In this document: positions 1 through 64,000 of the stretch, in pieces
Layout: each line of letters opens with the position of its first letter
Numbering within the stretch: position 1 is the first letter of the stretch
NCBI GenBank assembly: GCA_963995505.1
Contig: OZ023184.1
Span: forward strand, 1,922,001 to 1,986,000
From: Hypericum androsaemum
Taxonomy: Eukaryota > Streptophyta > Magnoliopsida > Malpighiales > Hypericaceae
Reading direction: 5' to 3'
Length of the DNA stretch: 64,000 nt
Made by a program: the position numbers and the translations under genes
The notes under the pieces: model-generated
Database searches by the model: none
What the model saw: the letters and a program-made list of their open reading frames with translations, nothing else
What the model was told of the DNA's origin: nothing

Positions 1-146
1 TCATGAGCTAAGTTTCAATAGGCAGTTCATTGTTTGCTCTTTCTGATGTAATAATACTGCTTGTGTATCTAAACACGAAATTCCAGTTCACTATCTCGAG
101 CTGTAATGTGTACGTCTACGAATTGTATTCCTTGGATAATACGTAC

Positions 147-4880
<4,734 letters not shown>

Positions 4881-5417
4881 CTCAATCGAATCCGCGAGGC
4901 AACTCGACTGACTCGCGCAGCTTCGCTTTTTCCCCTTCTGGCGGGAGGGGAGGAGCAAGCGGGGAAAACAAAGTACCAAGTCTCGCTGGTTTGGGCCGGG
5001 CCGGGCCGCAGTTATTGGGCCGAGACAAATAAACTCAAAAGGTATGACTTGGAAGTGACACGTGGATAACGGCGTCACCACGTGGAAAGCGACAAACACT
5101 GGGACGGGACCAGCCAGCCGAATTTTAAAAGCCAGCTCCGTCCGCTTCCGTTACTAACCCGAAAAAACAAACCATGGCTCTCTCCCCCCTCCGTCTTCCA
5201 CCTTGACACGCTTCTCAGTACTTTCTACGGCGTTTCGCCAGCGCCGTTAGTAGATATTTTTTTTCGGTTCCCGGCTCGACGAGGGAGAAGTTGAAGAAGA
5301 GAGGAGGTAATTTCTGTCCGCTGTTTTTTTTTTGGTGTGTGTGTGTGTGTGTGGGTGGGGGGAGTTATATGCGATGTTAATTTAAGAGAATCTTATCTGC
5401 GAATTTAGGAGTTGCGA
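4881..5417. promoter_or_regulatory. Divergent promoter region between MCM8 and the PWWP gene
   Basis: About 540 bp separate the MCM8 start codon (minus) from the PWWP-gene start codon (plus), so both promoters must sit here. Seen: two site II-type TGGGCC elements at 4992-4997 and 5016-5021, a GC-rich GGCGGGAG stretch near 4940 that only loosely resembles an E2F site, and a GT microsatellite near 5334-5352. Site II motifs are typical of plant growth and cell-cycle genes. The E2F idea is inference; MCM genes in general are E2F targets. Confidence 0.6.
5307..5408 (+). other. Probable 5' UTR intron of the PWWP gene
   Basis: A donor (gaggag|gtaatt) at 5307 and a T-rich stretch ending in tttag at 5408 frame a 102-bp segment containing a poly-T run and a GT repeat, ending 9 bp before the ATG. 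Its composition is intron-like. No transcript evidence is available. Confidence 0.5.
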
Positions 5418-7346
5418 ATGGCGGGGAAGGTTGAGGAACCGGAGTTCGGCTTGGGCTTGTGTGAGGATGTGGTCGGACCGGTGGAGGTTGGGGTCGACTG
5501 GGGAACGGGGATCGAGGCGGTGACGAAGAACGAGGATCGGGATGGCGTTGAGTCCGTCGGGATTAACTTGTACGTGGACTTCTGCAAGTACGCGGGGGTG
5601 GATTCGTCGAAGGAGGTGTTGTTGAGTGCTAATGATTTGGTATGGGGGAAGGTTAGGAGTCATCCCTGGTGGCCTGGGCAGATAGTTGACTGTTCGGCTG
5701 CTTCCGAGAGTGCGAGAAACTACTTCAAGCCGGGGTGCCTTCTGGTGGCCTTCTTCGGGGATCAATCCTTTGCTTGGAGCGAGGTGCCGAGGTTGAGGCC
5801 GTTTGGGCAGTGCTTCTGGCAAATGGAGAAGGAGGCGTCGTCGTGGGATTTTCGCTATGCGGTACATTGTGCTTTGGATGAGGTGTCTAGGCGGGTGGAG
5901 TTCGGGCTGGCTTGTTCTTGTATCCCCGAGTACGACAAGATTAAGATGCAGATCATTGTGAATGCCGGGGTGAGGGATGGTTATACTCGATGTTATGGAA
6001 GAGATTGCTTCTCTGATCCCGTGTCTTTTGAACCTCATAAGTTGGCTGGTTACGTAAAAGCTTTAGGACGGTTTCCAAATGGTGAGGTCGATAAGTTGGA
6101 ATTTGTAACTGCAAGGGCTCAGTTGTTGGTGTGGAATCGCTGGAAGGGCTATCCTCACCTACCTGAATTCCAAGTCCTTGGGACATTGTTGTTTGATGAT
6201 GCGGAGTTGCCAGAACCAGCACAAGGTGCCCATGGAGAAATAAAGAAGCAAGTTGGTATGATGAATGCTGAGGATAATGAGCTTGTTGTGTCTACAAAGA
6301 GTAAGCCGAAAAGGAAATATTTACCATTCGGAACCGCTGTGAATCTGAGAAAGAAACAAAGGAGCTTGGCTGACGTGTTGGCCAGAAGCTGTGTACCTGT
6401 TCTGGTTGACAGTAAAGATGCTATTAAGTTAGGGTCTTCTTGTTATGGTAAGAAGAGGAACGCCGCAGATGATGTGAAACTCAGCAATTGGAAAGGTGAT
6501 TATGATTCTCTTCAGACTAAGAGAACCTGCAGAGTTGGAGATTGCTACCACCCAGAGATAGGCCATCTGAATGGGATCATTTCAAATATTGATTCTGCCC
6601 ATGGAACCAAGGCCAAAAGCAAGTTTCTGTCTGGAAGTCACTATGGGAAGGTCCTATCTCCAATGAAGCTTTTATCGACAGATGAGATTGCTTCCCAGCT
6701 TTGGTCGATCGCCAGAGATCCAACAAATGGATGCTGCTCTGTGGAAACAATTCGACGCTTCTTTACTGAATTTAGAAATTCCATTCATTATCCCAAAGTG
6801 CAAGAGCTGAAACAACCTTTCAATGACCATGCCTCTGATAATGCAGTTCCCAAAGATGCAGTCAACTGGCTGAATGAATCACCTGAGTTTGAGCCCGTGA
6901 AGGATTCTTACTGGACTGACGTGATAATTCAAAGCATCCCACGGGAGCAATCAAACGATGACGGAGAGATGCAGGTTCATTCTCTTGCAAATGATTATAC
7001 TTACTTAACTGAACCATCAGCTGCTCATATCCCTAGTGTTCAAGTGCAGCATCCTTTCACTACCGAGGGCCAGCCGGAAGATGAGTGTTATGTTGATTCT
7101 TCAGTGACAGCTCTAATCCTGAACTTCACAAGCTCGAAATCTCTTCCGCCGAAGAAGGAGCTGAACAATATATTCGGCCGATTCGGACCTCTCAAAAAGT
7201 CGATGACCAAAGTCATGAAGAAGAGCAAGCGCGCCCAAGTCGTGTTCTGCAGGCGGGCCGATGCAGAAGCAGCTTTCAGCAGTGCTGGTAAATACAGCAT
7301 ATTCGGACCTTCACTTGCCAGTTACCGCCTCAAATATGACTGCTGA
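5418..7346 (+). CDS. PWWP-domain chromatin protein with C-terminal RRM-like region (plant PDP-like)
   Basis: Single uninterrupted CDS of 642 codons plus stop. The first in-frame ATG is at 5418 (MAGKVEEPEF). A PWWP domain starts near residue 72 with the motif DLVWGKVRSHPWWPGQIV and runs to about residue 130. This module binds methylated histone tails and DNA. The middle is basic and low in recognisable folds, with nuclear-localisation-like KPKRK and RKKQR clusters around residues 300-315. The last 85 or so residues (ALILNFTSS, then LNNIFGRFGPL and RAQVVFCRRADAEAAF) form the RRM-like tail seen in Arabidopsis PWWP DOMAIN PROTEIN (PDP) members, which work with MSI4/5-type PRC2 components (family knowledge). 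It sits head to head with MCM8. The family call is firm; the exact orthologue is not assigned. Confidence 0.9.
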   Translation: MAGKVEEPEFGLGLCEDVVGPVEVGVDWGTGIEAVTKNEDRDGVESVGINLYVDFCKYAGVDSSKEVLLSANDLVWGKVRSHPWWPGQIVDCSAASESARNYFKPGCLLVAFFGDQSFAWSEVPRLRPFGQCFWQMEKEASSWDFRYAVHCALDEVSRRVEFGLACSCIPEYDKIKMQIIVNAGVRDGYTRCYGRDCFSDPVSFEPHKLAGYVKALGRFPNGEVDKLEFVTARAQLLVWNRWKGYPHLPEFQVLGTLLFDDAELPEPAQGAHGEIKKQVGMMNAEDNELVVSTKSKPKRKYLPFGTAVNLRKKQRSLADVLARSCVPVLVDSKDAIKLGSSCYGKKRNAADDVKLSNWKGDYDSLQTKRTCRVGDCYHPEIGHLNGIISNIDSAHGTKAKSKFLSGSHYGKVLSPMKLLSTDEIASQLWSIARDPTNGCCSVETIRRFFTEFRNSIHYPKVQELKQPFNDHASDNAVPKDAVNWLNESPEFEPVKDSYWTDVIIQSIPREQSNDDGEMQVHSLANDYTYLTEPSAAHIPSVQVQHPFTTEGQPEDECYVDSSVTALILNFTSSKSLPPKKELNNIFGRFGPLKKSMTKVMKKSKRAQVVFCRRADAEAAFSSAGKYSIFGPSLASYRLKYDC

Positions 7347-8222
7347 ATCAAGAGCTGCAGAATATGCTTGTAGCTGGAGAGCCTTCTCGGCCATCCGAAA
7401 CACTGGCATGAACAAAATCAACCGTAGTTTGTAGGTTTTAGGAAGTGGCTAACTCATTTTCGGTGCATGGACAGAGTAACAAGAAGTTGGTTTCAGGTTA
7501 TCTAATGTGGTAGTGTATATATGCTGGTAGGAAAGAAGTTGATGGAAGTGACCCTTCTGCGCGAATATGTGACTGGTTATTAGAGGTTAGTCTTGGCCAT
7601 TTTCCTTGCATCATTTTGTGACGGCCATCGGAAAAGCTACGGTGCTCTTTGTAATTGGCTACAATTTTGTTTCATTGTTGGGAGACTCTAATCGTTGTTT
7701 GATTTGGTAAAGTTGTCTTTACAAGTATTTATATTTCTAAGAACTCGAATTCAGTTAAACCAGAATAATTTTTAGTTTATTGAACTCGAGATCTCTGATC
7801 AATGACTATCATTTAATTTAAAATTTACTCAACAATAAACAGATCAAAGTGAGGCCTTCATAGAACTGAACTGTCCTGTACATGACATTTATTTGCATTT
7901 AATCGTTGATTAATGCGTCATCGTCATCGTTAATGCATCACTAAACTGTCCAATAGATTGCCGCCAACCAAAAAAAGGAAACTGTGCAGTATGATTCAGA
8001 ACGCTTCAACATCGAGGACTGGTTTATTACGGGTTTGGATTGCATACGGAGTGAAGAAATTATTTTGAATGGTTTGGAGTGAAAGAGGAATCGCATTGGC
8101 AAACACAGTTATGTGATAATGGCATTTGTTTTTGTGACAGTGGCATGTCCTGTTTATGATAATGGTGCGTGTGGCTTTTTTCATTTTGGTCCCTATATTT
8201 TAGCATTTTTGCACAAAAGTCA
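7347..8222. other. PWWP-gene 3' UTR and following intergenic DNA
   Basis: The first about 380 bp are probably 3' UTR (T-rich, no ORF). The rest is AT-rich intergenic sequence with no coding or structural-RNA signal that I can recognise. Confidence 0.5.
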
Positions 8223-8297
8223 TACTGGCATGCGCAATTATGTGATACTGGCATGCATAGTTATGTGATACTGGCATGCGCTATTATGTGATACTGG
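8223..8297. repeat. Short tandem array, about 24-bp unit, about 3 copies
   Basis: The core ttatgtgatactggcatg is repeated at about 24-bp spacing, with degenerate relatives extending left to about 8110. No coding potential is supported. Confidence 0.75.
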
Positions 8298-8392
8298 TCT
8301 CCATATTTTAGCATTTTTGCGAAAAAGCTCCTGCGTGTCTTCATTCCGAACGGTTCGGAATCTGGGCATTCCGTACCCAATCCATACCGACA

Positions 8393-8740
8393 GAGTGTGT
8401 GGACAAAGTTACCGACAAGGGACACAGGATCTTCATCTAGCCCACCTATGTCTTCGCTTCCAAACAGATCTCAGGGGATTGAATCAATAGTCAAGCTTGC
8501 TGTGGGTCGGAAGGGTCGGAGATGGGTTTAGAGAGGAGGTTGAAAATTGTGGGTTGGGGCTTGTGGAGGGTGTGGACAGAGTTACCGACAGGGGACACAG
8601 GATCTTCATCAAGCCCACCTATGTCTTCGCTTCCAAACAGATCTCAGGGGTTGAATCAATAGTCAAGCTTGTTGTGGGTCGGAAGGGTTGGAGATGGGTT
8701 TAGAGAGGAGGTTGAAAATTGTGGGTTGGGGTTAAATGAG
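8393..8740. repeat. Tandem duplication, about 173-bp unit
   Basis: Two near-identical copies (about 8393-8567 and 8569-8740) both contain gttaccgac, cacaggatcttcat, ccaaacagatctcagggg and gggtttagagaggaggttg in the same order, with scattered substitutions and a 1-bp indel. An open frame in each copy has no recognisable product. Confidence 0.85.
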
Positions 8741-9019
8741 GAGTTTTTTAAAAATTATAAAAAAATAAGTGATTGAAACTGATATTTTTTCATGCCAAGT
8801 CAACATACAACCAGGCAAAATTTTCCAACGTGGCGGACTGCTCCCGAACCTTTAACACAAAAAATGTAAAACCACAACTACCAAAAAAGTCGTTTCCAAA
8901 CCTTAGGATCATATCACAAAATCTGTGTAAACTACATGATTCAAATAGTATTTATCCATCCTTTTTTCCTAGTGAGTTGATTGTCGAGGTGCATTTCAAA
9001 GAGCCTATTTCGTCACTTG

Positions 9020-9064
<45 letters not shown>

Positions 9065-10046
9065 GCATCAATTATTTATCAAAAGTATGTTGTACCTGTT
9101 AGTATAAACCAAGGGACCCTGGTCTTTATGAATGTTTTTGTTACTGCCAATCGTAAATTTTTAGGACCAAAAAATTCTTTGAGAAAGAAATTGCGTATAA
9201 AAATATATAAAATCTCTAATGGATTAGTCTGAGGTCCCACTCCCCCTTACAGATTTTATTTTCGAAAACTGCTCTATCTCAGCAATTTGATCTATTCTAA
9301 AAGTAGCAGTTTAGAAAAATACAATTATTGATTTCGGCGGATAAAAACTGCGACTATTGTAAAATATTTACCTAACACACACACACACACATATATATAT
9401 AATCATCTACGATTATTGGTAGATGGTGCAGCTTTTTTTTTTAAATGGTGGGCTCAAACTCCTATATAAATATGAAAAATAAATCTAAGTACATCAGAAA
9501 CAATAGTCTATCTGTAACTCTCATTACGATGTCTACTGGCCTCAGTATCGGGATCTCCTCTTTCGAGCTTACGACCGCCGGCCTCAGTAAAATTCTTCGG
9601 CGGTAAAAACCCAGTAGAAAAATTTGTAACGAGAGGAAAAGAGTACCTCGGCAAGGTCAGAGTGACCCGCCTTGACGTTAATACTGCTAAGTCTGATCCT
9701 TTCAACTCATCACTGGCCAACTTAGTGCAACGGAGAAGGCTAATGTCCTGTAAGTCATCTAAATACACCTCGGTACAGAAATTAAAAGGTACATCAAATA
9801 CGACACAGCCATATGAGATCACCAAAACATGCTTTATAGTGCAAAGTTACTATAATGGCAGAGGGCAAATATTCTTTCTAATCAATGATATATAAAATTA
9901 ACAATTCTGAACCATATTAAAAATAATTATTTTGGCAATATATTTTCCATTTTTAAATTGAAACGTAAATACTTAAAAAAAATAAGTCATTTACTTTCGT
10001 TGAATTCGCGATTCAATTAATTTTTTGGCCATAATCATTAATTAGA
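8741..10046. other. Intergenic, AT-rich with microsatellites
   Basis: Contains a (TA)n tract at about 9022-9064, a (CA)n plus (TA)n tract at about 9376-9402, and poly-A/T runs. A 105-codon minus-strand frame at 9508-9825 has no family resemblance and is not annotated. Confidence 0.6.
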
Positions 10047-11030
10047 AGGAAAAAGTATACTTTACTACAAACTACAATATCACATTTAATCCCTATAGTT
10101 TAAAATTCGTAATTTGATCCCTGTGTTTTCCCATTATTTGGCAACATATGCTCCCATGTACAATGAGTGGGCTGAAATGGCGTATTTTTGCCACGTAGGT
10201 CGTTTCGACATCTACGTGGCATGCTGACTGGGGAAGTTGTGTTGCATGTTTTATAGTGAACAATTACCAAATTAGTCCCCAATTTTTTAATAAAATCCAT
10301 CGTCCTACTCCTCCTCCACCTCCTCTCTCTCTCCCCCTTTTCTCTCTCTCTTCTCAGTCAACGGCATGCATCTCAGTCATTAATTTCACATCACCCACAA
10401 AATTAACACAATTAAGAGAACAACTAGACCAGGCCTCTCGTTACATACGCTCAACCGATTCTCGAACTAATTGAAACCCATATCAGAAATTGGTGGAGGC
10501 GGCCCTTGACGAGGTTGAGGTCGTCGGGGAGGCGGAATGTTACATGGAGAATTTTGGACTGGAGGACGAAGGCAAGAAGTCGGGCGGTGATGGGGGAAGA
10601 ATTGGAATCGGAATTAGGGTTCCGGGAAGAGAGATTGAGAATCCCTCAATCAATTTGGGGGCGACCATTGCCGGGCTTGAAGACGTGGCAGGAGAAGCTA
10701 ACATGGAAGCGACGGATTGGTGGAAGGAAGCGCGGGGTCCAGTGACGGGGCAAGTTACCGTTGGAGCTGCACGTGACAACTTAAAGGGGCACGCGGATGG
10801 GGAGGCAACGGTGCCGTTTCGCGGAAGAGGAACATACATGGCTTCGATACAGCCAATAGAACCCCCAAGCCTTTATCGCTTGATCAAGAATTGGACCTTA
10901 TTCTTCTCAAAAAAAAAAAAGAATTGGACTTTATCGAGAAAGGAAAGGAATCCAGACGAGAAAATTAAGAGAAGAGGAAGATTGGGGGTTATTCAAATGA
11001 TCATTATAATTATCATCTTGTTGTAAAAAG
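10047..11030. mobile_element. Probable one-ended Pack-MULE-like fragment
   Basis: The left side (ggaaaaagtatac near 10047, then 'cctatagttt' and 'gatccctg' phrases) resembles the TIR of the element at 43563. It is followed by a CT-rich leader (10305-10360) and a GC-rich segment, 10490-10890, with an open frame in both orientations. That pattern, a TIR followed by a GC-rich gene-like body in AT-rich DNA, is typical of Pack-MULEs. I find no matching right TIR before the copia insertion at 11193. The captured sequence is not recognised. Confidence 0.35.
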
Positions 11031-11192
11031 AATATCTCATCGAGTTTAGCATTTGAATACGCTATAAACCAAGATTCAATGTGTCTTAATTATAGATAAA
11101 GTATTTTTTTTTGTTATTTACGTATTTATGAATCAAAAAATTATTTTTAATATTTTTGAATAGAAAAACGTAAATTTTTATTATGTGATAAT

Positions 11193-12111
11193 TGTTGGGT
11201 TTGAATGAAAATTCAATGCAAGCCCAAAGTGGAAAGGCCCAAAAGGGAAATGAAAAATTGGAAAGTGGCACAAACATTTTCTAGTTTATAAGGAGGAAAT
11301 CCTTGTTGACTAGGAAATAAGTTGACCACCAGGAGGGAAAGCCAACTCGGACCGCACCATCCGAGCACGAGCACCATCCGAGCACGACCACGAGCACGCG
11401 CGTGTGAGTGTGAGTGTGCGTGTGGCGCATTGGACGCAGGTCGCAATGGGCGCTTTGTGACACACTTGGCACTTCGCACGTGCGCATCGTCTGGAGGAGC
11501 CTTAAGTATTTTGCCCGGGTCCGGAGAGAGCTGCGCAGCTACCGGAGTGACGAGGAGCTGCGAGCACCTTCAGGTTGGCCACCGAAGAGGCACGACGAGC
11601 AGTAATGTGCAGGAGACTTTCAGAAGGCCGAAGGGGTGCGAGATCCATCGCGAAAGGGCGCCAGTGCAGCCTGGGTGCGCCTGGAAGGATCCAGAAGTCA
11701 CCGAAGGGCCACGAGCGCAGCCAGCCAGCCTGCTGGCCGAGCGGACGCGTCCCTTCGGGGTGGCTGCCTCCCTGCCTCCTCCAGCCTATAAATAGGCCTG
11801 TCCCTTGCCATAATCCCTCATCCCAGCAGCAAGTGCATCCATAGCATTGTTGTCTTCTCCTCTCCCCCCGTTCTTCACTTCAAGAAAGTCAGTCCGAAAG
11901 TTCTGGGTATATAAGGGTTCGCCCGAAAGTTTCGAGATACGTGTGCAACGTTCTTGGAAATGCCCTAAACAGTTGTTGTATCTTGGGGACGATTGTCGAA
12001 GCCCGTACCGCACTGAAATATACGGGGCAATCTCGTCTTACGGAGAAAGTGTCCAACACTTGCCTCGACTGCCGTAGATCCTAATCAAGTACACCACTCC
12101 GTCAAACAACA
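11193..12111 (+). repeat. E1 5' LTR
   Basis: Starts tgttgggtttgaatg and ends caaacaaca. TATA box TATAAATA at 11787-11794. It differs from the 3' LTR by substitutions and by an extra block around 11470-11590 that the 3' copy lacks, showing an old insertion. A GAGCAC/GTGTGAGT low-complexity stretch lies at 11365-11420. Confidence 0.93.
12030..12042 (+). promoter_or_regulatory. E1 segment A: LTR sequence complementary to the primer-binding site
   Basis: atctcgtcttacg inside the LTR, 243 bp downstream of the TATA box. It is the exact reverse complement of 12114-12126 just outside the LTR. The 3' LTR copy is at 18007-18019. Proposed role: RNA primer or structural partner of the primer-binding site (inference). 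Confidence 0.75.
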
Positions 12112-12137
12112 ATCGTAAGACGAGATAGTGTACTTGA
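12112..12137 (+). promoter_or_regulatory. E1 primer-binding region, self-complementary (A' 12114-12126, B' 12128-12137)
   Basis: After the LTR end (CA at 12111) and the dinucleotide AT comes cgtaagacgagat (A'), the perfect complement of A at 12030-12042. Next to it gtgtacttga (B') is the perfect complement of tcaagtacac (B) at 12085-12094 in U5. The order A-B-A'-B' is an H-type pseudoknot. The usual plant copia site TGGTATCAGAGC is absent. The gag ATG starts at 12140, two bases after B'. Confidence 0.8.
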
Positions 12138-12139
12138 AG

Positions 12140-15100
12140 ATGGCATCGACAAGCTCAGCACCGATCCCCGGAACTGTCCACGCCGAAAGGCCGGCCAAGT
12201 TCAACGGTACCGAGTTCAAGAGATGGCAACAGAAGATGTTGTTCTATCTGACGACGCTCAACCTGGTCTGATTCTTGAAGTAAGAGGCTCCGAAGGTGGC
12301 AGAAAATGAGGCAGATCAACAGAAGATCAACGCCCTCGATGCATGGAGTTATATCGACTTCCTATGCCAGAACTATGTCCTGAATAGACTAGACGATACG
12401 CTCTATAACGTCTACACGGAAACCAAAACCGCTAAGGAGCTGTGGAGTTCACTCGAGAAGAAGTACAAAATAGAGGATGCCGGGACGAAAAAATTCATCG
12501 TCGGACGATTCCTCGACTTCAAGATGGTGGACTTCAAGAAGATCATCGACCAAGTGCAGGAGTTGCAGCTGATCCTTCACGAGATCCAAGCCGAAGGGAT
12601 GCAACTCAGCGAGTCCTTCCAAGTAGCTGCGATAATCGAGAAGCTCCCCCCGCTCTGGAAGGACTTCAAGAGCTACCTCAAGCACAAGAGGAAGGACATG
12701 GGCCTAGAAGACCTGATCGTGAGACTTAGGATCGAGGAAGACAACCGAAAGTCCGAAGTCAAGCAAGGCAAGGCCAACCCTGAGACCACCGTGCACCTCG
12801 CCGAGGGAAAAGGTAGCAAGAAGAGGAAGAAGTCCGAGGATAAGCGGGAGAAGCAAGAGCCCAAGAAGAAAAAGAAGATCAAGGGCGACTGCTACAACTG
12901 TGGCAAACCCGGACACATAGCTAAGGACTGTCGCCAGCCGAAGAAGGACGACCAAGGAAAGGCTAACCTGGCTGAAGACTTGTCCCAGATGGATCTGTCA
13001 GCTGTGGTATTTGAAGCCAACCTGGTGGATAATCTGAGAGAGTGGTTCGTGGACACTGGAGCTACCCACCACATTTGCTCGGACAAGGAGATGTTCTCGA
13101 GCTATATCTCGATCACCCGCCGAAAGTTGTTTATGGGAAACTCCGCAACGTCCAAGATCGTCAGTCTGGGAAAGGTGGTCCTGAAGCTGACCTCAGGAAA
13201 GGAGCTGACCCTCAAGAATGTACTGCATGTCCCGGACATCTGCAAGAACTTAGTTTCTGGCTTACTGTTAAGCAAAGCCGGTCTTAAGCTTGTATTTGAG
13301 GCTGATAAGTTTGTACTGACCAAAGCGGGTCAATTCATAGGAAAGGGTTATCTAGAGAGGGGGTTATTTAAGATGAATGTAATAACTGTACATCGCACAT
13401 TTAACAGTGAAAATAAAGTTAACGCTTCTTCTTACTTGGCCGAGTGTTCTAAGTTATGGCATGGTAGATTAGGACACGTAAATTTAAACTCGCTAAGAAA
13501 GTTAGTAAGTTTAAAATTATTACCGAATCTAGAGTTCAACCTATCCGATAAATGCGAAGTATGTGTGGAGGCTAAAATGACCAAAGTACCTTTCCATTCG
13601 GTGGAAAGAAGTGCTACACCTTTAGAGTTAATTCATAGGGACACTTGCGATATGAAACATGTGCAAACTAAAGACGGGAAGAAATACTTTATCACATTTA
13701 TCGATGATTGCACGAGATACTGTTACGTATATCTCCTAAAGGGCAAAGACGAAGCTCTTGATGCCTTTAAGAGATACAAGAATGAGGTTGAAAATCAACT
13801 CAACGTGAAAATTAAAATGATCTGAAGTGATCGAGGGGGAGAATATGTAGCTCCGTTTGATGAACTCTGTCGAGAACATGGCATTATTCATCAGACGACT
13901 GCTCCTTACTCACCTTAATCGAATGGCGTAGCTGAACATAAAAATTGAACTCTTAAGGAGATGATGAACGCTATGTTGATTAGCTCGAGCTTACCCCAGA
14001 ACATGTGGGGGGAAGCTGTGCTCTCAGCTAACCACATTCTAAACAAATTACCACACAAGAAAAGGGATAAAATCTCATATGAACTATGGAAAGGAAGGAA
14101 GCCTTCCTACGGTTACCTTAAAGTGTGGGGGTGCCTAGCAAAGGTCGAAGTACATAAGTCTAAGCAGGTCAGAATAGGACCCAAAACTATTGATTGCATC
14201 TTTATCGGATATGCACAAAATAGTAGTGCTTATCAGTTTTTGGTGCATAAATCTGAAAACCCTGAGATAAACGCGGGAATGGTCATAGAATAAAGGAACG
14301 CAACATTCTTTGAGAATATCTTTCCTAATAAGGAAAGAAAGGAAGGAAGTCCAAAGAAAAGGGCTCACGAGACTACGCAATGGTCAAATCAGGAAGATGA
14401 TGAACCTAGACATAGTAAATGGACAAAGGTAACCAAATCCTTTGGTCCGGATTATCTGACCTACGCGTTAGAAGATGAACCCAGGATAATCCAAGAGGCA
14501 TTGTCCTGTCCAGATGCTCCTCTCTAGAAGGAAGCTATCAATAGTGAGATAGAATCTATTATGCAAAACCACACGTGGAAAATTGTGGATCTTCCACCGG
14601 GCTGCAAACCTTTGGGATGCAGGTAGATCCTAAAAAGAAAATACAAAGCTGATGGATCAATCGACAAGTACAAAGCTCGATTAGTAGCTAAGGAATTTAA
14701 ACAGAAGGAGAGATATGATTTCTTTGACACGTATTCACCGGTCACAAGAATCACATCAATTAGAGTACTCATAGCTGTTACAGCACTCTATAACCTTGAG
14801 ATCTACCAAATGGATGTAAAAATAGCTTTCCTAAATGGAGAACTGGAAGAGGAGATATACATGGAGCAACCTGAAGGGTTTGTGGCTCCCGGTCAAGAGC
14901 ATAAAGTGTGTCAACTAGTTAAGTCACTATACGGGCTAAAACAAACGTCGAAACAGTGGCACGAGAAGTTTGACAGAACAATGCTGTCAAATAGATTTAA
15001 GATCAATGAGTGCGATAAATGTGTTTACATTAAGGGCACACCTGAAGCTTACGTAATTGTATGTCTCTACGTAGATGACTTACTAACTATGGGAAGCAAT

Positions 15101-16700
15101 AAAGAGGTTATTGTGAAAACTAAGAACATGTTAAAGAACCACTTTGACATGAAAGATATGGGTCTGGACAATCCAAGAGGCATTGTCCTGTCCAGATGCT
15201 CCTCTCTAGAAGGAAGCTATCAATAGTGAGATAGAATCCATTATGCAAAACTACACGTGGAAAATCGTGGATCTCCCACCGGGCTGCAAACCTTTGGGAT
15301 GCAGGTGGATCCTAAAAAGGAAATACAAAGCTGATGGATCAATCGAAAAGTACAAAGCTCGATTGGTAGCTAAGGAGTTCAAACAGAAGGAGGGATATGA
15401 TTTCTTTAACACGTATTCACCGGTCACAAGAATCACATTAATTAGAGTACTCATAGCTGTTACAGCACTCTATAACCTCGAGATCCACCAAATGGATGTA
15501 AAAACAGCTTTCCTAAATGGAGAACTGGAAGAGGAGATATACATGGAGCAACCTAAAGGGTTTGTGGCTCCCGGTCAAGAGCATAAAGTGTGTCGACTAG
15601 TCAAGTCACTATACGGGCTAAAACAAGCGCCGAAACAGTGGCACGAGAAGTTTGACAGAACAATGCTGTCAAATAAATTTAAGATCAATGAGTGCGATAA
15701 ATGTGTTTACATTAAGGGCACACCTGAAGCTTACGTAATTGTATGTCTCTACGTAGATGACTTACTAATTATGGGAAGCAATAAAGAGGTTATTGTGAAA
15801 ACTAAAAACATGTTAAAGAACTACTTTGACATGAAAGATATGGGTCTGGCAGATGTCATACTAGGAATAAAAATTTCTAGGAAAGCTGACGAAATTATCT
15901 TGACGCAATCCTACTACGTGGAGAGCGTGCTCAAGAAATTTGATGCTTTTGACAAACCTCCGGTTAAGACTCCAGTAGATTTGAATCTACACTTAGCCAA
16001 GAATCGAGGGGACCCAGTATCTCAAACGAGGTATGCATAAATTATCGGGAGCTTGATGTATTTAACAAACTGCACACGTCCTGATATTGCTTACTCAGTT
16101 AGTAAGCTTAGTAGATTCACAAGTAATCCAGGGAAGGATCACTGGCTAGCTCTGGAAAGGGTTTTACGGTACTTAAAACATACCATAAACTATGGCATAC
16201 ATTATGCTAAATATTCAGCTGTATTAGAAGGATACAGTGACGCAAACTGGATATCAGACACTAAGGACTCCAAATCCACGAGTGGATACGTATTCACCAT
16301 AGGAGGAGGAGTTGTGTCTTGGAAGTCCTCTAAACAAACGTGCATAGCTCGATCCACCATGGAGTCGGAGTTTATAGCGCTAGACAAAGCTGGGGAAGAA
16401 GCTGAATGGCTCAGAAACTTCCTAGAGGATATTCAGTGCTGGAGCAAACCGGTGCCTCCCGTATTGATACATTGTTATAGCATGTCTGCAATCGGTAGAG
16501 CACAAAGTACATTGTACAACGGAAAGTCTCGACATATCCGTCGGATACATAATACCGTTAGACAGTTGATCTTTAGTGGGGTGATCACCATTAATTACAT
16601 AAAGTCCAAGGACAACTTTGCTGATCCTTTTACGAAAGAAATCAATAGAGATCAAATGTACAATGCAGTAAGGGGAATGGGATTAAAATCCATACACTAA
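12140..16700 (+). pseudogene. E1 gag-pol polyprotein, broken
   Basis: The gag frame opens with MASTSSAPIPG at 12140 but meets TGA at 12269 and TAA at 12281, then is open from 12284 to 13822. Seen in order: gag core, basic Lys-rich tract, CCHC zinc knuckle [14 protein letters not shown] (about 12890-12931), aspartic protease DTG (13052-13060), integrase HHCC (WHGRLGHVN) and catalytic core, RT with YVDD (copy 1 near 15067, copy 2 near 15749), RNase H, and an end near 16700. Further stops: 13823 TGA, 13916 TAA, 13946 TGA, 14291 TAA, 14525 TAG, 14624 TAG, 16038 TAA. Several sit where CGA, CAA or TGG codons are expected, consistent with C-to-T decay of methylated DNA. It cannot encode a full polyprotein. 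Confidence 0.93.
14486..15849 (+). repeat. 682-bp tandem duplication of the RT region inside E1
   Basis: The block 14486-15167 is repeated at 15168-15849. Phrases such as aatccaagaggcattgtcc (14488 and 15170) recur at a constant 682-bp offset, and the join falls after ggtctgg. By eye there are roughly two dozen differences, mostly transitions. Copy 1 has a stop (14624) where copy 2 keeps Trp. The duplication puts two partial RT domains in series. Confidence 0.92.
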
Positions 16701-17233
16701 AGAACGTCCATAGCGGTAACTCAACCATAATGAGTAGAGATCCCACAAACTTGGTTCAATGAGACAACTAAGTTATGGAGGGTTCAGTTAATCACCTAGA
16801 ACCTATCTCATTCTCAGAAGCTGCCCAGGTATTAACCTGCAAAGGTGTGGTAAGGTTAAGCGTTACGCTTTTAATAATTCCTATACCTTGATAAAGGTGG
16901 AGTATGGCAGGATATTCCTGATAGGAGATCACCTATGTAAGTATGAAGTGAGGCCGCTTCAAATGGGAAAAATACTTATGAACCCAAGAAACAGTCCATG
17001 GCCGAAACGGACACAACGTGAGAACCCAAATATACTAGGGTTATTATTGTGTAAATGTTATTGTCTTGGTTTACGCCAAAAGCTGACGGTTCAAGACATC
17101 ACGTTCACCGAGCAGCGAGTAAATTCGATAACATATTACTAGAGAAGGTTCAAAGCCACAAGCTACCTGTCTCAATGCAATAATAACACGTCAGAACTTT
17201 GGATTAGAGTCTGCATGCATTAATCATCATTCA
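16701..17233 (+). other. E1 non-coding segment between RNase H and the PPT
   Basis: About 530 bp with no supported ORF. The equivalent spacer in E2 is 58921-59507 and shares phrases (for example tatggcaggata and gagatcacctat), so it is an inherited 3' untranslated part of the retrotransposon RNA. Confidence 0.7.
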
Positions 17234-17243
17234 TGTGGGGGAT
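17234..17243 (+). promoter_or_regulatory. E1 polypurine tract
   Basis: tgtgggggat directly precedes the 3' LTR. The same string precedes the E2 3' LTR, linking the two elements to one lineage. Confidence 0.85.
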
Positions 17244-18096
17244 TGTTGGGTTTGAATAAAAATTCAATGCAAGCCCAAAGTGGAAAGGCCCAAAGTGGAG
17301 GCCCAAAAGGGAAATAAAAAGTGCAATCCCACATTGGAAAGTGGCACCAACATTTTCTAGTTTATAAGGAGGAAATCCTTGTTGACTAGGAAATAAGTTG
17401 ACCACCAGGAGGGAAAGCCAATTCGGACCGTGATGAGGATGGTGCGTAGCACCATCCGAGCACGAGCACGAGCACGAGCACGATCGTGCTCGTGCTCGCG
17501 CTCGCGCGTGTGCGTGTGCGTGTGCGCATGGCACATTGGTCGCAATGGGCGCAATGGGTGCTTTAGGCACGACGAGCAGGAATGTGCAGGAGACTTCCAG
17601 AAGGCCGAAGGGGTGCGAGATCCATCGGGAAAGGGCGCCAGCGCAGCCTGGGCGCCCCTAGAAGGATCCAGAAGCCACCGAAGGGCCACGAGCGCAGCCA
17701 GCCAGCCTGCTGGCCGAGCGGACGCGGCCCTTCGGGGTGGCTGCCTCCCTGCCTCCTCCAGCCTATAAATAGGCCTGCCCCTTGCCATAATCCCTCATCC
17801 CAGCAGCAAGTGCATCCATAGCATTGTTGTCTTCTCCTCTCCCCCCGTTCTTCACTTCAAGAAAGTCCGTCCGAAAGTTCTGGATATATAAGGGTTCGCC
17901 CGAAAGTTTCGAGATACGTGTGCAACGTTCTTGGAAATGCCCTAAACAGTCGTTGTATCTTGGGGACGATTGCCAAAGCCCGTACCGCACTGAAATATAC
18001 GGGGCAATCTCGTCTTACGGAGAAAGTGTCCAACACTTGCCTCGACTGCTGGACTGCCGTAGATCCTAATCAAGTACACCACTCCGACAAACAACA
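17244..18096 (+). repeat. E1 3' LTR
   Basis: Matches the 5' LTR from tgttgggtttgaat to caaacaaca. It carries an expanded GAGCAC tract that turns into its own inverse (GTGCTC) around 17455-17510, forming a GC-rich near-palindrome upstream of the TATA box. Confidence 0.93.
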
Positions 18097-18101
18097 ATAA
18101 T

Positions 18102-18631
18102 TACTCTAAAATAATATTTTTCTCTGGTCTCAATGATATCATTTTAAAGAGATTTTACTGTATGTAGATTTCTGTTTAACGAGGATTCGAAATGCTTTCA
18201 ATGGTATTGAGCACAATATTGTATCTTATTTTATTTATACCACTTCGTATCTGGTCTAGTAAATCAATTAATCCAGGTTCGAGTTTGGATAAGACTTTTG
18301 AAAAAATTTCCAACAAATATTTATCCGCGATGATTTTTAAGAACTCGAAATCAAAATTTGGTCAAATTAATAATTTCATCTAAGTACTAGTCATTCCGGA
18401 TGAAAAAATAGGGAGTATAAAACAATTAAGGCTTGGGTACCATTGTGCAAAGCCCTTTCAACGCAGGCCCGCTCCCTATCTTATCAAACAAATCAATTTC
18501 ACACGGTCTAACGAAAATTGGACCGCCCCGCCCCCGAATTCAAATATACATCCCTTTCTCTCTCTAATAATAATTCTCTCTCTTCCACTCAATCTCCGAT
18601 CTCCTCTCCTGCCGCTCCCAAGCTGAACCGG
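18102..18631. other. Intergenic, promoter region of the 18632 gene
   Basis: AT-rich until about 18460, then a CT-rich leader (18550-18610) typical of a plant 5' UTR. No TATA box could be placed with confidence. Confidence 0.5.
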
Positions 18632-21600
18632 ATGAGCGAGTCGGAGGAACGGCTGGCTTTGGACGATCGGAGGCTGAGCCTCATCGACGTCTCCTTCGAG
18701 GATGACTGCCTCTACGCCTCCCCTCCTCGTCACCCGCTAGGTATCCAATTTAAGACTCAATCTGTTAGCTCTTTAATTTATCATCAGATTTGACCTAATT
18801 ACTCTTTGTGGCGGTTTGTTCTTTCTAGCTTGTCGGGACGCGGGATTGGATGGGGAAGGTGCGGGTTCGACTGATGGTACGATGTCGTTTGGGGCTGCAG
18901 GGGCGCAAGTCCCCGAATCGCCCGAGGTTATGAGCCAGAATGGGAAGTTCAACCTGCGGAAGAGTTTGGCCTGGGACAGCGCTTTCTTCACCTGCGCAGG
19001 TGCGGGTTTGTTCGATTGATTTTATGCTATTCTTCCGTGGTTTATTGATGTTGGTGGTGTTTGTTTAGGTGTTCTGGAGCCCGAAGAGTTGTCGTGCATG
19101 ATTGGGGGAGCGCAGAAAGGCGTGAGATGTGCTTTGCCTGGGATCGAAGAGGATATACGCATATCTACCGAGTCGATATCTACATTGGCTAGTGACTGTT
19201 TGGCGTCGGAGACACTGGAGGCTGACTTGTTCGAGGATGTACGTGCATCAATTCAGAGGTCCGGCAGAGTTGCTGATGCTGCTTCTGGTAATGGTAGTGG
19301 GAGCGGATCTCGTAGCTCAGAAAGAAGAAAGGATAGCCAATGTAATGGTTTCAATTCTAATATAAATAGATCATCCGTTGGAGTTTAGATTAGTTCATTT
19401 TTTCACATGATTTTTCTTTCTGATTGCGTGAAATAACTGTGTCTAACCCTTTTCAGCCGCAAAGACAGTGGATACTACTCACAATAAGGTACACTCAATG
19501 CCCGTGATCAATCTTTTCTATTGATTGAAAAGGATCTAGGAGCACCATGTCAATGGATGCAAGTAGTCTTTTGTGACCATATCAATCTTCAGCAATCTTG
19601 GTAGAAAATGTTGTGCTTTTTTGGTGGTCGAGGAAAACGTTTTCTCACCTTTCCTTTGAACTATGGCTTTTTTATATATCTTTGCTCGAAATGAGCACTC
19701 CCCTTGTACTCAGTTTTGTCATGCTCGTGTAACATTCTTTCTAGTTGAAGGCCAAACCTACAGCAGACAAGCTAAATGTTAGCCATGGATTTGGGAAGCT
19801 CAGAAAACAAGTCTCTGGTAATGCTCAAGGTTCTCAGGTATGTCATTAGTTTTGTCACTGTAGGCAATGTTTCTCTAAATCTACTTGTAACTGCTTGTAT
19901 CTTGATATTAATGGCATCTTCATGAGACAAAATCATCTTTCTTTACTACCCTTGGCCTTGGCAATTTCTTTCACTTGAACGGCATAATCTATCCCACGAG
20001 GAGCATTTCTTAACCAGCATTTCTGCTATTTGCCAATATGAAGGGGGATTTAACTTCTCTCGCTAAGCCACCCAAGGCAGTAGGCAGACTCAGTTCTAAC
20101 ATGATACCGACAGCAAAACGAGCATCCATAGGTGTCAACCAAGTCAAGGTTGAAAGAGGTGTCAGCAAAAGTTCCGGTGTCAACTTGAATAGCGCCAAAA
20201 ACATTAATGGTACTGTTTCTGGAACGTTTCTTCAGCTATTAACTGGCTTACAGTCTAGGCTATCATCTTTGTAATTGCAGGTAAAACAGGCAAGGCAGCT
20301 GCTTCCTCTGGTGCACCAAACACTCTTCCTCGGCCTTCTAAACCATCTTCGGTGTCACAAACTGCAAACAGGAGAGAGCTAACAATGTCCTCCTCATCCG
20401 AAAGCTTGTCATCTGAGTGTAGCAATAAATCATACTCAAGTTCTAAGAGCAGTAGTCATTCTACTTCGCGTTTGATTGCACAAAATGCATTGAGGTTGGG
20501 ATCAAAAAGCAAAAATCAGTCTACTGTTCCTCCTGTCTTGTCTCATTTGAAGTCTGCGAGCAAGCTATCCTCTACTGTATCACCTACTAGCTCTGTTAGT
20601 GAATGGTCCTCGGGATCACTATCACCGACTTCTACGCTCAACAAAACTTCCATTGGAGCAAGACCTAGCAATGAAGCTACCTCGTGTAAAAGTCATGTCA
20701 TGATAGGCTCTCAGAACCCCTCAGGAGAAGGAAGCACTGATGTGGCTGAACAGTCAAGTCGAAACAACAAAAGAGTTTCAACTGGAAGCAGTAAACTTCT
20801 TCGTCCAGACTCTATCAAGCCAACAGGCCTCCGAATGCCATCGCCAAAAATTGGGTTTTTCGATGGGGTCAGTTTCATTTTAGTTTTCTTAGTGCTATGC
20901 AGTTGCTCTTAAAAGTTGTGGCATTTTTTCAAGGTTCCTATAAATGAGGACTTCAGTCAAATATTATTAGGTCGTATTTGGTAATCTGATTTGCCTAAGT
21001 TCTCCTTCCTTATGTTATCCGCATGTTCTGCTTAAGGTTTGGACCAGGGGTACTTATGATTTTAATGGTATGCTTTGCAGGGAAGGTCTTCTGTTCAGAC
21101 TCCTACGCGTAGTCCAGCTGTGGCAAATGGGCTCTCAAGATCTTCTCTGGAAAGGTTTAGTCCGAGTGACAGGTCAAACAAGACAAAGCTTGGAAAGCTT
21201 CAACCTGTTAGAACTCTAACTGCCGTTAGGAGCCCCAAACTTGATCATCCACAGCCTGCCTTGGGAGGAAAATTGAAAGCTTCGCCACCTATTAAGAAAT
21301 CCTCAAGTTCCACAGTAGACGTATGTGACACATTCAAGAATGAGCTTGGCAAGTCTCCTGAAATTCGGAATACATCATCTCCTGGGACAGAAGGAAGTAA
21401 TCAACACAACACAGACAAACTTGTGGCAAAGGATCGAGGTTTTGAGTGGAAAGGGAACGAAGGGAGTCAGGAAAGCAAGAGTGATGCCCACAGAAAAGAT
21501 GTAGCAATTACTACCATCAACAGAGGAGCAGACGACGGGAGCGATAAAGGCTCCTCTGAAGTTGAGAACTCGCTGACAGAGCAGAAACTTGGAAACATGG

Positions 21601-21686
21601 CAGATTCTCCCGCAGTAGAGGTGCGACAAGCATCACCTGATCAGGAGAAACTCCCAACGTCAACAAAATCTCTTGCTCCCTTATAG
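18632..21686 (+). CDS. Ser-rich plant protein of unknown function ('SLAWDSAFFT...GVLEPEEL' family)
   Basis: Eight exons with consistent phases: 18632-18740, 18829-18999, 19069-19341, 19457-19488, 19745-19837, 20044-20209, 20281-20867, 21081-21686 (678 residues). Start chosen at MSESEERLALDD, the first ATG after the CT-rich leader. The N-terminal part holds an acidic LIDVSFEDDCLY motif and the conserved block LRKSLAWDSAFFT followed, across an intron, by GVLEPEELSCMI. The middle is a long low-complexity Ser/Lys/Thr region, then GLRMPSPKIGFFDG, a block I recall from a plant-specific family annotated only as Ser-rich or mucin-like. No catalytic motif, signal peptide or membrane segment is visible. 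The protein looks largely disordered. Function is not known to me; a cytoskeletal or cell-cycle scaffold role would be speculation. Confidence 0.85.
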
Positions 21687-23328
21687 CTCGACTCTGCTAG
21701 TAAAGGCGTCGATCATTATGTTCATTGCATGAGTTAGCAACCATGTCTGGTTTGTAATGAGAGCTAAGACTATCCCCTGTACTTTGAGCTAAACTATGTA
21801 TGTTGTTCCTGATGCGGATCCTGAAGTTGTCTTGCTGCTGATACTGTTGCTGCCGAATGTAATGTAGCTGTGCAGCCAGCCAGTACCTTGGGATATATGC
21901 TTATTGGATATGAGACAATTACGTGTGGATTTTGTGAGGGACTTTTGTCGCACACTAATTTTGTCACGCAAGTTGTTCGTGCAGCACTCGGACTCTCGCT
22001 AACTCTTTTTCTCTTTCAACTCTCTAAGTTAAGATCACAAAGAAAGAGAGAACAACACAAGTATAAACCGAGTGTGGAAATACTTAATGTATTACTTAAT
22101 TGTTGGATGATTTACAAAGGAGAGGAGGTTCTTTTATGTACGATTGTCGGAAACGTTGATATTTTTTTCCGGATTTTTCAGGGTTCAACTATTTTATGTT
22201 ACGGGTAATAAGCTTTTTTTTTGTCTTCTTATTTGATAGTATTTGTTGGTTAAAATAATAAGGCGAAAAGTGTTTAATCTAAACTCTAGAATATTACCCT
22301 CCGTATTGTATGAATCACCGCAAGATAGGTGTCGGGGATCAATTTGAATCTTAGCCATAACCACAAGTACCGCATTCGACATTGCAATCCGAACAAAGGC
22401 CTAATGGTACAAACATTACATTAGCAATGGATCAGTTAAACTACTGGTAGATTAATATCAATCAATAAAACCCAAGTAAACAAGGAAGACTATTTTTTGG
22501 AGGTAAATGAGGAAGGCTTGATACAAGATTTTTGGAAAATTTTGAGAACTAAACCATACACAGGGATGATCTAAATTCTCAGAAATACTAGTGCAAGCAA
22601 CTAAGGCACCACACGAACTCCAACCCTATTTAGGAAATGCCACTTGGGTTAGGGGCACCCAACTCCTGTTGAATTGCACTGACCCAATTGGAAAGAATCA
22701 CTCGAAAATAACGATAATTCATTATCTAGAATAAGCGTACTGTCATAAGAACTATAATATTTTTATTCGTAGGACTTAAATCTTTAAGATTTTAAATCAT
22801 TGACCATTTCTCATTGTCTAAATCTTATTGGTGTCCAAGTTAATTCATTTGTGAATGCTTACAGATTAATACATGGCATTTGATCAAACATGGTTAGAGG
22901 AACAGCCGAATGGAATAGCATCCTTAAAAATTGTAATTCTTAACCGAATTGAGGAATTAGAACTTCGTCTGTCGGGATCTTTTCTTTCATTAATTAGGCT
23001 AATTATTCCCATCTACCGAAGCCATAACCCCTCCCCACACTAGAATTCAACTTCGTCTATCGAAACATACTGATAGATAGCGCATCGAAAGAGCAGCAGC
23101 TATGACAGAATACAACTAGGCAAATCCAGTTGACTGCGAGTACCTAATCCGCTAACTCGAATTGAATTAAGAGAGATCCTAAAAGCAGGCAAGCAAATTA
23201 ATGCATCCAAATAACAATAAGCAGACCAAAACTTGTTTAGATTATCCGGTACCAAAGATATAGAAAAGATCCCGCGTCTCAGAAAACATCAACAGCCTGT
23301 TGGCCAAAAAGGACAATCCATTAATTAC
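21687..23328. other. 3' UTR and intergenic DNA
   Basis: About 250-300 bp of probable 3' UTR, then AT-rich sequence. Nothing coding is supported. The last part (about 23200-23328) is the likely 3' UTR of RPS23 on the other strand. Confidence 0.55.
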
Positions 23329-24249
<921 letters not shown>

Positions 24250-24289
24250 GGTTGCTGAGGTGAAGTTCCTCGACGGCGACTGAGCTTGG

Positions 24290-24490
24290 TAGGGTTTCGG
24301 GGAGAGCGGAGAGAGAGAGAGAAGTTCAGCCTCCAACAAACTTAAACCCTAGTTTCTGCGGAGTGAGATGCTATTTATTTAAATAGAGGCTTTAGGGCAA
24401 ATCCATTTGGTCTCGGCGGCCAGAATTTTGATTTGGGCTATCTTCTGTGGGCCTTATTGGGCCAGAAGCACTCGTGACTATTCGGCCCAC
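24290..24490 (-). promoter_or_regulatory. RPS23 promoter with telo-boxes and site II motifs
   Basis: Telo-box sequences: TAGGGTTT at 24290-24297 and AAACCCTA at 24344-24351. Site II TGGGCC at 24448-24453 and 24458-24463, plus its complement GGCCCA at 24484-24489. The combination of telo-box and site II is the classic co-regulation signature of plant ribosomal protein genes (TCP and PURA binding, established knowledge). Confidence 0.8.
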
Positions 24491-25563
24491 GTTTGGATCC
24501 ATGTGACTAAACTTTTGGACTAAGCAGAAAACTGGATCTGGGTCCATTGATATCCTTATTTTTCTTTTTTTGGACTATTGCCGCATTTTTTTTTTTTCTT
24601 GAGGTGGGGAGCATTTGTTTTCAATTTTAATTATTTTTTTATAAGTATATTTTTGTTGTGACCTGGGGTTGAACTCGATCACTTCCAAGTTCTCACCCCA
24701 TTCTTCTCTTATATTACTAGAGCAAATGCCTTTTTGGTTTCAATTTTGATATCCTTATTTATCACTAATCAGTATTTATTAACAAAACATTTTTTCCATC
24801 ATTACGATTTATTTAGATATTATTAGAATGTGCAATAATGCGGCAATCATTTTCAAATTATCCTAAATTAGTTAAACAGTTAAAGAGTAGGTTGTATAGC
24901 ATTTTTATGAAATCGTGCATTTCTCCTAATACTTCAACCTTTCCAGAAAAGTTGGCCACTAATTTCAGAAAAGTGTAGTTACAACAAGTCTACGGCTTCT
25001 TTTTTGCTGCAGTACATCTCAGTTGCCAAAAAAATTGACTTTTTTTCCCATTAGAGACAAAAGGGCAGAGCTAGTAATTCATTGTCCTATTTGTGGAAGC
25101 ATGAAATGTAGTATTTACCGTATTAAATGGTGAATGAGTTGTTCTTTTATAATAAAGAGATCTCGAATTTGAATTCTTGAAAATAATATAATATTAAATA
25201 TTTTTTATAAAAATTTTATGATCATTCAAAAATTTTATTGATTTATAGTAATAATTTTTATGAATAATAAAATATTAATATTAAGAGTCGCTATTACTGG
25301 ATACTAACTCAAAATTGAGGATTAGGCCAGCATTTAAGCAACTAGCAATTCCAGGGTGGCGAGAGGTCTGGACAAATGTGGTAGGTGGAATCTTTTCAGG
25401 CTTTAATAAAGAGGCGGCGTGACTCCTGGTGGGGTTCAAATTCAGTGGGGATAGGGTAATCTCCACTGAAAAGGATAGGAGCAATATTAGAAATATAATA
25501 ATTAAAATAAATAAAAAATATCAGCAAAATAATACAAATTATGGAAATACAAGTATGAAAATA
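24491..25563. other. Intergenic AT-rich DNA
   Basis: Poly-T runs and AT-rich sequence without a supported gene or clear terminal repeats. Confidence 0.5.
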
Positions 25564-25952
25564 TTGGTTTCCATTCTCTCGGATATTGGTTTTCATCTTC
25601 TATGCTATTGGTTTCATTTTACTATGATATTGGTTTCATTCTACTATGATATTGGTTTCCATCTTCTATGTTATTGGTTTCATTCTACTATGATATTAGT
25701 TTCATTCTACTATGATATTGGTTTCCATCTTCTCGGATATTGGTTTCATTCTACTATGACATTGGTTTCATTCTACTATGATATTGGTTTCATTCTACCG
25801 TGATATTGGTTTTCATCTTCTCCAATATTGGTATCCCATTATAAGTAAAAATGTATATCATTTGAATGTATTGGTTTTATTCTTCTCGAATATTGGTATC
25901 ATCGTTCTAGGATATTGGTATCATTATACTTTAATATTGGTATCATTTCATC
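25564..25952. repeat. Minisatellite, 22-bp unit, about 16 copies
   Basis: Nearly every 22 bp a unit starts with ttggtttcat or ttggtatcat and ends tatgata or cggata. One unit near 25828 is longer and irregular. Because 22 is not a multiple of 3, any frame through it cycles with a 66-bp period, producing a repetitive apparent peptide that I do not consider a gene. The array abuts the MOS2-like pseudogene. Confidence 0.92.
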
Positions 25953-26690
25953 TATCTCTATCTTTGCTTCCAACAGTAGCAACAACATCAGGCTTATCAG
26001 CCATAAACCCTAACTCTAAATTACCAGCCCGCTTCTCATACTGCTTAACCTCCACGTCCTCCATGTTCTTGTTCCTCCCGACAACCTGCCCCTCCTTCCA
26101 CCCGTATCCCGCAAGCAACGCGGCCCCAAACCCCTCCACAGGCCGATCCTCAAACTCCTCCATCCCGCGGTGCTCCGGCAGGTTCTCCATATCGTACTTT
26201 AACTTCTCCAGCAGCATCCTCTCGGGATCCCCGCGCCCATCCCTCCCGCTCTTCTCGCAGACATTGAGACCGTACGTAATCCCCTCGTCTCTGTCATCGC
26301 CGGCGGTGGGGAGAGACTCCACGACGAAGCCGATCGCCTCGGAGTTGGCGGCCTCCATCAGCGGCAGCACCAGGTTCTTCATCCTCTTGGTGGGACGCCA
26401 CGTGTTCTGTATCGGAGCGATAACAGATTTCCCCTTGTCCGCGCCATCCTAGGATTTTTGAGGAATCGAATTCCGTAACGAATAGCTTGCTCTTGTTCTC
26501 CTTGTCGTTCCGTTCACCGTCAGCTTCGTGTCTGGGCCTGGTCCTAGAAGACGGGATCGTGAAGGAGAGCTTGGAAGAGGTGGTTTCCGCCGCCGCCGCC
26601 TCTTTAACCTTGGAGTCGAAAGCGGCGACGTATTGCTTGGCGTCGTCGTCTCGGGAAGGGGGGGGGGGGAATAAAAAAGAGAGGATTTTT
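25953..26690 (-). pseudogene. Truncated MOS2/GPKOW-like fragment (G-patch region)
   Basis: MOS2/GPKOW proteins are nuclear RNA-binding G-patch plus KOW proteins linked to splicing and miRNA processing. The minus strand shows KLSFTIPSSRTRP, FVTEFDSSK, then after a frame break NTWRPTKRMKNLVLPL, YGLNV and the G-patch core GFGAALLAGYGWKEGQVVGRN, ending near MADKPDVVAT. The two KOW domains expected downstream are missing because the copy stops at the minisatellite. A frameshift lies around 26443-26455, between FDSSK and NTWRPTKR. No introns are seen, so it could be a retrocopy or a segment of an intronless parent. Pseudogene status is firm; the parent locus is not in this window. Confidence 0.8.
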
Positions 26691-28146
26691 TTTTGGGATT
26701 ATATAGGAAAATGGTGGAACCCTAATGAGTATGTTTGGATAAAAACTCGAAAATACCCTCAACAGATTCTGACCATCAGATCTATAAAAAAAGAATTTGA
26801 TCAAATCTAATGGTCTAAATTTAGTCTATACCATGGGAACGACTTTTATGTAGTCCCCGCTGAATCCAAATCTCCAGTGGTGGGGTTCAAATAAAATAGT
26901 TGGTCTAAGCTTAATTAAAATAATTCGGCTCGTGAGTCGTGACTTCCGATAGTCTAGACTTTATACAAGAAAATAGTTGCTCGGTTGGTGGGGTATTTGT
27001 CCACTCTCCTAAATTGGACTTTTGCAAAAAATTTAGCACAATCACCGAATAAACGGATCCCAAGTTTAATAATCTGGGCTCGGAGGGGAGAGAGGGAAGA
27101 ATGAGAGAATGATGGTGCTTTTTAACAATTATAAATTAACTAAGGGAATTAATTTGGTAATTTGACAATTATAAATTAACTAGGAATTATTTTGGTAATT
27201 TGACGAGGAGTAACAATACTTTTATATGTAGGAAAGAAAAAAATCGAAGTAGCATCCTCATGTTTGGAGAAACAGCATCTTTTCGGCCACCTAGACTCGA
27301 AAATTAATGGAAGACTTTAAGTAATTTTAATTGTAAAAAATTTAAGTCATTTGATGAGTTTTAAATCACCAGGTACCAATGTAATTTTTGCGATATCACA
27401 TGATACCAAAGTAAAATTTTCTCATTAGTTAATAATGTTTAAAAATATAACCTTTTTTATTCTTAGACCCCTTTTTCGGCATTTTTTTCAAAATTTTACT
27501 TATACATTTAGAAAAAATATGTGAAATTGAAGAAAATAAATGGTTAATCTCCAAAATAACAATGAACAGAACCCATCCAAACATTTGTCACCACCGCCGT
27601 AACAAGCCTGAGAATGACAAGCCCAAACCGAGAAGACACGATCAAAATTGTTCCAATCTGCAGCCCAAATTATTATTTGGTGAAATTTTTGGTATCTAGA
27701 ATTGTTGAACTCTATTTTTATGATGGTCTTTCAACTATAATTTTTATATTAAAAAGACGATAGTACAATTATTGTGTTTTTAATTACTAATATAACATGG
27801 AGGTTATAAGAAGAATAACAGGGTTATGTTTAGTAATAATGCTAATATGAATTTATAGAAAAAACATGGACACTACAGGATTTATAAAATAAAAAAATAT
27901 ATAAAAAAAAATATAAGATTTATCCAATCAAAATAATAACTCACTTAAATTTTTTGTGTAACCCTTCTCAACTCTCTGTACAGTCAAAATATATATAAAA
28001 AATTAAAGGTATAAATTTTTACACCATGATTACACAAATTAGGATTTGAACCTTGACCTTCTTGAATTTGTACGCGCGTTGCAATAAACTAATTGATGAC
28101 GTCAATGAGGAGGCCCGGCTGTACAATCAAAGCATATAAATTTTTT
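26691..28146. other. Intergenic AT-rich DNA with a 40-bp tandem duplication
   Basis: acaattataaattaacta occurs at about 27125 and 27165 inside two about 40-bp copies (27125-27163, 27165-27203). A poly-G tract lies at 26660. No gene supported. Confidence 0.55.
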
Positions 28147-29134
28147 GGGTAAAATAGTGACAAGTTCCTGATGTTTGAAAAAATTAATGAACCAGGACAA
28201 ACATCTATTGATTAATTCCTCATCTTTGAAAAATTAACTAATTAGTCCCTAAATCAATTTTCTAGTTGACTTTTCATCGTATCTATTCCCAAATTTCTAT
28301 TCTACCCCTAAGTCCACCCTTCTTCATCTCTGTGAAAACCTCCCCTCTTTTCGTCAAAAGAAAACCTCCGTTCAACCCCTCAATCTAACAGCCACCTCCC
28401 ATCCAAATATCCAAACCCCAAATTCGCAACTTAATTTTACTGTACTCTCTTTATCTTCCACCTAAAACCCATCTCCTATACTTCACTTCCTCATTCCAAA
28501 TAATAATAATAATTTCATGAACAATTATTGATCTTTAATGGCCATCAAGTCCTTCACCGTCCTTCCACCTCCGATGAATCGCCACCGCTGGCGAGCCCCT
28601 CGCATCAACACCTCCGCCGCCCTGAAGCTCAAGCGTCCCAACCTCTGTTGTGCATGGTCGAGCAACCTGACCTGTGTTACGTGGTGAATTCGGGAGCTGG
28701 TGTGGGTAGTGTGGTGGTTGAGAAGGCGTTTAGGGTGCCGTTGATGGTGATAGGGGAACATGAGGGGTTGAGAAGGAAGTATAATCTTGAGGCTGGAGGA
28801 AGGAAAATCTCTGTATTTGGTTACTTAGGCACTTGTTTTATGTTTTGGCCTTAGGCCTACCGTTGTAGTTGTTCCACGTTTTAGGTCGTAGGGCTATTGT
28901 AGTGTTGGAGGGGGATAACAAGGATGGACGAGAGAGGTCTCCTAAAAGAAAAAAAAGTTTGGAGAGAGAAGGGCGGACTTAGGGGTATAATAGGGATTTG
29001 GAAAAAAATGGTTGAAAAGTTAGCTAGAAAATAGACCTAGGGACTAATTAATTGAATTTAAAAAAATGAGGGACTAATCAATACATATTTGTCCTGTTTC
29101 ATTAATTTCTTCAAAAATCACGAAACTATCACTT
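28147..29134. mobile_element. Pack-MULE-like element with long inverted arms
   Basis: The left arm (28147-28268, starting gggtaaaatagtgacaag) is matched by the reverse complement of 29013-29134 across phrases such as aaattaatgaa, caggacaaa and taattagtccct. The arms enclose a GC-richer segment (28530-28850) with gene-like composition and two short frames that I cannot assign. The TIR resembles those of the two MITEs at 29423 and 29745. The right end is eroded and no clean target duplication is visible. Confidence 0.6.
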
Positions 29135-29422
29135 TTTTTGAAAAGCATTATATGAGCCTGATTCTTTAATCAATTTCTTAATGGCGACAAGGTAGGAGGA
29201 CCGGCTGGGAAAAGTTGAGGGATGGAGCATTATCGCGAGCGGTCGACGGGTACGAGAGAGGGAGGGTGGCGGTGAAAGTCGAGGAAGGTGCGGCTTTGTC
29301 GAGAGAGGGAGGGTGGTGCAGCTGTTGAAAAATTAGGTTGGTGAAAAAAATTAGATTAGGATTAAAATGACTTGGTTAAAATTTGGGTTAATTGATGACG
29401 TCAAACATCAACAATTTTATTA
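29135..29422. other. Short intergenic spacer
   Basis: GC-rich, purine-rich sequence with gagagagggagggtgg repeated at about 29252 and 29300. Possibly another fragment of captured DNA; no gene supported. The last 9 bp are the MITE target duplication. Confidence 0.4.
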
Positions 29423-29706
29423 GGGTAAATTATCATCAGGTCCCTGATTTATAGTTTTATTACTCATAGGTCCTTGGTTTTCGGAAATAGTGTATGAAGT
29501 CCCTACTTTTTAAGAAAATATTGGTCTGAGGTCCCTAGTCACCGGATCAGAGATTTTCTCCGGAGATTTTTAAGAAGGTCGATCCGGTGACTAGAGACCT
29601 TAGACCAATATTTTCTTAAAAAGCAGGGACTTCATACACTATTTCTGAAAGCTACGGACTTGTGACTAATAAAACTATAAACCAAAGATCTGAGGGTAAT
29701 TTGCCC
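29423..29706. mobile_element. Foldback MITE 1 (MULE-type, 284 bp)
   Basis: Terminal inverted repeats span almost the whole element: gggtaaattatc at the left against the complement gggcaaattacc at the right, arms of about 125 bp and a short loop around 29547-29578. Flanked by a perfect 9-bp target duplication ATTTTATTA (29414-29422 and 29707-29715), the size made by Mutator-like transposases. Confidence 0.93.
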
Positions 29707-29744
29707 ATTTTATTAACGTGGCATGAGATATATAATAGTTTAAT

Positions 29745-30100
29745 GGGTAAATTACCCTCTAGTCTCTGGTATTTGATCATCCTCTCCCTTGGGTCCCTGT
29801 ATTTTTAAAAATGATTCTACCGTCCCCCGACTTTGATTTTAGAAACTCATGGGTCCATGGCTGACGTCAGCACCAAATTTTCATGAAAATGACCAAAATA
29901 CCCTCAAAAACTAAAAAATCATCTTCAAGGGTTTTTTGGTCATTTCTCTTGACAAAAAATCAAAAAAATGGGTACTGACGTCAGCCAGGGACCCGAGAGT
30001 TTCTAAAACTAAAGTCGAGGGACGGTAAAATTATTTTTAAAAATGCAGAGACCCGAGAGGGAGGATGACCAAACACCAGAGAGTAAGGGGTAATTTACTC
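29745..30100. mobile_element. Foldback MITE 2 (MULE-type, 356 bp)
   Basis: The left arm gggtaaattaccctc and the right-arm complement gagtaaattacccc pair over about 130 bp, including gctgacgtcag on both sides. Perfect 9-bp target duplication TAGTTTAAT (29736-29744 and 30101-30109). It ends about 115 bp upstream of the FPS TATA box. Confidence 0.93.
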
Positions 30101-30213
30101 TAGTTTAATTAGCTGAAGTCCCTCAATAACTAGACCAATTCCCGATCGGGTTTTAGCAAAACTTCAATTGGTTACTGACCTCTTATTTGAGTCCGTTTCA
30201 CTGACACCAACTC

Positions 30214-30221
30214 TATATATA
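30214..30221 (+). promoter_or_regulatory. Candidate TATA box of the FPS gene
   Basis: TATATATA about 200 bp before the ATG, followed by a CT-rich leader. The two MITEs lie immediately upstream. Confidence 0.6.
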
Positions 30222-30422
30222 TCATATACAAGATCGGAAGTCTCCACACCACACGTGCCTGTTTACTACATCTTCTGTCTACTCTCTCGTTGGTCTTTAT
30301 TTCTCTCTCTATATTCTCTCCCTGACCATCCACCAAAGCACCAAAACAGGATCGACACAGAGACAGAATTAAAGAACAAAACTCAAAAAAGAGAGGAAGA
30401 ATTAGCGGACAGTGGTGTATCA

Positions 30423-33400
30423 ATGGCGGAGATGAGGTCAATGTTCGTGGAAGTGTACGGAACCCTGAAGAAGGAGCTCCTGGAGGACCCTGCTTTTGAA
30501 TGGTCTCCTGATTCTGTTGCATGGGTCGAGCGGGTATTCTCTCCCCCCGTCTCTTTGGTTTGGTCCAATTTCTCTTCTTTCCTTTGGTTTTTCGCGTCTG
30601 GGTTCTTAGATTTAGTCGTAAAGGATCAATCTTTGTTCGGTTTCTTGATCAAGCTCCATCGGTGTCTTTTATTTTCGTAAGGCTTAAAATCAAGATCTCG
30701 TTGAGCGAATCCAAGTCTCTTAGCATTCGGAACAACTCCCATTAGACTCGTTTGGTTCCCTTATTATACTTCTGGCTCCTCCTTTTTCTGTTTTTTTCTT
30801 TGTTCATTATTTGAGGTTGATGGTTAGCTGATGTTCTGGTTTTGGGGATAGGATCTGGCGGATTAGTCTATGAATGTCATTAGTTACTTGGTATTACTAA
30901 TGCTAGTATTGAAGTGGTTAATTAGACTAATGGCGAGAAGATAATGCTTTGAAAGAATGTGTGGTTCCTGAAAAGAGAGGTCCTTTTTGCATCTGGGTTT
31001 GGTTGAGTCTTGGTCTCGAGTTCGGGCACTGATCAATTACATATGAGAGTCTGTGAACTGGGTTAATCCATTTGAACTCTGAAAAGGAACGGCCAAATCG
31101 GATTCGTTTTGCTTGCTTTGTGTGTTATTGTGGTTGCTCTAGCCACTTGTCTTTTCGCTCTCGCTTTGAAGAACCGAGCATAAAAAAGTTTCTGCATTTC
31201 GATAAAAAAAATCCACATCCTCACCCTTTCAAGATCTGCTGTACGCTGGTTTTGATTTAGCAAAAAATGCGGCCTTTTGTTTCTGACATTTCAATCCAAT
31301 TTGATCGGGCTGAAATTTCACTAGTTCCTTTTTCTCTTGTTAAGCGAGTTGGGGAGAGTGATCTGAACTGGAGGTTCCTATATTTTGCTTTGGTATTCAT
31401 ATCTTTTGTTCTTCCAATGTAATTTAATCGATTATGTATATCTTTTGTTTCTAACTCTGTGTCTCTGAATGTTCATCTTTGCCAATTCTGTGCAGATGTT
31501 GGATTATAATGTACCTGGAGGTAGAAATCGAGCTTTGTAAAAGAGTTTCACTTAAATCATCCTGCAATTACAAAGACAGTGACACAAAATTCTTTCTATC
31601 AGGGAAGCTAAATCGCGGGCTCTCGGTGGTTGACAGTTACCAGCTGTTGAAAGATGGAAAAGAACTATCAAAAGATGAAATATTTCTAACAAGCACCCTC
31701 GGTTGGTGCATTGAATGGGTACGGACATCAAAGCAAAGCATACTATTGAAGCTTATTCTTCAGAGAGTCGTCCTGCCTGTATATGAAATACTTGACTAAT
31801 GACGATCCAACTTGCAGCTTCAAGCATATTTCCTTGTCCTTGATGACATCATGGATGATTCTCACACCCGCCGTGGTCAACCTTGTTGGTTTAGACTTCC
31901 CAAGGTTTATGTCCAAAATATAAGTTTTTACTTCAACATTGAGTTAGCAATATAAATAATTCATCGTTGCCTTAAATTTTGCAGGTTGGTATGATTGCTG
32001 CAAACGATGGGATTCTACTTCGTAATCACATTCCCAGGATGCTGAAAAAGCACTTCAGAGATAAATCTTACTATGTAGATCTCCTGGATTTATTTAACGA
32101 GGTAGATTTCCTTGCCTAAGCATTGCCTTATTTGCATTTCGTTCGAAAAATCCACGACTTTGTCTTTACCAGGTGGAGTTTCAAACTGCCTGTGGACAAA
32201 TGATAGATCTTATCACGACTCTTGAAGGAGAAAAAGATTTATCGAAGTACACGTTATCCCTGTAAGTGTAACTTCTATCTGAAATTGATTTGTCCAAACT
32301 TATTTAGATGTTTTTGCATGGCTATTTTTATGAGGCTGTCAATGGCACTAGCTGAATTTCCTGCATTGACAGAAGCAATGTCAGAAAATATACTTGTGGC
32401 AGTGTAGACACCTTAAGTTAGGACTATTATTTGTCTCCTTGGTTTAAATATGCAGATCATTTCGGTGTTTCTAGTTTTGTCATTACTATCAAGGAGCTGT
32501 TTCTTTTACCCTTATGTGCTGGATGCTAATTACTTGGAAAATCGGTTTTGTTCAAATATCTCTTTGCATATAAGGGGTGGTCTTGCGGAAGCCTTAAACT
32601 AGTAATTCCAACAATGACTCAGCTCAGCGGTAAAGGTAACTGCTGACCTTAAAAGTTTGATGTGAATTGATGCAGGCATCGTAGAATTGTTCAGTTCAAG
32701 ACTGCCTACTATTCTTTTTACCTCCCTGTGAGTGTACCCTACCGGACGTGTAGCAATCTCTTCCTTTACATCTTCCTCTCCACTTTCTTGCAATGCGCCG
32801 GAAATGTGCTCTTTTTAAAGTGAAAAGTTGTTTAGAAAAGGGACCAATTTGATGCTCAATCTCGTGTACTTCCTAGGTTGCATGTGCATTGCTGATGGCT
32901 GGGGAGAATTTGGACAACCATATTGATGTAAAGAATATTCTCGTAGAGATGGGAACATATTTCCAAGTGCAGGTAACTTTGTGCCATCATCTCCATTCCA
33001 TTTTTTTTCTTCCTTCAATCTAAGGCTTGGACAAACTCTAGTCCTATACTTGCTTTCTAACAACCTCACTGATCTCTTGGATTAATGTCAACTACCTTTG
33101 CCTCTTTGGTGCTCCTCTACCGACTCAAACGCAAATGTTTTTCCTAGTGCAACTGCCTACTGTCTTTATTAAGTTCCTCTTTTTCATGCAAGTTTTCTCT
33201 TTTTTGTGTTCATAGGATGACTATTTGGATTGCTATGGTGATCCTAAGACCATTGGCAAGGTGAGCGGTCTTCTTGTTGTTCTTTTCTTCATGTCAGAAC
33301 ACGAGCTTTGAAAGTCTCATGAAAAAGTTGTCTGTGATCAATGCGGGTTTCCTTATTTTATTTTTATTTGGCCTCTGCTCTTCTTTGCTCTCAGATAGGA

Positions 33401-33896
33401 ACAGATATTGAAGACTTCAAATGTTCCTGGCTGGCTGTAAAAGCCTTAGAACTTTGTGATGAAGAGCAGAAGAAAGTGTTACAGGTAAGAGCAATAGTTC
33501 CATTCCATTGCATGCACTCCGCAACTGCCTGCTCAAGTTGGTTCCATTAGCCAATATGTTTCGTTATTTCAGGAGAACTACGGGAAAGCTGATCCAACCA
33601 ATGTATCAAAAGTCAAGACTCTATACAGTGAGCTAAACCTTAAGGTTGGTATACATACAACTTGAACCGGAACTCCTCTGAACTTTAAATAGTGTGTATG
33701 TTGTATCATTTTATCTTGTTAGCCGATTGTATAGATGGGTGAAAATGAAAAACTGTTGCTTTGTTAGGCTGTTTTCGAAGAATACGAGAGTAAAAGCTAC
33801 GAGAAGTTGGTTACGGCCATTGAAGCGCATCCCAGCAAAGCTGTGCAAGCAGTGCTCAAGTCGTTCTTGGCTAAAATTTACAAGAGACAGAAGTGA
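30423..33896 (+). CDS. FPS: Farnesyl diphosphate synthase
   Basis: FPS condenses DMAPP with two IPP molecules to FPP, the precursor of sterols, sesquiterpenes, ubiquinone and prenyl groups, mainly in the cytosol. Twelve exons, all in phase: 30423-30533, 31496-31520, 31603-31718, 31818-31904, 31985-32101, 32173-32261, 32676-32727, 32877-32972, 33216-33260, 33395-33484, 33573-33644, 33768-33896. The 342 residues equal the usual plant cytosolic length. Seen: first Asp-rich motif DDIMD (FARM), DDYLD (SARM), GKLNRG substrate loop, a chain-length context of [21 protein letters not shown], and the C-terminal KIYKRQK tail. No transit peptide is seen, and all catalytic residues I can check are intact. 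The 5' leader is CT-rich. Introns sit at positions typical of this gene family. Confidence 0.97.
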
Positions 33897-34666
33897 AGTT
33901 TCTCCACAATGATCAAAATCTTGAAAGCAGACAATACCGAGCTACTCCGACAGCCTAGTGTTTGCGTGATTGGTCGTGTCTGTCGGACTTTATTTAAGAC
34001 CTTGTGATTCGTCACATCTCATTGTTTTACTTTGTTGCATCTCAGTTTCATTGCGATGTTTGTGTCATTGTTATTCTCAGTTCAGAAGCTCCAAACTTGA
34101 GACTTCAAATGCCTTCTGGGTTTGATTTGAAGTTGTTATTTTTCTGCTAATAAAACATTTCAATTGTTGTCATTCTCCCTCTGAAGATATCTATGCTCTC
34201 TAGAGGATGCAATAGGTCATCCATTCTTTGTTTACCTTATTCACCGGGTGAAGATAAACCGTGAAGGAGTTATTCTAGTTTAATAAGATTTTTAAAGTTT
34301 GAGCTTGATAATGCACGAGTCGAACCTAATTATGAATTAGGTGGTTCAATGGGCATCCGGCATCCCATAAGCATTAACATAATCCAAAAGCACAACAGAA
34401 AGTATCCAAAAGAAAAGAACATGACAGAGTCAGGACATAAGCTCATCCTGCTCTAACAAGTCACTGATTTGCTATACAACAGCTCTTGACCAAAAGGAAT
34501 TAGACTCAACTTGGATGCTTCTTCTGCAGATGTCGCGTAAAAGGCATCGTAACCTGCTCGACGAGAGGGAAATAGTCAAACAAAATGAACATTGGATCGA
34601 TCAGAGTAGACCGATTTATATGCATTGTACGAAACTAACCTGCCAGGTGACATATTTATCAAGTGG
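33897..34666. other. Convergent 3' ends of FPS and the ICR-like gene
   Basis: FPS 3' UTR (to about 34160) and the 3' UTR of the minus-strand gene. No other feature seen. Confidence 0.6.
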
Positions 34667-37535
34667 CTAATGCTGCTGCTTCTGGCCCTTCTTCCAGAGG
34701 ACACCGATCTTCTTCAACATGTTGCCGTTTTTCTTCTTTGGCGAGTCATCCTCCATGTCCTCCGAGTATGGTGAACCCATAACCATCCCGACGCTGGGGG
34801 TGTAGTGGCTGTCAAGAGAGCCAGTTCTCTCCACAAGCTTGCCATTGTTCCCGGTTGAGAGCATGGCTGCAGCTGCCTCTGCTGCCTTCCTCCACTGGTC
34901 GGACTGAACCTTCAACTTCCTCAGCTCAGCCTCCATTTCCGCGTTTGCAGCCTGGGCTGCGTCCAACTGCTCGCTTACCCTTGCCACTCTTCTACTGCTT
35001 TTGTCTGCTTCCTCAGTTGCGTAACCAAGTTTCATCAGCGCCTCTCGTTCTCCAGTCCTTGCCACTTCAGCCAACTCTGCAGCTTCATCGTTGATCTTGT
35101 TCCTCTCTGTTTCTCCCCTCTGGATTTTCATCTGCAGCCTTTCATTCTGCTCAGTCAAATTCTGCAATTGTGCTTCCTTTTCCAATATTCTTGCCTTCAT
35201 CTCCTCCAGATCAGCCTCTAGCTTCTTGAGGGTTGTTTCAAGTTCCAACCGGCTTTGGCCAGGGTGGCTATTCTCAGCATTCAGCTTCAGAGTCAGCCCG
35301 GCATTCTCCTCCGATATACCCTGAAGTTCTGTTTCCTTATCCATCAGGTTAGCCTTCAGCTCAACAATGTTGGCTCTGGCTTCATTTAGTTCAGCTTCCA
35401 ATTGAACTACCTTTTTCCCGGACTCTTGCTTCGTTTGGTCTACTTCCTCATAGGCACTTCTAATCTGCAATGTGCTCTGGATGTATTCTTCCTGATAACG
35501 AGCTTCGGATGCCTCCAGTGCAGATCTTAGCTGGTTGATTTCAAACTTCAAAGTATTCACCTCTTTGAGCTCGTTCATTTCTGCGTCATCTCCACTTTCC
35601 TGGTGAAGTTCCACCACCGGTTTCACCGAGCTATCGCTGCCAATGTTAGAAAGATCCAGCCGAAGCTTGCTCACAACTTCCTCCAAGGATTTGACTTGAG
35701 CCCTGGATTCATCCAACTTCACCAATAGACTATCGTAGGCCTCTGCAGCTTTGGCACCATCCAGTCGCAGCATTTCTGCAATTCCATTTGCTGATTCCAG
35801 CTCCTCTTCGGATTTTCTAACCAGTTCTAGAGCTTGTGCTTCAGATTCCCTGGCATTAGTAAGCTCAATTTTCAACCTTTCAACGAGAGAGAGAGTTTTG
35901 GTTAATTCAATTCTCAAGCTTTGCAACTCAGCATGGGCAGACTCAGCATGCTTAGTGTGTGAAGCCTCTGACCCCATCACCATTTCCAGCTGATTTTTGA
36001 GTTTCTGGATTTCATTCATGGCAGAGGCCAAGGCAGCTGAATCAATTGAGTGTTGCTTCTGGACAGCATCGAGTTCAGACTCCCACTCTCTATCTCGATC
36101 ATTGGAGACTTGGCGGAGCTCTTCTATTCGCATATCCTCGGAAGTGGAAAGCTCCATTAGCTGCTGCTGGGATTCCTCTAGTTTTGCTGACATAGTGACT
36201 AATTGCTTCTTGGCATCCTCAGCCTCCTGCTGAGCCTTCCTCTTGCTCGACTCGGATGTGTTGAGTTGATCCTTTGCCTTCTTCAAATCCTCTTGGAGTT
36301 GTGAAAGCTGTGCTTCCAATTCAGACACTTTACTTGGGCGCTTTTTCTATAGCTCAAGGACAGTAAAAACGAATAAGAACGAGTGCACAACGAAAACGAT
36401 AGTTCTCAAGCTCCACAATGCAAATCAAAATATCAAAGAAATTAACACAGAGAAAAGTTACACGACATCGTTTTCTGCAAAGGATTACCTCTGTTATAGG
36501 GCTTCTGGGTGATCTGCGCTCAGGGATTTTGGGACTTCTTTCTTTGGTATTCTTGCCAGCTGAGTTTGGAGAGGATACTGAATCAGGTTCTGATACTGCA
36601 GTCTTGAGTTGGCGTACGGTTCGTGGAGTAGTACCAGGAGATTTTCTCTGCGGGACTTCTAAAGATCCAGGTCTGCTAGCAAATTACCATGATCAACAAT
36701 AAGAAGAAACAAAATTACCATGATCAACAATAAGAAGAAACAAAAAAAGTGCAGATATCAACCGTGTCAAATCTAAACAAGCATGCGAAGAGTGAAAGCC
36801 AATCAAGGATACATCACGGGTGCACTGACAGAGGAACGGAGCTTCAAATTTGAGAGTAAAGGAAGGCTTTTCAAGTTTCTATGAGTCAGAAGACCTCAAC
36901 CAGGAAACATATCTATGAGAGAACTATTACCTGCCAGCTTTTAACAGATTAACCTGCTCAAGTTGCATTCTTACCCACTACGAAGATATTGACATATCAC
37001 CAACTTATGAACACTGGTGAAAAGTACTTCTAAACAGTTCTCAATATTTGATTAAGCACTCAAATGCTAGCAAATGCATCACATTCACGGCTTTTGTAAG
37101 ATACCGAGATGTTCACAGGCGGAAAGGTGAGTTGAGGCATGTCACACGTATAAAGAAGATTACAATCATGTCATTGTTTGGCATTCTCTTAATACACAGA
37201 TATATCCGTATGACTAATTAAATCTCCACGTAGCATTTAGCATTTTCGACTAACTTCACAGAGAATGAAGGTCCATTGGAAGCCAGCGGATGTGAGCCAT
37301 AAACAAACAAACCTTACCAACGTTTCAACTAAATCCGACCGAAGCAGATCTACCTTCATTAACAAAAGTCAAACCATGGAAATACTCGAGTCTAACAATT
37401 AACTCTGCAGTAGAAGCGGCAAATAAAATTACCATGGTAATTAAAAGCCGCACGAACAGAAAATGCAGGTACAAGGTAAGAACATTTGCAGCAGCTAAAG
37501 AAAAGACAAGCTTACTTTGCTTTTGGTGTCTGCAT
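34667..37535 (-). CDS. Interactor of constitutive active ROPs (ICR/RIP family) coiled-coil scaffold
   Basis: ICR/RIP proteins are plant coiled-coil scaffolds that bind active ROP GTPases at the plasma membrane and link them to microtubules or exocytosis. Three coding exons: 37535-37516 (MQTPKAK), 36672-36489, 36346-34667; 627 residues with consistent phase. The N-terminal part is basic and Ser/Pro-rich ([26 protein letters not shown]), followed by [20 protein letters not shown] and heptad-rich coiled coil through most of exon 3. The conserved C-terminal block [12 protein letters not shown], needed for ROP binding in the family, is present, and the end is a Lys-rich tail (WKKGQKQQH). An 843-bp intron follows the first coding exon; further 5' UTR introns are likely upstream. 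The subfamily (ICR1, ICR2 or others) is not decided. Confidence 0.92.
36682..36743. repeat. 31-bp tandem duplication in the ICR-like gene intron
   Basis: aattaccatgatcaacaat occurs twice at a 31-bp offset directly upstream of the exon 2 acceptor on the minus strand. Confidence 0.85.
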
Positions 37536-39200
37536 AATTTCCTCCTGTGTTGTCAGAATAATGCCAAACTAGAATTGCTCTTCCTCAAACCCCACCTGAC
37601 CCACCTGCAATGTCTCTAAGAAGCTTCAGGCCCGGAATCGAATTTCCAAGACATTCTGAAATATATATATTCATGTTGGAATTTACAAGGTCCATATAGG
37701 ACAACCAACTTATCTATCAGAATGCACTAGGACCTAACGAGCAAACTTAACAACAAATTCCTTCAAAGAAACTCGTGCTAAACTACCTCCACCACCACCA
37801 ACCAGAACCACAGGACATAAATTATAGAGCAAGAAACCGTTAAAAATAGGAAAAGGTCCAAACAAATGTAGATTGAACATTAAACAACATCAAGCCCTTT
37901 CGCTTTCGAGTTGGTTCTCTTCCTTGTCTTCAATTACACTCCAGCTTTTATATTGAACACCACAAACAGCAGAGCAAATACAAAGGGCCAGCAAAAGGAA
38001 CTTAAATAGACAATTGGGAGGCAAATAAGTCCCACTTTACAACCTTTTGATGCATTATAAAAAAGGGCCAAGATGGTCCTATCTTTATTATTTTTTTATC
38101 AAGAAAAATTAGGCAGGTTGGCCTAAACTCTGGTGCTCTAGAAGGTATTGGACTTTGTTCCCCTCCCAAACAAAGTGAGAATTGACCCACGGACCCATGA
38201 AAAACAAGGTAGGATCTGTTGCCATCCTACCTACCAAACATTCATCTTATCTTATTAAACAACCAAGATGTTCAACTTAGAAGGCAAGAGACACTAATCA
38301 TTTAATTGGGTTACCTCGTGCCCCAAAAAGTCAGGACCTAGAAGAGTCCAAGAACTTCAAGCTCTCCTTGTAGTCTATATAGGGACAAAAGAATTATTAT
38401 TATTTTTTGTGGCTCAGTTGGGGTTTTGGTTCTTCTTACTGGGTTGACAAAAACAACAACAGTGGTGCTCGGAAGCGTTACAACCTCCATTAAATGTGCG
38501 TAGCTTTAACACCATTCGAAATCGAAAGTCTCATCCGATTTTAACCTATATTAATCCGTATAAATGCATAATAATGGGCGTTCCATAACTTTGAAACTTT
38601 GACTGAAAATAAAGGGTACTATTGGGACATCGGGAAAAGCAAAGAGTAGAATTAGAATCCCACTTTGTAGATCTAAAACAAACTACCATTTCATTTCACT
38701 TCTTTAAAAAAAAGAAAAAAAAAGAAGCTAAACCCAGAAAAAGTAAAACTTGGAAAAAAGTAAAGTTGAAATCTTTCTTCTTCTTCTTCACTTGAGGAAA
38801 TACTTGGAACGAACCCAACATTTAGCTAACCCTCATTACATCTATAAGCAAGAATCTTCCAAACTCAAGCAAAAGACTCGAACTTTAACGTACGAACCCA
38901 CAGAAACCAACCTGGAACGAAGGAGCAAGTTTGAGTAGGACCCTTTAAAAAAGGAGGTTCCTGGGTTGCTTTCCCTCTCGCAAATGGGCAACAAATGGGA
39001 AGGTTTCAAGCACCTAGAGGACAAGACCAAAGCGCAGAGAGAGAGAGAGAGAGAGAGAGAGATGCTTGTTGGTTGGATTGGTGAGAGCTCAGTTACCAAG
39101 TAGGGGGTGTGTGTGTAGTGGAGTTGTCTGCCTTTGTTGTTTGTCAGTATTGGAAATAAAGCTTTAATTCTCAAAAACAACAAAAAAAAGTAAAGCTTTA
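37536..39200 (-). other. Probable 5' UTR, intron and promoter DNA of the ICR-like gene
   Basis: No separate gene is supported. A (GA)n tract at 39036-39061 and a CT-rich strand on minus suggest a transcribed leader near 38850-39100. The leader exon was not resolved. Confidence 0.4.
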
Positions 39201-42200
39201 ATTCTCAAATAAAGCTTTTTTTTTCTCTGAACATTTTGCAGCGATAATACTATTTATGGGCCCTTCCATTTCTTCACAGTTCCCACGCGCTCCTCCCACT
39301 CTCATCTTCTCCTCCCTCCTCACGGTTTACTTGCATTTCCCTTCTTTTCCCCCTAATTTCTCGTGCCCGTTATGCATAGAATGACCGTGGTTTAAAAAAA
39401 TGCATTCGAACTCATGGTCCGACTAGTTAGACCGCTAAAAACGCAGTTCGGTTTTGAGGATAAAACAGAAGTCAGTTGAACTGCCAAAAATTCGATCGGA
39501 TCGAACAGTTTTAACATTTCATTACTTGATTAACAAAAGATAAGAGAAAACAGATAGGTTTCTTACCCCCCCGTAAATAATGTTAAAGCAAGTAGTGCAC
39601 CGAGTCACAAGTTGTCTGGGCATCTGGGTTCTGTTTTTGGTAGGTATTTTTTTATATGTATAGTAATATAGTAGTACTAATAATATTTACAATGGTGTTT
39701 CCCCTCTCCGAGTGGTCCCCACCCATCCGAGTGTTGACTTCTTCGTACAATTGTATCGGGGTTGTAGTCGAGGGCTCACTAAAATCTCTTTATCGCAAAA
39801 TCAGTGGAAAAAACGACAAAAGAAAAAGAACTACTTTGATAACACGGCATAGACATAGCATAATTTGAAAAAAGTCTGGGGTTCAATCTCTAACAAAGTG
39901 TAACAAGATTTAATATTTACCTTTATAAAAAACTACATCCATAATAGTGCGATAGTGTCAAATCACTCATACTTTCTAATAGCACTACCCGGAAAACACA
40001 TACCGAAGCATAACACTTAGTTAGATGATTTCTAAGACTTAAACTAATCTGAAAGCATCCTATCATTCATCTCAATGTAATACATACATGTTAATGCCGA
40101 ACACGTACAAATCAACTGATGATTCTCGAAAGATTGTCCTGTGTTAAAATTCAGTAAACAGAATTTTAGTGTTCTCTTATCAAAAAAAATTTTGTGTTCT
40201 TTGAAATCCGAGACATGAAATTTTGATATCGCCATATCCACTTGATTGATTAATTATATGTGACAAATTTAGGTTAAACATTGATTTGCGTGCCACATTT
40301 TCACGTACCATGATGAAATTTATGCGTTTTAAGCTGCAAAAATGTCAAAGTAAAAATAATTGAAACCATAAAGTATCAAGATAACTTTTCCCAATTTTTA
40401 ATCCTATTAACGAGATTAACTAAAGTGGCAAAAAAACTTGAAGATGCATTAGAAGAGCAAAGCAGATAGATGAAAATGAAAGGGCTTCGCCGTTGTCATT
40501 AGGCAAAATGACAAACTCAATAGAAAGCTTAATTATTATCTATCCTCTTTGTAATGGAGGGGGAGATTGGTCAATAAGTCAACGCAAAATTTGACGATTT
40601 GCCTTCTAGAATCAGCTGGCAGCGAAATTATGTGAGACGTATCCCGAAATGGGTATCGAGCGGCTTGCAAGCAAACGATCAATATATGCGGAGATTTTTT
40701 TTTTTGTAAGTGACAATATATTTTTCGGGTGTTCTATTTTGTATTTACTTTGATCATTTTGTTCGGGTGTTCTACATTATGTTAGGCGTATCCCGAAATG
40801 GGTATCGAGTGGCTTGCACTGATAAATAATTGTTTCAAGAAAAGAATCATTTGTATTTGAAATACAATGTCTATTACATAAATATCTATTATTTTAGTTA
40901 TATTTATAAAATATATGCATTGGTATTCACTAGTCATTGTAAGATGTAACAACCACATGGCTCGCGCAATTTATTGTCGTGCTTAAACTAGCATATGGTC
41001 CCGATGCCGTATGCATGATAACAATAGTACTATCACTTATTGCAATGCGAAATTGAGCAATCTTAGATATTATAATAATTGAAGCCTAGCAATGGAGTAC
41101 TTGATTCTATATATTAGAAATTGGGAAAAAATGTTTATCAAACTACGGGTACGGAGAATTTCCAAAAACAAAATTCCCACAAGACAATCAATCATTAACG
41201 CGGGAGAGATATTGTGTAATGTTTTGCTGTACACAACTTATCAATTTAACCGGCAACACATGCTTACATGTTGGAAATGTGTACTTTTGGGCCAATATGT
41301 AATAGGGGGGTTGAAGATTTATCTAGTAAGATTGTTATTGCAATTGGCTCCTATGCTGATTACAATAATAATCTTCAAGGATATGAGTTATGTATTATGT
41401 GGACGGAACGCATAGAATTACTCTTTAGCAGCGAGAGCTCGTTTTCCTTGTGCGGTCTTTTTTTTAATAAATTTTTTCGTCCGAGGATTTTGAATGTGAT
41501 TTGAGATTGCAATCTCGTACTCAAAAAAATTCTACACTGGAACATACGTAACATGTAAGTATCTTGAATAAAAATAACTACTTACCAAAAAACACATGCT
41601 TACATGTGCTCATTTCTCCGCAACCAAATAAAATAAGTGGAATAAGCTGACATTAGGTTTAAAAGCTAACAACTCTCGTATGACTTAATGAGCCTTAAAA
41701 GCCAGTTTGTTCCCCTTAGCAAAAAAATTTAGAATTAGACATTGCTGGCTGAACGATTATTTGGCATTGGTTTGAAAAAATGACAAATTGCAAGAGGTGA
41801 AAATAAAATGATAGATGTGTGCCATATAAAGGGGTTGAAGTCGCAGGGGCGGAGGGAGGTTAAGAGAAGTGGGGGCAATTGCTCCCACTTAATTTTTTTT
41901 ATGTTTGATAATTAGATATATTTTTTAATGTAAGTCCTCACTAAAATTAGAAATTGACCCCACTAAAAAATTAATTAACCTAAAAATCGAAACTAGAATG
42001 GCCAATTAACGACTTATCATATGCTAGTCGGGGCTCAAAAAATTATATTGCTCCCACTCTCCAAATTTTTTGGCTCCGTCCATGTGAAGTCAGTTTTTAA
42101 AAAATGTGGTCTGACCATCTATTTGAATTGTAAGACAATGACTCGGAACCTAGAGTTGGTCGGGACAATCCAAAATTCAGAGGACGGACAATCTAATTAG

Positions 42201-42750
42201 ACAAGTCAGTTAATTTAGTTAGACTGGTTGGTCAATCTAACTCATGATTATTTTTCAAAATATTATTTTGTAGAGTAATATAGATTGAAAGCGATTATAT
42301 ATAATTATATGATATTTAAATTTATATAACATTTTAATACTAAATATAATCAAAAAATAGAATTATTAATATTTTTTGGGTTCAATTAATGGTCGACTCC
42401 TTTCGAATAACAGAGTGGATCACTTTTCGAATGGTTTTTAAAACATATGTAGGAGGAAATATTGGTGGTCCTACCGTCATCAAGCTTGTTAAGATATGTG
42501 CTTTGCCAATTGCCATATGGTAACCAAGTAACAGCAGTGGGCCATTTTTTGCTCCTTCATTTCCAACTCAGCTGAGAGTAACATCAACCAGATCCAACAT
42601 GTTATGTTTGCTGCCTCTTCAATTTATTCCTCAACAACAAAGCCCACACACGCTACATAATGTTACACAATCATCCGGTATCCTGACTCTAACTTAAGAT
42701 ATCTAATTTAAGTTCAAGAAAATTCGGGAGAGTTCTCTCTACCATTATCT
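39201..42750. other. Gene-poor intergenic DNA
   Basis: AT-rich sequence with short unrelated frames only. A 37-bp phrase containing cgtatcccgaaatgggtatcgag-type sequence occurs at 40632-40668 and 40784-40820. Short GGTC/GACC-rich pieces near 39410-39510 and 42110-42240 look like degraded repeats. Confidence 0.5.
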
Positions 42751-43215
42751 TCAAAAATGACCCGGAGCTCAACCCAGATTTTTCTCCGAACTCCGGGTCA
42801 ACCGGTCTGATTGGTTGAACTGCCGGTCGGACCGGACCTTTTTTAAAATAAAAAATATATTTTAAAAATTATATATGTATAGTCGTATATGTAATTACAC
42901 TCACACCTCCAAAATTAATGAAATACATGCACAGATAGAATCAAATACATGTTTCGGGAAAGTTTTTAAAATTTTAGGGTTGAAAATCAGAAAGAAAATG
43001 ACAAAATTCGATAAGTTTAGGCTCGATTTTCACTTTTTTGCCCAAAACCTAACGAACCGGAATTTTCTGGGTCATTTTTCTGGTCCAACCATCCGATTCG
43101 ATCGAAAAATCTCCGGTTCGCAAAGTTGGCGTTCTGACCATATTTTTTGACCCACTAACCCTTTCGATTAGCGATCCGACCGGTCCAACCACTGGTCGGA
43201 CTGCCGTCTCGAAAA
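42751..43215. repeat. Degraded repeat rich in ACCGGTC/GACCGG
   Basis: aaccggtctgattggttga and gaccggtccaaccactggt flank a segment with several inverted GGTCCGAC/GTCGGACC phrases. It resembles an old non-autonomous element; termini and target duplication are not resolvable. Confidence 0.35.
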
Positions 43216-43562
43216 CAATGCTCTCTACCAAATTATAACATAATTGTATTTTGAGAATGAGAGAGCAATAACTTTATTTAAAATAGAATAATTTTCTAAT
43301 AGTTGTTTTGCTAATCAATAGTATACGCAATATGTATTTGCTTTTTTTGGTTGAGTACATTTAATGTTTTCTAAGGTCACTTAAAAAAAAATATTTGCTA
43401 AGGTCAAATGATGTCTAATCCGTGCATATATTTTTCCTAAAGAACAAAAAACCTTGAATCCATGCGTTTTTATAGTATATAAATAAGTTCTCTGTTTATT
43501 TCTGTTTTTAGGGTTCAAGTTACGATGAAAAGATGATACTCCGGAGAAAGTGATTTTTTTAA

Positions 43563-44831
43563 GGAAAAAGTACACAAAAGTACCCTGTAGTTTCAGCGAT
43601 TATCACTTGGGTACCCTGTGGTTTAAAAACCGTAAAATATGTCCAACTTATTTCAATCCCTGTCACGGACCGGTCCCGAGCTCCGGTTCAATTTTTTGTG
43701 AACTGCCACGTGTCTTTTTTATCCAGGTGTCGAGCCATGTGGATTAAGTAATGGTAAAGTTCTAAAACAGTCCTAGTCCTAGATTTTTTTATTTCGAAAA
43801 CCTCCCCCTTTTAATAATATTTGTTCCAACTCCCTCTCTTCCCTCTCACACACATTGAAGACCATTCATCTCCCCTTCTCCAAAAAAAGACCATCGCTCT
43901 TCCGTCTCTCTCCCTCGTTGCTTTCCTTCTCCGTCGTTCTCCCTCCCCCTCGATCTCGTTGCTCCCACTCAACGTTCCCATTCGACACTTCCTCCTATCA
44001 GCCCTTCCGATTCTCCCTCAAAAACTGTAAGACCCAGAAATATTTGTTAAAAAACTCTAAGTCGCTGTAGTTACCCAGATTCGTGGTCCTTCCGATTCTC
44101 TCGTCGCTCTCCTTCGTTACTTCTCCGCCAGTCGAGGTATAATGCTTCTCTCGTTCTCCGTATGTTGGTTTTAGGGTTTGACTCCGAACCCTTGTTTCTG
44201 GGATTTTATCTTCGTTCTCCGTCTGTTTGCTTAGTTGCTTCTTTGACTTATTCGTAGGTTTCGTATTTGTGATGGCCGACGAGAGGATTCGTTTGCGGTA
44301 CCATTTTGGTAGAACATGGGATGAAAATAGAGGTATGAAGTATATTGGAGGGGCTTCGTTTGAGACTGATTGGAGAGGATGGAAACCCAGGAGTGTTTTA
44401 GGGCTCGGCTTGGGAGCTTAGTATTATGGCTTGTGGAGGCTTCAATTGTCAAACCCAAGAGTATTTTGGTGGTGGAATGTTTGGGTAATGGAGATTCGAT
44501 ATGAAAGAGTGGGTGGGAGGAAGTATTTTTAGGGTTAGCATTTAGTATTATTATATAGATTTTTTTCCTTTTGAAAAATGATAAAAATATTAGGTACTAA
44601 TTTGGTAATTTACCCAATGCCACGTCATCATCGACCCATCCAAGAAAAAGATACGTGGCAGTCCACGTTGGCCATAAAACGATGCCGTTCCCACAAAAAA
44701 AATCGAACCAGAGCTTAGGACCGGTCCGTGATAAAGATTGAAATAAGTTGGACCTATTTTACGATTTTTAAACCACAGGGTACCCAAGTGATAATCTCTG
44801 AAACTACAGGGTACTTTTGTGTACTTTTCCC
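43563..44831. mobile_element. MULE-type non-autonomous element with long TIRs
   Basis: The left end (about 43563, ggaaaaagtacacaaaagt, then accctgtagtttcag and gggtaccctgtggttt) is mirrored by the reverse complement of the right end (to 44831). Arms extend roughly 150-200 bp and include ggaccggtcc. A probable 8-bp target duplication TTTTTTAA lies at 43555-43562 and 44832-44839. The interior has a CT-rich leader and a short MULE-transposase-like frame (44272-44421). Confidence 0.75.
44272..44421 (+). pseudogene. Fragment resembling the N-terminus of a plant MULE transposase-type protein
   Basis: The frame begins MADERIRLRYHFGRTWDENR and continues MKYIGGASFETDWRGW before a stop. The pattern (R)LRYHFG...(Y)IGG is like the N-terminal domain found on many plant Mutator-like transposases. 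Only about 50 codons remain. This is a weak, memory-based resemblance. Confidence 0.4.
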
Positions 44832-44839
44832 TTTTTTAA

Positions 44840-47800
44840 TCCACGGAGAAAGTGATTGTTAAATGCATCTGATGGCTCTAAGCATGCGCGATTAAGATCG
44901 TCTGAACATTTACAGATGGTTGTTATACTAAGATTCCTTATTTCACAGAAATATATCTTCTGGAATATATTATAGTTTTTTATGAATACACTTTATTATG
45001 TTTGGACTACAAGTAATAAGACTTTTGACATATGGTAAATTTATCTTAACAAATATTTAACATTGTATTGAATTTTTAACAGTTCAAACTTAGAATTTTT
45101 TAAATAAACTAGAACAATTTAGTTAACAGATGATCCGGCAGATAGTATACACTTTGTTAGATGCATTGGTTCAAGGTGGTACGAGGGAGCAAGCTTGAGA
45201 ATTCATCTTGAGCATCGGTTTGACTTTTATGGTGGCATGATAGGTCTAGTTCGTATTATTTTTCTTTGGGGGATTTGGGTCGAAAAGTCGAGCAATTTTT
45301 CAATGAACTAGGTGCTACCAGAAGTTTTTTACTCATACTACTTTGTACCATATTTATTAGTGGCTAAAATGATCGAACTCTTTAGCGAATTGGACATCAA
45401 GTTCTTATTTTGTACGTGGAGTCTCTCCTCTAGGAGATTAATCATGTAACTAGCAAGTAGATTAAGTTCTACACTACTTGTAAATATTGAGGTGTATATA
45501 TATAAATTTAATCCATTTACCAAAAAAAATTATACAATTTTCCTTGAAATAGAGTCAATTTTCATCTTTCTTTCTTTTCCTTCCATAGGGGAACATTTTC
45601 CTATGCCAAAATTTCTTTGCAAGTATCAGAAGCAGGAAAATGGAGAAAAATATTTTACAATAACATACGACCCGGCAAAACAAACTGAAACCAAACAAAT
45701 AACTTACTGTAAATTAAGCTGGTCCTTTGGACAGCTTCAATTTTACTAAACCAATACTTAGAGGGACAAAGTGCAGTTTCGTGGGCCCAAAAGTGGAAAA
45801 GCAGTGTAGATGATCATGGTACATTTTACTTAGCTTCCCAAATCTTTTTTGCAACAAATCCAAGCCCCACCATATCATAGGACAGAATAAAGTTTAAAAA
45901 AATATGCTCACATTTGTTTAAGTTTGACAAAATTAATACTTGCATACATGTGTTTCAGAAAATAGACATATAAGTCTCTAATATTTCAAACATGATCAAA
46001 TTTTAGTTGGTCAAAAAGTCAAGTTTTGCATAAATAAATTATATTGCCTCCTTTGTGATTTGACCGACTGTTACCACGCGAATTCGAGATATTTTAATTG
46101 GAGCACCAACAGAAGAAGAAGCACAAAAGACAAATCAGTCTTAAATATCAAAAGAGACAAAGTTCGACGTTAATGTGGGTCACGAGCAATACCCCTCCCG
46201 CTCCGGACACGGAGGAAAAGAAGATTAATGATGTCGGGTAATAGGCCGAAGAGCATTGTGGATATGATCCATTCTTGCTTGTTGGCATTGCTTTCCTCGT
46301 GCAAATAGTAAATGCCCAAATGCGCGCTTTGTTTTTTGTGTTCTGTTCTGTTTAGGCGTTTTATCGAGCCAGAATTTACACAACGTATGTAACGTAACGG
46401 AGAGATTTTTTTATAACTAAAATTATAGTCATACTATGATAGGCAATACAGAAACATCACAAATATTCCCATAAAGAGCACCAACCATATTCCCTAATCG
46501 TCTTATTTACGGAGCATCATTAATTTTTTGATGTCATTCTTCCCTTGCATCCCTGGTTTGTGTTCTAAAAATCACTACCATCGACTATATTAATCATAGA
46601 AGAACCATTGCAAAATTTTCCGACCGTCTTTTCCTTTCTCTCTATCCTCATCCCTACAGAATCGGTAGTCAAATTTGACTATTTATTGTGAAATCAATAC
46701 TTCCGCTCCATTTTCTATTTTTTCTGAATATTTATTGTGAAATCCGAAACTAAATCCAAAGAGTTGTAAAGATGCCACCAATACATATATGAACACCTAA
46801 AATTAACAGAGCGTGTCATGTGATAAGTATATTCTTACTCCTTCAAAAGATTTACATTCAGCAGACTTGATATACATCTTTTTAAGTGAATCCAAATTTT
46901 TATGGATAATTTTCACAACGATGTCTTTTAAATTCATCTAACTCATTCATCCCCAGATCTCCTTAAAATAAATTCTCAAAAAAGATCTGCTTAAATAAAT
47001 CTAAAGTCTCTTACCATTAGTATCAAATCTCAACTAAAATTTTTGCAAAGGCTAGCGACACAGTAAAAGGCGAAATATACTTACTTGGGCCTACTAGAAC
47101 CAGTAAAGAGACATAATTGGCACGACAGCTAGTAGGCCATTTCGCCTAAAGCCTCGTGTAGTTACTTTCGTGGATGGACCAAGGTTTGCTTGTATTTGTG
47201 AACAAGATAACCTCGAAGTCGATGATACAATTGTCCCCCCATTCCTCTCACATGGTTTGGGATGCCAACTATTATGGAAATGAAAGCGATTGTTAAACTT
47301 AAAACTCATATACCCTCCGAATATATTCTACTACGACCCAAGTAATTGAGCGATGTATTACCCCAACCTATTTTATCAATTGGGGGAACCTAATTTCAAC
47401 TTATCAACTAAAAGTAATAAGTTCGAGCTCGGAAACACAACAGTGATAAATACTTGTTGGGAGAGCTTTGCCATCTTTTCAAATCCCTACTCGAATTATC
47501 ATTGACGAATTAAATTATAAGGATCTATCTCTTCCAGAGAGGTGATTTCTTTGAGAAGCAAGTAATACGAGGCTCACCGTGTACCGGTGCTTTCAGGAAC
47601 CTGAAAAAATGTGCTCCTTTGTAAGGTTGCACAGCTTCCGGTCATGGATTAGAGCACCAATGCATGCCCATGTTTCTGTTACTCTCACTGACAGTATACT
47701 TGTCCCGTTGTCTGCAAGTCCCGAATTGTATCCAGTGCATTTATGTCGAATGCTTCATCGGATTAGTGTTTCGACCATCAATTTCTGGTAGACCACTATT

Positions 47801-48142
47801 GAAGACGGCGATGCCCTTTCATCATGAAATCGACTATTCTCCGGCTGTGGACTCATTGATGGAATTCATATTCCAGTGGTGAAGAGAATTGCACAAGCGA
47901 TGCTTTCTGCAGAGTACCCGCAACAAGATAAGAATGTGAGATTTAACCAAAATTAGGAAGTTCCTCTGTAAGAAACTCAAAAGTGGAAAAGACCAAGACA
48001 ATAAAAAGAAAATTTGCTCGAGTTGCAACAACACGTGCAACACAAAAAGAAAAATTAATAGATCATAATGTGCAGCAATTCAGATATATTGCACATGAAA
48101 CATAATATAGATACGATACCTGAGATAAGTCTGACAAAAAGA
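44840..48142. other. Intergenic DNA
   Basis: AT-rich, no supported gene. The part 47560-48142 is probably 3' UTR and downstream flank of POP4. A small frame at 47579-47791 has no recognised similarity. Confidence 0.5.
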
Positions 48143-51100
48143 TCACAAGCTCAAACTTCTTGAAGTGAGTTTCTCTCCTTGTATTGTAACCTTCCAGCAA
48201 TCAACTTGGAGTACGAAAACAGATGATCTTTTAGGCACAACTGCGAGGAAATCAACAACAAATCAAGACTTCAGCACAAAAATCAAACGACAGAAGACAA
48301 ATGACAGATTATGTTGTTCTGCAGGCAATGCCACAAACAACTGAAAAGACAAATGACAACAGATTAAGTGCTTCTGCAGACGATGTCACAGGGAACTTTT
48401 ATATTCTTCGCAGTGCAGATTAACCAAAGCCACGCATGAAAGAGGACTGGTTTGACAGTGTAAACAAATACAAGTGCAATAAGTCAGAGTTCAGCACTGG
48501 GATGAAACAATATTACAAAAATGATGAAGGATTATTCAAGTTTTTCCGCAGACCATCATTTCAGGGTACTCTTCACGAGTGAAGTGGTGTACGGACACTA
48601 ATTAAAGCAGTTCTACGGGTCACTAACATAAATGCACAGAAACCTATGACCGAATGAAGTTGCTAAGCAGACCATTATTTTTTGGAGAACTTTTCTTGTG
48701 TTAAGTAGCATGCAACAGAACTAGCTAGAAGCACATAAAATGAGAGTGGCTTAAGTGCATGTTGAAGTGCCAAAGTCTCTACGCAGTAATGCCTTAACAA
48801 AGATACCGATTTTTGCATCAGCAATTCCATAACACCTAGACTAACAAAAAAGACACCAATTAAAGTTGCTGGCTTACAAGAAATCATAACTTTTGTTATT
48901 CAATTGACTGTTCAAAGAGCAAGAAGAAAAAGATGCATCACCTCTAAACTCATCATCCTGAGTAATTATTCCAAATGTTTCTGCAGTTTCGCGAATCATG
49001 ATACCACTAATGCCAGTGAAAGAAGCTATCTTACACTCAGCAACTGCCAGAAAATAGACAAACAGGTTAGATCCACAAAAGACTCAAGAAAAAAATAGTT
49101 TAATACACAAACAAACTACGGAGCTGGATAATGAAATGCCTATTATTAGGGGCTTGAAGCAATGTAGCAGACAAGGATCTCATCCAGTCAATATAGCCAC
49201 ACACTACACTCATACGAAAATAGAAAGACTGGTGAAAAGGAACGTCACTGGCCGAATTAGAGTTATGAAAAAGACCAATTAATGCATTCATAACTCTAGA
49301 AAGTTTGAATGCTATTAATCCATTTAGTACAATGACAAATTTCCAAGTGATAAATTGTTTAACACTTAATCGAGTAAAATTTAAATGACCATACCCGCAC
49401 ATAAAGAAAAAAAAAACCCACTTGGTGTCACTATGCAATGTTATGTCAGGAATTCACAAAGAGACCTGGCACCATAGAAGATGTTAAAGGCTCCACTAGG
49501 ACCTTGTGAAATCAAACCTTTCTCTGAAAGGCAATTTACACGTAGCACCTAACAAACTAAGTTGGTTTTGACAGAACCTTCGAGGTAGTACGCAGTTGTG
49601 AGCCTAGTTGTAAAAAGAAATCAAAACAGAACAGCCAGTACATAAAATTTTGAAATCAAATTGATGGGAGGAAAGACTACCAAGAACTATAGCACCATGC
49701 AGGTCCGCACTGAGAAGACACTGAGCCAGCTGATTTTTCCTGAAAGACGGCAGCAGACTATTGTTTAGGAAGCCAAGTGGTGGGATGATACCAAGCATGA
49801 CTGAACAACATACCCAGTAATTTTAAGAAGTTGAGCCATGTATCCTTTCCACATCTCATGCATTGGCTTGAAAACATCAAATCTGACACAAAACAAAAAC
49901 AGCAGCCATTTAAGTTACGAGGGAAGAACAAACAACTCAAGCAAGCATTCTTATGGATCAAATATTTTCTGTGGCATTCTTGTTATATCGCCATCTTAGA
50001 TAATATCCTCCACAGGGGAAGGAAAAATGAAAACTGTCTTTCACAGATGGGACATCGCTGAAGTCTCCAAATATCCTTCATTTAAACTAAATTGAAAGTA
50101 GATTATATAAGAAATACAGTACTAGTTCTACTACATCTGTTTATTTGATTAAAACATTATCAATCATGAAACACTGATAAGCTAAGAAAAAGGGGCAAAA
50201 CTTAAAATCTTGTATGGTATATTCAAGTCCTTGTACTGGTTCTACTACATCTGTTTATTTGATTAAAACATTATCAATCATGAAACACTGATAAGCTAAG
50301 AAAAAGGGGCAAAACTTACAATCTTGTATGGTATATTCAAGTTAAGAAGATGCAAGTCTAAAGACAGGGTCAAAAGGTTTGAACCTCCGGGTTCTACAAC
50401 AAGGACAGACTAACTCTCAAATCTACCACTGGGGACGAATAACTACACTTGTAGCTTGTGCTCGGTTCACACGCTTCTCAGCTAGAATCACAAAGGCTCT
50501 ATTAACATCATTCCTTGAACGTGGTAGATATAATTATAGTACAAAATTACTAATTTGCAAGATAAGCATATTAAAAACAGACATCATTTAGTGAAGTTTG
50601 ACAAAATAAGTCAAATGATAAATAAAATGGCAAGCACATATCATCCAAGCTTACTTTTGGGAATCTCGAGGGAGAACCAATGTCCCGCACTTCTTATGCT
50701 GTCTCATGGACATGTGCCTCTTGGAGCGTTTCGAATGGGTCCGGAGCGCCCTCACATGAGAGCTGGTAGATGGAGCTCGACCTTTCACAAAACTATCAAG
50801 GAGAATCCAATTATCAATCTTCATGCTTCTAGATCCCTGCATGTACTTCCCAGCAGAATCACCGTGCTGAAGAAGCTCATGTAAAACCTTATCCGCCATC
50901 CTTCCTTGCTTATTTTGAAGCTGCACAACACCAAAAACGCTAAGGCAACATGAACCGATGAACAGAATACACCGGACAAGCATGCAACGAACCATGGCAC
51001 CGTCGACTGCAGCAATGAGGTTCTCATCCACAGGATGCGAAAGCTGCAAGTAAGCTGATCCATTTTCCTCCGCGTCTGTTCAACACAGCCAAAATAATAC

Positions 51101-51521
51101 ATAACATTAACAGTTCACTAATGGATACCGAACAATTACATTGTCCACGCAACAAATCACTCGACCAGGGGGCGGCCAAAGGGAAGAGGAACATACCGTC
51201 TTTACCCCGAGGCGCGCCGGCTTGACTCGAAAAGAACGAATTACCTACAAAACGAAAACAATCCGCGGAATTACTTACACCGACCAATTACCAATCATAA
51301 ACATATAAAAAGAAACCGTAACCGCAACCGCAACCTTTCTTCCTGGAGGGGCAACCGGCCGGGGAAGCGCCCGCCTCCATGTGTTTGGGGGTCTCGGGGT
51401 CCGATTTGGCTTTGCCTCTATTTTGGTGGTGAGCCAGCTCGGCTCTGGCGGCTTCACACCGTCTCTCCAGCGCCTCCAGGGCGTGCTTTCTTTGTTCATC
51501 GGATCCCGAACCGGACGCCAT
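48143..51521 (-). CDS. POP4: RNase P/MRP protein subunit p29 (POP4)
   Basis: POP4/Rpp29 is the Sm-like-fold protein subunit of nuclear RNase P and RNase MRP, used for pre-tRNA 5' and pre-rRNA processing. Eight minus-strand exons: 51521-51335, 51244-51197, 51075-50978 (or ending 50993), 50920-50655, 49882-49814, 49739-49681, 49043-48942, 48240-48143; phases close to 308 codons. Seen: N-terminal basic helix region (ALEALERRCEAARAEL), LQLSHPVDEN, GDSAGKYMQGSRSMKIDNWI, HSKRSKRHMS, then the UPF0086 core MHEMWKGYMAQLL, LLSADLHGAIVL, FTGISGIMIRETAETFGIIT and VVPKRSSVFVLQVDCWKVTI. The donor of exon 3 has two in-phase options that change the protein by five residues. The start MASGSGSDEQ is the first ATG of the frame. 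Confidence 0.93.
50119..50346. repeat. 114-bp tandem duplication in POP4 intron 4
   Basis: Two near-identical copies (50119-50232, 50233-50346), each holding tctactacatctgtttattt and aaaaaggggcaaaactta, differ by only a few bases. Confidence 0.93.
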
Positions 51522-51779
51522 CTCCGGTGGCCGGAATACCAGGGGGCGGGGCGGGGCGGCGCAGCCCTGCGATGGATTTATTTGTTAGGTTTAACCTTTT
51601 CAGGGTTTAGTAATTATATAGGAAATATAAACTTTCAAAACGATGCCTGTATATTTCAGGATTTCGGAATACTCATAAACATTTTTTTGTCTATCGAATC
51701 TCGCTTTTAAAGGCATACGAATTGCTATAATTCAATTTGGCCAATTTTAACGACGACTTGATTTATAGCTTTGTCAATT
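51522..51779. other. POP4 upstream region
   Basis: A GC-rich block (ggggcggggcggggc near 51542) directly upstream of the start codon, then AT-rich DNA up to the E2 insertion. It leaves POP4 only about 260 bp from the retrotransposon. Confidence 0.5.
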
Positions 51780-52944
51780 TGTTGGAGAATTGGTTTATTA
51801 ACTAAGGAAGAGATGGTCCAATACAAGTGAGTGTATTGGGCTTTGGCCCAAATATTTAATTAGAGAGAGAATCCTAATTAAATATAATAATTAAGTAATT
51901 AGTGGGCAACTTTGAGGTAATTTAATTGAAGGTCACACCAATTGATTTTGGGTGTTTGTGAGATCAATACGAAGCTCGTTGATAGAGCTTCGTAACGATA
52001 TATAACACTTGCGAAAATCCAATTCTCGGGGTGAATGGAAATTGGCTTTAAAGTGGTATGGTTGTTATTAAAATAAGCACAATCCCACATTGGTTAGCGC
52101 ACCATGCTGAGACAAGTTTATAAGGGACTAGAAGTCTAGCATGGGTAAACTGGTGGAGAAGGGAGAGGCTCCTCGCGCCGTCCGTCCATTCGTCCGTCCG
52201 GCCCTGCTCGACTTGTATTGAATTGTGGGAATTGTGGGAATTGTTCCAGGTTCCAGGGCCTTATCTTTTTAGAACTGGGCCGGACTTGTTGTAGCGATCC
52301 TAGGCCCAAAAAGTCCTCTGGGCTTCTTGGACTTCCGTTTGGACAAGCCCACGTTCTAGAACCTTCTCTTGCCAACTGCCATTTGAATTTAAATTCGAAT
52401 TTTAAATTTATGAGAGTAACAGCCTATTTATGTTGGGAGTTTTATGGGTCTTGTAACAGCCCATTTAATGAGTGGGTTAATGGCCCTATTAAATCTGGAT
52501 TTGGCTGTTGGAAGTCCAAGGCTACCTATAAAAGGAGCCCACCTCCTTCATTCCAAATCACCCCAGCTCTTCATCTCTTCAGAGCTCTCTACTTCTCCCT
52601 CCTTAGCATAGCATTTCTCACTTTCATTGTGTCGGAGTTCTAAGGCTACGAAAGGTTCGAAATGTGTACTATAGTGCTTCCTATAGTACTCGGGATTGGG
52701 CGTTGTACCTTGGGAGCTCATTACCCACGGAGGCCTGAAGCATATAGGCGGGTAATAAGAGTTTAAGGACACACGATTAAACTGTGGCCTCGTCCAGAAT
52801 TCAATCCAAAACCTAACTTGAAGACGAAGGTGTTACACACTTACCTACAAGTGTGATCGTGAGCATTCTTTAAACTCCTCTCTTTATATGCTTACGATTT
52901 GTATTTACATACTCATGCCATAATTTACTAATATTTGTCCAACA
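51780..52944 (+). repeat. E2 5' LTR
   Basis: TATAAAA at 52527-52533. Contains segment A (52753-52767) and segment B (52922-52934). Compared with the 3' LTR it has a different sequence block around 52190-52345, where the 3' copy carries a GC-rich simple-repeat tract. Confidence 0.93.
52753..52767 (+). promoter_or_regulatory. E2 segment A: LTR sequence complementary to the primer-binding site
   Basis: taataagagtttaag, 226 bp downstream of the LTR TATA box, is the exact reverse complement of 52947-52961. The 3' LTR copy is at 60532-60546. Confidence 0.75.
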
Positions 52945-52981
52945 ATCTTAAACTCTTATTAACACGTGATATTAGTAAATT
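52945..52981 (+). promoter_or_regulatory. E2 primer-binding region, self-complementary (A' 52947-52961, B' 52969-52981)
   Basis: After the LTR end (CA at 52944) and AT comes cttaaactcttatta (A'), perfect complement of A. Seven bases later atattagtaaatt (B') is the perfect complement of aatttactaatat (B, 52922-52934). The order A-B-A'-B' and the AT spacer are the same as in E1, though the sequences are unrelated. No TGGTATCAGAGC site is present. Confidence 0.8.
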
Positions 52982-53245
52982 TCAAGCATACTTGTTGTCG
53001 AGGACTGTTCTGTACCGTATAAGCATATACTTGTAATATGTTTTTGCTCCTGTTCGAAAGTTACTATAATTCAATCACTTGCGAAAAATTAAACTCGTAA
53101 TTTTTTATTGGGTTGTTCTAATCGTATTACTTAGGTTGTAAACGTGGGCTTGGCCCATTATTGCATACTGATTTTTCAACGCGTTCGGTTTTCTGTTGGA
53201 CCCAAACCGATTACTCACTAAAGGTTATTTGGTGATCTATAGATC
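52982..53245 (+). other. E2 leader between primer region and gag
   Basis: About 260 bp of untranslated leader; E1 has almost none here (2 bp). No ORF. Confidence 0.6.
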
Positions 53246-54264
53246 ATGGCTGATAACAACTCTCCCCCACACGAGATCAACAACTCCGGTGCGACGAACA
53301 CCACGAATGACAACTTGAACGAGGAGGTTCCTGTTGTGAGGACTAGCGGCGCTGAGGCCGTGATGCTGGGTCATAGACACCCAATGCCACTGCCGTACTC
53401 TCATCTTGAGAAACCGAAAAAGTTCAAGAGTGAAAATTTCAAGAGATGGCAACAAAAAATATTGTTCTACTTGACCGCCTTGAACTTTAGCCGGTATGTC
53501 AGGGAGGAGAAACCCAAAGAGAATGTGAGTGATCCGCTTCAAACCGCGATCCACAATGCATGGGTACATGAAGATTACCTATGTCGCAACTATATATTGG
53601 GTTCACTCGACGATTCGCTTTACGGCGTGTACTATACCAAAGAAACGTCTAAGGATCTTTGGGAATCGTTGGAGCACAAATATAAAGTTGACGACGCCGG
53701 TGCAAAGAAATTTGTGGCCGGGCGCTTCCACGACTATCGGATGGTCGATGGAAAGAGCGTTGTGGAACAATGCGAAGAGTTGCAATTGATCTTTCATGAT
53801 CTTGCAACGGAGGAAATGGCCATCAATGATGCCCTCCAAGTGGCGATGGTAATTGAGAAATTACCACCATCTTGGAAGGACTTCAAGATGTACCTCAAGC
53901 ACAAGAGGAAGAAGATGACTCTCGAGGACCTTATCCGAAGGTTGCGCATCGAGCAAGACAACCGAAAGGTTGATAAGAAACCAAGTGGCATGGTTGCTAA
54001 GGCCAATGTGGTCGAGACCGGGGGGAGCTCCCGTGGGAACAAGCGGAAATACTCAAATGATTCCAAGGGAGATGCTCAGAACAAGAGCTTTACTGGTGCC
54101 TGCTTTGTTTGCAACAAGACCGGCCATCGTGCCAAAGATTGCTACAAACGTTTAGCCGCGGAGGGTAAGAAGACGGCAGGACCAAGCAAGGGCAAGAAGA
54201 AGAAGCCTGCTAATGCTAACATTGTGGAGGCTAGCTTGAGCTCCGACCTCGATGAGATGTACCT
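53246..54264 (+). CDS. E2 gag (5' part of gag-pol), interrupted by the nested solo LTR
   Basis: Opens with MADNNSPPHEINNSG and is free of stops up to the insertion. Gag core residues match E1 (FKRWQQKILFYL, LWESLEHKYK, MVIEKLPPSWKDFK), followed by the zinc knuckle CFVCNKTGHRAKDC (about 54100-54142). The frame continues correctly beyond the insertion when the duplicated TACCT is counted once, so the gag was intact when the solo LTR's parent inserted. Confidence 0.92.
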
Positions 54265-55818
54265 TGAAAGGAAGGATTTTCACCCCTCTTGCAATAATGA
54301 GTAAGTACGGGATTGTCGTCCCACGAGGACTAAGCTAGTCCGCAAATTCGACTTTATCACTTGTTTAGGACTACTATGAATGGATTTGTCAATTCCAAAC
54401 ACAAAATGCTACTTGAAATAAAATTACAACTAAGCAAGGAGAAGGTTAAAACACTTAAAACAAGAGTGAGCTTGGTACCAATGACAACCTAAATAACCAA
54501 ATGGCATGTGGGGTTTATTGAGTTCGTGTTATGGTCCGGATGTTCCTTAAGCAACTAATCAACGCTCCCGCAACAAATTAGTCTAAATCGATAGTTAATT
54601 AGGCTTAGTCAAACCAACCGCGCTCCCGCGACTAATTAGCCAACTAATCCAACTAACTACCGATTATCACCATCATCCTTTGGACAACTAGTCACCTAAG
54701 GTGATCCCTCAACAATAGGCAACTAGTTAACTAGTTAAATGGTCCGTTAATCCTAACCCCTCCCGGCGATTAGCATCAACTTAGTTCATAATCGAGGTGA
54801 TCAATCAAGATTAGGCATTAAACACATTAACTAGTACATAAACCTTAACATATTATCCCCACAAAACCATTGGCTAAGTAGGTGCCATAAAGGCACCAAA
54901 CTCACAAATCAACTACTCACTCATGTTCAACAAACAACACAAATCATCCATTGAACAATGAGAATGAAACATGAACAAAGAGATAGAGTTTAGGAAAAGC
55001 TCAATGATGTCTTCAAGAGCTCCCTCCTAGCTCCTTCTTGGCCACGTTCTTCTTCTCTTCTCCTCTCCTCTTCTCTTGGTTGGCAGCCAAGTTCTTGGTT
55101 CTTCAAAGGGAGAGAGAGCCACGGAATTTTTGCTTGGAGGAAGGAAGAGTATGAGTGGTTGAATGGTGGTAGTCAAAGTATGGAGAAGTGGAGAGGGAGA
55201 TAGTGGGAGACAAAGTGGAGTAGTGGGAGACAAAGGAAGGTAGTGGAGTATGGGGAATTTGTAGTGGAAATCCAGCCAAAAGGTGGTAGGATGGCAGCCA
55301 AGAAAACGTCCTGGCAAATTCTGGAATGGTCCCAGAATTTTAGCCGATTTCGGTCAGGCGAGTTCTCAGGTTTAAAGCTCGTCTTCATGTGCATTTTTGA
55401 CCCTCTTAGACTTCGAATCTGAAGATGACCGAAGAAACAAAGTTGTATCCCCGGATGTCTTCTTTCCAGAACCACATCACTCGTCTCCATGGGACTTCAG
55501 ATGAGAAAGTTATCGGCATTTAAGTCTCTCGAGGTCAGTTAGCCTAATGTCGTCGCCTTCCCGATCGTGCACCATTCTTCAAGGCTGATCCGATCATCGT
55601 TGAAGCACTCCAACGTACACCAATATCCTCCCCGCATCACCACAAAGCCTCCTTGAAATAAAAATGAACAAAACTAATGAAAATCACAATAACTATACTG
55701 AAACGTTCAAAACACGAAATATAACAAAACAACGATAAATAACACACAACAATACTAGAAACAATGGACAATTGACACTAAAACACACATAGATGATAGA
55801 GTGTTTTCACACTCATCA
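54265..55818. mobile_element. Nested solo LTR (1554 bp)
   Basis: Begins TG (tgaaaggaagg) and ends CA (cactcatca), flanked by a perfect 5-bp duplication TACCT (54260-54264 and 55819-55823) of E2 gag sequence. No internal coding domain is present, so it is best read as a solo LTR left by LTR-LTR recombination. Its composition (long, CT- and GA-rich patches, 'tgatgagtgtgaaaacac' at the start on the minus strand) suggests a Ty3/gypsy element in antisense, which is an inference. Confidence 0.85.
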
Positions 55819-58800
55819 TACCTCACGACTGTTGTGTCCGAGGTGAACCTCGTGGGTGGGAACTCGAAGGAATGGTGGGTGGACACGGGGGCTACCCGCC
55901 ACATTTGTGCCAACAAATGGATGTTTAAGACCTATCAACCGGTCGATGATGAGAACTGCTACATGGGAAATTCTGCAGTCTCGAAGGTTGAAGGCAAGGG
56001 GACGGTCATGCTGAAGATGACCTCGGGCAAGGAGCTGACCTTGACTGATGTGCTGCATGTGCCCGAGATTCGAAAGAATCTTATCTCCAGAGTGGTGCTC
56101 AACAAAAGGGGCTTTCGGCTTGTGTTCGAGTCCGACAAGGTCATCATGTCCAAGGGAGGGATGTTCGTTGGCAAGGGCTACTTGACCAACAATCTTTTTA
56201 AGATGAGTGTAATGACTTTAGCTCCCAAGGCAAAGTCTAGTGATAAGATTGATGTGGGTGCCGCCAATAAGGCTAGCACGAGCAATAATGTAATGAATGT
56301 TGCCGATAAGGCCAATGAGAAAGTGAAGGTTGCTTATTCTCGGGATTCGTTATATTTATGGCATGGTAGACTAGGTCATGTGAACTACTTTGCAAAGGCT
56401 AATATCACTTAACCTACTACCAAAGTTTAACATCGATCACAAACATAAGTGCGAGACTTGTGTTGAGGCCAAGTACGCCAAAGCATCTTCCCACTCGATT
56501 GAGCGAAGCACGGAACCGTTGGATTTAATCCACACTGACGTATGTGATTTAAAATATGTACAAATGCGTGGCGGTAAAAATTATTTTATAACTTTTATCG
56601 ACGATTGTACGAGGTATTGCTATGTCTACTTGATGAGAAGTAAAGACGAAGCAATAGACATGTTCATTCACTATAAGAATGAAGTTGAGAACCAACTTGG
56701 CAAGAAGATCAAAAATCTTCGAAGTGACCGAGGTGGTGAATATGAATCTCCATTTGCACAAGTTTGTGCCGAGAATGGAATCGTTCATCAAACCACGGCG
56801 CCTTATTCTCCTGAGCAAAATGGAATTGCGGAAAGGAAGAATAGGACGCTTAAGGAAATGATGAATGCGATGCTTATTAGTTCCGGATTACCAAGGAATT
56901 TGTGGGGGGAAGCGGTGCTTTCGGCCAACTATGTGCTCAACAGGGTACCACATAAAAAGTTGGCTAAAACACCTTATGAATTATGGAAAGGTCATGCGCC
57001 TAGCTATAAATTCCGAAGGGTTTGGGGATGTCTTGCTAAGGTTCCGATCCCACCTCTTAAAAGGATAAGGATAGGACCCAAGACGGTGGATTGTGTGTTT
57101 ATCGGTTATGCACAAGATAGTGATGCATATCGATTTTTGGTACACAAGTCAGATAACTCTGATATCCACATAAATACTATCATAGAAGCTAGGGTGCTTC
57201 ATTCTTTGAGGAAAACTTTCCTCACAAAGCTCGAACTAGTGTTGACCGTCAAGTTGACTAAAGTGGAAGCAATGTGGGGGGAGAGGAACCTCAAGATGAA
57301 GTTGAAGAGCCTAGGCGTGGGAAAAGGGCTAGAAAAGAAAAGTCATTCGGATCAGATTTCCTAACATATCTGTTAGAAAAGGATCCAGTAACCTACAAAG
57401 AAGCAATGTCTTCTACAGACTCTGCTCTTTGGAAGGAAGCGGTGAATAGTGAGATAGAGTCTATCTTATATAATCACAGTTGAGAACTAGTAGATTTACC
57501 TCTGGGTAGTAAACCACTGGGCCATAAGTGGATCTTCAAAAAGAAGATGAAGCCTGATGGTACAGTGGATAAGTACAAGGCGAGACTTGTTGTTAAAGGC
57601 TACAAGCAAACTGAGGGTGTTGATTATTTTGACATATATGCTCCTGTCTCCAGAAAAATGTCTATTAGGTTAGTCATAGCCTTGGCGGCTTTGTTTAACC
57701 TAGAGATCCATCAAATGGATGTGAAAACGGCCTTCCTTAATGGAGATTTAGAAGAGAAGATTTACATGGAACAACCCGAAGAGTTTGTGGTTCCAGGTAA
57801 AGAACATAAGGTGTGTAAACTTGTAAAATCCTTGTATGGACTAAAACAAGCACCTAAACAATAACACGAAAAGTTTGATAGTGTAATGCTATCTAACGGG
57901 TTTCAGATAAACCAATATGATAAATGTGTCTACGTGAAAGGAGATGATAACAACTATGTGATAGTTTGTCTCTACGTAGATGACATGTTGATCGTGGGTA
58001 ACAATGATAATATCAAAATTATCAAGAAAATGTTATCACAAAATTTCGACATGAAAGACTTGGGACAAGCTGATGTAATACTTGGGATGAAAATCACCAA
58101 GACTTCAGAAGGTTACGCGCTTTCCCAAGGTCACTATGTCAACAAAATACTTGACAAATTCGATAAGAATAGCAATGTAATTGCGAGAACTCCTATGGAA
58201 GTGGTGTCGAGTCTCTGCAAGAATCGCGGAGAGAGTGTGAGACAACTAGAATATTCTAGAGTTATAGGCAGTCTAATGTACCTTATGGACTGTACTAGAC
58301 CAGATATTGCAAACTCGGTTAACAAATTATCGAGATATACGAGTAATCCTAATTATGAACATTGGAAAGCGATAGTTAGAGTCCTTAGATATCTAAGGTA
58401 CACTGCTAACTATAGATTACACTATACGAGACATCCAGCCATTCTGGAAGGGTATTCAGACGCGAACTAGATCTCGGACTCCAAGAATATAAAATCCACT
58501 AGCGGATACATATTTACATTTGGAGGAGCAGTGGTCTCGTGGAGATCATGCAAACAAATTTGCATTGCTAGATCAAATATGGAATCAGAATTCATAGCGT
58601 TGGATCTAGCAGCTGAAGAGGCGGATTGGCTCCGAAGTTTCTTGGAGGACATCCCGATGTGGTCAAAACCAGTGCCTCCCATTAGCGTGCACTGTGATAG
58701 TCAATCAACTATTGGAAGAGCACAAAATAATGTGTATAATGGAAAGTCTAGACACATACGTCGTAGACATAAATCCGTGAGAACGTTATTGAGAACGGGT

Positions 58801-58920
58801 GTGATATCTTTAGACTATGTAAAGTCAAAAGAGAATATCGCGGATCCATTAACTAAGGGTCTAACGAGAGACCAAGTTGAGGTATCATCGAGGAGAATGG
58901 GATTAAAGCCCACGAAATGA
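55819..58920 (+). pseudogene. E2 pol (protease, integrase, RT, RNase H), broken
   Basis: Protease DTG (near 55882), integrase HHCC ([10 protein letters not shown]) then a frameshift around 56395-56412, integrase core with SDRGGEY, a second frame change before 57274, RT with YVDD at about 57973, RNase H, end at 58920 (MGLKPTK). Stops inside the RT/RNase H part: TGA 57481, TAA 57862, TAG 58468, all at positions where Trp is expected. It cannot produce functional proteins. Confidence 0.93.
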
Positions 58921-59509
58921 CCTAAACCCATGATGGCAACCCAACCTGGATCGTAAATCCCGATCTGTAGGTTCAAAGGGACAACAGAATTGTGAGGCTA
59001 GGGTCGAACAAAGCACTCAGAAAATTGAGTTTCTTGCCTATTCCTATGATGGAAGAGTGATAGACCTGTCCATGTGAAGGTTAAGCTTTAAGCTTTTAAT
59101 GATCCTTATACTTCGAGTATATATATAAGTGGGGTATGGCAGGATACTCCTTATAAGAGATCACCTATATCGAATGTGAATGGGTCGCTTCTATGAGATG
59201 AGTTAAGGGCTAAATCTCTAGAGCATTCGATGAAGTTTCCAAGGCAGTCCAGGGCCAAAATGGACAACAACGAAAGAACCAAGTAGTGGTTTGAGAAGGA
59301 GTTGTGTGAGTACCTTTGTCTTCGTATACATGAAACGCTGAACAGTTCAAGGCATCACGTCTACTGGTTGGCAAGTATATCCGAAGGTATTTCACTAAGG
59401 AAGGTTCAAGGCTTTCAACCACCTTTCCTCATTCAATAAATTCTCGCAGAACTCCAAGTTGCATGTAGCATTGGTAGGCTCATATCATATATAAGCCAAT
59501 TTGCATTCA
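58921..59509 (+). other. E2 3' untranslated spacer
   Basis: Corresponds to the E1 spacer and ends at the polypurine tract. No ORF supported. Confidence 0.65.
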
Positions 59510-59519
59510 TGTGGGGGAT
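59510..59519 (+). promoter_or_regulatory. E2 polypurine tract
   Basis: tgtgggggat directly before the 3' LTR; identical to E1. Confidence 0.85.
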
Positions 59520-60723
59520 TGTTGGAGAATTGGTTTATTAACCAAGGAAGAGATGGCCCAATACAAGTGAGTGTATTGGGCTTTGGCCCAAATATTTAAT
59601 TAGAGAGAGAATCCTAATTAAATATAATAACTAAGTAATTAGTGGATAATTTTGAGCTAATTTAATTGAAGGTCACACCAATTAATTTTGGGTGTTTGTG
59701 AGATCAATACGAAGCTCGCTGATAGAGCTTCGTAACGATATATAACACTTGCAAAAATCCAATTCTCGGGGTGAATGGAAATTGGCTTTAAAGTGGTATG
59801 GTTGTTATTAAAATAAGCATAATCCCACATTGGTTAGCGCACCATACTGACACAAGTTTATAAGGGACTAGAAGTCTAGCATGGGTAAACTGGTGGAAAA
59901 GGGAGAGGCTCCTCGCGCCGTCCGTCCGGCCGGCCTGGCTCAGCTCGGCACGCACGCACGCACGCGCGCGCGCCCAGCCCCGTCCAGGACCGGGCCGGGC
60001 CCGGGCCCGGGCTCGGGCTCGGGCTCGAGTGCGGGTGCGGGTGCGGGTTGCGGGATTGTGAGTTTGTGGGAATTGTTCCAGGTTCCAGGGTCTTATCTTT
60101 TTAGAACTGGGCCGGACTTGTTGTGCCCACGTTCTGGAACCTTCTCTTGCCAGCTGCCATTTGAATTTAAATTCGAATTTTAAATTCATGAGAGTAACAG
60201 CCTATTTATGTTGGGACTTTTATGGGTCTTGTAACAGCCCATTTAATGGGTGGGTTAATGGCCCTATTAAATTCGGATTTGGCTGTTGGAGGTCCAAGGC
60301 TACCTATAAAAGGAGCCCACCTCCTTCATTCCAAATCACCCCAGCTCTTCATCTCTTCAGAGCTCTCTACTTCTCCCTCCTTAGCATAGCATTTCTCACT
60401 TTCATTGTGTCGGAGTTCTAAGACTATGAAAGGTTCGAAAGGTGTGCTATAGTGCTTCCTATAGTACTCGGGATTGGGCGTTGTACCTCGGGAGCTCTAT
60501 TACCCACGGAGGCCTGAAGCATATAAGCGGGTAATAAGAGTTTAAGGGCACACGGTTAAACTGTGGCCTCGTCCAGGATTCAATCCAAAACCTAACTTGA
60601 AGACGAAGGTGTTACACACTTACCTACAAGTGTGATCGTGAACATTCTTTAAACTCATCTCTTTATATGCTTACGATTTGTATTTACATACTCATGCCAT
60701 AATTTACTAATATTTGTCCAACA
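59520..60723 (+). repeat. E2 3' LTR
   Basis: Matches the 5' LTR at both ends. It carries a GC-rich tract of CACG, CG, GGGCCC, GGGCTC and GGGTGC repeats at about 59945-60055 that the 5' LTR lacks. Confidence 0.93.
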
Positions 60724-61494
60724 TTTTTTATTCTGATTATATTTCTCTAAGTTCAAAATTTTCAATCACATTCATTATGGGTAAATCATACAAGAAGATG
60801 GGCAACTCAACTTGTACGTGAACAATCATAAAATATCAACATTATTAGCATATATGGGCATAAGGTTAAAACGATAGGAGAGAACATTTTATTGTCATTT
60901 CGGATAAGAACATTTGTTGACATTACCATCCTCTCAACATTTTCAACATCATGTTTGCTATTAGTGGTAACATGTTTTATATCTTTATTCAAACGACTTA
61001 TAATTAAATTAAAATAACTCATTCTTCATAAGCATTTTGATTGTAATATTACGTATATAAGATACTTAGAGTTATTGATAATAACCGTTAATTAATATTT
61101 AAAGTAACATTTTTTTAATGTTTTCCGAATTGGTTAAGTCTAAAATTAGTAAGTTCTCTGACTTTACAAATATAATTTTGACATATTACAGTAAAATTTC
61201 TGTAAAGTGATCATCTCTAAAATGTTAACTCTTCTAAATTGATAAAAAGTTATGGTCTCGAGTAGGGACCTGTGTTAAAATTTAATAACTCTTCTATCAT
61301 AATAACTAATATTTTTTTCAAAAAATAAATAGGACTATCATATTTGCTAACCAGGTCTCCTTAAAATAATTAAGAATGTGCTACGAGAAACACTATACGG
61401 ACCTTGCTAATTAACTTACTCAAGATTGCACAAGAAAAGCCAAAAAATGACGCTAATTTGTTGATAAATTTGCACCTCTCTAGAATAAAAATTT
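60724..61494. other. Intergenic AT-rich DNA
   Basis: No supported gene or repeat. Confidence 0.5.
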
Positions 61495-62646
61495 GGGATA
61501 ATTATCACGAGTCCTCTGGTATTTAACATATTCGTTTTTCATTTTTTGATGTTCCAAAATTGATTAAAAATATTCCTAATTTGACAAAATTATACAATCA
61601 GATCCCTGACTGACTCAGCGGCCATTTTTTTCTTTTTTTTCATGGAAATAATTGTCACACCCTTGAAAAAAATAAAAAATAATAATCACCTACATCTTCT
61701 CCTCGCCGTCTCCATCTTCAACATCTTCCCTCACTCTCTCTCTCAAATCCTCCTTCTCTCTCTCTCTCGCCCCTTCTTCTCTCCTCCATCTATCCTCTCT
61801 CCCTTTTCCTCTCCTTCACACTCTCTCTCCATTTTCCTGCCACCACTCCGACGTCGACAAGGAGAAGGCCGACGAGGTATCGGAGTAAACGGCTCCGGCA
61901 CCACTCCAATGCCGGCGAGCGAGGCCCTTCACCGACGAGGTAGACGAAGAAGACGTAGGGGAAGAAGTCGACACCGGGATGGAGAGCGATGTCGGAGGTG
62001 GAAGAGGCAGCGGGACGGCGACGAGGCTTTGGAGTAACCGACGAGGTCGACCTCGACCTCTGCCCGAAGCACCTCCGGCCTCTAGATCCCGACGGTGGTG
62101 GAGTTAGAGGATGGGAGGGGAACTCTCTCTCCTGCCCCTCACAACATGAGCTCCAAGGTTGTCGCGATGGTGAAGCTCGTCCTTGAGCCTCCCCCTACTT
62201 TAAGCTTCACCGCGGAGAAGCCGCATTAAAAGAGGATGGCTCCGGAGATCCACATGTTTAGGTCGATGTCGATAACACTCAAGCGCAAGACCTGTAATTT
62301 TGGTCCCAAAATTAACTCACGACCATTTTGGTTTGTGGAGTAAAACTAATAGGTGTTGATTTTAATATTTAGATGAAAGTTTTTGATTTCAAGGTTGAAG
62401 ATGAAAATTTGGAAAGAGATGATTTTTGATTTCCATGGTAAAAAAGCGAAAAAATATTTGATGATGTTGGCGAGGGGGGTTTTAATCGATTTTTGAAAAG
62501 ACGGGGAGTTGAGAGGCGAATGACAAATATCTGATGGCCTGAGAGTATAATTTCTCTAAACTAGGGGAGTTTTTAATCGTTTTTCGAACACCAAAAAAGT
62601 GAGAGGCGAATATGCCAAATACGAAGAACCTGGTAGTAATTATCCC
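61495..62646. mobile_element. Pack-MULE-like element with TIRs related to the FPS-upstream MITEs
   Basis: The left end gggataattatcacgag, with ctctggtattt, pairs with the reverse complement of the right end (gggataattactacc, ending at 62646) over roughly 110 bp, with substitutions. Flanks TAAAAATTT (61486-61494) and TAAAAAATTT (62647-62656) are a near-match 9-bp duplication. The interior (61680-62280) has a CT-rich leader and a GC-rich gene-like block with Arg-rich frames, product not recognised. Confidence 0.72.
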
Positions 62647-62849
62647 TAAAAAATTTCGTGTTCCATTGTAACTAATTTATTGAGATTTTGCTTTATTTAC
62701 ACCTATCCAAGGACCACGATCATCCTTATCGCAAGTCTGGCACTCCCTGTGCCGAGTCATTGCATATTTGCGGGTACAGTTTTCAGATAGGGATGGTTGA
62801 AACACGACAATTTTAGATCAAAAACGTACCAATTTTGACTTAGTCAACA
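62647..62849. other. Short spacer before E3
   Basis: AT-rich with no recognised feature. Confidence 0.4.
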
Positions 62850-63158
62850 TGTTATCACACGAGAATCATCCGAAGAACAACGAACTGTTGAGTAATAAGA
62901 TCGAAACGAGTAAAATACGAGACACAAGAATTACGTGGAAACCCCAAGACGGGGAGAAAACCACGGGCAAAGGAGAGTCGTCCACTATGTGAGTCCAATC
63001 GGTTACAAGGCCTCCATGAGGGTTCTCTCTACCTCACAACTCTCAACTAGTACAAATAAGACCTAGGCATAGGCCGTATATATATAGGAGACTAGTACTC
63101 TATTCTGATCAGGAAATAGAGCCCTACTCTAATTAGGAATTTGGAACAATCCCTAACA
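62850..63158 (-). repeat. Candidate 3' LTR of copia element E3
   Basis: Reading minus, it starts tgttagggattgttcc right after a purine-rich tract (ccaaggtggagat), has a TATATATA at about 63079-63086 and ends gtgtgataaca. The outer end is a guess because the partner LTR is outside the window. Confidence 0.6.
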
Positions 63159-63240
63159 AATCTCCACCTTGGACCAAATTCTATGACTCCATCTTCAACG
63201 TTTCTCCACCTTCACCATCAGCCCCTAAGGGCAATCAGCA

Positions 63241-64000
63241 TCAAGCATGAACACCGACCAAGTCCAAGCAATGCTCGAACTTAGTACCAGAAAGCGGCTT
63301 CGTCAACATGTCTGCAGGGTTGTCCTTGGTACCCACCTTGCTCACAACAATGTCACCTTGAGGAACATGCTCCCGAATGAAGTGGTACCTCACATTAATG
63401 TGCTTTGTCCTCTCATGATACATAGCATCCCTCGTGAGATGGATAGCACTTTGACTATCACAGTACACTGTACTGACCTGCAGCATCTCACAGATTTCAC
63501 TGAAGAAACCTTTCAACCAGATAGCCTCCTTCACACCTTCAGTTATAGCCATGTACTCCGCCTCAGTGGTAGACAACGCCACTGTGGCCTGTAGACAAGC
63601 TCTCCAACTGATAGCACATCCTCCAAGAGTGAAGACATATCCAGATAAGGATCTGAACTTATCATGATCTCCAGCATAATCTGAATCTACGAAACCAACA
63701 ACTCCATCACTGGTGCGTCCAAACTGTAGACACACGCCCTTGGTACCCTTCAAGTACCTCATAATCCACTCCACTGCTCTCCAATGACCTTCTCCAGGAT
63801 TTGCCATAAACCTGCTAACGACACTCACAGCATAGGCCAAATCCGGGCGTGTGCAAACCATAGCATACATCAGAGAACCAACAGCATTGGAGTATGGAAC
63901 ACCAGACATGTAATCGACCTCAGCAGCTGACTGTGGAGATAAGGCAGACGAAAGCTGAAAATGTGTACCAAGAGGAGTACTCACAGGATTACCAGTCACA
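63241..64000 (-). CDS. E3 copia polyprotein, C-terminal RT end and RNase H (partial, runs off the edge)
   Basis: An open minus-strand frame of about 252 codons with no stops. Seen: [61 protein letters not shown] and YCDSQSAI, the RT thumb and RNase H of a Tork/Tnt1-like copia element, ending DLVGVHA. Unlike E1 and E2 this fragment shows no damage, so E3 may be younger; its 5' part lies right of the window. Confidence 0.92.

What the first reader, a model, noticed from the sequence alone, without database searches (positions are those of the whole stretch)
52753..52961. E2 shows the same self-complementary primer site with unrelated sequence (15 nt)
Seen: 52947-52961 is the exact reverse complement of 52753-52767, again starting 2 nt after the LTR end, again with AT as spacer, again extendable by a G-U pair (52768 with 52946), and again about 225 nt downstream of the TATA box. 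The A/A' sequences of E1 and E2 are unrelated although both elements share PPT and protein lineage. Two independent solutions with preserved pairing are the signature of compensatory evolution. By simple counting, a chance 13- or 15-mer complement at this fixed position in both elements is very unlikely.
Basis: partly seen in the sequence, partly recalled or inferred. Interest (0 to 1): 0.9.

Follow-up and report, generated by a model that had tools for sequence, protein, structure and literature searches.

The report
Self-priming site in plant retrotransposon
Two related plant jumping genes carry, right after their first end-repeat, a short stretch that matches in reverse a stretch inside that same repeat, so their own RNA probably serves as the starter for copying itself into DNA; this kind of self-starting was already predicted for one plant group, and here it comes with extra structural and mutational evidence.

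Summary
In E2, 52947-52961 is the perfect reverse complement of 52753-52767 and starts 2 nt after the 5' LTR; E1 has an unrelated 13-nt pair at the corresponding place. Chance is unlikely: 0 (E1) and 1 (E2) of 20,000 resamplings, and no sampled 45-mer elsewhere in the window, reach these lengths. Best explanation: self-primed reverse transcription, in which LTR segment A pairs with A' (the primer binding site), is cut and primes. I add: (1) a second helix between U5 and the leader just 3' of A', crossing A:A', with unrelated letters in E1 and E2, like one duplex of the Tf1 'pretzel'; (2) in 20 close E2 copies A' 1-12 is unchanged but A' 13-15 is a mutation hotspot, suggesting that A' is recopied from the primer, which could explain the match without compensatory selection; E1 shows this only weakly; (3) A lies 226-243 nt below the TATA box, apparently not at the RNA 5' end as in Tf1. 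Only two superfamilies of one genome were compared.

The parts
51780..52944 (+). E2 5' LTR (TGTTGG...CCAACA)
   Evidence: self-BLAST pairs with 59520-60723, 96.6-96.7% identity over the two longest blocks; ends read
52527..52532 (+). TATAAA of the E2 5' LTR
   Evidence: same motif at 60305 in the 3' LTR; function recalled, not tested
52721..52755 (+). hairpin I, TTACCC/GGGTAA, ends where the 12-nt core of A begins
   Evidence: pair probability 0.98-1.0 when the LTR part is folded alone, 0.3-0.46 with the leader, about 0.05 in the long fold
52753..52767 (+). A: candidate self-primer in the LTR (12-nt core 52756-52767)
   Evidence: exact complement of A'
52922..52934 (+). U5 arm of the U5-leader stem
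   Evidence: 13-bp complement of 52969-52981; 4 changes in 260 cells, not clearly fewer than the rest of U5
52945..52946 (+). AT spacer between LTR end and PBS
   Evidence: 0 changes in 20 E2 copies, but TT in L052 and L057
52947..52961 (+). A': primer binding site (core 52947-52958; variable tip 52959-52961)
52969..52981 (+). leader arm of the U5-leader stem
   Evidence: 0 changes in 260 cells over 20 copies; a stem of 8-17 bp in 37 of 37 contexts examined
53246..54304 (+). E2 gag ORF (Retrotran_gag_2, CCHC zinc knuckle)
55801..57364 (+). E2 pol pieces (BBD, GAG-pre-integrase, integrase core), two ORFs as they stand
59509..59519 (+). likely polypurine tract of E2 (ATGTGGGGGAT)
   Evidence: identical letters before the E1 3' LTR
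59520..60723 (+). E2 3' LTR
11193..12111 (+). E1 5' LTR
12002..12026 (+). E1 hairpin I, CCCGTA/TACGGG
   Evidence: pair probability 0.86-0.99 when the LTR part is folded alone, 0.29-0.44 in the long fold
12030..12042 (+). E1 A
   Evidence: 9 changes in 377 cells
12085..12094 (+). E1 U5 arm
   Evidence: 10-bp complement of 12128-12137; 1 change in 290 cells
12114..12126 (+). E1 A' (PBS)
   Evidence: 6 changes in 377 cells
12128..12137 (+). E1 leader arm
   Evidence: 2 changes in 290 cells

Best explanation
E1 and E2 are plant Ty1/copia retrotransposons that start reverse transcription from their own RNA. Shown in sequence: segment A, inside the 5' LTR and 226-243 nt below the TATA box, is complementary to A', which begins 2 nt after the LTR. 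A U5-leader stem just 3' of A' can hold A' in its loop and crosses the A:A' helix. Inferred: A pairs with A'; the RNA is cut right after A (after 52767 or 52768; E1 after 12042 or 12043), as RNase H does in Tf1; the 3' OH copies AT and U5 back to the cut, predicting strong-stop DNAs of about 179 nt (E2) and 71 nt (E1); this DNA transfers to the 3' LTR. Plus-strand synthesis later copies the end of the primer, which rewrites A' from A each cycle and leaves a ragged, mutation-rich tip at A' 13-15.
For: Exact pairs at the same place in two families, beyond chance; own-LTR match only; 54 of 60 gag-anchored loci carry A and A' (at most 2 mismatches each, 40-400 nt apart) and 0 of 60 an initiator-Met-type PBS; complement of 12-17 nt in 41 of 44 distinct E2-superfamily contexts although the PBS-to-gag-query distance varies from 425 to 875 nt; U5-leader stem beyond letter shuffles of the leader in both (E1 1 of 2,000, E2 0 of 2,000), and a stem of 8-17 bp in 37 of 37 contexts examined, at least 10 bp in 34; E1 arms 3 changes in 580 cells against 110 in 2,465 for other U5/leader columns, E2 leader arm 0 in 260 against 13 in 580; hotspot A' 13-15 in E2, 9 of 80 cells, against 0 of 240 in A' 1-12 and 13 of 580 in the leader. 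Published: TAR elements predicted self-primed (PMC6317226); Tf1 self-primer and pretzel (PMC7175516, PMC10085805).
Against: No RNA, cDNA or protein data. Only two superfamilies of one genome, so no formal covariation test. In nested folding A:A' and the U5-leader stem compete: E1 A:A' probability is about 0-0.03 and E2 about 0.47-0.61 in the core, so both must coexist as a pseudoknot or alternate. The E1 leader as a whole does not fold clearly better than shuffles (z -1.47, 7 of 100 as good); E2's does (z -4.67). The second side duplex of the Tf1 pretzel (LTR end with post-A sequence) is not better than shuffles. Six of 60 loci lack a clear A/A' pair. E1's A' is not invariant (6 changes in 377 cells, A 9 in 377) and its hotspot is one base (4 of 29 copies). 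E2's U5 arm changes about as often as the rest of U5 (4 of 260 against 60 of 3,160). Stems of 8 bp or more occur in 384 of 4,908 60+60-nt windows, so the shortest of the 37 are not remarkable singly, and their letters are shared by descent. The E2 hotspot rests on 20 related copies chosen by similarity to this leader; cells are not independent.
Confidence: 0.85

Rival explanations
1. The A/A' match is only a structural or packaging hairpin; priming is by a host RNA (tRNA fragment or other small RNA) whose end resembles A.
For: Half-tRNA primers are known in other plant copia lineages (PMC6317226); the U5-leader stem could have a packaging role (inference).
Against: A' starts CGT (E1) or CTT (E2), not the TGG complementary to a tRNA CCA end; A' letters differ wholly between E1 and E2 yet each matches its own LTR; exact placement 2 nt after the LTR end. 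No plant tRNA set could be compared (the tRNA search did not complete), so an internal or half-tRNA match is not excluded.
Confidence: 0.08
2. The primer is A, but A is the true 5' end of the RNA, exactly as in Tf1, because transcription starts at A and not below the TATA box. (A sub-case of self-priming; its odds lie inside the 0.85 of the best explanation.)
For: The copied part of A' ends within about 12-17 nt, as if the primer were short; Tf1 uses the first 11 nt of its RNA (PMC7175516).
Against: Each 5' LTR has one exact TATAAA, 226 and 243 nt upstream of A, and no other (only the exact hexamer was sought); hairpin I directly upstream of A could equally stop copying.
Confidence: 0.15
3. 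Chance or a one-off inverted duplication that each family inherited without function.
For: Within a superfamily the letters are mostly identical by descent.
Against: in E2 copies A' 1-12 has 0 changes in 240 cells against 60 in 3,160 for the rest of U5, while the leader has turned over. In E1 A' this contrast was not tested.
Confidence: 0.02

Closest known systems
TAR lineage of plant Ty1/copia (incl. Houba, Osr-1; GyDB Fourf)
   Same: Self-primer in the 5' LTR complementary to a site 0-5 bp after it (criterion in PMC6317226); plant copia gag/pol
   Different: Nothing found that contradicts; the U5-leader stem, internal position and A' tip hotspot were not mentioned in the passages and sections I read
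Tf1/sushi chromoviruses (Tf1, Tj1, Tosmo)
   Same: Self-primer:PBS duplex plus a duplex between the PBS 3'-adjacent sequence and LTR sequence downstream of the self-primer (pretzel; PMC10085805, passages)
   Different: Ty3/gypsy, not copia; self-primer is the first 11 nt of the RNA (PMC7175516, passages), here 226-243 nt below the TATA box; the other pretzel side duplex was not found
Copia elements with tRNA-Met or half-tRNA PBS
   Same: PBS just after the LTR
   Different: No initiator-Met-type PBS (one 12-mer, at most 1 mismatch) in 60 of 60 gag-anchored loci; half-tRNA types were not tested

Membership tests
Ty1/copia (Pseudoviridae) | copia-type gag, integrase before RT, LTRs | tested here: met
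   Retrotran_gag_2, Pol_BBD, rve in pieces of both; RVT_2 in E1's piece 15243-16040, downstream of integrase (E2's RT region was not scanned); LTR pairs
TAR lineage | Self-primer: at least 10 bp complement between the 5' LTR and a site 0-5 bp after it | tested here: met
   13 and 15 nt at offset 2; criterion from PMC6317226 methods
TAR lineage | RT-RH-INT phylogeny inside the TAR clade | not testable with these tools
   no labelled lineage references (REXdb) on hand; supplements capped at 0
Tf1-type self-priming | Self-primer is the 5' end of the RNA | tested here: inconclusive
   TATAAA lies 226-243 nt upstream of A; no transcript data
Tf1-type self-priming | Pretzel: PBS 3'-adjacent sequence pairs with LTR sequence downstream of the primer | tested here: met
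   10 and 13 bp; 1 and 0 of 2,000 letter shuffles of the leader reach them
Tf1-type self-priming | Pretzel: PBS 5'-adjacent sequence pairs with LTR sequence downstream of the primer | tested here: not met
   best 4 bp in both, reached by 50% and 75% of shuffles with Watson-Crick pairs
Tf1/sushi chromovirus | Ty3/gypsy polyprotein with chromodomain | tested here: not met
   copia-type domains in the five ORF pieces scanned, integrase before RT; the whole polyprotein was not scanned
tRNA-primed copia | PBS starting TGG, complementary to a tRNA 3' end | tested here: not met
   A' starts CGT/CTT; no initiator-Met-type PBS with at most 1 mismatch in 60 of 60 loci (the 12-mer is recalled)

The most novel reading that the evidence does not exclude
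TAR-type copia elements use a self-primer cut from deep inside the transcript (a 5' fragment of about 210-225 nt) rather than the RNA's 5' end. They have arrived, in a different superfamily from Tf1, at the same crossed RNA topology (primer:PBS plus PBS-flank:U5). And the A/A' match is maintained mainly by copying of the primer each cycle, which leaves a readable mutational scar at the primer's copied end.
Probability: 0.45. Interest if true: 0.7.

Novelty: new member of a known kind. Interest (0 to 1): 0.5.

Why it matters
Self-priming in plant copia elements appears in the literature I could read only as a sequence-based prediction. The two families here give exact predicted cut sites, strong-stop lengths (about 71 and 179 nt), a second helix to probe and a possible mutational footprint of primer copying, so the prediction becomes directly testable. 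They also show why A/A' covariation alone is weak evidence: if A is the primer, the replication cycle itself enforces the match.

Tried and rejected
Relatives outside the genome: viral contigs with E2 gag (1 pattern stretch, none confirmed) and with a 31-sequence gag alignment (123 pattern stretches, none confirmed); genome contigs (187 stretches, none confirmed). A third gag query in the own genome (P0108) returned places, many of which overlap the (E1) list by eye (not counted), without sequences. So no third family was obtained and no R-scape-type test was possible.

Hairpin II directly 3' of A: looked attractive by eye (note), but in E2 its inner stem has a probability of only 0.12-0.19 and its proposed outer pairs 0.0; in E1 it is 0.8-0.99 with the leader and about 0.2 without; not claimed. 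The LTR-end:post-A duplex: no better than shuffles. Rfam: no match in the window at gathering scores. ARAGORN: no tRNA in the window. Compensatory changes inside a superfamily: none seen; A and A' differences there look like decay of single copies.

A scan of the window plus the 89 loci (357,200 bases, loci partly overlapping, both strands) for CAAT followed by an 11-mer complementary to 55-400 nt upstream gave the E1 and E2 words in 20 and 47 places and four other words in 1-2 places each, taken as chance or artefact. Six control 4-mers were run on the window only and gave 0, 0, 0, 0, 0 and 2.

Rows dropped before counts: one search keeps only places with an exact AATCTTAAACTCTTA and an exact 12-nt A core (37 distinct contexts), so A' identity there is by construction; relaxes A' (44 contexts) but still requires the AT spacer and the first 9 letters of A'. 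L052 and L057, with a TT spacer, fall outside both. One search keeps 29 of 30 E1 loci and 20 of 20 E2 loci. Its 80 cells for A' 13-15 are 4 columns, one of them a gap column. Loci without a clear A/A' pair: L035, L039, L048 (E1); L066, L067, L085 (E2).

Full report
What is there. E2 is a Ty1/copia LTR retrotransposon on the + strand: 5' LTR 51780-52944, gag ORF 53246-54304, pol pieces from 55801, 3' LTR 59520-60723, LTR identity 96.6-96.7% over the two longest blocks. The stretch 52947-52961 is the exact reverse complement of 52753-52767 and starts 2 nt after the LTR. E1 (5' LTR 11193-12111, 3' LTR 17244-18096, target-site duplication ATAAT) has a 13-nt pair, 12030-12042 with 12114-12126, also 2 nt after the LTR. 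Gag of the two is 57% identical over 154 aa. The PPT letters are the same.

Chance. Allowing A' to start 0-5 nt after the LTR and A to lie anywhere in the LTR, 0 of 20,000 first-order Markov resamplings of the leader reach E1's 13 nt and 1 of 20,000 reaches E2's 15 nt; 0 of 8,720 and 0 of 8,685 45-mers from elsewhere in the window do. Each PBS matches only its own LTR.

Copies in the same genome. The window lies in a 385-Mb genome. Gag queries scored 150 of 5,823 (E1) and 150 of 6,158 (E2) first-look candidates, so counts of copies are lower bounds. Of the 30 loci cut out per query, 27 of 30 and 27 of 30 carry A and A' with at most 2 mismatches each, 40-400 nt apart; 0 of 60 carry an initiator-Met-type PBS. 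In the E2 superfamily the PBS-to-gag-query distance ranges from 425 to 875 nt and the leader letters turn over, yet complementarity is 12-17 nt in 41 of 44 distinct contexts (15 nt in 27). Two E2-type copies (L052, L057) have TT instead of AT as spacer and are not in that count.

A second helix. In both elements the sequence just 3' of A' pairs with U5: E1 12085-12094 with 12128-12137 (10 bp), E2 52922-52934 with 52969-52981 (13 bp). Shuffled leaders reach these lengths in 1 and 0 of 2,000 trials. Of 4,908 60+60-nt windows taken along the window, 66 reach 10 bp or more and 8 reach 13 or more. The letters are unrelated between E1 and E2. In 37 of 37 E2-superfamily contexts examined a stem of 8-17 bp is present (10 bp or more in 34) although its leader arm moves by up to 13 nt relative to the LTR end and the rest of the leader differs. 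The arm letters are largely shared, so these contexts are not independent, and in L078 and L082 the register shifts. In E1 the arms show 3 changes in 580 cells against 110 in 2,465 for other U5 and leader columns; in E2 the leader arm shows 0 in 260 against 13 in 580 for the later leader, but the U5 arm (4 in 260) is not clearly more conserved than the rest of U5 (60 in 3,160). The helix crosses A:A', so together they would form a pseudoknot. In nested folding the two compete (E2 core 0.47 against 0.53 in the short fold, 0.61 against 0.39 in the long one; E1 strongly favours the U5-leader stem), so a switch is also possible.

A footprint at the end of the primer. In 20 close E2 copies A' 1-12 shows 0 changes in 240 cells, A' 13-15 shows 9 in 80 (7 of 20 copies), the following loop 1 in 140, the leader arm 0 in 260 and the later leader 13 in 580. 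The same three bases in the LTR copy of A show 0 in 60. In 29 E1 copies the pattern is weaker: the base right after A' varies in 4 of 29, A' itself has 6 changes in 377 cells and A 9 in 377. The E2 pattern is what is expected if plus-strand synthesis copies the 3' end of the primer into A' and stops raggedly. Hairpin I (TTACCC/GGGTAA in E2, CCCGTA/TACGGG in E1), which ends at the 12-nt core in E2 and 3 nt before A in E1, could be the stop; its pair probability is 0.86-1.0 when the LTR part is folded alone, but about 0.05 (E2) and 0.29-0.44 (E1) in long folds. Caveats: the copies are related, the E2 ones were chosen by similarity to this leader, and the cell counts are not independent.

How it would work. 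A pairs with A'; cleavage just 3' of A gives a primer end; synthesis copies AT and U5 back to the cut, giving about 179 nt (E2) or 71 nt (E1); transfer to the 3' LTR restores A. The 5' fragment left as primer would be about 210-225 nt if transcription starts about 30 nt below the TATA box (52527, 11787). Cleavage, transfer and the start site are inferred. If A is the primer, the A/A' match is renewed by copying, so two unrelated pairs do not by themselves prove compensatory mutation. The U5-leader stem, whose leader arm is not copied from U5, is the better structural evidence.

Comparison. Neumann et al. 2019 (PMC6317226; abstract, passages and sections 13 and 20 read; [quoted passage not shown] Tf1 uses the first 11 nt of its RNA and RNase H cleavage (PMC7175516, passages). 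Its RNA forms a three-duplex pretzel: self-primer with PBS, and two duplexes between PBS-adjacent and LTR sequences downstream of the primer (PMC10085805, passages). E1 and E2 meet the PBS 3'-adjacent duplex; the PBS 5'-adjacent one is no better than shuffles. In the listings of searches, and the passages I opened, I saw no paper describing such a structure for plant copia; most subscription papers are not held, and the TAR supplements could not be read.

Verdict. Real, functional-looking, and a new member of a known kind: a self-primed, probably TAR-lineage copia. The internal position, the pretzel-like helix and the copying footprint are the parts worth following up.

Noticed in passing
54305-55820: About 1.5 kb without a long ORF interrupts the E2 frame between gag and pol; 13 of the 23 gag places that score 433.8 bits lie in open frames of 1,371-1,374 codons, so this looks like an insertion in this copy.
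   Followed up: no
51765-51779 and 60724-60740: No matching target-site duplication flanks E2 (CAATT before, TTTTT after), unlike E1; perhaps a recombinant copy.
   Followed up: no
14484-15167 and 15166-15849: Head-to-tail duplication of about 684 bp (96.2%) inside the E1 pol region.
   Followed up: no
25517-25947: Minisatellite array with 22-bp period.
   Followed up: no
L066 and L067 (G000:C5:19992063-19994275): Two E2-superfamily gag copies lie head to head with a long inverted repeat covering leader and gag start.
   Followed up: no
one search list: 23 E2-superfamily gag places share the same score (433.8 bits), which suggests a recent burst; LTR ages were not measured.
   Followed up: no
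L052 and L057: Spacer between LTR end and PBS is TT instead of AT.
   Followed up: no
8393-8559 and 8566-8731; 50119-50228 and 50233-50342: Short tandem duplications (95.8% and 98.2% identity).
   Followed up: no
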